DNA of 64,000 nt from Candidatus Aegiribacteria sp. MLS_C (GTDB taxonomy: Bacteria > Fermentibacterota > Fermentibacteria > Fermentibacterales > JCC-6): the NCBI GenBank assembly GCA_002030045.1, contig LQBI01000030.1:1-64000 (forward strand), given 5' to 3'. Both the position numbers and the translations under genes were made by a program. The notes under the pieces are model-generated. The model had not been told where the DNA came from. It searched no databases and worked only from the letters and a program-made list of their open reading frames with translations. Positions 1-64,000 of the stretch are shown one piece after another; positions within the stretch are counted from its first letter, which is position 1, and every line of letters starts with the position of its first letter.

Positions 1-111
1 GTAATGAAGGGTCTGAGACCCGCCGCCACCAGTCCTCTCGATCTGCTTGACGAGTCCCCCCGAAGACCGCCTGGACGGGAGACCGGCCATTGCTCCGTTA
101 CAGATATGTAA
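1..111 (+). CDS. possible 3' end of an unidentified gene
   Basis: From base 1 a frame is open to a TAA at 109-111 and would encode about 36 residues rich in Pro and Arg with no recognisable motif. The base composition is coding-like (GC-rich) up to the stop and then turns AT-rich at about 105-239, which fits a gene end followed by a promoter region. With only 36 codons this could be chance, and a minus-strand gene start is not excluded. No function can be given. Confidence 0.2.
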   Translation, partial: VMKGLRPAATSPLDLLDESPRRPPGRETGHCSVTDM

Positions 112-204
112 TTAAACTGCAATGTAATAAGATACTATAAATACGATTAAATCATTAGTTCTAATTATGCTCTTTGGTGATGGTCCTTCATGCACAGGCA
201 AAGC

Positions 205-232
205 TTGACATATGAAAATATTTTCATATAGT
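205..232 (+). promoter_or_regulatory. promoter with embedded 20-bp palindromic operator, upstream of the ArsR-methyltransferase gene
   Basis: A -35 box TTGACA (205-210) and a -10 box TATAGT (227-232) are separated by 16 bases. The spacer is almost entirely occupied by a perfect 20-bp palindrome at 210-229 (ATATGAAAATATTTTCATAT). ArsR-family repressors bind AT-rich inverted repeats in such positions, so autorepression by the adjacent gene is a natural inference. Transcription would start about 7 bases after the -10, at roughly 238-240. That is at the ATG itself (240), so the mRNA would be leaderless; no Shine-Dalgarno sequence is visible before that ATG. Confidence 0.65.
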
Positions 233-239
233 CATATCC

Positions 240-1158
240 ATGAACGACCTATTTGGGGCGCTGGCCAACTCCAGCAGGCTGAGGGTCATACGGATTCTTC
301 TCCGCGGGCCTCTCAACGTAAGCGAGATATCGGAAGTCCTGGGGCTTTCGCAGAGCAACGTGAGCCACAGCCTCCGAAAGCTCCTGGACGCCGGGCTTGT
401 CCTGCGGAAGGGCAAGGGCAGCTGGGCCTACTACAGCCTGAACAGGCGGGACCCGTTCAGGAGCGGGCTCCTGGACCTGGTCTCCTCCGGTGTCCGGGAG
501 ATAGAGAATTACGACAACGACATGGCGGAGCTTCGCCTCTGCTACGACCGGCGGCGGAAGGTGGCCAAGGAGTTCTTTGACAGGGTGGCCTCCGGACTGG
601 ACGAGGTCTCTTATCTGATGCCGGATCCCGCAGGCTACATCGATGCTGTACTGGAAAGGTTCGAGAGGGGAAGCGTGATACTCGACGCAGGCTGCGGCAG
701 CGGGGAGATAATGCTCCGTCTGCTGCGGGCGGGTCTTTCCGTAATAGGGGTCGACCAGTCCCAGGAGATGCTGTCCCGGGCCGGCAGGAAACTTGGTTCC
801 GACTGGGGAGGCAACAGCGTGGAGCTGAGGCTGGGAAGCGCGGAGCACCTTCCGGTGGCTGACTCTTCGGTGGACGGCGTGCTGGCGCACATGCTGCTGC
901 ACCACCTGAGCGAGCCCTCGGAGTTCTTCCAGGAGGCCTTCAGGGTGTGCAGGGACGGCGGGAGGTGCACCGTGGTGGAGCTGATGCCCCACGAGGACCT
1001 CGATCTCAAGAGGATGCAGGGTGACCTCTGGCCGGGAATGGACCGGGGGGATGTCCTGGAGTGGATGGTCTCCGCCGGATTCGTTGACATAGAGGAGATA
1101 GCGGCCGGTGACGGAAGGGTATTCGTCCTTTCCGGGCTGCTCTCGGGAAGGGGTGCAA

Positions 1159-1166
<8 letters not shown>
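240..1166 (+). CDS. ArsR-family HTH regulator fused to a SAM-dependent methyltransferase
   Basis: The 308-residue protein has two parts. Residues about 1-90 form an ArsR-type winged helix ([17 protein letters not shown], then [19 protein letters not shown]). Residues about 125-300 form a class I methyltransferase with the SAM-binding motif [10 protein letters not shown] at about residue 148 and a UbiE-like LLHHLSEP segment. It overlaps the following SAH hydrolase gene by 8 bases, so the two are co-translated. ArsR-type SahR in proteobacteria is known to control the methionine cycle and to respond to SAH; by analogy this protein may sense SAM or SAH through its methyltransferase fold. Whether it methylates anything is unknown. 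The ATG at 240 has no SD and may be leaderless. Confidence 0.85.
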
Positions 1167-2568
<1,402 letters not shown>

Positions 2569-2664
2569 CAGGCGCTTTTCGAATTGGCGGCACCGGGATC
2601 GGGAAACGGGCATTCCCGCCGCTGTCGCCGGTAACGGGCGATCCCATCAGAGAAAGGCGAGACG

Positions 2665-3066
2665 ATGGCAGAGAAGATTAGAGTGCTGCTGATCGACGAC
2701 GACCCGGACTTCATCGAGGCCAACAGCATCGTGCTCGAGGCCAGCGGCTTCGAGGTGCTGACGGCCGGGAGCGGTGCCGAAGGTTTTGAGAAGGTAAGGG
2801 ACCAGGAACCGGACGTTGTGATACTGGACGTAATGATGGAGCAGACCGACGAGGGTTTCGCGGTAGCCCGCAGGATACGTTCGAAGCTCCGCAGCGAGGT
2901 GCCCATCATCATGCTGACCTCAGTGGGCAAGGTGACCGGCTACGATTTCAATCCTGATGAGAACCCGGATTTCTTCCCTGTGGACATCTTCCTGGAGAAG
3001 CCCGTCCCTCCCTCGATACTCGTGAGCAGGGTCAGAGAGGTCCTCAAGAAGGGAGATGACCAGTGA
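2665..3066 (+). CDS. stand-alone response regulator receiver protein
   Basis: The 133-residue single-domain receiver has the acidic pair IDDDPD (about residues 10-15), the phospho-acceptor Asp in VILDVMM (about residue 53), a conserved Thr in LTSVGK and the Lys of LEKPVPP. There is no output domain. A long beta4-alpha4 insertion (about residues 91-107) precedes the Lys motif. It overlaps the NuoE-like gene by 4 bases (GTGA), so it belongs to the hydrogenase operon and probably signals to, or is made with, that complex. The partner kinase is not in the window except possibly the unlinked sensor at 8335. Confidence 0.9.
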   Translation: MAEKIRVLLIDDDPDFIEANSIVLEASGFEVLTAGSGAEGFEKVRDQEPDVVILDVMMEQTDEGFAVARRIRSKLRSEVPIIMLTSVGKVTGYDFNPDENPDFFPVDIFLEKPVPPSILVSRVREVLKKGDDQ

Positions 3067-3524
3067 GCCGCAATCCGGTTGATATTGTCACCTCCGCCAT
3101 GGAGAAGTACGGCAGCGGCAGGGAAGCGATCATGCAGATGCTCACCGACGTCAACAGGGAACTGGGGTACATCCCGGAGGAGGCCATCAGGGCCATCGCC
3201 GCAGCGGTCGGAGTGAGCAACGCCGAGATATACAGCGTTCTCTCCTTCTACTCGTTCTTCTCCACCGAGCCCAGGGGGAGGAACATCGTCCGTCTCTGCA
3301 ACACCATCAGTTGCCGGATGGCCGGCGCCGGGGACATCCTGGCAGCCATAGAGGATGAGCTTGGCATAAGGGCCGGGGAGACCACCCCGGACGACAGAGT
3401 GACACTCGAGACCACCAGCTGCATCGGGCTCTGCGACCAGGGTCCCGCCATGCTGGTCAACGATACCCCGCACACCCGGCTCACGCCGGACGAGGCCCGC
3501 AGGATCATCGCGGGCCTGCAGTAG
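3063..3524 (+). CDS. NADH-linked hydrogenase gamma subunit, NuoE/HndA-like [2Fe-2S] protein
   Basis: The 153-residue thioredoxin-like ferredoxin has the four ligands of the NuoE family in two pairs: CNTISC and CIGLC (C-x4-C and C-x3-C). The N-terminus (YIPEEAIRAIAAAVGVSNAEIYSVLSFY, in part) is the usual helical bundle. It should pass electrons between the NuoF-like flavoprotein and the hydrogenase subunit. The GTG start at 3063 overlaps the receiver stop by 4 bases. The next gene starts 12 bases after its stop, with GGGGGAGG as SD. Confidence 0.93.
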   Translation: MSRNPVDIVTSAMEKYGSGREAIMQMLTDVNRELGYIPEEAIRAIAAAVGVSNAEIYSVLSFYSFFSTEPRGRNIVRLCNTISCRMAGAGDILAAIEDELGIRAGETTPDDRVTLETTSCIGLCDQGPAMLVNDTPHTRLTPDEARRIIAGLQ

Positions 3525-3536
3525 GGGGGAGGTATC

Positions 3537-4718
3537 ATGGCCGAGATGAGAGTGCTCACCGCGGAACTGCAGCCGGAGGCGGGGGCCGCACTTAAGAAGG
3601 CCCTGGGCATGACCGCCGCCGACGTGGTGTTCGAGGTTCGTGAATCGGGAATGAAGGGCCGCGGCGGAGCCGGGTTCCCCACCGGTATCAAGTGGAACCT
3701 GGCAGGTGCCGCGTCCGGCGCCGACAAGATGGTGATATGCAACGCCGACGAGGGGGAGCCCGGGACCTTCAAGGACAGGCTGCTCCTGGAGAAGTACTCG
3801 ATGCAGCTCCTGGAGGGGATGACCATAGCAGGCTACGCCATCGGGTCCAGCAAAGGAATCATCTACCTCAGGGCGGAGTACCCCTACCTGGTGCCCGCCA
3901 TCATGAAGGCCAGGCAGGATCTGATCGACAGGAAGCTCATGGGCCACTTCATCCTGGGCGGGAACTTCACTTTCGACGTAGAGGTCCGTCTCGGGGCAGG
4001 CGCCTACGTCTGCGGCGAGGAGACCTCCCTCATAGAGAGCCTGGAGGGCAAGAGGGGCGAGCCCAGGAACAAGCCGCCGTTCCCGGTGAACTCCGGGTAC
4101 CTGGGCAGGCCCACCATCGTGAACAACGTGGAGACCTTCGTGAACGTGCCCCACATAATCCTCAACGGCTCGGACTGGTACCGGGGGCTGGGCATCGGAG
4201 AGAACACAGGTACCAAGCTCTTCAGCGTATCCGGCGACGTGGAGAAGCCGGGGGTATACGAGCTGCAGATGGGCTCTACCATCGGCGAACTCCTGGACCT
4301 GGCCGGTGCGGAGGACGTGCAGGCGGTCCAGGTGGGAGGCGCAAGCGGGATCACGATAACCGCCGGCGAGCTGGAAAGGACGCTTTCCTTCGACGACCTG
4401 CCTCCAGGCGGGTCTGTGATAGTATTCGACAGGTCCCGCGACATGATGGACGTGCTTGAGAACTTCCTGGAGTTCTTCGTGCACGAGTCATGCGGCCAGT
4501 GCACTCCATGCAGGGAGGGCAACGTTCGTCTGCTGGACGTGACGAGGTCCATCAGGGACGGGAGGATCGCCAGCAGGGAAGAGCTGAAGGACTTCTTCAT
4601 GCTGGCCGAGATAATGAAGCTGGGAAGCAAGTGCGGGCTGGGCCAGACATCCCCCAACTGCTTCGTGGACATCGTAACCAAGTTGGCAGAACTGCCGGGC
4701 GGAAAGGGAGGTATCTAG
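3537..4718 (+). CDS. NADH-linked hydrogenase beta subunit, NuoF-like flavoprotein (compact form)
   Basis: The 393-residue subunit carries the FMN/NADH-binding Rossmann-like fold (GRGGAGFPTGIKW near residue 42, CNADEGEPGTFKDR near residue 68) and the [4Fe-4S] cluster motif CGQCTPCREG near residue 321. It oxidises NAD(P)H or reduces NAD(P)+ in the trimeric hydrogenase. Known electron-bifurcating HydB subunits (Thermotoga, Acetobacterium) are about 600 residues, with an N-terminal [2Fe-2S] domain and a C-terminal two-cluster ferredoxin domain. Both are absent here. The stop abuts the ATG of hydA with no gap. Confidence 0.93.
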   Translation: MAEMRVLTAELQPEAGAALKKALGMTAADVVFEVRESGMKGRGGAGFPTGIKWNLAGAASGADKMVICNADEGEPGTFKDRLLLEKYSMQLLEGMTIAGYAIGSSKGIIYLRAEYPYLVPAIMKARQDLIDRKLMGHFILGGNFTFDVEVRLGAGAYVCGEETSLIESLEGKRGEPRNKPPFPVNSGYLGRPTIVNNVETFVNVPHIILNGSDWYRGLGIGENTGTKLFSVSGDVEKPGVYELQMGSTIGELLDLAGAEDVQAVQVGGASGITITAGELERTLSFDDLPPGGSVIVFDRSRDMMDVLENFLEFFVHESCGQCTPCREGNVRLLDVTRSIRDGRIASREELKDFFMLAEIMKLGSKCGLGQTSPNCFVDIVTKLAELPGGKGGI

Positions 4719-6494
4719 ATGCCTAATATTTCCGTGACCATAAACGGCGTTAACAGGAGCGTCAGGGAAGGCGTCACGATACTGGAGGCCTGCCAGACGG
4801 CGGGCGTGGAGATACCCACCCTTTGCTACCATCCCGATCTGTCACTTGCCGGCAACTGCCGCATGTGCCTGGTGGAGGTGGAGGGCTGGAGGACGCTGGC
4901 CATCTCCTGCGTCACTCCGGTGACGCCGAACATGAAGATCAGGACACACAGCAAGAAGGTGCGGCACGCCAGGCGTACGGTCCTCAAGCTCCTCCTCGCT
5001 GCGCACAACGTCAACTGTCCCGAGTGCGAGAGGAACGGGAACTGCGAGCTTCAGGAACTGGCAGAGAAGCACAACATCACCGTCAACGAATTCCAGACCT
5101 CGCCGAAGCCCTGCTCCTTCGAGGAGGCCAGCCCGGGCGTCATGCGGGACAACAGCCGCTGCATCCTGTGCACCAGGTGCGTCCGCACCTGCGAGGAGCT
5201 GCAGAGCGTTGCGGTCATCAAGCCGGTCGGCAGGTCCAACCAGGTGAGGATATCCACCTTCATGGACAGGGGGCTGAACGAGGTCCCCTGCACCCAGTGC
5301 GGACAGTGCATCAACAGGTGCCCCACCGGGGCGCTTTTCGAGACCTCGGAGATAAGGCAGGTATGGGAGGCCATCGAGGACCCGGACAGGTTCGTGGTTG
5401 TCCAGACGGCTCCAGCTGTCAGGGTGGGTATCGCGGAGGCCCTGGGCTTCCCCACTGACCGCAGCACCGGCAGGATGGTGGCCGCCATACGCGGTCTCGG
5501 TGTGGACAGGGTGCTCGACACGGACTTCACCGCGGACCTGACCATCATCGAGGAGGGCTACGAACTCATAGACAGGCTGAAGAGGGCGCTGGCGGACGGA
5601 GACCAGAGCGCGGTCCTGCCCATGACGACCAGCTGTTCCCCCGGCTGGATAAAGTTCATCGAGCACAAGTACCCTGACCTTCTTCCGAACGTATCAAGCT
5701 GCAAGAGCCCCCAGCAGATGTTCGGGGCACTGGCGAAGACCTACCTGGCAGGGAAGGAGAATGTGGATCCCTCGAAGGTGGTCTGCGTCTCCATAATGCC
5801 CTGCACGGCCAAGAAGTTCGAGAAGGAACGCCCGGAGATGAACTCAAGCGGGTACAGGGACGTCGACTATGTCCTGACCACCCGTGAGCTGGCAAGCATG
5901 ATACAGGAGGCCGGAATAGACTTCGCCAACCTCAGGGACGAGAAGTTCGACAAGTGGATGGGTGACTCCACCGGCGCCGCCGTCATCTTCGGAGCCACGG
6001 GAGGCGTCATGGAGGCCGCCCTGAGAACCGCCTACGAAGTGGTCACCGGCCAGGAGATACCCTTCAACGGCCTTAACATCACCCCGGTGAGGGGAATGGA
6101 GGGCATAAGGGAAGCCTCCATCACCATGCCGGAGAGAATGGCCAAAGGCTACGAGTTCCTGGCGGGAGCCACCCTCAAGGTGGCGGTGGCCCACGGGCTC
6201 ACAAATGCCGACAAACTCATGGACAGGGTCCGCGCCGGCGAGGTTGACTACCACTTCATCGAGATAATGGCCTGTCCCGGCGGATGCCTGGGAGGCGGAG
6301 GACAGCCCATACCCACTACTCCGGAGATCAGGCAGAAGAGGGCCGAGGCCATCTACGCCGAGGATTCGGCGCTGCACTTCCGCAAGTCCCACGCCAACCC
6401 CGAGATACAGCTGCTCTACGCGGAGTTCCTGAAGGAGCCCCTGGGACACAGGTCCCACGAGCTTCTCCACACCCACTACAGGACCAGGGACTAG
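4719..6494 (+). CDS. [FeFe] hydrogenase catalytic subunit (group A, NAD(P)H-linked)
   Basis: The 591-residue enzyme makes or consumes H2. In order it has an N-terminal plant-type [2Fe-2S] domain (CYHPDLSLAGNCRMC), a His-ligated [4Fe-4S] site (H-x3-C-x2-C-x5-C near residue 98), two [4Fe-4S] sites (CILCTRCVRTC and CTQCGQCINRCP) and the H-cluster domain. The H-cluster motifs are TTSCSPGW, MPCTAKK and ACPGGCLGGGGQP. L1 has Ser where many enzymes have a second Cys; all cluster-ligating Cys are present. No C-terminal extension is seen. It is the last gene of a four-gene operon closed by a terminator at 6516-6546. The maturases HydEFG are not in this window. Confidence 0.96.
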   Translation: MPNISVTINGVNRSVREGVTILEACQTAGVEIPTLCYHPDLSLAGNCRMCLVEVEGWRTLAISCVTPVTPNMKIRTHSKKVRHARRTVLKLLLAAHNVNCPECERNGNCELQELAEKHNITVNEFQTSPKPCSFEEASPGVMRDNSRCILCTRCVRTCEELQSVAVIKPVGRSNQVRISTFMDRGLNEVPCTQCGQCINRCPTGALFETSEIRQVWEAIEDPDRFVVVQTAPAVRVGIAEALGFPTDRSTGRMVAAIRGLGVDRVLDTDFTADLTIIEEGYELIDRLKRALADGDQSAVLPMTTSCSPGWIKFIEHKYPDLLPNVSSCKSPQQMFGALAKTYLAGKENVDPSKVVCVSIMPCTAKKFEKERPEMNSSGYRDVDYVLTTRELASMIQEAGIDFANLRDEKFDKWMGDSTGAAVIFGATGGVMEAALRTAYEVVTGQEIPFNGLNITPVRGMEGIREASITMPERMAKGYEFLAGATLKVAVAHGLTNADKLMDRVRAGEVDYHFIEIMACPGGCLGGGGQPIPTTPEIRQKRAEAIYAEDSALHFRKSHANPEIQLLYAEFLKEPLGHRSHELLHTHYRTRD

Positions 6495-6515
6495 GCGGGA
6501 TCATTCAGGTCGGGG

Positions 6516-6546
6516 AGGGCGGCGTACCTGCGCCGCCCTTTCCTTT
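6516..6546 (+). terminator. rho-independent terminator after the hydrogenase operon
   Basis: AGGGCGGCG (6516-6524) pairs perfectly with CGCCGCCCT (6531-6539) around a 6-base loop, followed by the T-rich TTCCTTT. It lies 21 bases after the hydrogenase stop codon. Confidence 0.75.
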
Positions 6547-6607
6547 ATGGCGGAGAATAAAACAGGATTGTATGTACGCGGTCCGTCAGCGCTCGGGAGG
6601 TGTTCTC

Positions 6608-7114
6608 ATGAAACCGGTCCAGGTCACTGTCAACGATCTGATGCAGCATGGTTACGTCTACTACCGGACTGAACCGCCAGGCGGGAACTTCCATCCTGAC
6701 TTCCGGCCCGGGCTGACCCCGGGAGAGATGCTGAAGCTTGGCGTCTTCGGCGGGAAGTACATGACCGACTGCCGGGACGAGTTCCCCGAAGAATGGTTCG
6801 AGGGTGCACGGCTCTGTCACGAGAGGCACGACCCCGGGCTCAACTTCTTCGGAGTGAACGCCTCCCAGCCGCTGTCCGTCTGGCGGAGGAAGGGCTGGAT
6901 CTACTTCGAGGACCCCAGGGGATGGTTCCAGTGGTACTGCAGGTACTACATGGGCAGGCGCTGCCCCGACGACGAACGGCAGATCAGGCGATGGAAGGGT
7001 ATCAGGCGTCACGTTTCCCAGCTTCGGAAGCACTGCAGGGAGGGAGATATCAACTGCAGGCCCCGCCAGAGGCAGGCGCTGCTGAACTGGGCCTACGACA
7101 GCAGGGTCATCTGA
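6608..7114 (+). CDS. conserved hypothetical protein, Trp/Arg-rich
   Basis: The 168-residue protein belongs to a family I recall as widespread in bacteria and fungi and uncharacterised. Its hallmark is the stretch FFGVNASQPLSVWRRKGW (about residues 78-95), followed by a WFQWYCRYYMGRR segment and an Arg-rich helix. Neither a signal peptide nor a membrane helix is seen, and it should be a soluble basic protein. The ATG at 6608 has a strong SD (GGAGGT, six bases upstream). It stands alone between two terminators. No function is inferred. Confidence 0.85.
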   Translation: MKPVQVTVNDLMQHGYVYYRTEPPGGNFHPDFRPGLTPGEMLKLGVFGGKYMTDCRDEFPEEWFEGARLCHERHDPGLNFFGVNASQPLSVWRRKGWIYFEDPRGWFQWYCRYYMGRRCPDDERQIRRWKGIRRHVSQLRKHCREGDINCRPRQRQALLNWAYDSRVI

Positions 7115-7145
7115 GGGGACTGGAGTTCCGGAAGCGCAATGTAAA

Positions 7146-7174
7146 AGGCGGCAGCCGCGGCCGCCGCCTCCTTT
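7146..7174 (+). terminator. GC-rich hairpin terminator between convergent genes
   Basis: AGGCGGC (7146-7152) pairs with GCCGCCT (7163-7169), followed by CCTTT. It lies between the stop of the 168-residue protein and the convergent recombinase gene and could serve either strand. The T-tract is short, so strength is uncertain. Confidence 0.45.
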
Positions 7175-7195
7175 GAGTCACGCCGAAGTGCGGCG

Positions 7196-8041
7196 CTACT
7201 CCTTCTTCATGAACTTGTCGGCCGGGCTGGCCACCCGCAGCGCGCTCCTCTTCTCCGCCAGCTTCATGTAGGGGGAGATCATGGAGGGGGTCGTGATTCC
7301 AAGGAGCTTCCTGACCAGCTTTCTGTCGATGCCGTCCTCAAGCATGTGGACCGCGAAGCTGTGCCTGAGCCAGCCCAGGGTTGCCCTCTTCTCGATGCCC
7401 ACCGCGAGCATGGCCTCGGCGAAGGACCTCTGGATGGTCCGGGGGGAGATGCAGTTGGTCTTGCCCCTGCCCGGGAACATCCAGGGAGAGTCGTCGGTCC
7501 TGGTCTCGATGTAGTACTTCAGTATGTCCGCCACCGACTCCGCCAGGATGGTGTCGCGGATGTAAGTGCCCTTCTCGTCGTTAACGTGGATGATCAGGTC
7601 GTCGAAATCCACCGATTCCCGAAGAAGGTGCGTGGCCTCGCCGACCCGAAGGCCGGAAGAGTAGATGAGCATCAGCGCAAGGCGGTACTTCAGCTCGTGG
7701 ACGTTCTCGAAGATCTTCCTGATCTCGTCCCTGCTGAAGATGCCGTGGAGCGGGACCTTCTTCGATATCAGCCCGGGACCGGGAAGGGGACTCTCGGTCT
7801 TGAGGACATGCTTGTACATGAACCTTATGGCACTCTGGGCCTGGTTGATGTAGGAGAGGGACTTGCCCTCGTCGACCAGGTCCTCAAGGTATTTCCTGAG
7901 AGTATCTTCGTCAAGTTCGGTAACCTTGTCCCCGAAGGCGTTCTGAAGCCTCCGTATATGGGACAGGTAGCTGTTGGCAGTTTTCGGACTGCGGCCCGCA
8001 GTCCTCAATACCTTCCTCGTCTGTTCGACGTAGTCAGTCAT
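7196..8041 (-). CDS. tyrosine recombinase/integrase-like protein with altered catalytic motif
   Basis: The 281-residue protein has the XerC/D layout: an N-terminal SAM-like core-binding domain (about 1-95) and a catalytic domain. The first Arg (SSGLRVGE), the hairpin Lys (DEKGTY), the second Arg (WLRHSFA) and a plausible nucleophile Tyr (ISPYMKLAE) are present. The His of the H-x-x-R motif is Gly (LGWLRHS), and the His/Trp of the LLGH motif is Ile (KLLGITTPS). Activity may be reduced or specialised. It is not next to any att-like repeat or phage gene, and a chromosome-resolution role cannot be assumed. It converges on the upstream plus-strand gene and has an AT-rich promoter region behind it. 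Confidence 0.85.
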   Translation of the reverse strand: MTDYVEQTRKVLRTAGRSPKTANSYLSHIRRLQNAFGDKVTELDEDTLRKYLEDLVDEGKSLSYINQAQSAIRFMYKHVLKTESPLPGPGLISKKVPLHGIFSRDEIRKIFENVHELKYRLALMLIYSSGLRVGEATHLLRESVDFDDLIIHVNDEKGTYIRDTILAESVADILKYYIETRTDDSPWMFPGRGKTNCISPRTIQRSFAEAMLAVGIEKRATLGWLRHSFAVHMLEDGIDRKLVRKLLGITTPSMISPYMKLAEKRSALRVASPADKFMKKE

Positions 8042-8099
8042 TTTTCTCCTCCTGAACGGGTTGTGTCATTCTGATGCCGTCAGCATGAATAATTCTGAG

Positions 8100-8150
8100 T
8101 TGGACCAATAACGTTAAAATTAGTTTAATATGAAAATTTAAATACGTCAA
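8100..8150. promoter_or_regulatory. AT-rich divergent promoter region
   Basis: The 293-base gap 8042-8334 has a sharply AT-rich core. On the minus strand TTGACG (8145-8150) and TAAACT (8122-8127) are spaced by 17 bases and would serve the recombinase. On the plus strand TTGGAC (8100-8105) and TTTAAT (8124-8129) are spaced by 18 and could serve the sensor gene at 8335, though with a long leader. Nothing else was recognised in this gap. Confidence 0.4.
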
Positions 8151-8334
8151 GTAGGTTAGTGATAAAAGAGCTAGTAACCGGACTAATACGATATCGGGAC
8201 CATAGGGAATTGATGACAGTTTCCGCTGGCCGGTCATGCCCGGAACTACCTGTGCTGGAAATGTGCCGGGACACTTGACATATTCATGTCTGCCGAAGAG
8301 ACTCCGCTCCACGGACCATCAGAGAGAGGGTTCT

Positions 8335-10518
8335 ATGCTTCTTTTCCCCAGTATATCGGGCCGGACCATGGCAAGGGCCCTCCTGCCCTACCTGCTGGGG
8401 CTCCTGACGGCGGCGGCGGTAATGGGAGCTTACCTCCATTTCACAGCGAAGACGGCGGATACCATAGAGCAATGCCATATCCAGCGCGCGCTCCGCGTGG
8501 CCAAGAGCCTGGAGAGCCTCCTGACCGAAGGAGGCCCCGCCTCGTTCCTTTTCACCTCCGAAGAGAGGGAGGGCTTCGAGTACATTGCCCTCAGGGACCC
8601 CTACACCGGGATGCTGGACCTTCAGGAGATGCAGGTACTGCAGTTCCAGGAGGACGATGCGGGAACGGTCCCGTTCGATGGAACCGGTCCGTTGCTGGAG
8701 GCGCTGGCGAAGATGGAGCCGGATGAGGAGTGGATGGAGGTCGACGGCGAGGACGTGCTGCTCCTTGTTTATCCGATCGAGGACCCGGCGGGAAGACCGG
8801 CGGTCCTCAGGCTGGTCTTCCGCGGTATAGACTCAGCGTCGGCCCTGATGGAGGGAAGGTACAGCATTTACCTGGCCGCGGCGGCGGCGGTCCTGATAGT
8901 CATCCTTCCGGGAGTCTTCATCAAGCTGGCCGAGATAAGACGGCAGATCGAGAAGACCGGTTTCTACAGGTTGGATTCCGAGATAAGGCAGGAGAAATCG
9001 GTGGAGATGGTCCATACGGACGTATCTCCCTCCTCCCTCATGGAAGGAAGGGAGTTCCCCGCCCTCTTCAGGCTGGACGAGAACGGTTCGATCCTTTACA
9101 TGAACAGGTCCGCCGAGCTTCTCACGGATCTCACCAGGGATGACGTCAGGGGTTCGCTGTTCCATGAACTGCCGTGTTTCACGGAGGAGGGCAGGACCGG
9201 GATCGAGTACCCCCTTGAGGGGGATCCGGTGGAGTTCGGGGCCGCGATCGTCGTCAGTTCGGGATCGGTGAAGGACGTATCCTTCCGGATAGAGAAGCTG
9301 GGGAGGAACGGCTACGCAGTATCGGCCTTCTTCGGAAGGGTGGAGGAGGATTCCCTCAGGGAGGCACAGCATGAGCGGATGCACGGGGAGAGGGACCGGA
9401 GGGAACTCGTTGCGGAAGGCATGACCCAGGAGAGCTGCAACAGGGTCATGGCTCTGCTGAACGAGGGACGGAACCGTTTCAGGAACGACGAGGCATTCAT
9501 GGAGCACATGGGCAGGATCCACGATACCATGGTCCAGGGCGGCGCACGTGTTTCCGGGGAGGACGACCCGGCTACTGCCATAGAGGTCTGCTCCGAGCTG
9601 GAATCCATCTCTTCGGCTCTCAACGACGTACTTCCGGACAGGGCTTCGGTGGAGCTGGACGTGCCGGGTCTGCTGCCCGTGGTGGAATGCACTAGACAGG
9701 ATTTCACCCAGCTGGTGAAGAACATGGTCTTCTATTCCCTTGAGTCCAAGAGCGGTCCGGTGAGGATAAGGATAGGTGCCAGGGACGTTCCTTCCCCGGT
9801 TTCGGACTCGGTGTTCTCAGCGAACTGCGACAGAACGGTGCCGAGGTCGGTCTCGATGAGCTATTCGGACAGTACCAGGATACCGGCAGTCCTCAAGGAG
9901 GCCCTCATGGACCCCGAGACCGATCTCTCGGGAATCAGACGGGACTACGGTTCGCACATCGCTTCCGTGGCCGCGATAATGGCCAGGCTGGACTGCCATC
10001 CGGCCTTCACGGAAGGATCCCTCGGGAGCATCCTCCATGTTCTTCTCAAGGTCAGCGAAGAATCACTCTTCGACCAGACAGGGGGAGAGGAAGTGCATTC
10101 CGTAGACCTCAGCAGCATGAGGATACTGGTCACGGATGCCTCACGGCAGGTCAGGGAGAGCGTATGCGACGCCCTGGCGCTCTTCGGGGTGGAAACCGTG
10201 AACGCCTCGGAGCTGGAGGAGGCCAGGAGCATTCTCTCGAACAGGGGCGCGGACCACCTGGTGCTGGACCTGTCCGCGGTCCTGGACCCGGTGGACGAAG
10301 TCCTGGAGGAACTGGGCAGGGACTTTCCCGGCCTCAGGGTGATAATCACCGGCGGCCTCCACGATATGGAGACCGCCCTGCCCGAGACCATGGAGCAGAA
10401 GGTGAGGATGCTGGAGAAGCCCTACACCGTGGACGAGATACTCAATATCGTCGAACTCGCCGCGGGTCTGAAGACCGACAGCGAGGGTACGGCCGGCTCT
10501 TCGGGGAGGGAAGCATGA
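8335..10518 (+). CDS. membrane hybrid sensor protein with PAS and degenerate kinase/receiver domains
   Basis: The 727-residue protein has two membrane helices (about residues 13-33 and 177-197) flanking a roughly 140-residue extracytoplasmic domain. A PAS domain (about 242-330, LFRLDENGSILYMNRS) follows, then a histidine-kinase-like region and a receiver-like domain (about 595-715) with Asp in LVLDLSAV and the Lys of LEKPYT. No clear HisKA H-box is visible, and the N-box is unusual (LVKNMVFYSLES), so kinase activity is doubtful. The ATG at 8335 is chosen because a purine-rich SD (AGAGAGAGGG) precedes it and it gives a clean signal-anchor. It overlaps the MgtC gene by 4 bases (ATGA). Confidence 0.7.
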   Translation: MLLFPSISGRTMARALLPYLLGLLTAAAVMGAYLHFTAKTADTIEQCHIQRALRVAKSLESLLTEGGPASFLFTSEEREGFEYIALRDPYTGMLDLQEMQVLQFQEDDAGTVPFDGTGPLLEALAKMEPDEEWMEVDGEDVLLLVYPIEDPAGRPAVLRLVFRGIDSASALMEGRYSIYLAAAAAVLIVILPGVFIKLAEIRRQIEKTGFYRLDSEIRQEKSVEMVHTDVSPSSLMEGREFPALFRLDENGSILYMNRSAELLTDLTRDDVRGSLFHELPCFTEEGRTGIEYPLEGDPVEFGAAIVVSSGSVKDVSFRIEKLGRNGYAVSAFFGRVEEDSLREAQHERMHGERDRRELVAEGMTQESCNRVMALLNEGRNRFRNDEAFMEHMGRIHDTMVQGGARVSGEDDPATAIEVCSELESISSALNDVLPDRASVELDVPGLLPVVECTRQDFTQLVKNMVFYSLESKSGPVRIRIGARDVPSPVSDSVFSANCDRTVPRSVSMSYSDSTRIPAVLKEALMDPETDLSGIRRDYGSHIASVAAIMARLDCHPAFTEGSLGSILHVLLKVSEESLFDQTGGEEVHSVDLSSMRILVTDASRQVRESVCDALALFGVETVNASELEEARSILSNRGADHLVLDLSAVLDPVDEVLEELGRDFPGLRVIITGGLHDMETALPETMEQKVRMLEKPYTVDEILNIVELAAGLKTDSEGTAGSSGREA

Positions 10519-11207
10519 ATTCCGAGGATTTCTTCGTAAGGCTGCTTATGGCGGCCCTGCTCGGCTCGCTGATAGGACTGGAGAGGGAGTACCACGGCCG
10601 TCCGGCCGGTCTCAGGACCCACATGCTGGTAAGCATCGGCGCTGCCATGATAACCATGAGCGGGATCCTGGTAGCCGGCATGTTCGCGGAAAGCCGCATA
10701 CCTCCCGGGGCCGAAGTGAGCAGAATAGTGGCGGGAGTGGTGACCGGCATAGGTTTCCTGGGCGCCGGGGCGATCGTGAGGACGAGCGATTTCGTCCGGG
10801 GTCTCACTACAGCCGCATGCATCTGGTTCGTCGCCGCGCTGGGAGTGGTGATCGGGCTGGGAGAATTCCTGCTGGCCCTGTCCGGCACCGGCATAGCGAT
10901 TCTGGTTCTGGTCATGCTTCCCTTCCTTGAAGACCGCCTTGCCGAACTGCAGTACAGGGACGTCGTCATAACGGGGGAGAACAGGGAACCTGAAACACTG
11001 ATCGAGAGCTGTTCGGCGTTCTTCAGGAAGCACGGAGTCCATATTCAAGACATCGACATCGAGATCGACAGGGAGGAGGACGCCATCTCGCTGCTCTTCC
11101 ATCTGAGGATAAGGAAACTGTACGACAAGATAGGACTGCTCAGCCAGCTCTCCGGGGTCCAGGGCGTGATCGCGGTACGATGGAACAGGACATCCTCCAG
11201 TAACTAG
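10515..11207 (+). CDS. MgtC/SapB family membrane protein
   Basis: The 230-residue protein has about five membrane helices (residues about 5-140) with the family motifs LIGLEREYHGRPAGLRTH, GVVTGIGFLGAG and LTTAACIWFVAALG, followed by a cytosolic ACT-like domain (about 150-225). Family members are linked to Mg2+ stress or to regulation of P-type ATPases; the function here is not known. The start ATG overlaps the sensor stop by 4 bases, so signalling to or from the sensor is possible. Its stop overlaps that of the convergent HD gene. Confidence 0.9.
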   Translation: MNSEDFFVRLLMAALLGSLIGLEREYHGRPAGLRTHMLVSIGAAMITMSGILVAGMFAESRIPPGAEVSRIVAGVVTGIGFLGAGAIVRTSDFVRGLTTAACIWFVAALGVVIGLGEFLLALSGTGIAILVLVMLPFLEDRLAELQYRDVVITGENREPETLIESCSAFFRKHGVHIQDIDIEIDREEDAISLLFHLRIRKLYDKIGLLSQLSGVQGVIAVRWNRTSSSN

Positions 11208-12568
11208 GAGAACCTCCCCTTTCCTCCGCCTCCCTTCGGGAACAGAGGCATGGCGGCTATCTGGAACAGGTCCTCGCAGGCTTTTCTAACCTTCTCGCCT
11301 ATGCTGGGACAGCAGCACACGGTAAGGAAGTTCCTGTTGGGCCTGGCCATGGCAAGGTACTGCGAGAATGCCGGGTCCAGCTCCTCTATCGGTATGATGG
11401 CACCCGAGCGGTCCACGTACCTGATGCCCAGCCTGGTGAAGCGTTCTTCGGATATCCTTACCGCCTCCAGAGGCATGTCCACCAGAATGTACCTGGAGTC
11501 AACCCCCGCTGTCTCCGAGAGGCTTTTCGTGAGCGCGGAGGCTCTCTCCGCCGGTGTCTGCTCCTCGCTGCCTATGGTGTTCAGGAAGGATATCTCGCTG
11601 TCGTCGAGGTGCGCCGCATCTATCCTGAATACCTGAACGAATAGGTTCTGACGGTACTTCACTCTCCATGCCATCTCCCGGACCCAGGGGTCCTGCGACT
11701 GGCAGGCAAGGTAACTCAGCACCTGGTCGTCGGTCATCAGGTAGAATCCGGGTATCTCGCCGAGTTCGAGGATGCTCCTGCGGGAGGCTGCGAGGAGCAT
11801 CATGTCCACGATCCTGGTCTTCCTGTGAAGGTATACCGTCGCGTACATCTGGAGCCTTGCAAAGAGGAAATCCCTTATCGCCTCGTGGCCCTTGGTCAGG
11901 AAGACCAGTGAGTCGTCCAGAATACGCATGGTGGATATTATCCGGTCCATCTCGATGTGGCCGAAGGCGACCCCGGTGAAGTAGAAGTCCCTCTGGAGAT
12001 AGTCCAGCATGTCGGCGTCCACCTCGCCGAAGATCAGCTGCTGGAGATACCTTGGACCCTGGAACCTGCTGCAGACCAGGTCCGCCACCGCGTCGGGGTC
12101 TACCCCGTGGGATTCCAGTATGGAAGGTATTCCGCCGGCCCCCCTTATGTCGAAGGTGGTCCTTCCCGTTATGATGTCTGCTACCAGGTCCATGTGGTCC
12201 TTGCCGTAGATCTCGAGGTAGAGCGGCTCCAGGGTATGAGACCATGGAGTGTGCCCTATGTCGTGCAGCATTCCCGCCGCCTGCAGCAGACGGAGCAGCT
12301 CATCCCTGAGGCTCTTCGGCGTGTCGGTCCATTCAAGGATCTGCTCACCGATGAGTCCGGCCAGGTATGAAACGCCCAGTGCGTGCGAGAGCCTCATGCC
12401 GTGAGCTCCGGGATAGCTCTGGAATGTGGTGCCCAGCTGATGGATGAAGCTCAGCCTCTGCACCTCGACGGTCTTTATCAGGTCTTCCTGCACCGGGGAC
12501 AACCGTATGCTGCCGTGCACCGGATCCCTGATGTACATGACCTTTCTGGCTGCCTGCTGGTCTTCCAA
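11204..12568 (-). CDS. HD-domain phosphohydrolase, dNTPase-like
   Basis: The 454-residue soluble protein matches the SAMHD1/YdhJ-like HD superfamily. It has the N-terminal RDPVHGSIRL, the first metal-ligand His in MRLSHALGVS, HD in GMLHDIGHTPWSH and an EVDADMLDYLQRD motif. Such proteins hydrolyse (deoxy)nucleoside triphosphates or related phosphates; the substrate here is unknown. The start taken is TTG at 12566-12568 with GGAGGA upstream. An ATG ten codons downstream (12538) is the alternative. Gene end converges on mgtC. Confidence 0.88.
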   Translation of the reverse strand: MEDQQAARKVMYIRDPVHGSIRLSPVQEDLIKTVEVQRLSFIHQLGTTFQSYPGAHGMRLSHALGVSYLAGLIGEQILEWTDTPKSLRDELLRLLQAAGMLHDIGHTPWSHTLEPLYLEIYGKDHMDLVADIITGRTTFDIRGAGGIPSILESHGVDPDAVADLVCSRFQGPRYLQQLIFGEVDADMLDYLQRDFYFTGVAFGHIEMDRIISTMRILDDSLVFLTKGHEAIRDFLFARLQMYATVYLHRKTRIVDMMLLAASRRSILELGEIPGFYLMTDDQVLSYLACQSQDPWVREMAWRVKYRQNLFVQVFRIDAAHLDDSEISFLNTIGSEEQTPAERASALTKSLSETAGVDSRYILVDMPLEAVRISEERFTRLGIRYVDRSGAIIPIEELDPAFSQYLAMARPNRNFLTVCCCPSIGEKVRKACEDLFQIAAMPLFPKGGGGKGRFS

Positions 12569-12728
12569 ATTGCTCCTCCGTCCTCGTCTTCAACGAACCG
12601 CCGCTCCGCCGGCCCGAATCGCGGCGGTCAAGTTGAATATTTAGTCAATCCGCGCATTGAAGTAAATGAAACCGCCGTTGCCCGCTTCCGGCTTCAGGGC
12701 AATATTCGACCTTCGGAGGTGAGACCTT

Positions 12729-13613
12729 ATGCAGAGAGTCGACATGCACATCCACAGCACCGCCTCAGACGGGGTCCTTGCTCCCGCCGAGATAGCCGGA
12801 TTGGCCGCGGAGCGGTCGCTCTACATGTTCTCCATAACCGACCACGATACTCTGGACGGTATTATGGAGGGTTCGGCAAGGGCGGCCTCGTCCGAAGCGT
12901 ATTTCGTTCCCGGCATCGAATTCAGTGTCGAAGTGGATGCGGGCGACGGCTTCTCAGCGCATCTGCTGGGTTACTTCCCCGGAGCCGGGGAGAGTGAGCT
13001 GGTAAGGAGTGACACGCCTCTGGGGGAGGCGATCTCCTACGTCCAGGGAGGACGGGTGCGAAGGAACCCCAGGATACTGGACAGGCTCCGGGAGAATGGA
13101 GTTTATATCCAGATGACCGACGTTGCCGCCCTGGCCGACGGCGAGGTGGTGGGCAGGCCTCACATAGCCCAGGCGATGGTGGACGCCGGTTACGTGGGCA
13201 GCATGAGGGAGGCCTTCAACAGGTTCCTGGCAAAGGGCAGGCCGGCCTACGTCGATCGTGACAGGCTGCCGGTGAGGCAGGCCATGGAGGTCATAAGGTC
13301 CTCCGGCGGATTGCCGGTCATGGCACATCCGGGATATATTGCACTGGACAGCGACGGCCTGCGGGACCTTTTCCGCACACTGAAGGATCACGGTCTCGCG
13401 GGAATAGAGGTCTACTATCCTGCGCACAGCGGAGAGCTGGTTTCATCCCTGCTGGCAATTGCGGAGGACTTCGACCTGTTCGCTACCGGCGGAACGGATT
13501 TCCACGGACGTCTGGAGGATGCGGAGCCGCTGGGGGGAAGCGGGAATTTCTGCGTGGACATGGAAAAGGTAAGGTATTTCGTTGATCTCTGCAGGGATCG
13601 GATCAGGAGGTAA
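12729..13613 (+). CDS. PHP-domain phosphoesterase (YciV/TrpH-like)
   Basis: The 294-residue protein has the full PHP metal set: DMHIHSTASDG (residue 5 on), ITDHDT, GIEFSV, RPHIAQ, MAHPG and GTDFHG. Characterised relatives hydrolyse 3',5'-nucleoside bisphosphates or act as 5'-3' exonucleases on RNA and DNA ends. The SD GGAGG precedes the ATG. The gap to the divergent HD gene (12569-12728) holds AT-rich stretches around 12635-12670 that may carry both promoters. The next gene starts 3 bases after its stop. Confidence 0.88.
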   Translation: MQRVDMHIHSTASDGVLAPAEIAGLAAERSLYMFSITDHDTLDGIMEGSARAASSEAYFVPGIEFSVEVDAGDGFSAHLLGYFPGAGESELVRSDTPLGEAISYVQGGRVRRNPRILDRLRENGVYIQMTDVAALADGEVVGRPHIAQAMVDAGYVGSMREAFNRFLAKGRPAYVDRDRLPVRQAMEVIRSSGGLPVMAHPGYIALDSDGLRDLFRTLKDHGLAGIEVYYPAHSGELVSSLLAIAEDFDLFATGGTDFHGRLEDAEPLGGSGNFCVDMEKVRYFVDLCRDRIRR

Positions 13614-13616
13614 CAG

Positions 13617-13820
13617 GTGGCGAAACTCAGCGAACTGATAGACAGGATCGACGAGGAGGCGAAGGCGGGAAACCGCAAGAAGGCACTCCTGATGATCGAC
13701 AAGCTCATGGAGAAGGTACCGGACAACGACGCGCTTCTTGCACGCAGGGAGAAGTACCAGAAGGAATACGAGTACGAGACCAGAATAGAGGCCCTGGAGA
13801 AGAAGTACGGCATCTCCTAG
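13617..13820 (+). CDS. small charged helical protein
   Basis: The 67-residue protein is rich in Lys and Glu and reads as two or three amphipathic helices, possibly a single TPR-like hairpin (AGNRKKALLMIDKLMEKVPDN). The GTG start has a near-perfect SD (AGGAGGT). It lies 3 bases from the PHP gene and 6 bases from the lipoprotein gene, within one transcript. No family recognised. Confidence 0.75.
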   Translation: MAKLSELIDRIDEEAKAGNRKKALLMIDKLMEKVPDNDALLARREKYQKEYEYETRIEALEKKYGIS

Positions 13821-13826
13821 GGCATC

Positions 13827-14609
13827 ATGGGACGCCTGGCCGCGGCAGCTGCCCTGCTCATGCTTCTCTCCTCCTGCGCCCCGTCGAGTGACGATGCCGC
13901 GTCCCTGAGGTCGCAGGCGGAGGTATACTCAAGCAGGACCGCCTTCGCATGGGAGAACCTCTCCACCTTCCGGATCAGGGGTAACGCGCGCCTCGATGGA
14001 GAGAGCCTGGTAGCCCGCGGACCCTTCGTCCTCTGGGGGGACCCGCATGAAGTCCTCCTCAGAGGCGACTTCTACGGTCCCGACGGCAGGCCGGTGGTCT
14101 CCCTCAGAGGAGATACCTCAGGCCTCACCGTCTACCTCCCTCAGGAAGAGTACGCCTTCTTCACACCCATCGGGCTCCAGGCCGGTGAAGGCACCATTCG
14201 GACCAGGGACCTCATCTTCCTTCTCAGGACCGGCTTCCCCGTGATGCTGGAATCCTGGCAGATCTCGGACCTGGCAGACTGCGGCGGCGGTTCGGTGGTC
14301 TGGGAATTCCTTGCCGACGGCGATACGATGTCCCTCATGATGGAGAGCGGCGGCCTCTTTCCCTCGGTTTGTTCCTGGGGGAACGGGGGTTTCAGCATTG
14401 ATGCCGCCTCCCCCCACGACGAGTACAGGGCATGGCCATGGAAGTGGACCACCTCGATGGACTCGAACGCCGTGGAGATCGAGTTAACAGAGAGCGGCAC
14501 CAGGCCGGTACCCGCTGAGGGTATCTGGAACATGGCTGTCCCATTCCCCCCTGAGACGCTCTTATACAGACCGGTATGGCGTCCTGCCGACAGTTTCATG
14601 CGCCGCTAG
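13827..14609 (+). CDS. outer-membrane-type lipoprotein
   Basis: The 260-residue precursor has a lipoprotein signal with lipobox LLSSC; the Cys at about residue 17 is followed by A-P-S-S. The mature part is beta-rich (residues about 45-140, RIRGNARLDGESL onward) and resembles LolA/DUF4292-like folds, but this is from general pattern only. Lgt and LspA, encoded in the same window, would process it. It ends the small operon before mreB. No function inferred. Confidence 0.75.
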   Translation: MGRLAAAAALLMLLSSCAPSSDDAASLRSQAEVYSSRTAFAWENLSTFRIRGNARLDGESLVARGPFVLWGDPHEVLLRGDFYGPDGRPVVSLRGDTSGLTVYLPQEEYAFFTPIGLQAGEGTIRTRDLIFLLRTGFPVMLESWQISDLADCGGGSVVWEFLADGDTMSLMMESGGLFPSVCSWGNGGFSIDAASPHDEYRAWPWKWTTSMDSNAVEIELTESGTRPVPAEGIWNMAVPFPPETLLYRPVWRPADSFMRR

Positions 14610-14678
14610 TGTTAACAGGAGCCGGCATTATTCACGGTCTGCTGCATCCGCGATCGCAGTCGATTTTCGCAGCTGGAG

Positions 14679-14707
14679 TTGACGCAACCTTCCCTGTTTA
14701 CTATGCA
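14679..14707 (+). promoter_or_regulatory. possible mreB operon promoter
   Basis: TTGACG (14679-14684) and TATGCA (14702-14707) are separated by 17 bases in the 130-base gap before mreB. The -10 is weak. The mreB start at 14740 has an SD GGAGGG. Nothing else is evident in this gap. Confidence 0.3.
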
Positions 14708-14739
14708 ACCGGTTACGGTTCAGTTTACAGGAGGGTTGA

Positions 14740-15789
14740 ATGGGCATCTCTAATACTGTAAGAGGCTTGTTCGGAAGAAGGCCGGGGACCCTTCTTTCCA
14801 ATTCCATGGCGATAGACCTGGGAACAGCCAATACCCTTATCTACCTGCAGGGAAGGGGCATCGTCCTGGAGCAGCCCAGCGTCGTTGCTCTCGAGAGGGA
14901 GACCAACGCTGTGGTGGCCGTGGGCAGCGAGGCCAAGTCCATGCTCGGCCGCACGGGTGTTTCGATGCAGGCCATAAGACCGCTCAAGGACGGCGTGATA
15001 ACCAATGCCACGGCCACGATGGCGATGCTCAGGGAATTCCTCGGCATGGCAAGGACACGCAAACTGTCCATGAGACCCAGGGTCCTGGTGTGCGTTCCCA
15101 GCGGGATCACAGAGGTGGAGATATCCGCTGTCAAGACAGCCCTGGAGAGAGCGGGGGCCAGGGAGGTGCTTCTGGTGCCGGAACCGCTGGCCGCAGCGAT
15201 AGGCGTGGGTATTCCCGTGGAGGGAGCGGCCGGCAACATGGTGGTCGACATCGGCGGGGGGACCACCGAAGTGGCTGTCATAAGCCTGTCGTCCATAGCC
15301 GCGAACAACTCCATCAGGATCGGCGGCGACGAGATAGACGAGGCCATCTCGGCCTACCTCAAGAAGCAATACAGCCTGCTGGTTGGCGAGAGGACCGCAG
15401 AGACCGTCAAGATACGGATGGGGACTGTCCTGGAGGAGGACGAGGAGGAGTGCGAGGTGAACGGTCTGGACTTCGTGAACGGTATTCCGGAGACCTACGT
15501 GATCAACTCCTCGGATATCAGGCAGGCCCTGAGGGAAGTGGTGGCGACCATAGTCGAGGCGGTGAGGCACGGACTGGAGAAGACTCCGCCGGAACTCGCC
15601 AGCGACATAGTGGACAGGGGAATAGTCCTCACAGGGGGCGGCGCCCTGCTGAGGGGTCTCGACCGTCTTCTCATGAGCGAAACGGGTCTTCCCATAAGGA
15701 TCGCAGACAATCCGCTGTCCTGTACCGTTCTCGGTGCCGGAATAATCCTGGAGGACATCTACCGGTACCGCAGCCTCCTGATACAGTGA
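14740..15789 (+). CDS. mreB: rod shape-determining actin homologue MreB
   Basis: The 349-residue actin-fold ATPase polymerises under the inner membrane and guides the elongation machinery. Phosphate 1 motif IDLGTANT (about residue 26), VVDIGGGTTE (about 168) and the adenosine motif LTGGGALLRG (about 300) are all intact. It heads the classical order mreB-mreC-mreD-mrdA-mrdB. The stop lies one base before the mreC ATG. Length is normal. Confidence 0.97.
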   Translation: MGISNTVRGLFGRRPGTLLSNSMAIDLGTANTLIYLQGRGIVLEQPSVVALERETNAVVAVGSEAKSMLGRTGVSMQAIRPLKDGVITNATATMAMLREFLGMARTRKLSMRPRVLVCVPSGITEVEISAVKTALERAGAREVLLVPEPLAAAIGVGIPVEGAAGNMVVDIGGGTTEVAVISLSSIAANNSIRIGGDEIDEAISAYLKKQYSLLVGERTAETVKIRMGTVLEEDEEECEVNGLDFVNGIPETYVINSSDIRQALREVVATIVEAVRHGLEKTPPELASDIVDRGIVLTGGGALLRGLDRLLMSETGLPIRIADNPLSCTVLGAGIILEDIYRYRSLLIQ

Positions 15790-15790
15790 C

Positions 15791-16582
15791 ATGGCTTCCA
15801 CGCGCGGCGGTCTGAACCGAGGGCAGAAGAGCGGCGGAAGGGCCAGGTTCCTTCGCTACCTCTCGCTTTCCCTGCTTCTCCTTCTCTTCGGCCCCGTGCT
15901 CCTCGGCGGTCTGGGAAGCTGGCTTGGCGCCAGGTTCTCAGGCATCTTCTTCCGGCGCACAGGGACCCCGGTGGAGGACGACCTCAGGAACGACATGATA
16001 GTCCTGATGCTGGAGAACTCCATACTCCGGGAGGAAGCCCTGAAGGCGGAGGAGTACAGGACGCTTCTGGGAATGACCAGAACCGACGAGCGGGAGGCGG
16101 TTTCCGCAAGGGTGCTGTACAGGTCCGAGGGACTTGTGACAGGGACCATGGTGGTGGACCAGGGCAGCTCGGATGGAGTCTACGAGAACTCGGTCTGCAT
16201 ATCATCAGACGGTCTCGTGGGCGTGGTGAGTTCCGTGAGCGAGACCACCAGCGAAGTTCTGCCCATCACCAGTCCATCGGTTAACGTGAGCTGCGTCACG
16301 TGGCCCTCAGGGGCCTACGGGATACTCCAGTCCTCTTCTGACGGGACCATGAACCTCGTCCACGTGGACATAACCAGCCAGGTCGGCCCGGGAGACCAGG
16401 TGCTGACCTCGAGGTACGGGGGGGTGTTCCCCGACGGTATCCTCGTGGGCAAGGTCACCGGAGTGTCCTCCGACCAGCCGGGTCTGGCACTCAGACTGTC
16501 GGTGGATCCCTCCGTCGATTTCGAGAGCACCGGAGAGGTCCTGATACTGCTGCCCGATAATCGCACGGAGGGCAGCCGGTGA
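15791..16582 (+). CDS. mreC: rod shape-determining protein MreC
   Basis: The 263-residue protein has an N-terminal membrane helix (LSLSLLLLLFGPVLLGGLGS), a short coiled coil (about residues 60-85) and the periplasmic beta domains ending in a family-typical VGKVTGVSSDQ region. It links MreB to PBP2 and MreD. It has an Arg-rich cytosolic tip (about the first 22 residues). It sits in the mre operon, one base after mreB. Confidence 0.93.
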   Translation: MASTRGGLNRGQKSGGRARFLRYLSLSLLLLLFGPVLLGGLGSWLGARFSGIFFRRTGTPVEDDLRNDMIVLMLENSILREEALKAEEYRTLLGMTRTDEREAVSARVLYRSEGLVTGTMVVDQGSSDGVYENSVCISSDGLVGVVSSVSETTSEVLPITSPSVNVSCVTWPSGAYGILQSSSDGTMNLVHVDITSQVGPGDQVLTSRYGGVFPDGILVGKVTGVSSDQPGLALRLSVDPSVDFESTGEVLILLPDNRTEGSR

Positions 16583-16610
16583 CTGGGGACACATCCCCCT
16601 GGAATGCAGG

Positions 16611-17102
16611 GTGAGCTTGCGAAGAAGAGCTGCGGCACTTGCTGTCACCGTGATCTTCCAGTTCCTTCTCGAGGTAACTGCGGGGAAGGTATTCGTAGCG
16701 CCGTCACTCGTTCCCTTCATGCTCGTGTACATGTCTGAGAACTTCGAAGGGTACTGGGCTGTGGAAGGCGCCTTCTGGTCGGGTCTGTGCCTCGACCTTC
16801 TCCTTCATCAGCCACCGGGTTCCTCCTCGCTGGCCTACCTTGCGGGCATGTACGCGGCAGGTATGTTCGGCCGCGTCTCATCAGGAGAGGGCAGCGGATT
16901 CCTGATAAGCATGACAGCCATAGCGGTGGCCGTGTCGGACTCGGTCTTCATCCTGGTCGCCGCAAGACCCATCGGATCAGGGTTCGGTCCCTTGCTTCTC
17001 AAGGTGCCGCTCCGGACTGCCCTGACGGTGGCGGTTGCTTCCGTTGTCCTGCTGGGGGCATCCTGGCTCACCGGGCTGCGCTCCCGGAACGTGTCGGGAT
17101 GA
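16611..17102 (+). CDS. mreD: rod shape-determining protein MreD
   Basis: The 163-residue polytopic protein has about five helices. The family feature is a hydrophobic protein between mreC and the PBP2 gene with a short acidic first loop (MSENFEGYWAVEGAFWSGL). The start taken is GTG at 16611, preceded by GCAGG. A TTG two codons later is an alternative. Identification rests mainly on topology, size and operon position. Confidence 0.88.
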   Translation: MSLRRRAAALAVTVIFQFLLEVTAGKVFVAPSLVPFMLVYMSENFEGYWAVEGAFWSGLCLDLLLHQPPGSSSLAYLAGMYAAGMFGRVSSGEGSGFLISMTAIAVAVSDSVFILVAARPIGSGFGPLLLKVPLRTALTVAVASVVLLGASWLTGLRSRNVSG

Positions 17103-17143
17103 CCAGCCCTTCCTTCCAGCGTCGGACCGCGGAAGGCTGATCG

Positions 17144-18862
17144 ATGGTTTTTTCCGAACGAAAGGGCTGGGTCCATTTCGTCTACCTGGCAGTGGTCCTC
17201 ATACTCTTCCTGCTCATGGGGGCCAGGCTCTTCTACCTGCAGATCGTGAGAGGCGACTACTACAGGGGCCTCTCAAGCCAGAACCATATCCGGGTCGTGA
17301 TCAAGCCTGCACCGAGGGGTCTCATTAACGACAGGAACGGTGTAGTCCTCGCCGACAGCAGACCATCGTTCATAGTGACCGCGGTTCCCTCGGAGTTCGA
17401 CACCTCCAGAACCGGACCGGCGGCCTCACTCCTCGGCATCACTCCCGAATCCCTGACCGCCATCCTCGAGGAGGCTTCTTCGGTCCCCCACAGACCCGTG
17501 GTGATAAGGGAGAGCATGAGCGTCGAGGAGGTCAGCCCCGTAGCTGAATGCATCTACCGGATCCCGGGTCTGCTCATCGACGTCGCTCCGCTCAGGCGCT
17601 ACCATCGGCCCAGGGACTTCTGCCACATCATCGGCTACGTCGGTCTCGCCGACGATCCGGATTCCTACCGCGGGGAGATAACGGGAAGGACTGGACTGGA
17701 GAGGAGTCTGAACGACATCCTCAAGGGACAGCCGGGCCTTCACCGTGAAGTGGTCGACGCCATGGGCCGGGTGGTGGAGGAGTACCGGGGTACTGAATCC
17801 CAGGAACCACTGCCGGGGGAGAACATAGTCCTCACGATAGATTCGGAGCTTCAGAGAATAGCTGTGGAGGAACTTGACAAGACGGGTCTGGCGGGGGCCG
17901 TGGTGGTGCTGGACTATACCACGGGGGAACTGATCTGCGCAGCCTCCTCCCCCGCCTACGATCCGAACATGTTCTCCAGGGGCATCTCGCTTGCCGAGTG
18001 GAACTCACTGATCGAGGATCCCATGAAACCGCTGTTCTGCAGGGCATGGTCCGCCTCGTACCCTCCGGCTTCCACCTTCAAGCTGGTGACGGCGTACATG
18101 CTTCTCAGGGAGGGCTACGTGGACAGGAACACCATGCCGAACCCCTGCTACGGGTCCTATACCCTTGGCGATACCGAGTTCGGCTGCTGGAGGGCTCACG
18201 GAAGGATAGACATCCTCGATGCGATAGCGCAGTCGTGCGACGTCTACTTCTACAGGACGTGCCAGATGAGCAGCATCGACCAGCTGGCGGAATACGCCGG
18301 ATACTTCGGGCTCGGGTCCAGGCTCGTCGCGCTCCTTCCGGACGAGGGGTCCGGCCTGGTTCCCGACGACGACTACATGGACGCGAGCTACGGTCCCGGC
18401 GGATGGGGGCTTGGAAACCTGCTGAACCTCTCCATCGGACAGGGAGAGCTGCTGGCAACGCCCCTGCAGATGGCGGTGATGACCGGTGTGGTGGCTTCCG
18501 GCGGCGGCATGCCCTCTCCGCATATCCTGATGGGGGCCGGACGGGAAGGGACCGTCATGCCTGAGGACAGGGTCGATCCCGATGCCTTCGAGACAGTCAG
18601 GGAGGGTATGCTTATGACAGTGGAATCCTCCAGCGGCACCCTGCACGGTGCGTTCACAGGCTTCCCCTGGCCGTTCTTCGGAAAGACGGGGACCGCGGAG
18701 TGTCCGGGGAACAACCATGCCATGGTGGTCGGCTTCCTCGAGGAGCCGTCCCCGCTTGTAATATGCGTCGTGCTGGAGCACGGTGAGCACGGAGGTTCCA
18801 TCGCAGGTCCGGTAACTCGCCAGATACTGGAGAAGTACCTGGGGAACGGAGAGCCGGAATGA
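17144..18862 (+). CDS. mrdA: penicillin-binding protein 2, elongation transpeptidase
   Basis: The 572-residue class B PBP has one N-terminal membrane anchor (about 8-30), a dimerisation domain (about 45-215) and a transpeptidase domain. The active Ser is in STFK (PPASTFKLV, about residue 310), the second motif is SCD (IAQSCDVYFYR) and the third is KTGTAE. E. coli PBP2 has SSD at the second motif, so the middle residue is Cys here. It cross-links peptidoglycan together with RodA, whose ATG overlaps its TGA by 4 bases. SD GGAAGG precedes the ATG. Confidence 0.95.
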   Translation: MVFSERKGWVHFVYLAVVLILFLLMGARLFYLQIVRGDYYRGLSSQNHIRVVIKPAPRGLINDRNGVVLADSRPSFIVTAVPSEFDTSRTGPAASLLGITPESLTAILEEASSVPHRPVVIRESMSVEEVSPVAECIYRIPGLLIDVAPLRRYHRPRDFCHIIGYVGLADDPDSYRGEITGRTGLERSLNDILKGQPGLHREVVDAMGRVVEEYRGTESQEPLPGENIVLTIDSELQRIAVEELDKTGLAGAVVVLDYTTGELICAASSPAYDPNMFSRGISLAEWNSLIEDPMKPLFCRAWSASYPPASTFKLVTAYMLLREGYVDRNTMPNPCYGSYTLGDTEFGCWRAHGRIDILDAIAQSCDVYFYRTCQMSSIDQLAEYAGYFGLGSRLVALLPDEGSGLVPDDDYMDASYGPGGWGLGNLLNLSIGQGELLATPLQMAVMTGVVASGGGMPSPHILMGAGREGTVMPEDRVDPDAFETVREGMLMTVESSSGTLHGAFTGFPWPFFGKTGTAECPGNNHAMVVGFLEEPSPLVICVVLEHGEHGGSIAGPVTRQILEKYLGNGEPE

Positions 18863-20058
18863 TAGGGAGGGACCGACCGGATCCTGCACTCCTCCTTTCC
18901 CTGGCGGTCCTTCTTGCCATAGGGCTCGCCACCATCTACTCCGCAGCCGTGGTCGTGCCGGAGACCGGGCTCTTCGGAAGACAGCTGATCTGGACGGGGA
19001 TCGGAGCAGCCTTCTTCCTTTTCGGGACCATGGTCTCATTCAGGAGGCTGGAGGAGCTGTCCCCGCTGCTCTACGGTGTCGCATGCGGTATGCTTCTCCT
19101 GACGCTATTCGCAGGCCGGGGGCCGGCGGACAGGTGGCTTGTACTGGGACCCGTCCACGTACAGTCATCCGAAGTGGCCAAGGCGGGAGTGATACTGATG
19201 ACGGCCTGGTGGCTGTCGTCACTCAAGGTCAGGCCGCGGCGCTACGGAGAGGTGCTTGTATTCCTTACGGTTCTTCCGAGCGTACTGCTGACCGCGATCC
19301 AGCCCGACCTGGGGACAGCAATATCCATGCTGCTCATAGTGCTGGCCATGTTCGTATGGGCCGGTTACGGAATGGGCTGGATACTGCTGCTGGTCAGTCC
19401 CGTGCTGGCCGCGGTATCCTCGCTGCATTTCGTGTACTGGATGCTCTTCACGGGAGTAGTGGCCCTGGTACTGTACCACAGGAAGTACTCGCTCCCGGTA
19501 TGGATAATCGTCATAGGAGGGAATTCCCTGGTAGCGGCGCTGACACCTACCGCCTGGAATATGCTTGAACCCTACCAGCAGTCGAGGCTGATAACCTTCC
19601 TGAACCCCGCCAGCGATCCCCACGGATCGGGCTGGAACATCATACAGTCCGAGGTCGCGGTCGGTTCGGGGGGTTTCACCGGACAGGGCTACCTCCAGGG
19701 GGCCCAGAAGGAGCTTGCCTTCCTGCCGGCCAGGCATACCGACTTCGTGTTCTCCGTGTGGGCGGAGGAGATGGGTTTCATCGGCTGTATCGCAATGCTG
19801 ACCGCCTTCTTCCTGCTCTTCTGGAGGACCGTGGTGGCAGCCAGGAAGTCCGTGAACCCCTTCAACTCGCTGGTGACCGCGGGAGTAGCGGCCTACATAG
19901 GCATCCATGTGTTCGTCAACGTCGGGATGACCATCGGAATAATGCCGGTGACCGGACTTCCCCTGCCTCTCATCAGCTACGGCGGCAGCCAGATGGCAGT
20001 CGTGCTCTTCCTGCTCGGGCTGGTGACCAACGCAGGCATGTACTGGCGGGAGGTCTGA
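18859..20058 (+). CDS. mrdB: SEDS peptidoglycan polymerase RodA
   Basis: The 399-residue integral membrane glycosyltransferase has about ten helices and the SEDS signatures QPDLGTA (about residue 149) and a C-terminal PLPLISYGGSQ. It polymerises lipid II for the elongasome with PBP2, with which it overlaps by 4 bases. Family length is about 370-400. Confidence 0.95.
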   Translation: MIGRDRPDPALLLSLAVLLAIGLATIYSAAVVVPETGLFGRQLIWTGIGAAFFLFGTMVSFRRLEELSPLLYGVACGMLLLTLFAGRGPADRWLVLGPVHVQSSEVAKAGVILMTAWWLSSLKVRPRRYGEVLVFLTVLPSVLLTAIQPDLGTAISMLLIVLAMFVWAGYGMGWILLLVSPVLAAVSSLHFVYWMLFTGVVALVLYHRKYSLPVWIIVIGGNSLVAALTPTAWNMLEPYQQSRLITFLNPASDPHGSGWNIIQSEVAVGSGGFTGQGYLQGAQKELAFLPARHTDFVFSVWAEEMGFIGCIAMLTAFFLLFWRTVVAARKSVNPFNSLVTAGVAAYIGIHVFVNVGMTIGIMPVTGLPLPLISYGGSQMAVVLFLLGLVTNAGMYWREV

Positions 20059-20138
20059 GCCCTTCCCTCCGGGTGTGACAGCGTAGCCGCACCGCCTTAG
20101 ATTAGACAGTCACAGACGATACCATGGAGGTAATACCG

Positions 20139-20969
20139 ATGCATCCAGTCCTTTTCAGGATCGGCTCTCTGCCCGTAAACACTTATGGCCTCGCCCTGGC
20201 CGTCTCTTTCGTCCTGGGACTGATGCTGGCGGCAAGACGGAGCGTTCCCGTAGGGATAGCGAAAAGCGACATCTACGACCTGGGGATAAGGGTGATGATA
20301 GCGGCCGTAGTCGGTTCCAGGCTTTTCTACGTCTTCACCCACGTTCAGGACTTCCAGGACAACTGGCTGGACGCAGTGGCCATCTGGAAGGGACTCTACG
20401 GACTCAGCATGCTGGGAGGAGTGATACTCGCACTGATAGTAGGGTTCTATACGATCGCAAGGAAGAAGATGCCCGTCTGGAGACTTGCGGACGCGGTCAT
20501 ACCAGCCTTCGCCCTGGGGATCTTCATAACGAGGATCGGTTGCTTCTTCAATGGATGCTGCTTCGGGTCCGAGACCGCGTGCTCCCTCGGTGTTTCCTTC
20601 CCTGACTGGGCCATGGCCTACAGCGATACCGGGATTCCGGTCGGGGCCCACATACACCCGACCCAGCTATACAGCTCGTTGGCAGGCCTGTACATTCTGC
20701 TGGTCCTCCTCTGGGCCGACCGCAGGAAGCACTTCCCGGGAATGATCTTCTCCCTGTTCATGGGTCTTTACGGAGTAACCAGGTTCGGAATAGAGGAGTT
20801 CAGGTACTTCGACCACCGGCCGAACGAACTCTTCGGATACAGCTGGGTGGCTGGCAGGCCCGGTGTGACGGACAACCAGGTCATCAGTCTGCTGATGTTT
20901 GCAGCCGCCATCGTTCTCGGCGTATGGCTCCTCTCGAGATACCGGAGAATCTCCTCTCGCTCTTCCTGA
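20139..20969 (+). CDS. lgt: prolipoprotein diacylglyceryl transferase
   Basis: The 276-residue inner-membrane enzyme transfers diacylglycerol to the lipobox Cys. It has about seven helices, the LYGLSMLGGV loop, the signature RIGCFFNGCCFG (about residue 134) and HPTQLYSSL. The ATG at 20139 is preferred to the one at 20124 because GGAGG lies nine bases before it and it gives the usual MHPVLFRIG start. The following comF gene begins 46 bases inside its end. Confidence 0.94.
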   Translation: MHPVLFRIGSLPVNTYGLALAVSFVLGLMLAARRSVPVGIAKSDIYDLGIRVMIAAVVGSRLFYVFTHVQDFQDNWLDAVAIWKGLYGLSMLGGVILALIVGFYTIARKKMPVWRLADAVIPAFALGIFITRIGCFFNGCCFGSETACSLGVSFPDWAMAYSDTGIPVGAHIHPTQLYSSLAGLYILLVLLWADRRKHFPGMIFSLFMGLYGVTRFGIEEFRYFDHRPNELFGYSWVAGRPGVTDNQVISLLMFAAAIVLGVWLLSRYRRISSRSS

Positions 20970-21676
20970 AAAGGTCCTGTCCCGTCTGCGGAGGGGAACG
21001 GGATCCGGGAGAGACGTTCTGCGAATGGTGCTCCCTCAGGCTGGATCCCTGCTCCAGCCTTCACCGGAGCATAGACGGCAGGCGCATACCGCCTCCCGTT
21101 ACCGGGAACCCGAAGAATGATTACGACACGTACGGTATTCCGGTCTATTCTGCCGTACTCTTCGCCGGGCTGCCGGGCGAACTGATCAGGAGGCTCAAGT
21201 TCGGCGGTGAGAGGCACCTGGCCTCGGCAGCGGCGAAGACCATACGCTCCTTCTCGCCGGTACTTCCCGGGCCGGGCCATCTTCTGGTCCCCGTACCTGT
21301 GTCCAGGCGGAGGAAGCGCGAACGGGGGTACGACCAGGCCCTTCTCATAGGAAGGGCAGTCGCCCGTCTTACTGGATGCCGTCTCCTTCGGGCACTCTCC
21401 AGGGACCACGGTCCCTCCCAGGTCGGACTGTCCAACGAGCAGAGAAGGGACAACGTGAGGGGGGTCTTCCATGTCTCCGGGAGGAGAAGGGTCCCGCCGG
21501 GCGGCACGGTCTGTCTGCTGGACGACGTCGCCACCACCTTCAGCACCATTCACAACGCTGCCGGAGCGCTCCTCGAGAACGGCGCAGGGGTGGTCTACGG
21601 ACTCACCCTGGCCTACCGCAGGAAGGCGGCGGGTAGTATTATTCGAAATGAGTTAACCATCAGGACAGGGGGTTGA
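20924..21676 (+). CDS. comF: ComF-family phosphoribosyltransferase-like protein
   Basis: The 250-residue protein has an N-terminal zinc ribbon (CPVCGG and CEWC, about residues 19-35), the motif VPVSRRRKRERGYDQA (about 124) and a PRPP loop (VCLLDDVATTFST, about 197). ComF/GntX proteins are linked to DNA uptake or to DNA handling; biochemical role is unsettled. It overlaps lgt by 46 bases with no obvious SD, which suggests translational coupling. Confidence 0.88.
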   Translation: MAPLEIPENLLSLFLKRSCPVCGGERDPGETFCEWCSLRLDPCSSLHRSIDGRRIPPPVTGNPKNDYDTYGIPVYSAVLFAGLPGELIRRLKFGGERHLASAAAKTIRSFSPVLPGPGHLLVPVPVSRRRKRERGYDQALLIGRAVARLTGCRLLRALSRDHGPSQVGLSNEQRRDNVRGVFHVSGRRRVPPGGTVCLLDDVATTFSTIHNAAGALLENGAGVVYGLTLAYRRKAAGSIIRNELTIRTGG

Positions 21677-21677
21677 A

Positions 21678-22787
21678 GTGGCAGAGGAGCTAAGCTTCAG
21701 CGTAAGGGACATTCCGGCATGTGCGAGGTACGCTTTCAGCGCCAGGAAGATATGGGTCTACTTCAAGACCCTTTTACTGGCCTGGTTGATCTGGGACATA
21801 TTCGTATACCTGGGCTTCTTCGCCGCCGGATGCGACATGGCCGCCAGGTGGGACCAGTCCCGGCTGCTTCCGCTGCCCGGTTCCCTCTTCTGGGTGGACC
21901 CGGTGCCCGTGATACTCCTGGTAGTGGGGGCGGTCCTGATCGTCCACGTACTGATGCGCGGTTCCATGATGGTGTCCAGCCTGACCTTCCAGCAGATGCG
22001 GGGTGACAGCTTCTTCTCCGGTTCCGACGCCGCAGCCTTCGCCAGGAGACACTCCGCGCCCCTGGTAGCCATCCCCATGATGCTGCTGGTCACCCTCGCC
22101 CTGTTCCTCATGACCGGCATCATCGCAGGCCTCGTTTCCAGGATACCGGCTGTCGGCCCCGTCATCGCGGCGCTGTTCTCTGTACCCATGTGGGGGACCA
22201 TGCTCCTCGGGCTGCTGACCGCGGCAGGTCTTCTGCTGTCGCTGGACCTTGTACCTTCCGTTGTGGCAACTACCCGTGGAGATACCTTCGAGGCCATCTT
22301 CGAGGTCTTTTCGACCCTGACCTCGCAGTCATGGAGACTTCTCCTCTACATTCTCGTGGCCGCTATAGTCATTGTACTCTCGACGGCCCTGTTCCTTGCC
22401 GCATCATCGATTGCGTTAACATTATTGGCCATCGCTTTCGGACTGGGCTCGAACGAGGGCGGTCTTGTCTCCTCGATGGCCGCGGGCCCTCAGTTCCTTG
22501 CGCCGGAGATACTGCCATACTTCTCCGGTCTGCTCAACCCGGGCCAGACCGGGGGACAGGTCTGGACCGGAGCGGCCGGCCTGGTCGCTTCCGTATCCGG
22601 CACCGCCGTACTGCTGCTGGTGCTGTCCTATTTCCTGTCGGGATGGTCCGCCGCATGGACCATCATCTATACGGTCCTCAAGTACAGGAAGGACGGCGAG
22701 AACCTGCTGGAGAGGGCTGACATGGAGGAGCAGAGGGAGTTCGACCGGATGTACGGGGAATCCGGTCCCGGACAATCCTCCGAATGA
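21678..22787 (+). CDS. hypothetical polytopic membrane protein
   Basis: The 369-residue protein has about six to seven hydrophobic helices (for example near residues 30-50, 80-98, 130-150, 155-190 and 225-260) and a charged cytosolic C-terminus. I do not recognise a family with certainty; the spacing resembles DUF4013/glycerophosphoryl-type membrane domains but that is a guess. GTG start with AGGGGG as SD. The stop overlaps the dnaE ATG by 4 bases. Confidence 0.7.
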   Translation: MAEELSFSVRDIPACARYAFSARKIWVYFKTLLLAWLIWDIFVYLGFFAAGCDMAARWDQSRLLPLPGSLFWVDPVPVILLVVGAVLIVHVLMRGSMMVSSLTFQQMRGDSFFSGSDAAAFARRHSAPLVAIPMMLLVTLALFLMTGIIAGLVSRIPAVGPVIAALFSVPMWGTMLLGLLTAAGLLLSLDLVPSVVATTRGDTFEAIFEVFSTLTSQSWRLLLYILVAAIVIVLSTALFLAASSIALTLLAIAFGLGSNEGGLVSSMAAGPQFLAPEILPYFSGLLNPGQTGGQVWTGAAGLVASVSGTAVLLLVLSYFLSGWSAAWTIIYTVLKYRKDGENLLERADMEEQREFDRMYGESGPGQSSE

Positions 22788-25700
22788 ACCAGAGAGTGGA
22801 TTTCGTACACCTGCACCTTCACTCCGAGTACAGTCTCCTCGACGGGGCCATCAGGTTCGACAGGCTGGCTTCCTACCTGAAGGAGAACGGCATGGGAGCC
22901 GTTGCCGTAACGGACCATGGAAGTCTTTTCGGAGCGGTTCAGTTCTTCGAGAAGATGGAGGAGAACGGTATACGCCCCATACTGGGCATGGAGGCGTACA
23001 TCGCATTCCCCTCGATGAGCGAGAGGACCAGCAGCGGCAGCAGGTACCATCTCACACTGCTGGCAATGAACGAGACAGGGTACAGGAACCTCTCCCGTCT
23101 CTCCTCCGCAGGCTATATCGACGGATTCTACTACAAGCCCAGGATAGACAGGGAGATACTGGCCAGGTACAGCGAAGGACTCATGATAGGTTCCGCCTGC
23201 CTTCAGGGCGAGGTCGCTCAGCACCTTCTCTCCGGAAGGAAGAGGAAAGCGGTGGAGGCGGTGAGGTTCTATCAGGACCTGGTGGGCAGGGACAACTTCT
23301 TCATCGAGCTGATGGACCACGGGCTCAACGACGAGAGGACCCTGCTTCCAAGGCTCGCCGAGCTTGCGGCGGAGACCGGTGCCCCGGTGGCAGCCACAAA
23401 CGATGCCCATTACCTTCTCAGGGAAGACCACGAGGCACACGAGGCGCTGCTCTGCCTGCAGACCGGAAGGACCCTTGACGATCCCGGCAGGATGAGGTTC
23501 GAGACGCCGGAATTCTACGTCAAGACCCCGCTGGAGATGGAGAGGCTCTTCTCCTGGATCCCGGAGGCGATCACCAACACCGTGAGACTGGCGGAGAAGT
23601 GCGAGTTCGAGTTAACGCAGGGCAGTTTCCTCCTTCCGGAGTTCCCTCTCCCGGAGGGGGAGGGGGACATGCAGCGCTACCTGACGAAACTCACCCGGGA
23701 GGGTCTGAAGCGGAGGCTCGGCAGGGAACCTGACGCTTCCGAATCCGCCAGGATCGATCACGAACTCCGCATAATAGACGACATGGGTTTTCCCGGTTAT
23801 TTCCTCATAGTCTCGGAGATAATGCGATGGGCAAGGTCCCGGAACATACCGGTGGGACCCGGAAGGGGTTCGGCCGCGGGAAGCCTGGTATCCTACGCCG
23901 TTGACATAACCGACATCAATCCCCTGCAGTACGACCTGAGCTTCGAGAGGTTCCTCAATCCGGCGAGGAAGGAGATGCCGGACATAGACCTGGACGTATG
24001 CTGCGAGAGGCGGGGGGAGATAATAGAGCACATCATCGAGATGTACGGCAGGGAGAACGTCTGCCAGCTGATCACCTTCAGCAGGATAAAGAACAGGTCC
24101 GTCGTCCGGGACGTCGCCAGGGTCATGGGTCTGAGCGTTGCGGAGGGGGACGAACTCGCAAGGCTCGTTGCCTCCGCTCCCGATCCCGACGCTCCGCTGC
24201 CCGAAGTGGTCCGGTCAGTCCCCGAGCTGTCCAGGAGGGTCAGGGAGGAGGAGAGTATCGCCAGGCTCTTCGATTACGGCTACACTCTGGAGAACCTGGC
24301 CAGGCACTCGGGTGTTCACGCAGCCGGCGTTATCATAGCCCCAGGCAATCTCAGGGACTACGTGCCCCTGTATTCGTCACGGGAGGGAATAACGACCCAG
24401 TACGAGAAGAAGAGCGCCGAGAAGATCGGGCTCCTGAAGCTGGACCTTCTCGGACTCCGGAACGTCACAATAATACACAGGGCGCAGGAGCTGGCAAGGA
24501 GAAAATACCCGGACCTGGAGGTCACGAAGCTGCCCTTCGACGACCGGGAGACGCTGGAACTGGTCGGCAGGGGGGAGACCGCCGGCGTGTTCCAGCTGGA
24601 GAGTTCCGGCATGAGGGACGCTCTCAGGAAGATCGACGTGAGCAGCTTCGACGACATAATAGCGGCCGTAGCGATATTCAGGCCAGGGTCCATGGACATG
24701 ATCGACCTGTACGCGCAGAACAAGCAGGGAGTGATGTCGGGGGATCCGGACTTCAGGATCAGCTATATCCATCCCGACCTGGAGGAGGTTCTATCGCCCA
24801 CCTATGGCGTGATCATCTACCAGGAGCAGGTCATGAGGATCGCCAACCTCCTTGCCGGGATGTCCATGGCCGAAGCCGACACCCTGCGAAGGGCCATGTC
24901 AAGGAAGAACCCCGAAACCATGGCGCAGATGAGGGACAAGTTCATATCCGGAGCCGTGGACAGGGGCGTCGACAGGAGGACGGCTGCAGGCGTCTTCGAC
25001 CTGATAGAGAAGTTCGCCGGATACGGCTTCAACAAGTCCCACGCCGTCTGCTACGCCGCCCTGGCCTACTGGACGGCGTGGCTCAAGGTGCATTACCCGG
25101 CGGAGTTCCTGGCGGCATGCCTTACCAGCGAGATCGGCAGGATCGACCGCATAACCAGGGTGATCGACGAATGCAACAGGATCGGAGTTACCGTTAACAG
25201 ACCATCAGTTAACAGGAGCGGCGTCTCCTTCGAAGTGGACGATGACGGTTCGATAGTCTACGCGCTCTCCGCCATCAAGAACGTTGGGGAGGGACCGTCC
25301 GTCTCGATAGTCGAGGAACGTCTCGGCAAAGGCGAATACGCAAACATGTTCGATTTCTGCACACGACTGGAGAGCGGGGCCGTCAACAGGAAGACACTGG
25401 AATCGCTGATAGGCGCCGGGGCCATGGACTGCTTTGGCGTTAACAGGTCTTCGCTCCTTGCGTCCATTGACCAGGCGATGAGTTACGGTACAGCCGCAAG
25501 GAGGCACCTGGAAGCCGGGCAGATGTCCCTGTTCGGAGCGGGAGGGGTCGAGGACGAAGGGTCCCTTGAGACGGAACCGGACGTCGATGATCTGGAGGAG
25601 ATGCCCATGGCGGAGCGATGCGCCCTGGAGAAGTCACTCCTCGGATTCTACATGACCGGGCATCCGCTCGAGCTGTACGCCGACGAGATGGAGAGCTTCT

Positions 25701-26251
25701 CGACCGATCCCGTTGAGACCGCCCACCTGAGCGCGAAGACGGTGGTGACGACAGCGGGAATGGTGATGGAGAAGAAGGTCGTTCCCACGAGGAGGGGGAA
25801 CATCGCATTCGTCACGGTGGAGGGAAGGACGGGAAACGGTGAGGTAGTCGTGTTCAACGATGCCCTGGAGAAGTACGGCGACCTGCTGGAGCCGGGGAAG
25901 CTTGTCCTGATGGACGGGGAGGTGTCCAGGAGGAAGGGGGACAGCAGGTTCAGCGCCAGGAGGGTGTATCCCCTGGAGGATATACGATCCAGACTGCAGG
26001 CCGGCATAACCATCAGGATCGACGGTGGAAGGCCCGACATGGGATCCCTGCAGAAGGCCGTGGAGTTCATGCGGGAGAGCGCCGGCAGCGGTGAGGTGTG
26101 CGTGGATATCAGGCACAGGTCCGGGTGGAGGGTGAGGGGACTGTCCAGGTCCCTGAAGGTCAATCCGGACAGGACGCTCTTGGAAAAACTCAGGAAGCTT
26201 CTGGGCAGGGATTCCGTGGTCCTTTCCAGAGGAAGGGGGCCAAGATTATGA
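22784..26251 (+). CDS. dnaE: DNA polymerase III alpha subunit
   Basis: The 1155-residue replicative polymerase has an N-terminal PHP domain (HLHLHSEYSLLDGA, VTDHGSLFG, TNDAHYL), the Pol3 active site (PDIDLDVCCERRGE, about residue 400), a helix-hairpin-helix region and a C-terminal OB fold (about 985-1070). The metal-binding residues of the PHP domain look intact, unlike E. coli, so PHP proofreading is possible. It overlaps both neighbours by 4 bases (ATGA). Length is normal for DnaE1. Confidence 0.97.
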   Translation: MNQRVDFVHLHLHSEYSLLDGAIRFDRLASYLKENGMGAVAVTDHGSLFGAVQFFEKMEENGIRPILGMEAYIAFPSMSERTSSGSRYHLTLLAMNETGYRNLSRLSSAGYIDGFYYKPRIDREILARYSEGLMIGSACLQGEVAQHLLSGRKRKAVEAVRFYQDLVGRDNFFIELMDHGLNDERTLLPRLAELAAETGAPVAATNDAHYLLREDHEAHEALLCLQTGRTLDDPGRMRFETPEFYVKTPLEMERLFSWIPEAITNTVRLAEKCEFELTQGSFLLPEFPLPEGEGDMQRYLTKLTREGLKRRLGREPDASESARIDHELRIIDDMGFPGYFLIVSEIMRWARSRNIPVGPGRGSAAGSLVSYAVDITDINPLQYDLSFERFLNPARKEMPDIDLDVCCERRGEIIEHIIEMYGRENVCQLITFSRIKNRSVVRDVARVMGLSVAEGDELARLVASAPDPDAPLPEVVRSVPELSRRVREEESIARLFDYGYTLENLARHSGVHAAGVIIAPGNLRDYVPLYSSREGITTQYEKKSAEKIGLLKLDLLGLRNVTIIHRAQELARRKYPDLEVTKLPFDDRETLELVGRGETAGVFQLESSGMRDALRKIDVSSFDDIIAAVAIFRPGSMDMIDLYAQNKQGVMSGDPDFRISYIHPDLEEVLSPTYGVIIYQEQVMRIANLLAGMSMAEADTLRRAMSRKNPETMAQMRDKFISGAVDRGVDRRTAAGVFDLIEKFAGYGFNKSHAVCYAALAYWTAWLKVHYPAEFLAACLTSEIGRIDRITRVIDECNRIGVTVNRPSVNRSGVSFEVDDDGSIVYALSAIKNVGEGPSVSIVEERLGKGEYANMFDFCTRLESGAVNRKTLESLIGAGAMDCFGVNRSSLLASIDQAMSYGTAARRHLEAGQMSLFGAGGVEDEGSLETEPDVDDLEEMPMAERCALEKSLLGFYMTGHPLELYADEMESFSTDPVETAHLSAKTVVTTAGMVMEKKVVPTRRGNIAFVTVEGRTGNGEVVVFNDALEKYGDLLEPGKLVLMDGEVSRRKGDSRFSARRVYPLEDIRSRLQAGITIRIDGGRPDMGSLQKAVEFMRESAGSGEVCVDIRHRSGWRVRGLSRSLKVNPDRTLLEKLRKLLGRDSVVLSRGRGPRL

Positions 26252-26970
26252 GGCGGATCAGGTTCCTGGCTGGTGCTCTTCTCCTTTTCCTGTGCTCCGG
26301 CGGTGTCTCGGGGGAGCTGATGAGGCTGGTCAGGGAGCCAACCGCCGGAATAGTGGCTCCGGGCACCTACCATTTCTCGATGAACACCTTTCCCAGCGAC
26401 GGGCTCCGGTTCTCCCTCACCGCCGGGATCTTCTCGAGGTTCGCAGCAGGTCTCGGCTACGGCGGCTGGAACGTCATAGGCATGGACAGGGCCAGCTGGT
26501 TCGACCACCTGTACATAAAGGCACGCTTCAGGCTGATCGACGAGACGGGTTCCTTTCCCGGAGTACTCCTGGGGTTCGACAACGAGCCCGAGGCCCCGAG
26601 GTCAGGCGCCACCTACAGCAGGGAAGCAAGGGACCTCTACCTGGTGTTCAGCAAGAACTTCAACTCGATAGGCGGTGACATGGCCTTTCATTTCGGCCTC
26701 AGCGCCGACGTGAGGAGACTGGTCCACGCCGGAGTCTGGACCGGTATGGACAAGTCGCTTCCCGGAGGGTTCGGACTTGTGCTGGAGTACGACTTTGCGA
26801 CCGACGAGGACGATTCGGTGCGTTTCGACAACAACGGCGGGTTCCTGAGCGGGGAGGTCTACTGGGAGAGCTTCGGCCAGGTCAGGATATCGCTTCAGTT
26901 CATCGATATCTTCGAGACCGGCGGCGAGAGCTACCGGGCGCTCGGAGTCGATTTTCTCGGACTCCTCTGA
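26248..26970 (+). CDS. secreted/outer-membrane hypothetical protein
   Basis: The 240-residue precursor has a Sec signal peptide (FLAGALLLFLCSGGVSG, cleavage near residue 22) and alternating beta-strand patterns throughout, consistent with a small beta-barrel. I recognise no family. The ATG overlaps the dnaE stop by 4 bases and the downstream aminopeptidase frame touches its end. A start inside dnaE at 26098 is possible but would hide the signal peptide. Confidence 0.72.
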   Translation: MRRIRFLAGALLLFLCSGGVSGELMRLVREPTAGIVAPGTYHFSMNTFPSDGLRFSLTAGIFSRFAAGLGYGGWNVIGMDRASWFDHLYIKARFRLIDETGSFPGVLLGFDNEPEAPRSGATYSREARDLYLVFSKNFNSIGGDMAFHFGLSADVRRLVHAGVWTGMDKSLPGGFGLVLEYDFATDEDDSVRFDNNGGFLSGEVYWESFGQVRISLQFIDIFETGGESYRALGVDFLGLL

Positions 26971-26999
26971 TGGAGGGTCCTCGAGGGGAGATGACGGGG

Positions 27000-28229
27000 A
27001 TGGACCTGGAAAGGCTCAGGAGAAGCTACGCGGAACTGCTGGTCGGAACCGGCGTAAACCTGCAGGAGGGTCAGCCCCTGCTGGTGAGGACCGAGCCCGT
27101 GCAGAGGGGTTTCGTGCATATGCTGGCGGAGGCGGCCTACGGCAGGGGTGCCTCCTTCGTGAACGTCGAGTACTACGATCCGGCCCTGAGCCGCATCCGC
27201 TTGGACCGTTCGGTCAGGAACGAGTACACGGCCTTCGTTCCTTCCTACACAGAGGACATGTACGCGGCCTTCATCGAGGAGGGCTGGGCCAGTCTCTCGC
27301 TGCGGGGTCCCGATGAACCGGACATCATGGAGGGTGCGGACCCGGGAAGGATGGCCGCGGCCGGAAAAGCTTCCTCGATGGCCATGCGCGGTTTCCTGAA
27401 GGGTATATCGGCCAACAGGATCTCCTGGAACGTCTGCCTCCATCCCTCGAGGAAGTGGGCCGGAAAGGTCCTCGGGAGTGAAAACGACTGGGAGGTCCGC
27501 ATATGGGAACTCCTGGCACCCATACTCAGACTGGACGCCGCCGACCCTTCCGCCGCTTGGATGGAGCACGACGCCGAGCTGAAGAGGAGATGCGCCTACA
27601 TGAACGGGGCCGGGTACGACCAGATACGTTTTGTCGGACCCGGCACGGACCTCTACGTGGGAATGGCACCGGACAGGACCTTCGTCGGAGGAAGATGCAC
27701 GAACCGGGCCGGTGTGGGTTTCTTCCCTAACATCCCGACCGAGGAGATATTCAGCACCCCCCACCGGAAGAGGGTGAGAGGTACGGCAAGGACCACCAGG
27801 CCGGTGGAGGTGATGGGTGCTTCGGTCGAGGGCGCCTGGTTCCGGTTCGAGGACGGAAGGGTGGTCGACTTCGGAGCGGATAGGAACAGGGAGGTCCTCG
27901 AGAAATACCTGGAGTTCGACACCGGGTCGTCATCCCTCGGCGAGGTCGCCCTCGTGGATGCAGGCTCGCCCGTCTTCAGGAGCGGGCGTACCTTCCACAG
28001 CATTCTCTTCGACGAGAACGCCGCCAGCCATATCGCCCTGGGCAACGGTTACGCCGACTGCATCGAGGGAGGCACCGGGATGACCGATGATGAGCTGGAG
28101 GCTGCGGGATGCAATTCCTCACTGGTGCATACGGACTTCATGATAGGTTCGGAAGAGGTTTCGGTGTACGGCGTTCTCGATGACGGCACGGAGATGCTGG
28201 TCATGGAGAAAGGCCGGTTCGTGATTTAG
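27000..28229 (+). CDS. M29-family metal-dependent aminopeptidase
   Basis: The protein (409 residues from this start) matches thermophilic aminopeptidase T/AmpS. Likely metal ligands are the Glu of [11 protein letters not shown], the Glu of LGEVAL, the His of [10 protein letters not shown] and the His/Asp of VHTDFMIGS. It would trim peptides in the cytosol, consistent with amino-acid fermentation. Possible starts are ATG at 26970, 26991 and 27000; 27000 is preferred because the family starts near [13 protein letters not shown] and GAGGGGAG lies upstream. Confidence 0.92.
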
Positions 28230-28240
28230 GAGGGTGGAAA

Positions 28241-28417
28241 ATGCTCGACGACAGACTCCTGGAGATACTCGCCTGTCCCAGGTGCAAGGGTGAGCTGGAG
28301 TACCGGACCGAACCCGACGAGGTTCTGGTCTGTCACTCATGCAGACTGGTCTACGAGGTCAGGGAGGGTATTCCGATAATGCTCATCGACGAAGCCAAGC
28401 CCCTGGAGGAAGACTGA
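28241..28417 (+). CDS. Trm112/UPF0434-family zinc-ribbon protein
   Basis: This 58-residue protein has CPRC (residues 12-15) and CHSC (about 31-34) zinc-ligand pairs, the family start [12 protein letters not shown] and the typical VREGIPIML near its C-terminus. Bacterial members (YcaR-like) are often near lipid A or methyltransferase genes; in eukaryotes and archaea Trm112 activates methyltransferases. ATG at 28241 with GGAGGG SD. It lies 11 bases after the aminopeptidase gene. Confidence 0.88.
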
Positions 28418-28461
28418 CGGCGGAAGGCCGCGGGCGGGCCGGCAGGGACGGGGAGGGCATC

Positions 28462-28719
28462 ATTCAGCTCCGCATCAAGGTGGTACCGCGGGCATCGGTC
28501 ACCGGCGTAAGGGGCAGGATGGCGGACGGCACTGTAAGGATATCGCTGAAGTCCCCCCCCGCTGACGGAAGGGCCAACGACGAACTCATCGGTTTCCTGG
28601 CCGATGAGTTCGGGACCTCCAGGTCCTCGGTCCGGCTGCTGTCGGGAGCCGCCTCGCGAAGGAAACTCGTCTCCGTAGACTCCCGTACCAGGGACCCCGC
28701 CTGGCTGAAGGAAGAGTGA
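28462..28719 (+). CDS. YggU/DUF167-family protein with apparent non-canonical start
   Basis: The core LRIKVVPRAS...PPADGRANDELIGFLADEFG is diagnostic for YggU/DUF167, a small soluble family of unknown function. No ATG, GTG or TTG precedes the first conserved strand after position 28417. I place the start at ATT (28462), five bases after GGGGAGG, giving 85 residues. ATC at 28459, or CTG at 28414 (overlapping the upstream stop, with GGAGGA before it), are alternatives. GTG at 28480 would delete the first beta strand. Confidence 0.85.
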   Translation: MQLRIKVVPRASVTGVRGRMADGTVRISLKSPPADGRANDELIGFLADEFGTSRSSVRLLSGAASRRKLVSVDSRTRDPAWLKEE

Positions 28720-28750
28720 AGAGATTCGGCGGGGGGATCTGAGGGGGGTC

Positions 28751-31522
28751 CTGGTCGGAAGGCGGCACCAGCTGTCCGAGGCAGTCCGGTTCGCCGATTC
28801 GGTGGAAATGGACGGCGGGACCGGGCTGGTCCGCATCTGGGCCCCTCCCGGACTGGGCAAGACCAGACTTGTCCTGGAGATGGAAAGGTCGATGCCTTCC
28901 CGAAGGTTCCTCTATCTCAGGGGAGACCGACCTCCGGGCGGGACCGTATTCGGAGCTTTTCTCGCTCAGTGGTTCGGACTGGACCCTCGCAGGGAAGTCC
29001 GGTGGAACCGGGAAGCGTTCGAAAGGGTATGGCAGGGACTGTCGCTTGACCCGGCCGCCCGTCACCTGGACCTCGAGGGCAGGAAGCCTTTTCTGAGTCA
29101 TCTGGCCGGTCTTCCGGCGGATGAGGTCGTCACCCGCGCGGACCCCGAGGAGAGATGGGAGAGGACCGCCGCCTCCCTCACATGCCTGATGGACATACTT
29201 GCCTCAAGGCAGAGCCTGGTCGTGGTCCTCGAGGACCTCCACCGGTTCACCCGGGACGAGATCGGCATGACATCCAGGATCATCGGTGCAGGGACCGGCG
29301 CTTCGAGGCTTTTCGTGGTCACCGGAAGACCGGACGATGAGGGGATCCCGCCGGGACTGACGAGTATCTCGCCCATGGTGCCGGCGCTGGAGATCCGGCT
29401 GGAGGGGCTCCCCAGGCACAGCCTGACCGAATTCCTGGAGGAGGGCGGAGCGGAACGTCCATCCCGGGACCTGGAGGAGTACCTCTGGAACGTTGCCGGG
29501 GGGGTTCCACTGTTCCTGGGTCTCGCGGTGGATTATCTCAGGGAGTCCGGAAGACTGGCAGTCTCCCCGGATGGAACGGGACTGGCCTCGCCTGCGGGCC
29601 GGCTCCCGTCGTCGATCGAGGAGATATTCAGGTCAAGGTTCGACCTCCTGACACCCTTCGAGAGGAAGCTGGCAGCCGCCGGGGCGGTGGTCGGCCCCGG
29701 AGTCCCGCTCAGCGAGCTTATGGCCATGGCGGACTGCGACGGACCCGAAGACGGCCCGGATCGCGGCAGACTGTCCTGGATCATGACACTGGAAGATGAC
29801 GTAACGGTCTTCACCCACGAGATGGTAAGGGAATGGGTACTGGGATCGGTCCCAATCGAGCAGCTGCCGGACCTCCATCTGAGAGCAGCGGAAGTCCTTG
29901 CCGGAAGGAAGGGGATTCCGGCTTCGCCTTCGCTTTCCGAGAGGCTGGCCGGTCATCTCATGATGGGGGGGGACACGGAGAGGGCTCTGGAGTACCTGGA
30001 GAGTGCGGCCAGGGGGTACGCCGGGGATTTCAGGAACGACCTGTCCGCCAGGCTGTACCGGAAACTGGTCCCTCTTCTCGAGGACCCGGGCAGGATCCGG
30101 CGGGAACTGGATCTGTACGACGTCTACAAGCAGGCGGGACTCCTGAGGGAAGCCGCGGATCTCCTCTCCTCGACCCTGAAGAGGGCCGATCCCTCTGCCG
30201 TGCCTCCGGGCCTGCTGGCGGAGGTGGAACTCAGGCTCGGCGAGAGCCTGGGCTCAGCCGGCAGGCTGGAGAGGGCGGAGGAACTGGTAAGGGACAGCCT
30301 GAGGATCTTCACCGGCCTGGACGATCTGGAGAACATGTCCAGGGCACACAGACAGCTGGGCATGATACTGATGGCCTCCGGCAGGACGGAGGAGGCCCTG
30401 GAGTCCACCGGCAGCTCCGTAGAGCTGGCCAGGAGGACGGGGGACGCGAGACTCGTCTGCGCCGCCCTCTACTGGGCGGCGATCAACTGGCGTGAAGTGG
30501 GGGACCACCGGCGTATGGAGTCCTGCACCCTGGAGCAGGTGGAGCTGGCCGCGGCCTCGGGTCTGACACGCAGCATAATAGCCGGCTATGACAACCTGAT
30601 GCGAGTCCACATCTACAGGGGGGAATACGGCGAGGCCGAGGAGGTCCACGAGAAGCTGAGGGAGGCGGCCGAGAGGACCGCCAACTGGGCCGCCCTGAAC
30701 ACCGCCGCCAGCAAGATGGGAATCATACACCTTCGCAGGGGCGAGACAGGCGAAGCCGCGGACTGCTTCCGAAGATGCCTGTCGCTGTCGGACAGGACGG
30801 GCAATCTGCGGGCCCGATGCGCTGCCCTCGGCAATCTCGCCCACGCGGCGGTCCTGACGAAGGATACCTCGGCCGCCATGGTCTTTGCAACGGAACTCAT
30901 AGACCTCGCGGGAAGAATCGGCTACGTACCGGGACTGATGTCCGGATACGCCAGGATGGCATACGTGCTCAGAATGATGGGGGATCTCCATTCGGCTCTG
31001 GAATGCCTGCAGACCCAGATAGAGTACGCGGAAGTGCTGAAGGATTCCCGCAACATCTCCGACGCCTGGGCGATGACCGCGGAGATACAGTACGTACTGG
31101 GCGACCTGGACGGTTCGCTGGCCAGCATAGAGAGAGCGCTGGAACATTCGACTGCGGCCGGCGACATGCTCCTCCGGGGGAGCCAGCTGGTTCAGAAGGG
31201 AAGGTACCTCTTCATGGCCGGCGACCCCGAAGGCGCGGCCGTTCACCTGATGGAAGCCCTGAAGAACAACAGGGACAGGAAGGGTCGGGAGCACGTGGTA
31301 TTACGTTGCCGGATGTACCTGGAGGCCATCGCCGGGAACGACGTGACAGGTATGCTCCGGGAGGACATGGAACCCGAGGTGGAGGCTGAGGTGCACTTCC
31401 TCCGCTGGAAGGTAACTGGCGATCCCGCTTCGGCGGAGAGGGCCAGGGCTCTCCTGGATCTGGCAGGTCCCTTCGAATCCCATCCGATCCTTCGAGCGCT
31501 CGCGGACACCGTATCTTCCTGA
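28751..31522 (+). CDS. large AAA/STAND-like ATPase with TPR repeats
   Basis: From CTG at 28751 the protein has 923 residues. It begins with the VGRRHQL box of AAA_16/STAND ATPases, then Walker A (PPGLGKTR, about residue 33) and Walker B-like VVVLEDLHRF (about 157). A winged-helix-like middle follows. From about residue 380 to 880 there are many TPR-type helix pairs. No DNA-binding, kinase, nuclease or cyclase domain is fused, unlike MalT or adenylate cyclase relatives. A GTG at 28802 would lose the VGR box. CTG at 28751 has GAGGGG as SD; CTG 28739 and ATT 28724 are alternatives. Confidence 0.82.
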   Translation: MVGRRHQLSEAVRFADSVEMDGGTGLVRIWAPPGLGKTRLVLEMERSMPSRRFLYLRGDRPPGGTVFGAFLAQWFGLDPRREVRWNREAFERVWQGLSLDPAARHLDLEGRKPFLSHLAGLPADEVVTRADPEERWERTAASLTCLMDILASRQSLVVVLEDLHRFTRDEIGMTSRIIGAGTGASRLFVVTGRPDDEGIPPGLTSISPMVPALEIRLEGLPRHSLTEFLEEGGAERPSRDLEEYLWNVAGGVPLFLGLAVDYLRESGRLAVSPDGTGLASPAGRLPSSIEEIFRSRFDLLTPFERKLAAAGAVVGPGVPLSELMAMADCDGPEDGPDRGRLSWIMTLEDDVTVFTHEMVREWVLGSVPIEQLPDLHLRAAEVLAGRKGIPASPSLSERLAGHLMMGGDTERALEYLESAARGYAGDFRNDLSARLYRKLVPLLEDPGRIRRELDLYDVYKQAGLLREAADLLSSTLKRADPSAVPPGLLAEVELRLGESLGSAGRLERAEELVRDSLRIFTGLDDLENMSRAHRQLGMILMASGRTEEALESTGSSVELARRTGDARLVCAALYWAAINWREVGDHRRMESCTLEQVELAAASGLTRSIIAGYDNLMRVHIYRGEYGEAEEVHEKLREAAERTANWAALNTAASKMGIIHLRRGETGEAADCFRRCLSLSDRTGNLRARCAALGNLAHAAVLTKDTSAAMVFATELIDLAGRIGYVPGLMSGYARMAYVLRMMGDLHSALECLQTQIEYAEVLKDSRNISDAWAMTAEIQYVLGDLDGSLASIERALEHSTAAGDMLLRGSQLVQKGRYLFMAGDPEGAAVHLMEALKNNRDRKGREHVVLRCRMYLEAIAGNDVTGMLREDMEPEVEAEVHFLRWKVTGDPASAERARALLDLAGPFESHPILRALADTVSS

Positions 31523-31593
31523 AGAGCCCCTGACTCGTTGACATCAGGCCGCGGCTTATCCATCTTCGTACGTCTGATTGAAAGGGGATTCCT

Positions 31594-32065
31594 ATGGACA
31601 AGAAGCGCAGACTGAACCTTATCGCGGCAGTTGCCGGTATAATCGGTTCCTTACCTTCCCTGGGCCAGCCACCCGTTCTTCGGCTCCGTAAGCGGTCTCG
31701 ACGGTGACGGCAAGTTCACTCTCGTGCTGTTCGCCATAGCCGGCGCGCTGGTGTTCTTCGCCGGGAACAGGGCCGAGCCTCTGAAGAAGGGTCTTTCCCT
31801 TGTGGTGTGGATAGCCGCCGGTATTGCGGCCGTGATAGGTCTGATCGATCTCAGGAATATCAACAACACCGGCTTCAGTGTTGGTATAGGCTTATGGATT
31901 CTGGTGATCGCCGGCATCGCCGTGGTCGTCAACACTCTTTTCCTGAAGGGCTCGAAGGCGGAGGATACGGTCTACGCCCCTCCGTCCCCTCCCGCCCCGA
32001 AACCGGCTCCAGAACCGGTGGCTCCGAATCCGGAACCGGAGCCCGAGGAGGAAGATAAGGAGTAG
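31594..32065 (+). pseudogene. small multi-helix membrane protein gene interrupted by a one-base frameshift
   Basis: ATG at 31594 has an SD (AAAGGGG) and opens MDKKRRLNLIAAVAGIIGS, but the frame stops after about 38 codons. The +1 frame continues directly with a loop and three hydrophobic helices and a Pro/Glu-rich tail to 32065. Removing the A at 31653 joins them through GSFLPWASHPFFG, a natural first-loop sequence. So the region encodes one protein of about 156 residues with a single-base insertion near 31653. This may be a true mutation, an assembly error or phase variation. A GTG at 31724 could still start a fragment. Confidence 0.75.
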
Positions 32066-32095
32066 CGGTCCCGGGGCCGTTCCCTACCGAATTGC

Positions 32096-32127
32096 AGGCG
32101 CCCTTTCACCGGGGCGCCTCGCTTTTT
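32096..32127 (+). terminator. rho-independent terminator
   Basis: AGGCGCCC (32096-32103) pairs perfectly with GGGCGCCT (32112-32119) around an 8-base loop, followed by CGC and TTTTT (32123-32127). It ends transcription of the frameshifted membrane-protein gene. Confidence 0.8.
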
Positions 32128-32170
32128 CGGCAGTTCTAGTACTGCAATCGAGGTAACTGCGGGCCGCAGA

Positions 32171-32199
32171 TTGTTAAGCACGGTCCCGAAGGTTATGTT
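32171..32199 (+). promoter_or_regulatory. possible promoter for the PNP-like gene and ileS
   Basis: TTGTTA (32171-32176) and TATGTT (32194-32199) are separated by 17 bases, downstream of a terminator and 38 bases before the ATG at 32238. Each box matches consensus at four of six positions. Confidence 0.35.
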
Positions 32200-32237
32200 C
32201 GGCGTTCCGTGAACCTGCTTATCAGAAGAGGTACGTA

Positions 32238-32777
32238 ATGGTGGCAGTGATACCCCCTGAATGGGACCTTTCCCCTTCAGGAGGAACGGTCGTGGTGAGA
32301 CGGAGCGGACCGGGGGAAGCCCTGGAAGATGTTCGCAGAGCCCTGTCCGATGGCGAGAGGCTCTTCCTGATAGGGACGGAGGGAGCAGCCCTGAAGAACG
32401 GGTTCGTGGTTGCTACCGACCACATGGCCCTGTTCGGCTCCAGCGCCCTCGCAGGACCAAACCGCGACGACCTGGGCCCCAGGTTCCCTTCGCTGATGGG
32501 CCTTTATCTCGCCCCCGCGGGAGACTGGGAAACCGGCGTCGTTGCCAGGGTGCCCGACTGGAAACTGGCGACGCCTGCGGAATTCAGGCTCCTCGGTGCG
32601 GAAGCCCTGGTATCGGAGGGAGTGGGAGAAGCCGAGATCGCGGGTCACGGGGGAGGAAGGGTGCTCTTGCTCGTCAGGTGCCATTTATGGGGCAGTATGA
32701 ACCGGCAGGAACCGCCATTGATGGAAGCGGCAGCTGCAGCTGCCGCGGCCGCGGCCGCGGCGGATATGGGAAACTAA
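32238..32777 (+). CDS. shortened purine nucleoside phosphorylase-like protein, probably non-catalytic
   Basis: The 179-residue protein aligns with the middle and C-terminal parts of trimeric PNP/MTA phosphorylase. VATDHMALFG and GPNRDDLGPRFPSLM correspond to the family ITDHINL and GPN...GPRFP motifs, and a later GAEALV...GHGGGRV segment matches the base-binding region. The N-terminal phosphate-binding GSGLG and the RFHYYEG segments are absent. Positions equivalent to the purine-contacting Glu and Asn appear to be Ala and His. It ends in a 12-residue poly-Ala run. ATG at 32238 with AGAGGT as SD. It precedes ileS by 25 bases. Confidence 0.7.
   Translation: MVAVIPPEWDLSPSGGTVVVRRSGPGEALEDVRRALSDGERLFLIGTEGAALKNGFVVATDHMALFGSSALAGPNRDDLGPRFPSLMGLYLAPAGDWETGVVARVPDWKLATPAEFRLLGAEALVSEGVGEAEIAGHGGGRVLLLVRCHLWGSMNRQEPPLMEAAAAAAAAAAAADMGN
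32727..32762 (+). repeat. 12-codon GCN tract encoding poly-Ala
   Basis: Twelve consecutive Ala codons close to the end of the PNP-like gene, made of a GCAGCT duplication followed by repeated GCCGCG units. Such tracts can change length by slippage. The third-base mix shows it is not a pure microsatellite. Confidence 0.9.
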
Positions 32778-32802
32778 GCATTCACCGAGGGAGGTGAGGA
32801 GC

Positions 32803-35580
32803 GTGAACTATAAGGATACCATAAAGTTGCCAAGGACCAGCTTCTCCATGAAGGGCAACCTCATCGCCATGGAACCGGAGACACTGGAAAGATGGAAACG
32901 CGATGACATATACGGCAGGATAAGGAAGGCGCGCAAAGGCTGTCCGGAGTTCATCCTCCACGACGGGCCTCCCTACGCCAACGGCCACGTCCACCTCGGT
33001 ACCGCTCTCAACAAGATACTGAAGGATTTCATAGTCAAGTCCTACACGATGATGGGATACGACTCCCCCTACGTGCCGGGCTGGGACTGCCACGGGATGC
33101 CGATAGAGCACAGGGTGATGACCGACCAGCCGGAGAAGGGCTCGGGCCTGGACCTGGGGGAGATAAGGCACAGGTGCCGGGAATACGCGGCTAAGTACGT
33201 GGACGTCCAGAGGGAGGAGTTCAGGCGACTGGGAGTATTCGGTACCTGGGAGCGTCCCTACCTCACAATGAGCAGGGACTACGAGGCCGGCATAGTGAGG
33301 GCCTTCGGCAGTCTGGTGGAGAAGGGGTACGTCTACCAGGGCATGCGGCCCATACACTGGTGCATGAACTGCGGCACCGCACTTGCCGAGGCGGAGGTGG
33401 AGTACGGCGACCACACGTCACCCTCGATCTACGTAGCTTTCCTGCAGGAAGACGAGGCGGAGTGGGAGTCCAGGGGTGTGCCCGCGGGTACGGAGACCGT
33501 CATATGGACGACCACGCCGTGGACACTGCCGGCTAACCTCGCGGTTGCACTGAGCCCCGGCGAGAGGTACGTCCTCGTGGGATCAGGGGGCAGGACCTTC
33601 CTGGTGGCCGAGAAGAGGGCTTCCGCATTCCTGCGGGACACCGGGATGACCGGTGAAGTGCTTCCGGGAACCGTTTTCGCAGGGAACGAGCTGGAGGGGC
33701 TCCGCATGAAGCACCCGGTGTTCGGCGACAGGACCTCGGTGATGATAGTCGCCGAGCACGTGACCATGGAGGACGGTACCGGCTGCGTCCATACCGCTCC
33801 CGGACACGGCGCCGAGGACTTCATCGTAGGCCAGCAGTACGGTCTGCCCGTCTTCAGCCCGGTGGACGAGAGGGGAGTTTTCTCTGGCGAGGCCGGGAAG
33901 TACTCTGGAATGGGCGTCTTCGATGCGAACAGGGTGATCATTGACGACCTGGCCGGATCGGGCAGGCTGCTCCATGCCTCCTCGACCGCCCACAGCTACC
34001 CCCACTGCTGGAGATGCAGGAGTCCCCTGATATTCAGGGCCACCAGGCAGTTCTTCCTGGACCTTTCCAGGAGCGGTCTCAAGGACCGGGTCCTGGAAAG
34101 GGTGGACGAGGTCCAGTGGCATCCGGGATGGGGCTACGAGCGGATGCGGAACATGATGAGCGTCAGGCCCGACTGGTGCCTTTCGCGGCAGAGGGCCTGG
34201 GGGGTGGCGCTGCCGGTCTTCACCTGCGGCCGGTGCGCCGAACCTGTGCTCGACCAGGGGGTGATATACGCCGTTGCTGACCTGGTGGCGGAGAAGGGGT
34301 CCGACGTATGGTTCGATATGTCTCCGAAGGAACTCTTCGCCCTGGCGGGCCGTGAACCCCTCTGCCCAGCCTGCGGAAGCAGGGAGCTGGAGAGGGTGGA
34401 CGACATCCTCGACGTATGGTTCGACAGTTCGCTTAGCCATTACAACGTTCTCAAGGAGGACTACGGGCTCTCCCGTCCCGCCGCCGTCTACCTCGAGGCC
34501 ACAGACCAGCACAGGGGCTGGTTCGGGGTGAGCATGATAACCAGCGAGGCACTGGAGATGGGAAGACCGGCGGACCACATAATCACACACGGGCTCATAC
34601 AGGACAGGAGCGGCCGCAAGATGTCCAAGTCCCTGGGCAACGTCATATCTCCGCTGGAGATCATTGACCGGCAGGGAGCTGACATACTGCGTCTCTGGTT
34701 CGCCAGCGTGGACTACACCGCGGACTTCAGGGCGGACCTCTCCCAGCTGGACGACGCCAGGGAGGCATACCGGAAGCTCAGGAACACGCTGCGGTTCATG
34801 CTGGGCAACATAGCCGGCATGGAGGACTTCGACCTGGAACCCGGGAAGCTGGCAGGCTTCGACAGGTACATATACCTTAGGTTCAGGAAGCTGATGCGCT
34901 TCTGTATTGACGAGTACGGCAGGTTCCAGTTCCACAGGGTATACCGCGAGCTGCGCAACTTCGCGGTCATAAGCCTTTCCGGGCAGTTCCTTGACATGCG
35001 CAAGGACCGTCTCTACTGCGGCGCGACCGATTCCACGGAAAGCGTCGGGACCAGGAAGGTCATGGCCTGGATGCTCAGGGGACTTGTCCAACTGCTGGCT
35101 CCGCTGATACCCTTCACCGCAGAGGAGGCATGGACGGAGCTTCCCGAAGGGCTGAGAGGAGAGGACGACAGCGTCCACCTGTCCCTCTACCCCGAGGGAG
35201 GGTCCCTGGAGGAGAGCCCGGAGGAGAGGGAGGAGCTGGAGGCCTGGACCCCGTACCTCGAGGCAAGGAAGGTGGCCCTCAAGGTGCTGGAGGAGAAGAG
35301 GGCCGCCGGGGAGATCGGCGGGGGCCTCGACGCCATGGTCCGGCTCACCGTGCCCGAAGGCATGGAGGGATCCGCAAACGGTGAGGACTGGGCCGACTTC
35401 CTGATAGTATCCCAGGCGGATGTTACCGCGGGAGAAGAGGTGACCGTCTCAGTGGAAAACGCTGCAGGAGGAAAATGCAACCGGTGCTGGAGGATACTTC
35501 CCGAGGTGGGTGAGCTTGAACCCGGCGACGTGTGCGCCAGGTGCGCGGCGGTCCTCGAGGGGATGGAACCCGATGACTGA
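32803..35580 (+). CDS. ileS: isoleucyl-tRNA synthetase
   Basis: The 925-residue class I enzyme charges tRNA-Ile. It has the HIGH-type motif PYANGHVHLGTALNK, an editing domain (about residues 190-390), GRKMSKSLGN and a C-terminal zinc motif (CNRCW...CARC). The GTG at 32803 is chosen because GGAGGTGA lies five bases upstream and it gives MNYKDTIKLPRT; another GTG lies at 32794. LspA overlaps its stop by 8 bases, the common ileS-lspA pairing. Confidence 0.97.
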   Translation: MNYKDTIKLPRTSFSMKGNLIAMEPETLERWKRDDIYGRIRKARKGCPEFILHDGPPYANGHVHLGTALNKILKDFIVKSYTMMGYDSPYVPGWDCHGMPIEHRVMTDQPEKGSGLDLGEIRHRCREYAAKYVDVQREEFRRLGVFGTWERPYLTMSRDYEAGIVRAFGSLVEKGYVYQGMRPIHWCMNCGTALAEAEVEYGDHTSPSIYVAFLQEDEAEWESRGVPAGTETVIWTTTPWTLPANLAVALSPGERYVLVGSGGRTFLVAEKRASAFLRDTGMTGEVLPGTVFAGNELEGLRMKHPVFGDRTSVMIVAEHVTMEDGTGCVHTAPGHGAEDFIVGQQYGLPVFSPVDERGVFSGEAGKYSGMGVFDANRVIIDDLAGSGRLLHASSTAHSYPHCWRCRSPLIFRATRQFFLDLSRSGLKDRVLERVDEVQWHPGWGYERMRNMMSVRPDWCLSRQRAWGVALPVFTCGRCAEPVLDQGVIYAVADLVAEKGSDVWFDMSPKELFALAGREPLCPACGSRELERVDDILDVWFDSSLSHYNVLKEDYGLSRPAAVYLEATDQHRGWFGVSMITSEALEMGRPADHIITHGLIQDRSGRKMSKSLGNVISPLEIIDRQGADILRLWFASVDYTADFRADLSQLDDAREAYRKLRNTLRFMLGNIAGMEDFDLEPGKLAGFDRYIYLRFRKLMRFCIDEYGRFQFHRVYRELRNFAVISLSGQFLDMRKDRLYCGATDSTESVGTRKVMAWMLRGLVQLLAPLIPFTAEEAWTELPEGLRGEDDSVHLSLYPEGGSLEESPEEREELEAWTPYLEARKVALKVLEEKRAAGEIGGGLDAMVRLTVPEGMEGSANGEDWADFLIVSQADVTAGEEVTVSVENAAGGKCNRCWRILPEVGELEPGDVCARCAAVLEGMEPDD

Positions 35581-36082
35581 CGGGAGGCTCCGGCTGCTGG
35601 GATATACTGCGGCGGCAGGTGTTCTTGCCGCCGACCAGGTTGCCAAGAGGATGGCCCTGGGCTGGCTGGACCTGCACAGACCGGTGGAGGTCATCGGTAA
35701 CCTTCTCAGGCTGACCCTTGTCTGGAACAGCGGGGCCGCTTTCAGCCTCCCCTGGGGCGGGCCTGTCTTCCTGGCCGTAATAACCGGTGCAGCAGCAGTA
35801 CTGGTTTCGATACTGATATGGAGACTCAGGGACCGGTCTCCCGGTTTCGTCATCGGTCTCGGCGCCATACTCGGAGGCGCCCTGGGAAACCTGCTGGACA
35901 GGTTCATGTACGGCAGGGTCGTGGATTTCATAGATATAGGTCTGGGCGGCAGTCGCTGGCCGACCTTCAATGTGGCCGACGTGGCCATCACCATGGGGGG
36001 ACTGGTCCTCGTGATCCTCTACAGGAGGAAGGGACCGGGTGAAACCGGGGAAAGTGAGGACGAAGGCCGTGGGAGCAGCTAG
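35573..36082 (+). CDS. lspA: lipoprotein signal peptidase
   Basis: The 169-residue aspartyl peptidase has four membrane helices. The catalytic Asp pair lies in NLLDRFMYGRVVDFID and FNVADVAI, and VWNSGAAFS is the other conserved motif. It removes signal peptides from Lgt-modified lipoproteins. ATG at 35573 overlaps ileS by 8 bases. Stop is one base before the carbamate kinase ATG. Confidence 0.94.
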   Translation: MTDGRLRLLGYTAAAGVLAADQVAKRMALGWLDLHRPVEVIGNLLRLTLVWNSGAAFSLPWGGPVFLAVITGAAAVLVSILIWRLRDRSPGFVIGLGAILGGALGNLLDRFMYGRVVDFIDIGLGGSRWPTFNVADVAITMGGLVLVILYRRKGPGETGESEDEGRGSS

Positions 36083-36083
36083 G

Positions 36084-37031
36084 ATGACCTCCAGGACCGT
36101 GGTCGCGGTGGGAGGGAATTCACTGACCTCCCCGGGTGCCGCCAACGGTAACCTCGACACCCACAGACTGGCCAGGGAAGTGTGCGAGGAACTTGCAACC
36201 ATCGCACAGTACAGGGGAGGAGTGGTCATAACCCACGGGAACGGTCCCCAGGTTGGTTTCGAACTCCTCAGGAACTCCATGGCCGCATCCGTGGTGCCCC
36301 CCGACGGTATGGACGTGAACGTTGCCGCCACCCAGGGCTACATAGGATACCTTCTCCAGCAGGTACTCGGCGATGTCCTGGAGGAGAGGGGAGTGGACAT
36401 TCCCGTAACCGCCCTCGTCACCCAGGTGCTGGTCGCTCCCGACGACCCGGCGTTCCAGGACCCGTCCAAACCGGTCGGCCCTTTCTATGACGGCGATGAG
36501 GCCCGGAAAGCCATGGAGGAGCACGGCTGGGTGATGAAGGAGGACGCGGGAAGGGGATGGAGGAGGGTTGTGCCCTCTCCCAAACCCAGGAGGATACTTG
36601 AACTCGAGACTGTAAGGACCCTGGTGAACGCAGGCCAGATAGTGATATGCGCCGGCGGGGGAGGCATTCCCGTGGTCAGGGAGGGCTACAAGGTCAGGGG
36701 AGTGCCGGCTGTGATCGACAAGGACCATGTGAGCGCCCTGCTGGCGACCAGGCTGGAGGCTGATACGTACGTCATCTCCACCGCCGTCCCCCGGGTGTGC
36801 GTGAACTTCGGCAGACCCGACCAGAAACCCATCGAGCACGCGACGCTGGAGGAGATGGAGCAGCACATACTCCGGGGGGAGTTCGCGGAGGGTTCCATGC
36901 TGCCGAAGATAAGGGCTTCCGTGGGGTTCCTGAAGCACGGCGGCGAGAGGGTTGTCATCACCTCTCCGGGCAACATCATCCGCGCACTGGACGGGCAGGC
37001 GGGCACTACGATAGTACACGGGACGGTCTAG
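36084..37031 (+). CDS. arcC: carbamate kinase
   Basis: The 315-residue amino-acid-kinase-fold protein has VVAVGGNSL, THGNGPQVG, ICAGGGGIPVV and VIDKDHVSALLA, all at family positions. It makes ATP from carbamoyl phosphate in arginine, agmatine or purine fermentation. No ornithine carbamoyltransferase or arginine deiminase gene is nearby, so the carbamoyl phosphate source is unknown. ATG at 36084 is chosen over GTG 36039, which would lie inside lspA. GGGAG lies eight bases upstream. Confidence 0.94.
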   Translation: MTSRTVVAVGGNSLTSPGAANGNLDTHRLAREVCEELATIAQYRGGVVITHGNGPQVGFELLRNSMAASVVPPDGMDVNVAATQGYIGYLLQQVLGDVLEERGVDIPVTALVTQVLVAPDDPAFQDPSKPVGPFYDGDEARKAMEEHGWVMKEDAGRGWRRVVPSPKPRRILELETVRTLVNAGQIVICAGGGGIPVVREGYKVRGVPAVIDKDHVSALLATRLEADTYVISTAVPRVCVNFGRPDQKPIEHATLEEMEQHILRGEFAEGSMLPKIRASVGFLKHGGERVVITSPGNIIRALDGQAGTTIVHGTV

Positions 37032-37075
37032 AGGTTACAGAGGGTTACCAGCTACGTATCATTGAAAGGGAAGTC

Positions 37076-37351
37076 ATGCCGGTACTCTACAGGACGGACA
37101 CAGCTTCGGAAGCCGATCTGAGGGTCTTCGTCACGGACATCCGGTCCGAGGCGGACCTGGCGGTCTTCGAGACGATGAGCAACTGGGAGGCTACGGAACC
37201 CGCCGTCTGGGCCTACACGGACATCAGGGCCGAGGCGGACAGGGTGGTCCATTTCACCGGGAACAGGTGGGACGCCGATCTCTGCATCTTCAGGACAGGG
37301 ATCCAGTCCGATGCCGGATGGATCGATACTGCCAAGTCCATGCTGCTCTGA
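37076..37351 (+). CDS. DUF6150-family short repeat protein
   Basis: The 91-residue protein is built from about six degenerate repeats of 13-16 residues with the pattern [SE]-[E/D]-A-D-L-x-V-[FH]-x-T (for example SEADLRVFVTD, SEADLAVF, AEADRVVHFTG, WDADLCIFRTG). It matches what I recall as the DUF6150 family, of unknown function, likely a small all-beta repeat fold. ATG at 37076 has AAAGGG as SD. The next gene follows after 20 bases. Confidence 0.82.
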   Translation: MPVLYRTDTASEADLRVFVTDIRSEADLAVFETMSNWEATEPAVWAYTDIRAEADRVVHFTGNRWDADLCIFRTGIQSDAGWIDTAKSMLL

Positions 37352-37371
37352 GAGTTGGCGGAGTGACTGCC

Positions 37372-37773
37372 GTGCACTGGAAAGAGATTTGGGAGAAGTA
37401 CAGCGCCGAGGAGACGGCAAGGATGGAAACCACGCCGGTGGAGGAGCTGCTGGAGGACATCCGCAACGGGCACTACGGGCAGTACTACAGTATCTGGCGG
37501 GTGGTGGCCCGAAGGTCCTCGCTGGAAGAGGCCGGACGGACCCTTTTCAGGGTGCTGGTCTCCGATGCCGACTACCTCATCAGGTACCACTGCGCGGCAG
37601 CTCTGCTGGAACTGTCCGGCATCGAGGACATGCAGCCGGTGGACCTCAGCGGGGATCACGGCGGGGTCGAGGACAATATAGAACTGGTCAGAAGAGCTCT
37701 GGAGGACAGACTGGGCCCCATGCCATGCGGGAACGGGGACCCCGGGAACCCGGTCTCCAGCCTTGACGATTGA
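37372..37773 (+). CDS. hypothetical helical protein, HEAT-like
   Basis: The 133-residue protein starts MHWKEIWEKYSAEE and reads as a series of amphipathic helices; residues about 50-85 (RSSLEEAGRTLFRVLVSD, then YLIRYHCAAALLEL) resemble a HEAT-type repeat. GTG at 37372 is preferred because GGAGTGA lies five bases upstream; GTG 37363 is an alternative. It may be co-transcribed with the DUF6150 gene. No function is recognised. Confidence 0.65.
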   Translation: MHWKEIWEKYSAEETARMETTPVEELLEDIRNGHYGQYYSIWRVVARRSSLEEAGRTLFRVLVSDADYLIRYHCAAALLELSGIEDMQPVDLSGDHGGVEDNIELVRRALEDRLGPMPCGNGDPGNPVSSLDD

Positions 37774-37817
37774 GGGGCTTGTATATATCCTTCGAGCCAC
37801 ACATTGTAAGGTACGGT

Positions 37818-37894
37818 GGGCGATTAGCTCAGGTGGCTAGAGTGCTTGCTTGACATGCAAGAGGTCACTGGTTCAAGTCCAGTATCGCCCACCA
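37818..37894 (+). tRNA. tRNA-Val (anticodon GAC)
   Basis: A 77-base cloverleaf: acceptor GGGCGAT pairs with ATCGCCC (37884-37890), D-arm TAGCTC-AGGTGGCTA, anticodon stem CTTGC/GCAAG with loop TTGACAT (anticodon GAC at 37852-37854), and T-arm CTGGTTCAAGTCCAG. The CCA end is encoded (37892-37894). GAC reads GUC codons. It lies 42 bases before thrS. Confidence 0.95.
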
Positions 37895-37936
37895 TTTCTT
37901 ATTGGGCTCCATCGACCGGAAGGAGGTCGCCGGACC

Positions 37937-39865
37937 ATGCGCATTGTATTTCCTGACAGCAGTTCGAAGGAATTCGAGGCCGGCACCACCGGTCTCGAGA
38001 TAGCGTCGGACATTTCCAGGGGGCTGGCGAAACAGGCTCTTCTGGTCCGTTTCAACGGAAGGCTGCTCGACCTGGAGGAACCCCTTGAGGAGGACGGGAA
38101 CCTGGAGATCCTCACCTTCCAGGAAGATGAGGGAAGGGACGCCCTGCGTCACAGCTGCGCCCACCTTATGGCCGGAGCCGTGCAGAAACTCTTTCCCGGC
38201 ACCATTCTGGGCATAGGACCTTCCATAGAGGACGGTTTCTACTACGACATGCAAATACCGGACTTTCCGGGCATATCCGCATTCGAGGCCATCTCGGCGG
38301 AGATGGAGCGGCAGGTGAAGGAGGACATCCCCTTCATAAGGATCGAGATGGACTGCGACGAGGCCGTGGAACTCTTCAGAAGCAGGGGAGAGGATTACAA
38401 GCTGGAACTGCTGGAGGAGATAAGGGACAAGGGCGAGGTCATCTCGGTCTACAGGCACGGTGATTTCGTGGACCTCTGCAGGGGGCCGCACGTACCCTCT
38501 ACGGGCTATCTCCGTCACTTCAGGCTGCTGAGCACCGCAGGGGCCTACTGGAGGGGCGACGAGAACAACCCCATGCTCACCAGGATCTACGGCACGGTCT
38601 TCGATACGGCGAAACACCTTCAGCAGCACCTGGACATGCTCGAGGAGGCCAGGAAGAGAGACCACAGGAAACTGGGCCCTGAGCTGGGTCTCTTCGCCAT
38701 GGGCGGCGATGGCGGCCCCGGGCTGGCCTACTGGCTTCCCGCCGGGACGGTGGTGCGCGAGGAGCTGGAGGACCTCTGGAAGAAGGCCCACGTGAAAGCG
38801 GGCTACCAGCTGGTGAGGACTCCCCATATCGCGCCGGTTGAGCTGTGGAAGACATCCGGGCATAACGACTACTACAGGGAGAACATGTACTTCCTCGAAG
38901 TGGACAAGGGGGAGTACGCCCTGAAGCCCATGAACTGCCCCGGACACATAATCATTTACAAGAACAGCCGCCGTTCATACCGCGAACTGCCCATCAGGCT
39001 GGCGGAGCTTGGCGTGGTGTACCGGTACGAGAAGAGCGGCGTGCTTCACGGGCTGATGAGGGTGAGGGGCTTCACTGTGGACGACGGTCACATCTTCTGC
39101 AGCGAGGACCAGATAGTGGACGAGATAAAGGGAGTTGTCAGGTTCGCCCTCTACTTCCTCAGGATCTTCGACTTCGGTTACAGGATCGAACTATCCATGA
39201 TGGACCGGGAGAATACCGGGAAGTACGCCGGCATCCCCGATGAGTGGGAAAAGGTGGAAGCCGCCCTGGGCAGAGCCCTGGAAGATATGGGCGAGGAGTA
39301 CACCCCGGTCCCCGGCGAGGCGGTCTTCTACGGACCCAAGATCGACATAAAGCTCAGGGATGCTCTCGGAAGGTACTGGCAGGGACCGACGATCCAGTTC
39401 GACTTCAACATACCGCAGAGGTTCAACCTCACCTACGTCGGCGACGACGGCCGGGAACACAGGGTCTACATGGTCCACAGGGCTCTGTTCGGGTCCGTGG
39501 AGAGGTTCATAGGCAACCTCATCGAGCATTACGCCGGAAATCTTCCGGGCTGGCTGGCACCCAGACAGGCGGTTATTTTACCCATCACGGAATCCCAGCT
39601 CGGCAGGGCTGAGGAGATCGGAAGGATCGTCTCGGAAGCCGGCCTCAGGAACTACGTCGACGGCAGGAGCGAAACTGTAGGATACAGGATAAGGGAAGCC
39701 GAGACCGGCAAGGTTCCCTACATGCTGATCGTTGGGGAACGCGAAGCCGCGTCCGGGGAAGTGTCCCTTCGTGTGCACGGAGAGGGCGACAGGGGAACGA
39801 TGCCCCTGGAGGAGGCCCTGGAGATTGTCATGGCCGGATGCAGAAGGCCTGAACTGCCCGAATAG
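37937..39865 (+). CDS. thrS: threonyl-tRNA synthetase
   Basis: The 642-residue class II enzyme has an N-terminal TGS domain (about 1-60), the editing domain with LRHSCAHLMAGAV (about residue 72), the class II core with motif 2 and the zinc-ligand segment MNCPGHIIIYK (about 333), and a C-terminal anticodon-binding domain (ILPITESQ). ATG 37937 has AGGAGG upstream; an in-frame ATG inside the tRNA is rejected. It leads thrS-infC-rpmI-rplT. Confidence 0.97.
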   Translation: MRIVFPDSSSKEFEAGTTGLEIASDISRGLAKQALLVRFNGRLLDLEEPLEEDGNLEILTFQEDEGRDALRHSCAHLMAGAVQKLFPGTILGIGPSIEDGFYYDMQIPDFPGISAFEAISAEMERQVKEDIPFIRIEMDCDEAVELFRSRGEDYKLELLEEIRDKGEVISVYRHGDFVDLCRGPHVPSTGYLRHFRLLSTAGAYWRGDENNPMLTRIYGTVFDTAKHLQQHLDMLEEARKRDHRKLGPELGLFAMGGDGGPGLAYWLPAGTVVREELEDLWKKAHVKAGYQLVRTPHIAPVELWKTSGHNDYYRENMYFLEVDKGEYALKPMNCPGHIIIYKNSRRSYRELPIRLAELGVVYRYEKSGVLHGLMRVRGFTVDDGHIFCSEDQIVDEIKGVVRFALYFLRIFDFGYRIELSMMDRENTGKYAGIPDEWEKVEAALGRALEDMGEEYTPVPGEAVFYGPKIDIKLRDALGRYWQGPTIQFDFNIPQRFNLTYVGDDGREHRVYMVHRALFGSVERFIGNLIEHYAGNLPGWLAPRQAVILPITESQLGRAEEIGRIVSEAGLRNYVDGRSETVGYRIREAETGKVPYMLIVGEREAASGEVSLRVHGEGDRGTMPLEEALEIVMAGCRRPELPE

Positions 39866-39876
39866 GAGGAAAGTAC

Positions 39877-40401
39877 ATCAGCAAAAAGGAACATAACAGG
39901 GTCAATGGGGAGATCCAGAGTCCCCGAGTGAGATTGCTTGACGAGAACGGAGAGCACGTAGGGATACTGAGCATTCAGGAAGCCCTGGACATGGCCGCGA
40001 AGGCAGGGCTGGACCTGGTGGAGATCTCACCCGGAGCAGACCCGCCCGTAGTCAGCATAGTGGACTACGGGAAGTTCCGTTACCGGCAGAAAAGGAAAGA
40101 GAGAAAGGCCAGAAAGAGCCAGAACGTGGGGGGTCTGAAGGAGATCAAGTTCAGACCCAACACCGAGGAACATGATTACAGCTTCAAGATGAAGCATGCC
40201 ATGGAATTCCTGGAATCCAGGTACAAGGTCAAGGCAACGGTGGTATTCCGGGGAAGGCAGCTGGCATACAAGGAACAGGGCTATCAGCTTCTCGACAAGC
40301 TGGCCGACGATCTGAGCGAGTTCGGCCAGATCGAGAGGAAGCCCGTAATGGAGGGACGCCAGATGACGATGATCATCGCGCCTCTCAAGGAGAAGAACTG
40401 A
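39877..40401 (+). CDS. infC: translation initiation factor IF-3, ATC start
   Basis: The 174-residue factor keeps ribosomal subunits apart and proofreads start codons. The N-domain (NRVNGEIQSPRVRLLDENG) and C-domain (EIKFRPNTEEHDYSFK) are complete. To include the conserved N-terminus the start must be ATC at 39877, six bases after AGGAGGAAA; the first usual start codon (GTG 39928) would remove 17 residues. IF-3 genes commonly use AUU or a similar codon for autoregulation, since IF-3 rejects non-AUG/GUG/UUG starts. It lies 11 bases after thrS. Confidence 0.95.
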   Translation: MSKKEHNRVNGEIQSPRVRLLDENGEHVGILSIQEALDMAAKAGLDLVEISPGADPPVVSIVDYGKFRYRQKRKERKARKSQNVGGLKEIKFRPNTEEHDYSFKMKHAMEFLESRYKVKATVVFRGRQLAYKEQGYQLLDKLADDLSEFGQIERKPVMEGRQMTMIIAPLKEKN

Positions 40402-40436
40402 GCCTGAGAAAGCACTGACGGACCAAGAGGTATAAG

Positions 40437-40628
40437 ATGCCAAAGATGAAGACGCACAAGGGAGCCGCAAGACGGTTCCGAAAGACTGCGAAGGGGAAGT
40501 TCAAGATGAACCGGCCCTACGCCCAGCATATCAAGACGAAGAAGAGCCCAAAGCGACTAAGGAAGCTCCGGAAGTCCAGCATTGCCTCGAAGGCCGATGC
40601 CAGGAAACTCGGGAAGCTCCTGCCCTAG
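40437..40628 (+). CDS. rpmI: 50S ribosomal protein L35
   Basis: The 63-residue basic protein starts [20 protein letters not shown], the family signature. Standard place between infC and rplT. Length is normal. Confidence 0.96.
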
Positions 40629-40643
40629 GTACGGGAGTAAGAA

Positions 40644-40997
40644 ATGAGCAGAGTCAGGAACGCCGTCTCGAGGAATCAGAGACACAAGAAGAGACTTAAT
40701 GACGCCAAAGGTTACTTCGGCGGCAGGAGGAAGCTGTACACCGTTGCCAACGATGCCAGGAAGAAGGCTCTGGAGTACCAGTACCGCGACCGCAGGAACA
40801 GGAAGAGGGATTTCAGGGCCCTCTGGATAACCAGGATCAACGCGGCGGTGCGCGAACACGGGATGACCTACAGCAACTTCATGGCGGGCATGAAGACAGC
40901 CGGCATCGAACTTGACAGGAAGATGCTGGCCGACCTTGCGGTCACCAGCCCCGACGCTTTCGCCAGGGTAGTCGAAGCAGCCAGGGCCGCTCTCTGA
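40644..40997 (+). CDS. rplT: 50S ribosomal protein L20
   Basis: The 117-residue protein has [17 protein letters not shown] at the N-terminus and [20 protein letters not shown], the L20 signature. It binds 23S rRNA early in assembly and in many bacteria represses its own operon. ATG start 15 bases after rpmI. Confidence 0.97.
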
Positions 40998-41014
40998 GAG
41001 ATGGGGGATGCACC

Positions 41015-41299
41015 GTGTCCCAGTCGGAAGACATCGAGAGGTTGACCGAGGCCATCAATAGACTGATAGTCAGGTACAGGTCGGTCAATTCTCAGAGGAA
41101 TGAGCTGGCGGCACGTGTGAAGGAACTCGAGTCCAGACTGGAGAACAGTGTGGGCTCCGTGGATTCCGAGGGTTATAATATCCTCAGGATACACAGCGCC
41201 AGGCTCCTGCGTGAGAGGCAGGAGATAAGGCGCAGGTTATCGGGTGTGCTGGACAAGCTGGAGAGCATTGAAATAGAAGGCAAGAGAGAGACCATATGA
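41015..41299 (+). CDS. small coiled-coil protein before zapA
   Basis: The 94-residue protein is mostly coiled coil (about residues 5-45 and 60-88) and acidic/basic throughout. Its place directly before zapA, overlapping by 4 bases (ATGA), suggests a ZapB-like division partner, but sequence identity is not evident. GTG start with GGGGGA upstream. Confidence 0.7.
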   Translation: MSQSEDIERLTEAINRLIVRYRSVNSQRNELAARVKELESRLENSVGSVDSEGYNILRIHSARLLRERQEIRRRLSGVLDKLESIEIEGKRETI

Positions 41300-41694
41300 G
41301 CAACCGGACAGAGGTAACCCGCGTTAACATCTTCGGGCGGGAATATACCATCCGGGGAGCGGGTTCTCCCGCCTACATTGCGGAAATAGCTCATTACGTT
41401 GATATGAAGATGCGGCAGATGACCGACAACGCTACCGTGGCATCCACGGCAAAGGTGGCCATCTTCGCCGCACTGAACATCGCAGATGAACTCTATCAGA
41501 AGAGAGAGCAGAACCAGGAGCTGGAAGACGGCTTCAGCAGCGAAATCACGCACCTTGCCGACAGGATCGAGCAGGTCCTCTCGGAGACCCCCCACCCGTC
41601 GCTGCCTTCAGGCTCACGTGAACCGGATTCATCTGCAGTGACAGCAGAAGCCTCCATCATCCAGCAGAACAGCACATCCGAGGTTCGCCGCTAG
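41296..41694 (+). CDS. zapA: cell division protein ZapA
   Basis: The 132-residue protein begins VTRVNIFGREYTIRG and has the AEIAHYVDMKMRQM region and a long C-terminal coiled coil, as in ZapA. ZapA cross-links FtsZ filaments at midcell. The Ser/Thr-rich tail (after about residue 98) is longer than usual. It precedes a gap of 159 bases. Confidence 0.88.
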   Translation: MSNRTEVTRVNIFGREYTIRGAGSPAYIAEIAHYVDMKMRQMTDNATVASTAKVAIFAALNIADELYQKREQNQELEDGFSSEITHLADRIEQVLSETPHPSLPSGSREPDSSAVTAEASIIQQNSTSEVRR

Positions 41695-41853
41695 GGTCCC
41701 GACCGCCCGGTCCGGTCCCATGGCGGAAGTGCGGCAAGGACACGGGAGGGATGTGCCGGCATTCTGCGCAGGGATGATTCGGTCCGGTCCCGAGTGGCCA
41801 CATCCTGATTCCGTTCATATAGATGCAGTCCTGCGCCTGAACAGGAGACCGCA
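41695..41853 (+). other. structured gap between zapA and rny, possible 6S RNA
   Basis: The gap contains a 12-base direct repeat CGGTCCGGTCCC (41708-41719 and 41780-41791). It also has a stem, GGATGTG (41749-41755... approximately) with CACATCC (about 41799-41805), enclosing a GC-rich interior. The segment near 41779-41798 resembles the right bubble strand of 6S RNA (CGGTCCG-TCCGAG in E. coli). 6S RNA often lies downstream of zapA in gammaproteobacteria. This is suggestive only. Confidence 0.25.
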
Positions 41854-43404
41854 ATGAACATACTCGTACCCGTAGCCGCCTCGGCGGCGGCGTTCATACT
41901 TGGGTTTGTTCTGCACAGGATACTGGTTGCCAGGGAAATAAGGGGTGCCGAGAGCGAGGCCGAGAGGATCGTCTCCGACGCCCGGCGCGAAGGGGAGACC
42001 ATCAAGAGGGAAGCCCTCCTGGAGGGCAGGGACACGATCTCCCGGGAACGCGCCGACATGCTCGAGAAGTACCAGGAGAGAAGGCTGGAGCTGGACAGGA
42101 GCGAGAGCCAGCTGGCCCACGAGATCGAACGGCTCAAGATACTCAAGGAGAAGCTGGAGGACAGGAAGGTCACCCTGGACAAGAGGGAGACCGGGCTCTC
42201 GGATAACGAGATTTCGCTGAACGCCAAGCATAACAGGGTGAACAGGCTCATGGAGGAGCAGAACAGGCTCCTGGAGCAGATCGCAAGCCTCTCGAGGGAA
42301 GAGGCCAGGAACCTGATGCTCTCCAACCTTGAGGAGGAGCTGCACCACGAGGCCGGGAGGCTCACTCGGAAGATCATCGAGAATGCGGAGAACAGGGCCG
42401 AGGAGGATGCGGGCAGGATACTGGCCACGGCGGTGCAGAGGTGTTCGGCGGACCACGTGGTGGAGAACTGCGTTTCCGTCGTCAACCTTCCCAGCGACGA
42501 CATGAAGGGAAGGATAATCGGCAGGGAGGGCCGCAACATAAGGGCCTTCGAAGCCGCCACCAACGTTGACGTGATCATTGACGACACTCCCGAGGCGGTG
42601 GTGCTGTCCTGTTTCGATCCCGTGAGGAGGGAGATAGCAAGGCAGTCTCTGGAGAAGCTCCTGGACGACGGCAGGATCCACCCGGGCAGAATAGAGTCGA
42701 CCGTGGCCAAGGTCACTGCCGAGATGGAAAAGAGGATCAGGAAGCTGGGGAACCAGCTTGCATTGGACGCCAACGTATCGGGGCTCCATCAGCAGCTTGT
42801 AAGGCACCTCGGCAGGCTGAGGTACAGGACCAGCTACGGACAGAACATGTACCAGCATTCCCTTGAGACGGCGAATATCTGCGGTCTGCTGGCGGCTGAG
42901 ATGAAACTGGACGCCGCCCTGGCCCGCAGGATCGGACTGCTGCACGATATCGGCAAAGCCACCGATCAGGACATCGAGGGCTCCCACGCCCTGGTGGGCA
43001 TGGAACTGGCTCAGAGATACGACGAATCCCCGCTGGTCTGCAACGCGATAGGAGCACACCACGAGGAGATCGAGTGCGAGTCCCTCTACGGCATACTCGT
43101 TCAGGCAGCGGATACGGTAAGCTCCGCAAGGCCCGGAGCAAGACGGGAGACGCTGGAACTCTACGTGCGGAGACTGCACAAGCTGGAATCCATAGCGGAC
43201 TCCTTCGACGGTGTGAGGAAATCATACGCCATACAGGCCGGCAGGGAACTGAGGATAGCCGTCAGGCCCGAGACAGTGGATGACGACGCGGCGGCCGAGC
43301 TGGCCAGGATCGTGGCCAGGAAGATCGAGAGTGACATGGAGTACCCGGGACAGATCAAGGTGACTGTCATTCGGGAGACAAGAGCGACAGAAACGGCTCA
43401 CTGA
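41854..43404 (+). CDS. rny: ribonuclease Y
   Basis: The 516-residue endoribonuclease has an N-terminal membrane anchor (about 3-22), a long coiled coil (about 28-180), a KH domain (GREGRNIRAFEAATNVD, about 223) and an HD domain (HSLETANICG and GLLHDIGKATD). It starts bulk mRNA decay at the membrane. ATG at 41854 has an AGGAGA SD. The next gene begins one base after its stop. Confidence 0.95.
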   Translation: MNILVPVAASAAAFILGFVLHRILVAREIRGAESEAERIVSDARREGETIKREALLEGRDTISRERADMLEKYQERRLELDRSESQLAHEIERLKILKEKLEDRKVTLDKRETGLSDNEISLNAKHNRVNRLMEEQNRLLEQIASLSREEARNLMLSNLEEELHHEAGRLTRKIIENAENRAEEDAGRILATAVQRCSADHVVENCVSVVNLPSDDMKGRIIGREGRNIRAFEAATNVDVIIDDTPEAVVLSCFDPVRREIARQSLEKLLDDGRIHPGRIESTVAKVTAEMEKRIRKLGNQLALDANVSGLHQQLVRHLGRLRYRTSYGQNMYQHSLETANICGLLAAEMKLDAALARRIGLLHDIGKATDQDIEGSHALVGMELAQRYDESPLVCNAIGAHHEEIECESLYGILVQAADTVSSARPGARRETLELYVRRLHKLESIADSFDGVRKSYAIQAGRELRIAVRPETVDDDAAAELARIVARKIESDMEYPGQIKVTVIRETRATETAH

Positions 43405-43405
43405 A

Positions 43406-44167
43406 GTGGATATCCTCCTTTTCGGCGATGTTGTGGGCCGGCCCGGCAGGACGGCCCTTGTTTCCTACCTCAGGGACAGGGAGTACGATTTCGCGGTAGC
43501 CAACGGAGAGAACGCCGCGGGAGGCTTCGGCCTCACGAAGAAGACGGCCGTGGAGATGCTGGAGGGGGGGATCGACGTCATAACCTCGGGCAACCACATC
43601 TGGCAGCATAAAGAGGTCCTGGATTACATCGACCAGCAGGACTGTCCCGTACTCAGGCCGGCCAACTACCCTCCGGGCAATCCCGGAAGGGGTTTTCTCA
43701 CGAGGACCGTCGATGGTGTCAGGATACTGGTCATCAACCTGCAGGGACGGCTCTTCATCCCCATGGCGCTCGACTGCCCGTTCAGGACTGTGGACGCAAT
43801 CCTCAGGAACAACCCCGCAGATGTGGTGCTGGTGGACATGCACGCGGAAGCAACCAGCGAGAAGCATGTCATGGCCCATCATCTGGACGGCAGGGCAACC
43901 GTGGTGGCCGGGACACATACCCACGTTCTGACGGCGGACGCAAGGATCATGCCGGGAGGGACCGCCTTCATCACCGACCTGGGAATGTGCGGGTCCATGT
44001 CCGGAGTGATAGGTATGGCCACCGAGGAGGCAAGGGAGCGTTTCATTACCGGAAGGCACACCCGACTGAGAGTGGCCGAGGGGAATATGCGGGTTAACGG
44101 CATAAGGGTGAGGCTGGGGACGAACAACCGCGTGGAGGGGGTGGAGCTGATAAATGAAGGAGCATGA
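43406..44167 (+). CDS. YmdB-family metallophosphoesterase
   Basis: The 253-residue protein matches the TIGR00282/YmdB group: ILLFGDVVGRPGR at the start, NGENAAGG (about 33), SGNHIWQHKE (about 63) and GTHTHVLTAD. Bacillus YmdB hydrolyses 2',3'-cAMP and influences RNase Y-linked development. The rny-ymdB pairing is conserved. GTG at 43406. It overlaps the prenyl synthase gene by 14 bases. Confidence 0.92.
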   Translation: MDILLFGDVVGRPGRTALVSYLRDREYDFAVANGENAAGGFGLTKKTAVEMLEGGIDVITSGNHIWQHKEVLDYIDQQDCPVLRPANYPPGNPGRGFLTRTVDGVRILVINLQGRLFIPMALDCPFRTVDAILRNNPADVVLVDMHAEATSEKHVMAHHLDGRATVVAGTHTHVLTADARIMPGGTAFITDLGMCGSMSGVIGMATEEARERFITGRHTRLRVAEGNMRVNGIRVRLGTNNRVEGVELINEGA

Positions 44168-45044
44168 CCCCGCCGGCCTGCATGGCTCGCTCCGGTCAGC
44201 AGCTCTGTGGGTTGAGGAAGGACTGAGGAACATAGCCCTCAGGAGGGATCCCCTCTCCAGGCTTTCGTCCCTGGCCGTGTACTCCCTGGAATCGGGGGGG
44301 AAGAGAGTCCGCCCCTTCCTTGTCAGGGCGGCCTGCTCCGCACTTGAGGGTCTTCCCGGGAAATGCCTGAACGCTGCCTGCGCCGTGGAGATGATCCACA
44401 CCTATTCTCTGGTCCACGACGACCTGCCGGCGATGGACGACGACGATACCAGGCGCGGCAGGCCTGCGCTGCATGTGGAATCCGGCGAAGCCCAGGCTCT
44501 GCTTGCCGGAGACCTGCTCCTGGTAGAAGCCTTCGGCGAACTCATGGAGACCCCGCTGGGTCAGGCCAGGGTGGCGGAGATGGCCGCAAGACTGGCCAGG
44601 GCCGCCGGACCAGGTTACCTGGTGGGTGGGCAGTACATGGACATGTTCCACGAGGATGACGCCGGCGAGGAATGGATAGAGCGGATGATCCTCGGGAAGA
44701 CCGCCGCGATGATCAGGGTCTCCCTTGAACTGGGAGCGCTGGCCGGCGGGGCCGATGAGGAGGTCCTTGCCCTTGTATCGTCCCTCGGTGACAGGCTGGG
44801 ATTCCTTTTCCAGCTGACGGATGATATTCTGGACAGGTGCGGAAGCGCGGAGGAGATGGGCAAGGAGGTCTCCAAGGACAGTGACCGGGGAAAACGCAAC
44901 CTTCTGTCCATTCTCGACATCGATTCCGCCGTGGACCTTGCCCGGAAGACGGCAGTATCCGTGGCGGAAGGGTTCCGCAGTCTTCAGGGCGACTGGGAGG
45001 AAGTGGCCGCCCTTTCGCTTTACCTGCCCGGCAGGAGGAGATGA
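44154..45044 (+). CDS. ispA: trans-isoprenyl diphosphate synthase (farnesyl/geranylgeranyl type)
   Basis: The 296-residue enzyme condenses IPP with allylic diphosphates. It has the first Asp-rich motif LVHDDLPAMDDDD (about residue 85), the second QLTDDILD (about 222) and GGKRVRPFL near residue 44. The chain length cannot be read securely; the DDLPAMDDDD motif is seen in bacterial FPP/GGPP synthases. Next to dxs, which overlaps it by 4 bases. Its product could feed the carotenoid cluster at 57489-60823. Confidence 0.92.
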   Translation: MKEHDPAGLHGSLRSAALWVEEGLRNIALRRDPLSRLSSLAVYSLESGGKRVRPFLVRAACSALEGLPGKCLNAACAVEMIHTYSLVHDDLPAMDDDDTRRGRPALHVESGEAQALLAGDLLLVEAFGELMETPLGQARVAEMAARLARAAGPGYLVGGQYMDMFHEDDAGEEWIERMILGKTAAMIRVSLELGALAGGADEEVLALVSSLGDRLGFLFQLTDDILDRCGSAEEMGKEVSKDSDRGKRNLLSILDIDSAVDLARKTAVSVAEGFRSLQGDWEEVAALSLYLPGRRR

Positions 45045-46891
45045 CGGTGTCCATACTTGACGGCATAACAGGGCCGGAGGATGTGGCGAAGCTCTCCATG
45101 GAGGAGAGGCTCGCCCTCGTCGACGAGGTAAGGAACAGGATCATCAGCGTGGTCAGCGCCACCGGAGGGCACCTGGCCTCGAGCCTGGGAGTGGTGGAGC
45201 TGACCGTGGCGCTGCTCTCCGTCTACTCCCCTCCAGTGGACAAGATCGTCTGGGATGTAGGACACCAGTGCTATCCCTGGAAACTGCTCACGGGAAGGGC
45301 GGACCGGTTCAGTACCATAAGGCAGTGCGGAGGGCTCTCGGGATTCCCGAGGCGGGACGAGAGCCCCTGTGACGCTTTCGGCGCCGGTCACAGCTCCACC
45401 TCGATCTCGGCCGCCCTGGGCTATGCCATAGCCCGGGACATCAGCGGGGATGAACACAGGGTCGTGGCGATAATCGGTGATGGCGCCATGGGAGGCGGAA
45501 TGGCACTGGAAGGCCTGAACCATCTTGGCCACGTAGGTACCGACATGCTGATCATCCTGAATGACAACGAGATGTCCATATCGCCCAACGTCGGGGCGAT
45601 CGCCAGCCATCTGACACGACTGATCACCGATCCCAGGTATAACAGGATAAAGAAGGATGTATGGAATGCCCTGGGCAGGATACCGTCCCTGGGTGACAGG
45701 GTACGGAACGCGGCCCACGTGGTGTCGGCCGGGCTGAAGAAGACACTGGTGATGCCGGAGACGATATTCGACGACTTCGGAGTAAGGTACGTGGGTCCCG
45801 TCCCGGGCAACGATCTGGCCGCCATAACCGGTGTGCTGCAGAGAGTCGCGGAGATCCCCGGACCCGTCCTGCTGCATGTTCTCACCAAGAAGGGGAAGGG
45901 ATACGGCCCGGCCGAACTGGATGCCACGGGCTACCACGGCGTTGCCGGCAACGGTTCGGGAAAGCGCGGGAGCGAGACATTCACCCAAGCTTTCTCCCGC
46001 ACCATGACCGGACTCGGCCGGGAGGACGGGAGGATCGTCGCCGTAACAGCCGCAATGCCTGATGGAACCGGCCTGGTGGAGTTTTCGAGGGAGTTTCCCG
46101 ACAGGTTCTTCGATGTGGGGATAGCCGAGCAGCATGCGGTGACCCTTGCCTGCGGACTGGCCTTCGGAGGCATGCGTCCGGTGGCCGCCATCTACAGTAC
46201 CTTCATGCAGAGGGCCCTGGACCAGCTCATACATGACGCGGCCCTTCAGCAGGCACCGATAGTTCTATCCATGGACCGGGGCGGACTGGTGGGGGAGGAC
46301 GGCCCCACCCATCACGGCATCTTCGACATATCGGTCTTCCTTGCGATTCCGAACGTGAGGTTCGGAGCCCCCAGGAACTGCCGGCTTCTGGAAATGATGC
46401 TCAGACGATCAGTTCGGTTCGATACCGGACCCACCCTGCTCAGGTACCCCAGGGGGGAGGCGCCGGCCGTGGATTCGCCGGACCCTGTATCGATCGAACC
46501 CGGGCGCGGTCAGCTTCTCAGGGAGGGCGAGGAAGTGCTGATGATAGGTGTCGGTGTCATGTCCCTGTTCTGTCTGCAGGCCGCAGCGGTCCTGGAGGGC
46601 AGGGGAATACGCTCCGCGGTCTACGATCCCGTATGGTTGAAGCCCGCCCCGGAGGAGGAGATCGCATCGCTTGCCCGCGGCAGGAAGATGGTGGTCGTGG
46701 TGGAGGAGGGCAGCGCGACGGGTGGTTTCGGCTGCTTCGTGGATTCCATGCTCCCGATAGGCACCAGGGTACTCAAGATGGGCGTCCCGGACCTGTTCCA
46801 GCCTCACGCCTGCAGGGATGAGCTTCTCAGGATGATCGGTCTGGACCCCGATTCGATAGCTGACAGGATCGGTGAGGAAATTGGTACATGA
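45041..46891 (+). CDS. dxs: 1-deoxy-D-xylulose-5-phosphate synthase
   Basis: The 616-residue ThDP enzyme makes DXP from pyruvate and glyceraldehyde 3-phosphate, the first step of the MEP pathway. It has GHQCYPWKLLTGR, the ThDP motif GDGAMGGGMALEGLN (about 147), and the Glu of VGIAEQHAVT (about 358). The order prenyl synthase-dxs-nadK-recN is a known conserved string, here without xseAB and tlyA. Confidence 0.96.
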   Translation: MTVSILDGITGPEDVAKLSMEERLALVDEVRNRIISVVSATGGHLASSLGVVELTVALLSVYSPPVDKIVWDVGHQCYPWKLLTGRADRFSTIRQCGGLSGFPRRDESPCDAFGAGHSSTSISAALGYAIARDISGDEHRVVAIIGDGAMGGGMALEGLNHLGHVGTDMLIILNDNEMSISPNVGAIASHLTRLITDPRYNRIKKDVWNALGRIPSLGDRVRNAAHVVSAGLKKTLVMPETIFDDFGVRYVGPVPGNDLAAITGVLQRVAEIPGPVLLHVLTKKGKGYGPAELDATGYHGVAGNGSGKRGSETFTQAFSRTMTGLGREDGRIVAVTAAMPDGTGLVEFSREFPDRFFDVGIAEQHAVTLACGLAFGGMRPVAAIYSTFMQRALDQLIHDAALQQAPIVLSMDRGGLVGEDGPTHHGIFDISVFLAIPNVRFGAPRNCRLLEMMLRRSVRFDTGPTLLRYPRGEAPAVDSPDPVSIEPGRGQLLREGEEVLMIGVGVMSLFCLQAAAVLEGRGIRSAVYDPVWLKPAPEEEIASLARGRKMVVVVEEGSATGGFGCFVDSMLPIGTRVLKMGVPDLFQPHACRDELLRMIGLDPDSIADRIGEEIGT

Positions 46892-47741
46892 ACCCGTTAC
46901 CGTGAGGAGGATGTGTCTCTACATAGACAGGTTCAATCCTCCCTACGAGGGACTAATTCGCAAGGTGATGGCCCGCTGTTCGGAAACGGGGATATCCCTC
47001 TCCGCGGCCGCATCCTGCATCGACCACCTGAAGGGTTTCGGCCTTTCCGAGAACGATTCCTGCGACATGGCCATGGTGCTGGGAGGGGACGGCACCATAC
47101 TCAGGGGACTGGGGTTCTTCAAGAATCTGAACGTGCCGGTCCTCGGCATAAATGCAGGCCAGCTTGGCTTCCTGGCTTCGGCGGAGAAGACCGGGGTCGT
47201 TGAGGCCATCGAGAGGGTGGCACGGGGAGAGTACATCATAGAGACGACCCCTGTGCTCAGGGGAGAGATGCCCACCGATAAGGCCCTCACAGCTGTGAAC
47301 GATTTCAGCGTGAACAGGTCCATGATAGGCGGGATACTCCATTTCGACCTCTTCGTGGGCGACGCCAGGGTCGCCAGTATAGCCGGGGACGGAGTCGTGG
47401 TGTCCACGCCTTTCGGTTCCACCGCCTACAGCCTCTCCTGCGGCGGTCCCATATTGGACCCGGGGCTCCCTGCAATGCTGGTGGTGGCCATCTGTCCCCA
47501 TTCACTCTCCCTCAGGCCCCTTGTCGTTCCGGACGATCAGGTCATATCGATCAGGATCGGCCAGCTTCGCAGCACGGGACCAGTTGTCTCGGCGGACGGC
47601 GTTCCATCCGGGACACTGAAGACCGGCGAGATACTCAGGATAACGAAGGGCACCGGGTCCTGCATGACCGTCAGGTTTGCCGATGAGCCCGGATACTACA
47701 GCAGGCTGGGCCTGAAACTCGGCTGGGGAGTCAGGGGGTGA
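46872..47741 (+). CDS. nadK: NAD kinase
   Basis: The protein (289 residues from GTG 46872) phosphorylates NAD to NADP. It has the active motif VLGGDGTILR and LGINAGQLGFLA, followed by STPFGSTAYSLSCGGPIL. The start is uncertain: GTG 46872 lies inside dxs, GTG 46902 has no SD, and ATG 46911 has GAGGAGG directly upstream and would give MCLYIDRFNPP. Confidence 0.92.
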   Translation: MRKLVHEPVTVRRMCLYIDRFNPPYEGLIRKVMARCSETGISLSAAASCIDHLKGFGLSENDSCDMAMVLGGDGTILRGLGFFKNLNVPVLGINAGQLGFLASAEKTGVVEAIERVARGEYIIETTPVLRGEMPTDKALTAVNDFSVNRSMIGGILHFDLFVGDARVASIAGDGVVVSTPFGSTAYSLSCGGPILDPGLPAMLVVAICPHSLSLRPLVVPDDQVISIRIGQLRSTGPVVSADGVPSGTLKTGEILRITKGTGSCMTVRFADEPGYYSRLGLKLGWGVRG

Positions 47742-47743
47742 GG

Positions 47744-49387
47744 ATGCTCCGGAACCTTACCCTGAGGAACCTTGCTACGATAAGCGATACCTCCGTGGAG
47801 TTCGGGAAGGGCCTCAACGTCCTCACGGGGGAGACCGGCGCGGGGAAATCCATAATCATCGACGGGCTCCTGCTGGCACTGGGAATGAGAGCCGAAAGGG
47901 CCATGGTGAGGCCCGGGGCCGATTCGGCCAGCGTGGAGGCTGTCTTCGCCTGCGGCGAAGACAGCGAGAGCATAGTCCGGCGCGAGGTAAGGTCCATAGG
48001 GAAGAGCCGCTTCTTCGTCAATGACCAGCTCTCGACTCTGGAAGAGGGCAGAGAGACCATATCAGGACTTGTGGACCTCCATTCACAGGATTCGACGCCG
48101 GCCCTCCTTGAAAGACGTACACAGATGAGGGCCCTGGACGAGTACGGCGGAAGCATTGAGCTTGCGGGCAGGCTCTCATCCGAATTCTTCGAATACAGCT
48201 CCGGTCTCAGGAGACTCGATGAACTCAGGACAAGGATGGCGGGGCTGGAGGAACGCAGGGACATCGCGGTTCACGAACTGGCGCTCATCGACAGGCTGAA
48301 CCCTTCGCAGGAGGATTACCATGCGCTGATGGACGAGAGGAGGAGCCTGCGGGCCGTCCGGGACGGTTCGGAACTCATCGACGGCATTGGCCGGGTGATT
48401 TCCGGCGACGACGGCATGCTGGACGTCATATCCTCCTACCGTGGCTCCCTGAAGGGATCGGGCATGGAATCGGAGACTCTCCAGGAGCTGCTGGAACAGG
48501 CCGAGATCGCCCTTAGCGAAGCGGACGCGGAGTGCGGACGAATACTGTCCCGCATAGAGGGTGCGCCGTGGAGGATGGAGGAGATAGACCGGCGGCTGGA
48601 CGCCTATTCTGACCTGCTCGGCAGGTGCGGAGGATCCCTGGACAGCCTTCTTCTGCTCAGGGACCGTCTCACCGCGGAGCTGGAAGAGTACGAGGGGCTG
48701 GAGGAGGAACTCAGGGAGCTGGAGAGGGGCCTTCCGATCAGGGGGGCCGGACTCCTTGCCATGGGCCGGGAACTGCAGGATGTCAGGAACGAAGCCGCCG
48801 GGAACCTGCAGGGGTCCGTGGAGAACGAGCTCAGGCTGCTGGGAATGCCGCATGCTGTGTTCCGTGTGGCGATGAACGATCCCGGAGAAGCCCGGTGCAG
48901 GACCGTGGACGACGTAAGAATAAGCTCCGACGGTATGGCAATTCCCGAGTTCAGGTTCAGCGCCAACCCCGGAATGGAACCCGGTCCCCTGTCCTCCGTG
49001 GCCAGCGGCGGGGAGATGTCGAGGGTCAGTCTGGTGCTCAAGCTCGCCCTCTCCAGGGTGACCCAGGCTCCCACGATGGTCTTCGACGAGATCGACAGCG
49101 GTGTCGGGGGCGAGACTGCCAACCTCCTGGCCGACTCCCTTGCAAGGGTGTCCGCGGACAGGCAGGTGATCGTTATAACCCATCTGCCGCAGATAGCCTC
49201 CAGGGCCCACCATCATCTGGCAGTCTCGAAGGATCTCAGGGACGGCATGCCTGTGACCGTGGTCCGGACCCTGAAAAGCCGGGAGGACAGGGTGGAAGAG
49301 GTATCCAGGCTCCTTGGCGGCGGTCGCGGCGCCAGGGAGCACGCTGAGAACATGATACCCGCCGGTGGAGGGGACAGCGAGACTTGA
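47744..49387 (+). CDS. recN: DNA repair protein RecN
   Basis: The 547-residue SMC-like ATPase has Walker A TGETGAGKSIIID (about residue 33), a central coiled-coil (about 140-360), signature VASGGEMSRVSL and Walker B MVFDEIDSGVGGE. It acts in double-strand break repair. ATG 47744 has GGGGG six bases upstream; GTG 47738 overlapping nadK is the alternative. The pgsA-like gene overlaps the stop by 4 bases (TTGA). Confidence 0.94.
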   Translation: MLRNLTLRNLATISDTSVEFGKGLNVLTGETGAGKSIIIDGLLLALGMRAERAMVRPGADSASVEAVFACGEDSESIVRREVRSIGKSRFFVNDQLSTLEEGRETISGLVDLHSQDSTPALLERRTQMRALDEYGGSIELAGRLSSEFFEYSSGLRRLDELRTRMAGLEERRDIAVHELALIDRLNPSQEDYHALMDERRSLRAVRDGSELIDGIGRVISGDDGMLDVISSYRGSLKGSGMESETLQELLEQAEIALSEADAECGRILSRIEGAPWRMEEIDRRLDAYSDLLGRCGGSLDSLLLLRDRLTAELEEYEGLEEELRELERGLPIRGAGLLAMGRELQDVRNEAAGNLQGSVENELRLLGMPHAVFRVAMNDPGEARCRTVDDVRISSDGMAIPEFRFSANPGMEPGPLSSVASGGEMSRVSLVLKLALSRVTQAPTMVFDEIDSGVGGETANLLADSLARVSADRQVIVITHLPQIASRAHHHLAVSKDLRDGMPVTVVRTLKSREDRVEEVSRLLGGGRGAREHAENMIPAGGGDSET

Positions 49388-49968
49388 GGGGCCCCGTCCT
49401 CAACCTTCCCAACCTGATCAGCATCCTGCGGATCCCGCTGGGTCTCCTGGCCTGCCTGTTCGTCTGGCAGCGGATGCTGGTCCCCTCGCTTGCGTTCATC
49501 TTCCTGGCAGTGGTTTCCGACTATGCCGACGGTCTGATCGCCAGGAGGACCGGATCGGTCAGCGACTGGGGCAGGATACTTGATCCCCTTGCGGACAAGG
49601 TAGCCCTCGGGGCATTCATCATCACCCTTGCGCTTGTGAATGCTGTACCCCTCTGGTTCGTCATCCTCTTTCTCACGAGGGACGCCCTGATCGCCGTCGG
49701 AGGGATCTACCTCACAAGACGCCTCGGCTCCCCTCCCAGTTCCAATCTGTGGGGGAAGTATTCATCCTTCTCGATGTCGGTATACCTTACCGTGGCCGCC
49801 CTCTCCCACCTTCTCGAGCGCAGGATATGGCCCGAGGAACTCCTGGTCGCCGGGCTGGATCCCCTGGGAGCGATAGCGCTGGGATTTGTCCTGTTGAGCC
49901 TTTTTGTCTATTTTTCTGAATCCGTGAAGAAACTCCGGGATCCCCTTTCCGGTAACGTATCCAGCTGA
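49384..49968 (+). CDS. CDP-alcohol phosphatidyltransferase, PgsA-like
   Basis: The 194-residue membrane enzyme has the complete family motif D-x2-DG-x2-AR-x8-G-x3-D-x3-D (DYADGLIARR through ILDPLAD, residues about 39-64). It has about five helices. It likely makes phosphatidylglycerol phosphate from CDP-DAG and glycerol 3-phosphate. TTG start overlapping recN by 4 bases, with GGAGGGG upstream. The exact head group cannot be deduced. Confidence 0.88.
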   Translation: MRGPVLNLPNLISILRIPLGLLACLFVWQRMLVPSLAFIFLAVVSDYADGLIARRTGSVSDWGRILDPLADKVALGAFIITLALVNAVPLWFVILFLTRDALIAVGGIYLTRRLGSPPSSNLWGKYSSFSMSVYLTVAALSHLLERRIWPEELLVAGLDPLGAIALGFVLLSLFVYFSESVKKLRDPLSGNVSS

Positions 49969-49983
49969 CGGGAGCCAGATCAC

Positions 49984-52900
49984 TTGTACCTCAAGAGACT
50001 CGAGATAGTCGGTTTCAAATCCTTCGCCGACGCCTTCGAGCTGGAGTTCCAGAAGGGCATAACCTGCATAGTGGGACCCAACGGATGCGGCAAGAGCAAC
50101 ATCGCCGACTCCATCAGGTGGGTCCTGGGTTCCCAGAGCCCCAGCGAGCTCAGGGCGGACCGCATGGAGGACGTGATCTTCTCCGGAACAGTGGACAGGA
50201 AGCCTCAGGGCATGGCCGAGGTCGTGCTGACATTCGACAATAACGACAGGGAACTCGCTCTTGACTTCGACGAGGTAACTGTCACCCGCAGGCTGTTCAG
50301 GTCCGGGGAGAGCGAATACCTTCTCAACGGCAACAAGTGCAGGCTCATGGACGTGACTGATCTCATCGTGGACAGGGGCCTGGGCAGCAACGGCTACTGG
50401 ATACTCGAGAAGAACATGACCCAGACCATCATCGAGAGCGGTCCCGCGGACCGGCGCTTCCTTTTCGACGAGGCCGCCGGAATAGTGAAATACAAGATGC
50501 AGCGCCACAGGGCGGAGCTGAAGCTCAACGCGGTGGCGGACGACCTGGAGCGGCTGGACGACATCATCGGCGAGGTGGAGCGCAACGTGTCCCAGCTCAG
50601 GAAGCAGGTGGCGGCCTACAGGAGATGGGAAAAGGCCGAGAAGCGCATTCGGGAGATCAGGGGACTCCTGGACCACAGGGTCCTGGAGGAATCCAGGGAT
50701 AAGCTCAGGAACCTGGAGGAGAGGCTGAAGCACTGCGAGGCCAGGGAACAGAAGGCGTCGGCCGCTGTAGTGGCGGCCTCCGGCAGGCAGGCCGAAGCCC
50801 GGACAGAACTTGAGAAGGCCCAGCTGCGGCTGGACGAGGAACACGCCAGGGTATCTCAGCTGGACGGCGAGCTGGGTCGCGCGGGACAGGAACTGGCCGT
50901 GGCCGAGGAGAGGTCCAGGAACAACTTCTCCCGCATGGAAGCCGCTCAAAGGGAATCGGCGGAGGAATCAGGAAGGGCTGAGAGGCTGAAGGCGGATGCC
51001 GAGGAACTTGCCTTAAGGCAGTCCAGCCTGAGGACGAGGCTCGATGAAGCCCGCAGGGCCCTGGATAAGGCATCGGCCGATTCGGAGGAGGCGGAGAAGA
51101 GGTACGCGGATACAGCCTCCCGTCTGGACTTGGCCAGAAAGGTATACGAGAAGGCCCAGGCGGAACACCAGGTCATTCAAAAGGAGTATACAGACGGTCT
51201 CAGGGAACGGGAGAGGGCCGAGCAGGAGATCAGGCACCTTGTCTCCAGGAAGGCCGAGCTGGAGGAACAGGTCTCCCGGCTGGAGGATGTGATCCGGGCA
51301 GACCGTGAGGGTATCGATTCCGTCAGGGAACGCAGGTCCACACTGGAAGGCGAGGCCGAAGGCTCGGCCGGGGCACTGGGGGGAATCGACGCCATGCTTC
51401 GGGATGTCCAGGCCAGAATACGGGAGTTGGAGATGGAGGCCGGCGTCCTTGGATCCAGGATGGAGTCCCTGCGGGAGGCCGCAGTCCACCAGACCGGAGA
51501 CCACCTGGGAACGAGACTGAGGGTCGAGGAGGGCCTCGGAGTGGCGGTGGGCGCATGGCTGGATTCTTTCCAGGACGCCGGATACTGCGGCAGTGTCGGG
51601 GAACTCCCCTGTGATGGGACTGGCGAAAGGTACTTCCTGCCGGTCAGGACCGCGGAGAGGCCCGGGATGCCGGAAGGTGCGAGATGGCTGCCGGACCTCC
51701 TGCTGGAGGGATCGGACCCTTACCTGGCGGGACTGCTATCCCGGGCGGTGCTGGCGCCGGACAGGGAGACCGCACTTGACTGGTTCATAGGGGGGATCGA
51801 CCTCGACGTAGTGACCGCCGGCGGGGACCTCTTCCGGAGCGATGGACTGGTTCGTCTGGGCGTTCCCGCATCCGGAGGAGGCGCCATCGAAAGGAGGGCC
51901 CTGGCGGAGGCGGCGGAAAAGCGGGCTGCCGGTGTGGCTTCGGAGATCGCGGTACTCGAGGAATCCCGGAACAGTCTCAGCAGCGAACGCGCCATGGCCT
52001 CCTCCCGGCTGGAGGAGATCCGCAGGCAGATCTCGGGGCTGGACATGGAGGAAGCTTCCCTGGGAGCCGCGATGGCGGCAAGGGAGGAACGGCTCGGCGC
52101 CGTGCGCCGGGAGATGGAATCCCTTGAGGAAAAGCTGCCCGCACTCCGAGTAATGGTCTCGCAGCAGGACGATGAGGGGACTGCCGGCCGAATGGAGCAG
52201 GCTCGAAGGGCGGCCGAGGAATCCGCTTCCGGAATGAGGCTCCTGGAGGAGCGCAGGGATGCACTGGGATCGAAACTCAACGGCCTTCTGCGGAGCGAGA
52301 ACAGCGCCAGGCTGGAATTCACCTCCGTAGAGACATCTCTTAAGCAGTCGGAGGAGGAACGGGTCCGTCTCCAGGAAGCCGCCGAGGAGGCTCTTCGAAG
52401 GAAGGAGCAGGTGAAGAGCGACCTGAAGGACCTTTGCGAGGAGAGGGCCGGGCTGGAGGAACTCATCGAGGATCTGAGGGCTGGACTGGCCGGCCTGTCC
52501 CGTCTTCGCGAGGAGGCCGAGGGGAGCAGGACGGAAGCGAGCCGCGCAAGGGCCGAATGGCTGGAGAAGTCGAGAGAGGTCGACGAGGACCTGATGAAAC
52601 AGAGGGAAGAGCTGTCGGCCGCCAGGGAGGAGAGGGCTGCCGTCTCAGGGGAGCTTCAGATGGTCTCCGAGAGGTGCAGCGAACTTGGTTCAAGGGAACT
52701 CGTCCTGCCCGAGGACGACAGCGGTTACTGGGACTATTCCCGGGAAAGGCTGATGAGCGAACTGGAGAAGCAGACCGGGTTCAGGGAGAACCTGGGACCG
52801 GTGAACATGCTGGCGGTCACGGAGTACGAGGAGGGAGCGAAGCGTATCGACTTCCTCACGGGGCAGAGGAAGGACCTGGACGAAGCCAGGGCATCCCTTC

Positions 52901-53415
52901 TGGGAGCTATCTCCGACATAAACAGGACAGCCGCCAGGAAGTTCGACCAGACGTTCGTCCAGGTCAGGAAGCATTTCAGGGAGATGTTCACCAGCCTTTT
53001 CGGAGGAGGCGAGGCGGAGATAATGGCACTGGATTCGGAGGATCCCCTGGAGGGCGGGGTGCAGATAGTTGCCAAGCCTCCCGGGAAGAAGATGGAGAAC
53101 ATAGCCTCGCTTTCGGACGGGGAAAGGGCGATGACCGCCGCAGCCCTGCTGTTTGCACTCTACCTGGTGAAACCGTCCCCGTTCTGCGTCCTGGACGAGC
53201 TTGACGCACCACTCGACGACACGAACGTGGATAACTACGTGAACCTGCTGAAGAGCTTCGTCCATCGTACCCAGTTCGTAGTGATAACCCACAACAAGAG
53301 GACCATGGAGGCGGCCGACCGTCTCTTCGGCATCACGATGGCCGAAAGGGGTGTTTCGGTGATGACCTCCGTCAACCTGGAGAAGGCCCGCATCCTGGCG
53401 GAAGGCGAGGAGTAG
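49984..53415 (+). CDS. smc: chromosome segregation SMC protein
   Basis: The 1143-residue protein has Walker A GPNGCGKSNIADS (about residue 33), coiled-coil arms (about 170-500 and 650-960), a hinge (about 510-630, including LGTRLRVEEGLGVAV) and a C-terminal head with Walker B FCVLDELDAPLDD. The signature motif reads SLSDGERAM where nearly all SMCs have LSGGE. TTG start at 49984, with GGGAG upstream. It is followed by ftsY, a common pair. Confidence 0.96.
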   Translation: MYLKRLEIVGFKSFADAFELEFQKGITCIVGPNGCGKSNIADSIRWVLGSQSPSELRADRMEDVIFSGTVDRKPQGMAEVVLTFDNNDRELALDFDEVTVTRRLFRSGESEYLLNGNKCRLMDVTDLIVDRGLGSNGYWILEKNMTQTIIESGPADRRFLFDEAAGIVKYKMQRHRAELKLNAVADDLERLDDIIGEVERNVSQLRKQVAAYRRWEKAEKRIREIRGLLDHRVLEESRDKLRNLEERLKHCEAREQKASAAVVAASGRQAEARTELEKAQLRLDEEHARVSQLDGELGRAGQELAVAEERSRNNFSRMEAAQRESAEESGRAERLKADAEELALRQSSLRTRLDEARRALDKASADSEEAEKRYADTASRLDLARKVYEKAQAEHQVIQKEYTDGLRERERAEQEIRHLVSRKAELEEQVSRLEDVIRADREGIDSVRERRSTLEGEAEGSAGALGGIDAMLRDVQARIRELEMEAGVLGSRMESLREAAVHQTGDHLGTRLRVEEGLGVAVGAWLDSFQDAGYCGSVGELPCDGTGERYFLPVRTAERPGMPEGARWLPDLLLEGSDPYLAGLLSRAVLAPDRETALDWFIGGIDLDVVTAGGDLFRSDGLVRLGVPASGGGAIERRALAEAAEKRAAGVASEIAVLEESRNSLSSERAMASSRLEEIRRQISGLDMEEASLGAAMAAREERLGAVRREMESLEEKLPALRVMVSQQDDEGTAGRMEQARRAAEESASGMRLLEERRDALGSKLNGLLRSENSARLEFTSVETSLKQSEEERVRLQEAAEEALRRKEQVKSDLKDLCEERAGLEELIEDLRAGLAGLSRLREEAEGSRTEASRARAEWLEKSREVDEDLMKQREELSAAREERAAVSGELQMVSERCSELGSRELVLPEDDSGYWDYSRERLMSELEKQTGFRENLGPVNMLAVTEYEEGAKRIDFLTGQRKDLDEARASLLGAISDINRTAARKFDQTFVQVRKHFREMFTSLFGGGEAEIMALDSEDPLEGGVQIVAKPPGKKMENIASLSDGERAMTAAALLFALYLVKPSPFCVLDELDAPLDDTNVDNYVNLLKSFVHRTQFVVITHNKRTMEAADRLFGITMAERGVSVMTSVNLEKARILAEGEE

Positions 53416-53417
53416 GA

Positions 53418-54314
53418 CTGGACCTCAGGCGAAGACTCAAGAAGAGCAGTGACGCCATTGCCGGCAGGCTGGCCGGCATCTTCGGCGGGAGTGTTATCGG
53501 GCAGGAGCAGCTGGAGGAGGCGGAGGAGATACTTCTGGGAAGCGACCTGGGATGGGAGCTGACCGAAAAGGTTCTGGACGAGCTTCCATCAAGGGTCAGG
53601 CGGTCCAGGTTCTCCTGGAAGGAGGCCCTGGCGGGAATACTCGAGGAGAGCGTATCCGTGCCGATGGCCGTGGGCATCGAGGCGAACCCTCTGGTGACGG
53701 TCGTCATAGGCGTGAACGGTGCCGGGAAGACCACCACCGTAGCCAGGCTTGCCTCCAGGTCCAGGAAAGAGGGAAGAAGGGTCCTCCTTGCATGTGCGGA
53801 CACCTTCAGGGCTGCGGCGGCGGAACAGCTGCAGATATGGGGGGAGAGGCTGGACATGCCGGTGCTGACCCAGCTGCCCGGTTCCGATGCAGGGGCGGTG
53901 GTCTTCGATGCTGTCAAAAAGGGTCTCGGAAGAGGTTTTCAGGAAGTCCTCATCGACACCGCCGGAAGACTGCCCAACAGGAAGGGTCTCCTGGACGAGC
54001 TGAGGAAGATCCACACGGTTGCCGGGAAGGCAATGGAGGGCGCACCCCACAGGGTACTCCTGGTGCTTGACGGGACCGTCGGTCAGAACGCGTTCTCACA
54101 GGCGGAGCAATTCATGCAGGCGATGCCCGTGACCGGTCTGGTCATAACCAAGCTCGACGGGACGGCAAGAGGCGGTTCCGTGCTGGCCATGGCCAGCCGG
54201 CTCGGTATCCCCGTGGAGTATATCGGAGTGGGAGAGGACCTTGAAGATCTGGTGGAATTCGATCTGACCGATTTCCTGCACGCGCTCCTGGACATGGATG
54301 CCTCATGCCGGTGA
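53418..54314 (+). CDS. ftsY: signal recognition particle receptor FtsY, CTG start
   Basis: The 298-residue SRP GTPase docks the SRP-ribosome complex at the membrane. It has an N domain (about 1-85, DAIAGRLAGIFGG and ILLGSDLGWELTEKVL) and a G domain: GVNGAGKTTTVARLA (G1), DTFRAAAAEQL, DTAGRLPN (G3), TKLDGTARGG (G4). No ATG, GTG or TTG exists in frame between the upstream stop region and the middle of the protein (ATG 53658), so the N domain requires a start near CTG 53418, five bases after GAGGAG. It lacks the long acidic A domain. Confidence 0.93.
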   Translation: MDLRRRLKKSSDAIAGRLAGIFGGSVIGQEQLEEAEEILLGSDLGWELTEKVLDELPSRVRRSRFSWKEALAGILEESVSVPMAVGIEANPLVTVVIGVNGAGKTTTVARLASRSRKEGRRVLLACADTFRAAAAEQLQIWGERLDMPVLTQLPGSDAGAVVFDAVKKGLGRGFQEVLIDTAGRLPNRKGLLDELRKIHTVAGKAMEGAPHRVLLVLDGTVGQNAFSQAEQFMQAMPVTGLVITKLDGTARGGSVLAMASRLGIPVEYIGVGEDLEDLVEFDLTDFLHALLDMDASCR

Positions 54315-55069
54315 TGCTGCGGCTGCAGGGACTCTCCAAGAGCTACGGCGACAAGCTGGCGGTTGACGGACTGGACCTGGAAGTGCACTCCGGTGAGATC
54401 TTCGGACTGCTGGGACCCAACGGCGCTGGAAAGACCACAACCCTTAAGATGATCTCCGGCCTGGTCATTCCGGATTCAGGCAGCATTCAGGTAGACTCCG
54501 TCGATGCGCTGAAGGATCCGGAGAGGGCGCGGGCCATGACCGCATACGTCCCCGACGAGCCCAGCCTTTACTCCAGGCTTTCAGGGAGGGAGTTCCTCAG
54601 GTTCGTCGGCCGAATGAGGGACGTCCCGCCGGATCTACTGGAGGAGAGAATTGAATTCCACGAGAGGCTCTTCAGCATGGAAGGCTGGCTTGACAGCAGG
54701 GCCGAGGGCTATTCGCACGGCATGACCCAGAGGGTGGTGCTCTCCGCCGCGTTCCTGTCAAGGCCCTCCCTCTACGTCATAGACGAGCCACATGTCGGGC
54801 TGGACCCTGCCACCGCAGAGACCTTCAACAGGATGGCCGAGGCGGCTGCAGACTCCGGAGCCGCCGTCATACTGTCCACGCATACGCTGCCTGTAGCCCA
54901 CAGGTCCTGTCACAGGATGGGCATAATACACGAGGGCAGACTGGTACGAATCCTCAGCAGCAGCGAGATACCGCGGGACGATCTCCAGGAGATATTCTTC
55001 TCCATTACCGGCACCGGCCCCGCCGACGTCCGCTCCTTTTTCGATGAGTTCGATGAGGGACGGACCTAA
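54305..55069 (+). CDS. ABC transporter ATP-binding protein, orphan
   Basis: The 254-residue ABC-2-type ATPase has Walker A GPNGAGKTTTLK, signature YSHGMTQRVVL and Walker B LYVIDEPHVGLD. It overlaps ftsY by 10 bases (start ATG 54305, or ATG 54314). No permease follows; the stop codon and last residues (EGRT) fall in the repeat cluster at 55053-55221, so the gene end and perhaps a lost permease were changed by that element. Confidence 0.9.
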   Translation: MPVMLRLQGLSKSYGDKLAVDGLDLEVHSGEIFGLLGPNGAGKTTTLKMISGLVIPDSGSIQVDSVDALKDPERARAMTAYVPDEPSLYSRLSGREFLRFVGRMRDVPPDLLEERIEFHERLFSMEGWLDSRAEGYSHGMTQRVVLSAAFLSRPSLYVIDEPHVGLDPATAETFNRMAEAAADSGAAVILSTHTLPVAHRSCHRMGIIHEGRLVRILSSSEIPRDDLQEIFFSITGTGPADVRSFFDEFDEGRT

Positions 55070-55221
55070 TTTCATCAAGTTATTCATTGTAGGTAATGAG
55101 GGACGGACCTAATTTCATCAAGTTATTCATTGCAAGTTCATAGATATTTAGATGATAACTTGATGATATTAGGTCCGTCCCTAAATGATAACTTGATGAA
55201 ATTAGGTCCGTCCCTAAATGA
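55053..55221. repeat. four-copy repeat cluster (two direct, two inverted units)
   Basis: A 37-base unit starting ATGAGGGACGGACCTAAT occurs identically at 55053-55089 and 55096-55132 (6-base spacer). Its reverse complement, slightly changed, occurs at 55152-55188 and 55185-55221, differing from each other by one base. The conserved core is GGGACGGACCTAAT plus TTCATCAAGTTAT. The cluster is AT-rich against a GC-rich background, lies between convergent genes and contains both their stop codons. It resembles REPIN/MITE-type elements mobilised in trans; no transposase is nearby. Confidence 0.9.
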
Positions 55222-57400
55222 GCCAGGTCACCTTGGAGTAGAGGATGAATTCTGGATCGCCGTATTCGCCTGTAGTCTCGTCGGGATCAGCGCTCTCCCC
55301 GACCATCAGGTAGTACATGCTGCCGGGCGTGAAACGCCAGCTCAACAGGACGTTCATCCAGTGACTGTACTCCCTCGACCGGTCTTCGGAATTCCATTCG
55401 TCACTGAAGCGTGACAGCTGGGAGGTCAGGCGCAGTCCCAGATCATTGCTGAACATGAAATTGCCGCCGATCTCCACGGAACGCCAGTCCGTATTCCTCG
55501 TTCCCCACTGGTTCCCGGACCAGTCGTACTTCCTGGCGTTGTCGGTGGTGCTCCAGTCCAGGTCGGCGTCGATGGAGAAACAGGGAAACGGCCTGTAGCG
55601 GACCCAAGAGCCCAGGTACCTGTTCCATCCGTCGCAGTAGTTGTTCAGGCCGCCCCAGAGGTCCCCGTGAAGAGGTTTCCTGTAATCCGAGGAGCAGCTG
55701 AACCCGTAGTTCATGCCTCCATTGTATGCGGTACCCTGCGGACCCTCGTACCTGTCGGTCCAGTCCCCGTCCCATCCGATGTCCAGGGCTATGTGATACC
55801 TGTTCCTGAAGACCGTTCCGGAGTTGAGGCTGATACCCCGGGAGGTTACAGGCCCTCCCGGGACCCTGTCGTACCATGCGGTAATGCCGGCCCAGTAATG
55901 CTGGAAGACACTGCTGCCGGTCGCCGGCTGGTGAAGCTCGACGTCAGCCCATGTCTCCAGGTCTCCGGTCGAACTGGTGTATCCAATCAGGTTCGCATCG
56001 AAATTCTCCTGTGTCCTGTGAAATCCGCAGCTGATGTCCAGACGACCGTCGTAGTAACTGTACCAGCCCCTGTAGGACAGGTTATCCTTCCATCTGATGT
56101 CAGTGCTGTTCCAGGTCCCTCCCATGGAGGCGTTCAGGGTATGGTCGTCAAGAAGGGTTATCTGTCCGTCCAGTGCCGCGGCCCTTCCGTAGGAGCACTC
56201 CTCGCCTCCCTGCGAGGGGATGTCGGTGCTCGTACCGCTCAGCCCGAGATATGTACCTTCACCGAATTCCCTTATGACCCTCCCGGCCGAGTAGCTGGTC
56301 GTTCCCGCCAGGGTTTCGTCCCCGTCCCTTATCCTGCCTGTTACAGCTTCGAGGAAGCCTATTCGGAACCCTCCGGCAGTGCCGGTCAGCTTGGCGCCTC
56401 CAAGTATGGGTATCAGGTCCCCGTTCTGTGCTACCGAACCTATGCGCCTGGAGTAGAAGAGGTTGAAGGGCATCGCGAACATGTCGGATCCCTCCAGGAA
56501 GAAGGGGCGTTTCTCGGAGAGGTAGGTCTCCCAGTGGGACAGATTCACCTGGTCAGGGTCCGCCTCGACCTGGCCGAAATCCGGATTCACCGTAAGGTCC
56601 AGTATCAGCTGTGATGACAGTCCCACCCTGGTATCCATACCTGCGCTCACCCATGTATCCAGGGACTCGTCAGTCCCAGAGTCGTAGTTCATCCTTCCGA
56701 CACCGTAGGGACGCAGCTGCAGGCTCCGGCTGGCCGGAAGCTCCTCGAGACCCCGGAGTTCTCCGAAATCCTCGATCCTTACATCGCCATCGTCCTGCAT
56801 CCTGAAAAGGAAACCGCTCTCGCTGGTCCTGGTGGTGTTCCTCTGGAAATTGACACCCCATTCCTGTTCATCAGTGCCCGAGTAGCGAAGGTCCGAGAAG
56901 GGGATGGCCAGTTCCGCGCTCCAGCCCGAATCGGAGACGGAAGTGGCGCTCCGCCATACCCCGTCCCAGTTCTGGTCCCATCCTCCGACCTCGCTGAGCC
57001 TTCCATCCTGCTGTACGTTGTCCACGCTGACGTAGAAGAAGTAGGCGTTGTTGTCGTCGTTGTACGTGTCCAGCCATACGCCTATCCACTCGCTGGCGAA
57101 ATCATGGTCCCTCGGGGCCACCATCCTGACGAAAGCCTCCGGAAGGCTGTCCTTCATGATGAAGGAGAAGTACAGACACCGGTCGTCGAAAAGAACGCGG
57201 ATCACGGTCTCCTCTGACATCGGTTCCCCGCAGTCGGGCCTGTGCTGGACGAAATTCGCCCGCAGCGGCTCGGCGGTCTCCCAGACCGGTTCATCGGCGA
57301 TCCCGTCTATCCTTGGAGCCTCTTCCGTCCTTAATGCAGTGACGGCTTCGGTTGCGCTGCATACGGAAAGGATCAGGAGGACCGCAGACAGTTCCGGCAA
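55214..57400 (-). CDS. DUF5916-type outer-membrane protein with CBM9-like N-terminal domain
   Basis: The 728-residue precursor has a signal peptide (about 1-20), a CBM9-like domain (about 25-205, RIDGIADEPVWETAEPL through AELAIPFSDLRYS) and a long region of beta strands that should form an outer-membrane barrel (LSEKRPFFLEGSDMF is a family hallmark near residue 300). Function in the family is unknown. TTG start with GGAAGG upstream. The stop TAG lies in the repeat cluster, and the C-terminus VTWLI may differ from the original. Confidence 0.85.
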   Translation of the reverse strand: MPELSAVLLILSVCSATEAVTALRTEEAPRIDGIADEPVWETAEPLRANFVQHRPDCGEPMSEETVIRVLFDDRCLYFSFIMKDSLPEAFVRMVAPRDHDFASEWIGVWLDTYNDDNNAYFFYVSVDNVQQDGRLSEVGGWDQNWDGVWRSATSVSDSGWSAELAIPFSDLRYSGTDEQEWGVNFQRNTTRTSESGFLFRMQDDGDVRIEDFGELRGLEELPASRSLQLRPYGVGRMNYDSGTDESLDTWVSAGMDTRVGLSSQLILDLTVNPDFGQVEADPDQVNLSHWETYLSEKRPFFLEGSDMFAMPFNLFYSRRIGSVAQNGDLIPILGGAKLTGTAGGFRIGFLEAVTGRIRDGDETLAGTTSYSAGRVIREFGEGTYLGLSGTSTDIPSQGGEECSYGRAAALDGQITLLDDHTLNASMGGTWNSTDIRWKDNLSYRGWYSYYDGRLDISCGFHRTQENFDANLIGYTSSTGDLETWADVELHQPATGSSVFQHYWAGITAWYDRVPGGPVTSRGISLNSGTVFRNRYHIALDIGWDGDWTDRYEGPQGTAYNGGMNYGFSCSSDYRKPLHGDLWGGLNNYCDGWNRYLGSWVRYRPFPCFSIDADLDWSTTDNARKYDWSGNQWGTRNTDWRSVEIGGNFMFSNDLGLRLTSQLSRFSDEWNSEDRSREYSHWMNVLLSWRFTPGSMYYLMVGESADPDETTGEYGDPEFILYSKVTWLI

Positions 57401-57488
57401 GATAATACCTTCCGATTGATTCTCAGGGGTGCTGACCGGAGAATATAACCCTGCGGTGCAGGTCCACCGCCAGAAACGCCGACCGCAT

Positions 57489-58979
57489 CTATCTCACGGG
57501 AAGGTCGCGCGCTATCAGGCCGCTGGATATCCTGGCGGATTCATAGATGGTGGGCAGTCCGGATCCCGGATGTGTGCCGCCCCCCACTATGTAGCACCTG
57601 CGTACCTCCTCGAACCTGTTGTGGGGACGGAAGTAGAGCATCTGCATGATGTTGTGTCCGAGATTGAAGGTTGCTCCATACATGATGCGGTAGCTGTCCC
57701 TCCAGTCGAAGGGGGTTACCACCTTCTCGAACAGAATGCGTTCTTCCAGGTCCTTCATCGACGTCCGCTCGGCGATCCTCTCCAGCACCCTCCCCCTGAA
57801 CTCGGACACAAGTCCCGTTGTCCAGTCGATCGGAGCCCTGGTATTGGGCACCGGAACAAGGACATAGAGGGCGGTCTTCCCTTCGGGCGCCAGTGTGCCA
57901 TCGGTCAGGGTGGCGTTCCTGACGTAGACCGAGATATCATTCGATAGCACCTTCTCGCCCATGATCTCGTTTATGTTCTTCTTGTAGTCGTTTGCCAGGA
58001 TTATCTGATGGTGAGGTTCCTCCCAGGTGCCTTCCAGTCCGAGGTAGAGCATGAAGGTGGAACAGGAGTAGTTGCTCCTCTGGAGCCTGGATGCGTTCCA
58101 TTTCCTTACGGTTCCGGGTTCGAAGAGATTTGTGGCGGCGTATCCGAAGTCCGCGTTGACCACCACCGCGTCGAACTCCTCCCTGGTCCCGTCCTCCAGC
58201 TCTATTCCCCTGGCCGTTCCGCCCGCGTCGGTCATCACCTTCCTGACCGGAGTTGAGTAGAGCATCTTTCCGCCCTCCTCCTCGATCACCCGGGCCATAG
58301 CGTCGGAGATCCTCGACAGACCTCCCTCCACATGGTCTATTCCGAATCGGTGCTCTATATAGGGGATCATGGCATACAGGCCGGGACAGTTCCAGGGCGA
58401 CATGCCAAGGTATTTGGCCTGGAAAGTGAAGGATATCCGCAGGTTCTCGTCGCTGAAGTAATCACCGAGCACCCTGAAGAGAGATTTTCCGGCTGAGAGA
58501 TGCGGTGCGGCCCTGAGCAGCTGCGGGGATCCCATTGAGAATATGGTCCCGTAGGGTTTCTGAAGGCAGGGGTACATATACCTGTATCGCCTGCTCTCCC
58601 TCTTCAGGAACCTGTCGAAGCCAGCCTCCTCCCCGGGAAAGGTGTCGGCTATCCTCTGCCTGGTCACATCATTGTCCCTGGAAGGTTCGAAGTTCACATC
58701 CCTGAAGTTCAGCCTGTACATAGGATCCAGCGGCACTACCCGGCAGTAGTCATCCAGATCTCTTCCGACGGCCTGGAACATCTCCCTCAGGATGAAGGTC
58801 ATCATCAGAAAAGTTGGACCTGTATCGAAAGTGAAGCCCTCTCCCGTTACGGACGCGCTCCTGCCACCCGGCCTGTCCTCCTTCTCGAACACCCTTACCG
58901 AGTAGCCTCTGTGCGCCAGCAGCATTGCGGCTGTGAGTCCGCCCGGACCCGCACCGATCACGGCTATCTTCCTGGACAT
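57489..58979 (-). CDS. CrtI-type phytoene desaturase family protein
   Basis: The 496-residue flavoprotein has the FAD dinucleotide fold (AVIGAGPGGLTAAMLLAHRG), the RPGGRSASV box and the CrtI C-terminal signature VGGGTHPGSGLPTIYESAR. It desaturates or oxidises carotenoids (phytoene, diapophytoene or a later intermediate). It is the third gene of the minus-strand cluster with an aldehyde dehydrogenase and a DUF2141 protein. No phytoene synthase is nearby, so the exact substrate is open. Confidence 0.9.
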   Translation of the reverse strand: MSRKIAVIGAGPGGLTAAMLLAHRGYSVRVFEKEDRPGGRSASVTGEGFTFDTGPTFLMMTFILREMFQAVGRDLDDYCRVVPLDPMYRLNFRDVNFEPSRDNDVTRQRIADTFPGEEAGFDRFLKRESRRYRYMYPCLQKPYGTIFSMGSPQLLRAAPHLSAGKSLFRVLGDYFSDENLRISFTFQAKYLGMSPWNCPGLYAMIPYIEHRFGIDHVEGGLSRISDAMARVIEEEGGKMLYSTPVRKVMTDAGGTARGIELEDGTREEFDAVVVNADFGYAATNLFEPGTVRKWNASRLQRSNYSCSTFMLYLGLEGTWEEPHHQIILANDYKKNINEIMGEKVLSNDISVYVRNATLTDGTLAPEGKTALYVLVPVPNTRAPIDWTTGLVSEFRGRVLERIAERTSMKDLEERILFEKVVTPFDWRDSYRIMYGATFNLGHNIMQMLYFRPHNRFEEVRRCYIVGGGTHPGSGLPTIYESARISSGLIARDLPVR

Positions 58980-59003
58980 GTGAACCTCCCGATGGAACCT
59001 GGT

Positions 59004-60389
59004 TCAGAAGAACCTCGATAGCATCCTCACGAGCCCGCGCCCTATCCTGTAGGGCGGGTAGAGCATCGGCATCTCGAACCTTGCGCTTTTCCTGAGAACC
59101 ACCTGTTCCCAGGAGAAGTGCCTGAATCCCTCCAGACCCCTGTACCTGCCGAAGCCGCTCTCCCCGACCCCTCCGAAACCTATCGAGGACGAGACTATGC
59201 GGTGCAGGGTCCCGTTGACCGTTATCGAAGACGCGCGGATGTTTTCCTTGAGGAGTGATCCAATTCGTCTTCCGTTCCCGGAAAAACCGTATACGGCGAG
59301 CGGAGATCCTTCAGATGAGCCCTCGATGGCTTCCTCGACGGAATCGCAGGGGATCACCGGCAGGATAGGTCCGAATATCTCCTCGCGAAGGAGCCGGGAA
59401 TCGCTCCCGACACCTGTCAGGACAGTAGGAGCCATGTACAGGTCCTCCCTGTAGCCGATGCCGCCGATAACCGGGGCTCCCTCCCCGAGCATTGAAGAAA
59501 GTCTGTCCCATGCCGGCCTGTCGATGATCCTGCCGTAGTATTCCGAGCGGGAGGGATCGTCGCCGTAGAAATCCTTCACAGCCTCAGCCATGCTGGAGAG
59601 GAACTCCACCTCGACTTCCCTGGCCACGTACACATGGTTAGGGGCCAGGCAGGTCTGTCCCGCTCCGAAGAACTTCCCCCATGCTATCCGCCTGGCTGCA
59701 TTCCTCAGATTGGCGCCGGAATCGACAAAGCAGGGGTTCACTCCGCCAAGTTCCAGCACTACCGGGACCGGTCTCGAGGCCGCGTCGGCCATCACCTTCC
59801 TCCCTGTGGGTATCGAACCGGTGAAGCAGACTATGTCGGCGGCGTTCCGAATGAGCCATTCTCCCTCCTCGCCTCCGCCTCGAACCACCGCCGCCAGTTC
59901 TGGCCGGAAGTACGAGGGCAGGATATCCTGAAGGAAATCCGCTGTGGAAGGTGCCCTCTCGGAGGGTTTCAGGATGACGGTGTTACCCGCAGCCAGTGCG
60001 CTCACCATCGGACAGAGAAGGAGTCCCGCAGGGTAGTTCCATGGTCCGATTATCACGGCCCTGCCGTAAGGTCGCCTGCAACCCCTCACGTTTCCGGGGA
60101 TCATTGCCGGAGAGAGTCTGTGGCGTTCGGGGCGGTTCCAGGAGGAGATGTGCCTGAGTGCGTACCTTGCGTCAGCCAGGACCAGGCCAGGTTCCGCGCT
60201 CCAGGATTCGAGCCAGCATCTTCCCAGATCCCGGGATATCGCAGCCGCAAGCCCGTCTCCCTCGTTCTCCATCATGGATATCAGCGCTCGCAGGGCTTCC
60301 TTCCTGCTCGAGATGCTTTCGGTCGCACCCCTTGCGAAGTATTCCCACTGTTTTCCGGAAAGTTCCTCCAGACCGGCGCTCCCTGTCAT
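59004..60389 (-). CDS. aldehyde dehydrogenase, ALDH3-like, in carotenoid cluster
   Basis: The 461-residue NAD(P)-dependent enzyme has IIGPWNYPAGLLL, GSIPTGRKVM, the catalytic Glu in VLELGGVNPCFV and Cys in GAGQTCLAPNHV, and SGFGRYRGLEGF near the C-terminus, as in class 3 ALDHs. Beside CrtI it may oxidise a carotenoid aldehyde to an acid, as AldH does in staphyloxanthin synthesis. It overlaps the DUF2141 gene by 4 bases. The C-terminal basic, Pro-rich tail may bind membranes. Confidence 0.9.
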   Translation of the reverse strand: MTGSAGLEELSGKQWEYFARGATESISSRKEALRALISMMENEGDGLAAAISRDLGRCWLESWSAEPGLVLADARYALRHISSWNRPERHRLSPAMIPGNVRGCRRPYGRAVIIGPWNYPAGLLLCPMVSALAAGNTVILKPSERAPSTADFLQDILPSYFRPELAAVVRGGGEEGEWLIRNAADIVCFTGSIPTGRKVMADAASRPVPVVLELGGVNPCFVDSGANLRNAARRIAWGKFFGAGQTCLAPNHVYVAREVEVEFLSSMAEAVKDFYGDDPSRSEYYGRIIDRPAWDRLSSMLGEGAPVIGGIGYREDLYMAPTVLTGVGSDSRLLREEIFGPILPVIPCDSVEEAIEGSSEGSPLAVYGFSGNGRRIGSLLKENIRASSITVNGTLHRIVSSSIGFGGVGESGFGRYRGLEGFRHFSWEQVVLRKSARFEMPMLYPPYRIGRGLVRMLSRFF

Positions 60390-60823
60390 TCCAGACGGAC
60401 CTCCATAGTCAGCGTATCCTGAGACATTGAGAATACTGCATCGGAGTAGTCCGGAGGACCCGTGCTGCCCCTGGCTCCGTTGGAGAACCCGTAGATCTCT
60501 GAGGGAATTCCGAAGAGTCCCCTGTCGAAGACGCTGTCGGAATCGCGGTCATGGAACGCGGCGAAGGAGTAATCCCCCGGTTCCAGGTTCCTGACGGCGA
60601 TTATCACCGTGTCTCCCGTTACAGGTGCGGATACCCTCCTGACGGCGAACTCTATTCCCTCCGGCCAGTGCTCCGCTGAATCGAAGACCGCTATTCTGGC
60701 AATGCCCTCCAGTTCCTCGAAACCGGTCAGGCTCACCAGAAGCAGGGAGCCACCGGTTTCATCCACTGCCGAGGCATTCCGAAGGATCAACGTTACAGTG
60801 AGGAACAGTACCGGCCCGGTCAT
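60386..60823 (-). CDS. DUF2141-family secreted protein
   Basis: The 145-residue precursor has a signal peptide (MTGPVLFLTVTLILRNASA) and the DUF2141 hallmarks AAFHDRDSDSVFDRG, LFGIPSEIYGFSNGARG and GPPDYSDAVF. As I recall, such genes sit beside carotenoid genes in several phyla; the function is unknown. The start at 60823 is chosen over 60901 because GGGAGG lies seven bases upstream and it begins the signal peptide. It is first gene of the minus-strand operon. Confidence 0.87.
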   Translation of the reverse strand: MTGPVLFLTVTLILRNASAVDETGGSLLLVSLTGFEELEGIARIAVFDSAEHWPEGIEFAVRRVSAPVTGDTVIIAVRNLEPGDYSFAAFHDRDSDSVFDRGLFGIPSEIYGFSNGARGSTGPPDYSDAVFSMSQDTLTMEVRLE

Positions 60824-60892
60824 TCGGAACCTCCCGCCAGCTGGATGTGTTTCGACAGTTATTAGTATAATGCTATTGTCGCAAGAGGGGGC

Positions 60893-60970
60893 GTACCGCA
60901 TTCCGTGTACTTGAAGTACAAAGTATGTATTTTAGATGAAATGCTGTTCCAAGTACACGAAACGCGGTAC
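60893..60970. repeat. 21-bp inverted repeat in divergent gap
   Basis: The left arm GTACCGCATTCCGTGTACTTG (60893-60913) pairs with its reverse complement at 60950-60970 with two mismatches, 36 bases apart. The left arm runs into a perfect 13-base palindrome GTACTTGAAGTAC. It lies between the DUF2141 gene (minus) and the YeeE-like gene (plus), in the 183-base gap 60824-61006. It could be an operator, a transcript hairpin or a mini-element remnant. A TATAAT at 60866-60871 (plus) lacks a clear -35. Confidence 0.8.
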
Positions 60971-61006
60971 TTACCTTAGGAGCTTCCCCGAAGAAGGGAG
61001 ACAGCA

Positions 61007-61540
61007 ATGGGTTTTCTCACCGAAGTGAGATGGTCGCCGTACGTGGTAGGAGCCGGGATCGGAGTTCTAAGCTGGCTGACCTTTCTCCTCTCTGACAAGG
61101 CCATCGGCTGTTCAACGGCTTTCTCCAGGACCAGCGGAATGCTGGGCAGGCTGTTCAGGGGCAGGGACAGGATAGAATCCAACCCCTACTACAGGCAATT
61201 CCCTCCTGTGATCGACTGGGAGTGGATGCTCGTCCTCGGCATCTTCATCGGCGCCCTGCTATCGGCACTGCTGTCCGGAGACCTGGATCCCCGGTGGGTG
61301 CCTCCCGCCTGGGAGGCGCGGTTCGGAGGAGCGGTACTGCCCAGGCTGGCGGTCTCCTTCGGGGGAGGGATACTCGTGGGCCTGGGAGCCAGATGGGCCG
61401 GAGGCTGCACCAGCGGGCACGGCATAAGCGGAACGCTGCAGCTTACCCTGAGCAGCTGGATCATGGCCGTCTTCATTTTCCTGGGAGGCATCGCCGCTGC
61501 CATGCTTATTCACGGCGCTCCTCAGAGCGGAGGTATGTGA
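61007..61540 (+). CDS. YeeE/YedE-family half-transporter, first subunit
   Basis: The 177-residue membrane protein has about four helices and the conserved Cys motifs KAIGCSTAFSR (about residue 35) and GGCTSGHGISGT (about 134). In YeeE the conserved Cys pass thiosulfate through the membrane. This is half of the usual 350-residue protein; the other half follows one base after the stop. ATG after a AGAAGGGAG-type SD. Confidence 0.9.
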   Translation: MGFLTEVRWSPYVVGAGIGVLSWLTFLLSDKAIGCSTAFSRTSGMLGRLFRGRDRIESNPYYRQFPPVIDWEWMLVLGIFIGALLSALLSGDLDPRWVPPAWEARFGGAVLPRLAVSFGGGILVGLGARWAGGCTSGHGISGTLQLTLSSWIMAVFIFLGGIAAAMLIHGAPQSGGM

Positions 61541-61541
61541 G

Positions 61542-62096
61542 ATGCTTACAGGACTGCATCGGAGAAGAGGCCTGCAGCTCTTCCTGGGGCTTCTTACGGG
61601 TATAGTGTTCGGCTTCCTGCTTCAGAAGGGGGGAGTGACAAGGTACGAGGTGATAGTAGGCCAGCTCCTACTCGTGGACTTCACAGTGGTGAAGGTGATG
61701 CTCTCAGCCGTCGTGGTGGGAATGCTGGGGGTCCACATCATGAAGAGCCTGGGACTGGTCGAACTGCATCCAAAGCCCGATTCCATCGGTTCGGTAGTAG
61801 TAGGCGGTCTGCTCTTCGGAGCAGGTTTCGCGGCAATGGGCTACTGCCCCGGCACTCTTGTGGGCGCAGTCGGGAACGGCTACCTGGACGCTGCCGCAGG
61901 CGGTGCCGGTGTGCTGCTGGGAGCCGGCATATTCGCCGCGCTCTATGGAAGACTTCAGAAAAGGGTGCTCAGAATAGCACAGCCCAGGAGCCTCACAATA
62001 CCTGAACTGCTCAACGTGAACCGATGGGTCGTGGCGATACCGGCCATGGTCTTCATCCTTCTTCTGCTGTGGTGGATCGACGGACTGGGCAGATGA
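61542..62096 (+). CDS. YeeE/YedE-family half-transporter, second subunit
   Basis: The 184-residue membrane protein has about five helices and the remaining conserved motif MGYCPGTLVGAVGNG (about residue 104), preceded by KGGVTRYEVIVGQLLL. Together with the upstream subunit it should form one transporter for thiosulfate or another sulfur anion. The next gene begins 14 bases after the stop. Confidence 0.9.
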   Translation: MLTGLHRRRGLQLFLGLLTGIVFGFLLQKGGVTRYEVIVGQLLLVDFTVVKVMLSAVVVGMLGVHIMKSLGLVELHPKPDSIGSVVVGGLLFGAGFAAMGYCPGTLVGAVGNGYLDAAAGGAGVLLGAGIFAALYGRLQKRVLRIAQPRSLTIPELLNVNRWVVAIPAMVFILLLLWWIDGLGR

Positions 62097-62110
62097 GGGG
62101 CGGGACACGA

Positions 62111-62704
62111 ATGGCTCGAATACTGGCCTTCGCAGGGAGCACGAGGGAGGACAGCTTCAACAGGAAGCTCATAAGGACAGCCGTCTCCGGTGCGGAGGAG
62201 GCCGGGGCCCGAGTAACGCTGGTGGAGCTGTCGGATTATTCCATGCCCATCATGAACGAAGACCTTGAAGAGAGGGAGGGCATACCGGAGAGAGCCCTGG
62301 CCTTCAAGCGTCTCATGATGGAGAACGACGGTCTTCTGATATCGTCACCCGAGTACAACAGCTCCGTAACACCGCTGCTCAAGAACACACTTGACTGGGC
62401 CTCCAGGAGCGAGACGGATGATGAGAGGCCGCTGTCGGCATTCCGGGGGAAGACAGCCGTACTCATGTCCGCTTCTCCCGGAAGCCTGGGCGGCCTGAGG
62501 GGCCTGGTGGTCCTCAGGATGATGCTGGGCAACCTGGGCGTCACGGTACTTCCCGATACCAGGAGCATCTCCTCGGCGGACAGGGCCTTCGACGGGAACG
62601 GCGACCTGGTCTCCAGCAGGGACCGGAAGGCGGTGAAGAGGCTCGGCAGGGTACTTGCGAAAACGCTGGAAAGATCGGTAGGGTGCGATGAGGAAGAAGA
62701 CTGA
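62111..62704 (+). CDS. NADPH-dependent FMN reductase family protein
   Basis: The 197-residue flavodoxin-like protein has the FMN-phosphate loop AFAGSTREDSFNRKL at the start and SSPEYNSSVTPLLKNTLDW (about residue 78), then MSASPGSLGG. It reduces FMN, quinones or chromate-like substrates. ATG 62111 is preferred, giving MARILAFAGSTR; ATG 62093 overlaps the upstream stop. It overlaps the peroxiredoxin gene by 17 bases. Confidence 0.9.
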   Translation: MARILAFAGSTREDSFNRKLIRTAVSGAEEAGARVTLVELSDYSMPIMNEDLEEREGIPERALAFKRLMMENDGLLISSPEYNSSVTPLLKNTLDWASRSETDDERPLSAFRGKTAVLMSASPGSLGGLRGLVVLRMMLGNLGVTVLPDTRSISSADRAFDGNGDLVSSRDRKAVKRLGRVLAKTLERSVGCDEEED

Positions 62705-63203
62705 TCATGGTGTTCCAGCTCCCGGGGACAGTGCTCCCTCCTTCAGCCTGCCCGACCACGAGGGCAGGACGGTGAGCCTGGAGGATATGCCTGGCAGATG
62801 GCTGGTCGTGTACTTCTACCCCAGGGACAACACCTCGGGCTGCACAAAGGAAGCACAGGACTTCACCGAACTGCTTCCCGAGTTCCGCAGGAACGGGGCG
62901 GAGGTTATCGGTATAAGTCCCGACGCGGTGGAGTCCCACAGGAAGTTCAGGGAGAAACACGGTCTGGAACATCTCCTTCTCAGCGACACGGGAAGGAGGA
63001 CCATCAGGGACTACGGCGCATGGGGAGCGAAGAACATGTACGGCAGGCAGACCGAGGGCGTTGTGAGGTCAACGTTCCTGATAGACCCCGAGGGGACGAT
63101 AGTACAGGTATGGAGAAATGTCAGAGTCCGCAGCAGGTCCGCCGGTTTGGAGACCAAACACGCTGCAGCAGTTCTACAACAACTGATTGAATCACGATGT
63201 TGA
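62688..63203 (+). CDS. bcp: peroxiredoxin, BCP/PrxQ type
   Basis: The 171-residue thiol peroxidase has YFYPRDNTSGCTKEAQDF with the peroxidatic Cys at about residue 52. The residue five positions later is not Cys, so the PrxQ-type resolving Cys in that helix is missing; the only other Cys is the last residue. The Pro of the usual TPGC is Ser. It overlaps the FMN reductase gene by 17 bases. Confidence 0.93.
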   Translation: MRKKTDHGVPAPGDSAPSFSLPDHEGRTVSLEDMPGRWLVVYFYPRDNTSGCTKEAQDFTELLPEFRRNGAEVIGISPDAVESHRKFREKHGLEHLLLSDTGRRTIRDYGAWGAKNMYGRQTEGVVRSTFLIDPEGTIVQVWRNVRVRSRSAGLETKHAAAVLQQLIESRC

Positions 63204-63213
63204 AAATGCCTGT

Positions 63214-63954
63214 TCAGATCCTGAAAGTGACCCCTCCGGTAATGAAGCTCACAAGTGTGAAGTTGTACACGGACTCCACGTCCGCACCGCCCTCCACGAT
63301 CCGGTAACCGGCCCTGAGGTCCATCCTGTCCGTTACGCCGTAGAGAAGCCCGAGGAAGACGTCCTCAGCCCTTCCCTGTGGTCCCACCAGAGCATCGCCC
63401 TCCAGAAGAACCGACATCCTGCAGGTGGGTCTCCAGCGCAGGTCGAAACTGAGCAACGGTACGAATCCCGTGTTGGTGGTGTTGGCAGAGAGGCTTCCCG
63501 AGTCCAGTCTTATCTCGGCATCCCGTATCTTGGCGGTGAACCCGCCGGAGAACGAGAGCAAAGGAGAGTCCGCCAGCAGGTACCTCCATGTGAGGCGGTA
63601 GGAGTCGAACCTGTAGAGACCGTCGACCTCGCTTCCTCTAGGGAAGGTCTCGCCTCCGAAGTCGATGTCCTGCTCGAGTATTCCGGAACCCTCGAGCCGC
63701 AGGGGGGCCGCGAAAGCGTAGAATGTGTGCCTGCCGGTCTCCAGGCCGGCCCTGAGACGGTATGCGAACTCCGGGTCCACATCCAGTGCGCCGGTGAGCG
63801 AGAATCTGGTGCCCGTACCGTCGTTGGGGACCTGCACGTCGTTGTAGCCGGGAAATGCAATTCCGGCCTCCACATCGGCGAACCAGCCGCCGAAGGCCGC
63901 TCCGCGGAGCATGATGACCGCCAGGAAGAGAACCATCGCAGAAGAATGAAGCAT
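63214..63954 (-). CDS. outer-membrane beta-barrel protein, hypothetical
   Basis: The 246-residue precursor has a signal peptide (MVLFLAVIMLRGAAFG) and regular alternating beta strands with Gly/aromatic girdle residues up to its C-terminus (GGVTFRI). It resembles small 8-12 strand barrels in size. GGAGGT six bases before the ATG. It converges on the peroxiredoxin gene with a 10-base gap. No function recognised. Confidence 0.75.
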   Translation of the reverse strand: MLHSSAMVLFLAVIMLRGAAFGGWFADVEAGIAFPGYNDVQVPNDGTGTRFSLTGALDVDPEFAYRLRAGLETGRHTFYAFAAPLRLEGSGILEQDIDFGGETFPRGSEVDGLYRFDSYRLTWRYLLADSPLLSFSGGFTAKIRDAEIRLDSGSLSANTTNTGFVPLLSFDLRWRPTCRMSVLLEGDALVGPQGRAEDVFLGLLYGVTDRMDLRAGYRIVEGGADVESVYNFTLVSFITGGVTFRI

Positions 63955-64000
63955 TGCCTTACCTCCGGGTATGTCCGTACCTGGTCGTACGAGGGAACAT

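Follow-up and report, generated by a model that had tools for sequence, protein, structure and literature searches.

A catalytically dead, loop-bearing relative of purine nucleoside phosphorylase as a probable subunit of a divided enzyme in Fermentibacterota

Introduction

Purine nucleoside phosphorylase (PNP), a purine salvage enzyme and drug target, is a textbook homo-oligomer. In its ordinary trimeric form, each subunit donates a long loop to the next subunit and accepts one from the previous. At the interface of the calf enzyme, loop 141-168 of one monomer lies against residues 87-91 and 196-205 of the next, and Phe159 is the only active-site residue that comes from the neighbouring subunit (PMC9916683). 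The 6Ala interface mutant is mainly monomeric, with activity lowered about 1e5-fold; F159A by itself is mild, human PNP being hardly affected (PMC9916683).

A second point of reference is offered by the prozymes, dead paralogues that activate the AdoMetDC and deoxyhypusine synthase of trypanosomatids (PMC5201418, PMC3663545). In the window, by which we mean the whole 64,000-nucleotide stretch of DNA that was analysed, a gene upstream of ileS encodes a short protein that bears comparison with both systems. It resembles trimeric PNPs (TIGR01697/PRK08202; the human and calf enzymes) in the fold of the C-terminal two thirds, in the Phe159 interface loop and a TPAE motif, and in a gene position, divIVA-[PNP]-ileS, that is found in several phyla; it differs from them in lacking the phosphate loop, GRxHxYEG, Glu201, Met219, Asn243 and His257, and in having 179 rather than about 280 residues. 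Like the prozymes, it is a catalytically dead paralogue of an enzyme, stripped of catalytic residues and maintained together with an impaired active partner, here in 39/42 Fermentibacterota genomes as well as in further lineages. Unlike the prozymes, the split of PNP would follow the donor and acceptor faces of a cyclic trimer, and it is found in bacteria and in several lineages; the dead partner here has about 180 residues, and its complex with the active paralogue and the activation of the latter are proposed from sequence. To our knowledge, the division of a homotrimer into donor-only and acceptor-only products in several lineages is undescribed, and no report of a heteromeric PNP was met in the literature searched, which lay mostly outside subscription journals.

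A short PNP-derived protein conserved upstream of ileS

The open reading frame under study starts with ATG and is a real gene. Together with the parts that matter for its relation to PNP, it is laid out as follows (residue numbers such as D134, F159 and E201 are elsewhere those of human/calf PNP):

32238..32777, + strand: short PNP-derived protein (putative donor-only subunit, "beta"), 179 aa; single copy in 41 of 42 Fermentibacterota genomes, at 34-75% identity
32224..32231, + strand: Shine-Dalgarno-like AGAAGAGG, 6 nt upstream of the ATG, read from sequence
32238..32402, + strand: residues 1-55, in place of the N-terminal half of PNP, without the GSGLG phosphate loop and GRxHxYEG
32418..32507, + strand: putative donor (Phe159-type) interface loop DHMALFGSSALAGPNRDDLGPRFPSLMGLY, residues 61-90; D61, H62, F83, P84 and Y90 invariant; low AlphaFold2 confidence in the isolated chain
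32568..32570, + strand: Ala111, where PNP has the purine-binding Glu201; among 40 relatives Ala in 23, Ser in 15, Gly in 1 and Val in 1, never Glu
32803..35580, + strand: ileS (isoleucyl-tRNA synthetase), GTG start at 32803; in most relatives its translation is coupled to that of the short gene
35510..36082, + strand: lspA (signal peptidase II); ileS and lspA are neighbours as in other phyla

A DUF167 gene (yggU family) lies upstream of the short gene, and ileS-lspA downstream. The initial annotation had described a PNP-like pseudoenzyme with a clear Shine-Dalgarno sequence just before ileS, and both the signal and the position hold. The relationship to PNP proves to be significant but partial. 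The window protein matches NCBIfam PRK08202 at E 8.7e-7 over residues 56-148 only, corresponding to about 128-235 of PNP; it falls short of the family cut-off for trimeric PNP (TIGR01697, 24 bits vs 197), and a Pfam search with it gave no match, PNP_UDP_1 included. A profile of the short family matches PNPs in the PDB at E 1.6e-11. The AlphaFold2 model (pLDDT 84.8, pTM 0.84) has PNPs as its top PDB matches (E 2.6e-7, TMq 0.58-0.60), a partial agreement with the PNP fold, and residues 61-90, the loop, are its sole poorly ordered part when the chain is modelled alone, the termini aside.

Across the phylum, what has been kept and what has been lost are sharply partitioned. Equivalents of D134, H135, F159, P160 and Y166 are found in all 40 short proteins compared and R158 in 38, and the interface loop with Phe159 (DH..L.GPN..GPRFP..Y) is retained in 40/40. 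None of the 40 has S33, R84, H86, E201, M219, N243 or H257, nor the GSGLG and GRxHxYEG phosphate/ribose motifs, in agreement with the loss of the N-terminal phosphate site and the change of purine-contacting residues (Glu201 to Ala, Asn243 altered) noted previously. Judged by its motifs, the short protein is a PNP-derived pseudoenzyme from which all catalytic motifs have been lost.

Orthologues of similar length, whose existence had been left to be checked, occur as a single copy in 41/42 Fermentibacterota genomes (24/24 of the good ones), mostly at 170-186 aa, and the gene is always directly 5' of ileS. An ileS start can be recognised in 24 relatives; the stop of the short gene overlaps it in 19 of them and is no more than 2 nt away in 2 others. 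The median pairwise dN/dS is 0.20 (81 pairs, dS<1.5). The short gene is under purifying selection and is not debris, in line with the initial annotation.

A loopless catalytic PNP fused to RimI, the putative partner

Besides the short gene, the superfamily is represented twice in the window genome, by an MTAP-like gene (L031) and by a RimI-PNP fusion (P0002):

L032:694-1989 (G000:C35), + strand: RimI-type acetyltransferase fused to PNP ("alpha"), between a tsaB-like gene and folC

Both GNAT and PNP_UDP_1 are recognised in the fusion, which is present in 40/42 Fermentibacterota genomes and is the only other trimeric-type PNP there. S33, R84, H86, Y88, E201, M219, S220, N243 and H257 are kept in essentially all readable copies among the 40. 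The interval from D134 to Y166 is 21-22 residues, as against 30 in ordinary PNP, and the GPN....GPRFP segment is missing from the loop in 40/40. The search for another PNP in the genome, suggested earlier as a check, thus yielded a catalytically complete enzyme, albeit one without the interface loop, and the losses in alpha and beta are complementary. Because Glu201 and Asn243 are retained, 6-oxopurine nucleosides are the suggested substrate, although the fusion has TSSSGA in place of the TNAAGG motif.

The two genes co-occur, although they are not adjacent: both are single copy in 39/42 phylum genomes and in 24/24 good ones, and the three genomes without the full pair are 61-80% complete. In a mirror-tree comparison, beta correlated with the PNP half at r 0.93 and as highly with the RimI half, at 0.955; fragmentary sequences distorted the IleRS distances. 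No literature was found on this joining of PNP to RimI, a ribosomal-protein (S18) acetyltransferase.

Loopless PNPs and their putative partners in other lineages

To look for recurrence elsewhere, 329 genomes were scanned with the short-family profile, which matched mostly ordinary full-length PNPs, plus short ORFs in G095, G122, G263, G152 and G289. A second, catalytic PNP is present in four of these five (G095, G122, G152 and G289), and in each the loop is absent; in G263, which is 94% complete, no catalytic PNP was detected beside the donor-type short protein. Further loopless enzymes were taken from low-scoring PNPs irrespective of partners. Two loci stand out:

L119:1333-2022 (G263), + strand: donor-type short protein
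L199:1033-1929 (G035:C45), - strand: full-length degenerate PNP, 299 aa, loop intact, between divIVA and ileS

The 299-aa protein of G035 reads GEELE, AIPAEG, GPGSMSG and GAGVVHE where the catalytic motifs would be. Like the window protein, it has kept the loop and lost the catalytic motifs, with a loopless catalytic PNP alongside; it differs in its still undiminished length, and from its sequence it looks like an evolutionary intermediate stage. A fragment of a gene of the same degenerate type lies at a contig edge in G195, which also has a loopless PNP. In G144 and G120 the loopless PNP is accompanied by a degenerate protein with the loop, of 198 and 251 aa respectively, and in G329 by a 190-aa donor-loop protein. 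In G322, G312, G182 and G319, the second PNP is loopless, and the PNP that accompanies it has the loop and retains a catalytic appearance. G144 has a tandem lspA pair (L197:2-984, - strand) downstream of its short protein.

In total, 16 genomes outside Fermentibacterota have a loopless PNP, 15 with a visible loop-bearing partner and one with the contig-edge fragment; in 12 of them the partner is degenerate, and in the other 4 it looks catalytic. The degenerate-partner pairs include those of G095, G122, G152, G289, G120, G144, G035, G329, G330, G150 and G286, and the phyla assigned to split pairs are Fermentibacterota and one common to G286, G150, G329 and G330. When 14 short proteins from 7 lineages are compared, no columns are invariant except those of D134, H135, Y166 and a single loop Leu; F159 and one Gly come close.

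G286 and G150 have a loopless or loop-altered PNP and at first had no visible partner, and the search for one served as a prospective test. A cross-lineage profile built from the 14 short proteins, none of them from these two genomes, detected a donor-loop protein in both, one of 262 aa (E 7.6e-9) and one of 257 aa (E 2.3e-8), and a further one in G330. With the same profile, no additional donor was found at E<0.05 in six loop-bearing genomes. A control with TIGR01697, a profile insensitive to the most divergent betas, gave no donor proteins in about 60 loop-bearing genomes. A 2x2 table of loopless PNP against partner, counting the phylum once, gives a Fisher value of 5e-8, which is inflated because some alphas were found via their betas; the prospective test is the fairer of the two. 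Weak extra matches in G170, G310, G296 and G071 were rejected as unrelated nucleosidase-type or ABC ORFs.

Origin of the short gene

An intact, loop-bearing PNP is encoded beside divIVA, ileS or both in G099, G322, G312, G237, G177, G166, G170, G215 and G224, arranged as divIVA-PNP-ileS or divIVA-PNP-dksA-lspA (examples of intact PNPs near divIVA, ileS or lspA are L121, L122, L123, L152 and L166). The degenerate proteins of G035, G120, G144, G122, G152, G289, G263 and G095 belong to the same cluster (yggS, yggT, divIVA, dksA, lspA). Since an intact PNP fills the divIVA-[PNP]-ileS/lspA site in several other phyla, the best interpretation of the window gene is as a positional orthologue of the divIVA-type PNP, cut down to its donor part. 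Most intact divIVA-type PNPs fall into one clade (18 rows, SH-aLRT 97); they mostly have Asp at 243 and lack His257, and may therefore act on a different substrate from classical PNPs.

Loopless enzymes lie at several places in the tree, with 7 changes on the best tree. An independent-pairs test found too few supported pairs. Independent losses of the loop are likely rather than proven, because well-supported branches force only one change.

A proposed division of donor and acceptor roles

Alpha is loopless and retains the catalytic residues, and beta bears the loop and is catalytically dead; the two therefore probably form one enzyme. With a probability of roughly 0.7, we regard the short protein as the non-catalytic subunit of a hetero-oligomeric PNP in which the RimI-PNP fusion would be the catalytic subunit. 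The donor and acceptor roles of trimeric PNP would then be divided between two gene products: in its PNP half, alpha would combine active site and acceptor face but have lost the loop, and beta would keep the loop and have lost the active site. The beta loop is predicted to dock on the HHYQGY/YETSAE face of alpha, and docking would order the alpha active site; the simplest geometry would be one alpha and one beta in an open arrangement that has a single active site. From the observed conservation, the complementary losses, the co-occurrence and the locus shared with true PNPs we infer the physical association of alpha with beta, the activation and the stoichiometry. Of the two roles that the initial annotation had offered for the short protein, that of assembly partner fits better, and the specific partner would be the RimI-PNP fusion.

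The other role, that of a purine sensor, may be framed as a short protein that senses purines or nucleosides by itself and regulates the coupled ileS, its loop serving only for folding. Its constant place 5' of ileS in the phylum, with stop and start overlapping or nearly touching, speaks for such a role, but every ligand-contacting residue, for base, ribose and phosphate, is gone, and the most conserved part of the protein is the subunit-interface loop and not the core. Moreover, the equivalents in other lineages precede dksA, HDOD or subtilase genes or follow a recombinase gene, not ileS; and because an intact PNP sits before ileS elsewhere, the position is an inherited one. We therefore consider a sensor unlikely.

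Similarly improbable is a self-sufficient alpha, in which the loopless catalytic PNP would be a monomer or a different oligomer and the short proteins would have gained an unrelated function. The PNP superfamily does include several oligomeric forms, and human PNP can do without Phe159 itself (PMC9916683), yet this explanation accounts neither for the loop-bearing partner of every loopless PNP examined nor for a partner that conserves just the loop. That the short gene is a decaying remnant of an ancestral divIVA-ileS PNP gene would agree with its being the positional orthologue of an intact PNP and with the early stop and Ala expansion of the window genome; retention in 41/42 genomes, a dN/dS of about 0.2 and an invariant loop already contradict it, leaving it scarcely credible.

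Beyond the phylum, we hold it reasonably likely, if less so than the pairing in Fermentibacterota, that the cyclic interface of PNP has been split repeatedly into acceptor-only catalytic and donor-only dead subunits, constituting an unrecognised heteromeric class in several phyla whose catalytic subunit in Fermentibacterota is also fused to RimI. If a division of PNP into two subunits is indeed the correct reading, these genomes would form a set showing how homomers become obligate heteromers, with graded stages represented by an intact pair (G322), a full-length degenerate partner (G035) and a minimal donor (Fermentibacterota). Why trimeric PNPs need their neighbour would become directly testable, and a group of small unannotated proteins near divIVA, ileS and lspA would be explained.

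Local peculiarities of the window copy

The 3' end of the window gene departs from that of its relatives:

32727..32762, + strand: 12 Ala codons in a row, peculiar to this genome
32778..32813, + strand: codons after the TAA, still spelling the conserved tail AFTEGGEEREL, and the ileS ribosome-binding site

The run of 12 Ala noted in the initial annotation is present, and no conserved meaning attaches to it: none of the relatives has it (in 28 of them, C-terminal Ala runs reach 5 at most), and it stands where the nearest relative has a short Ala-rich helix end, EAAEAA. An in-frame TAA at 32775 ends the protein early, and the codons beyond it match the tail of the nearest relative; because the TAA precedes these tail codons, the overlap with the ileS start is gone in this copy. 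The poly-Ala run and the early stop are unconserved traits of this genome. The Ala codons are GC-rich, NotI-like repeats followed by the early TAA, and an assembly or sequencing error in 32727-32813 is possible. A search of the region 5' of ileS against Rfam gave no T-box or other RNA, two sub-threshold matches being taken as chance. Two genes upstream of the short gene, positions 28802-31522 encode a 906-aa AAA ATPase and MalT-like TPR protein.
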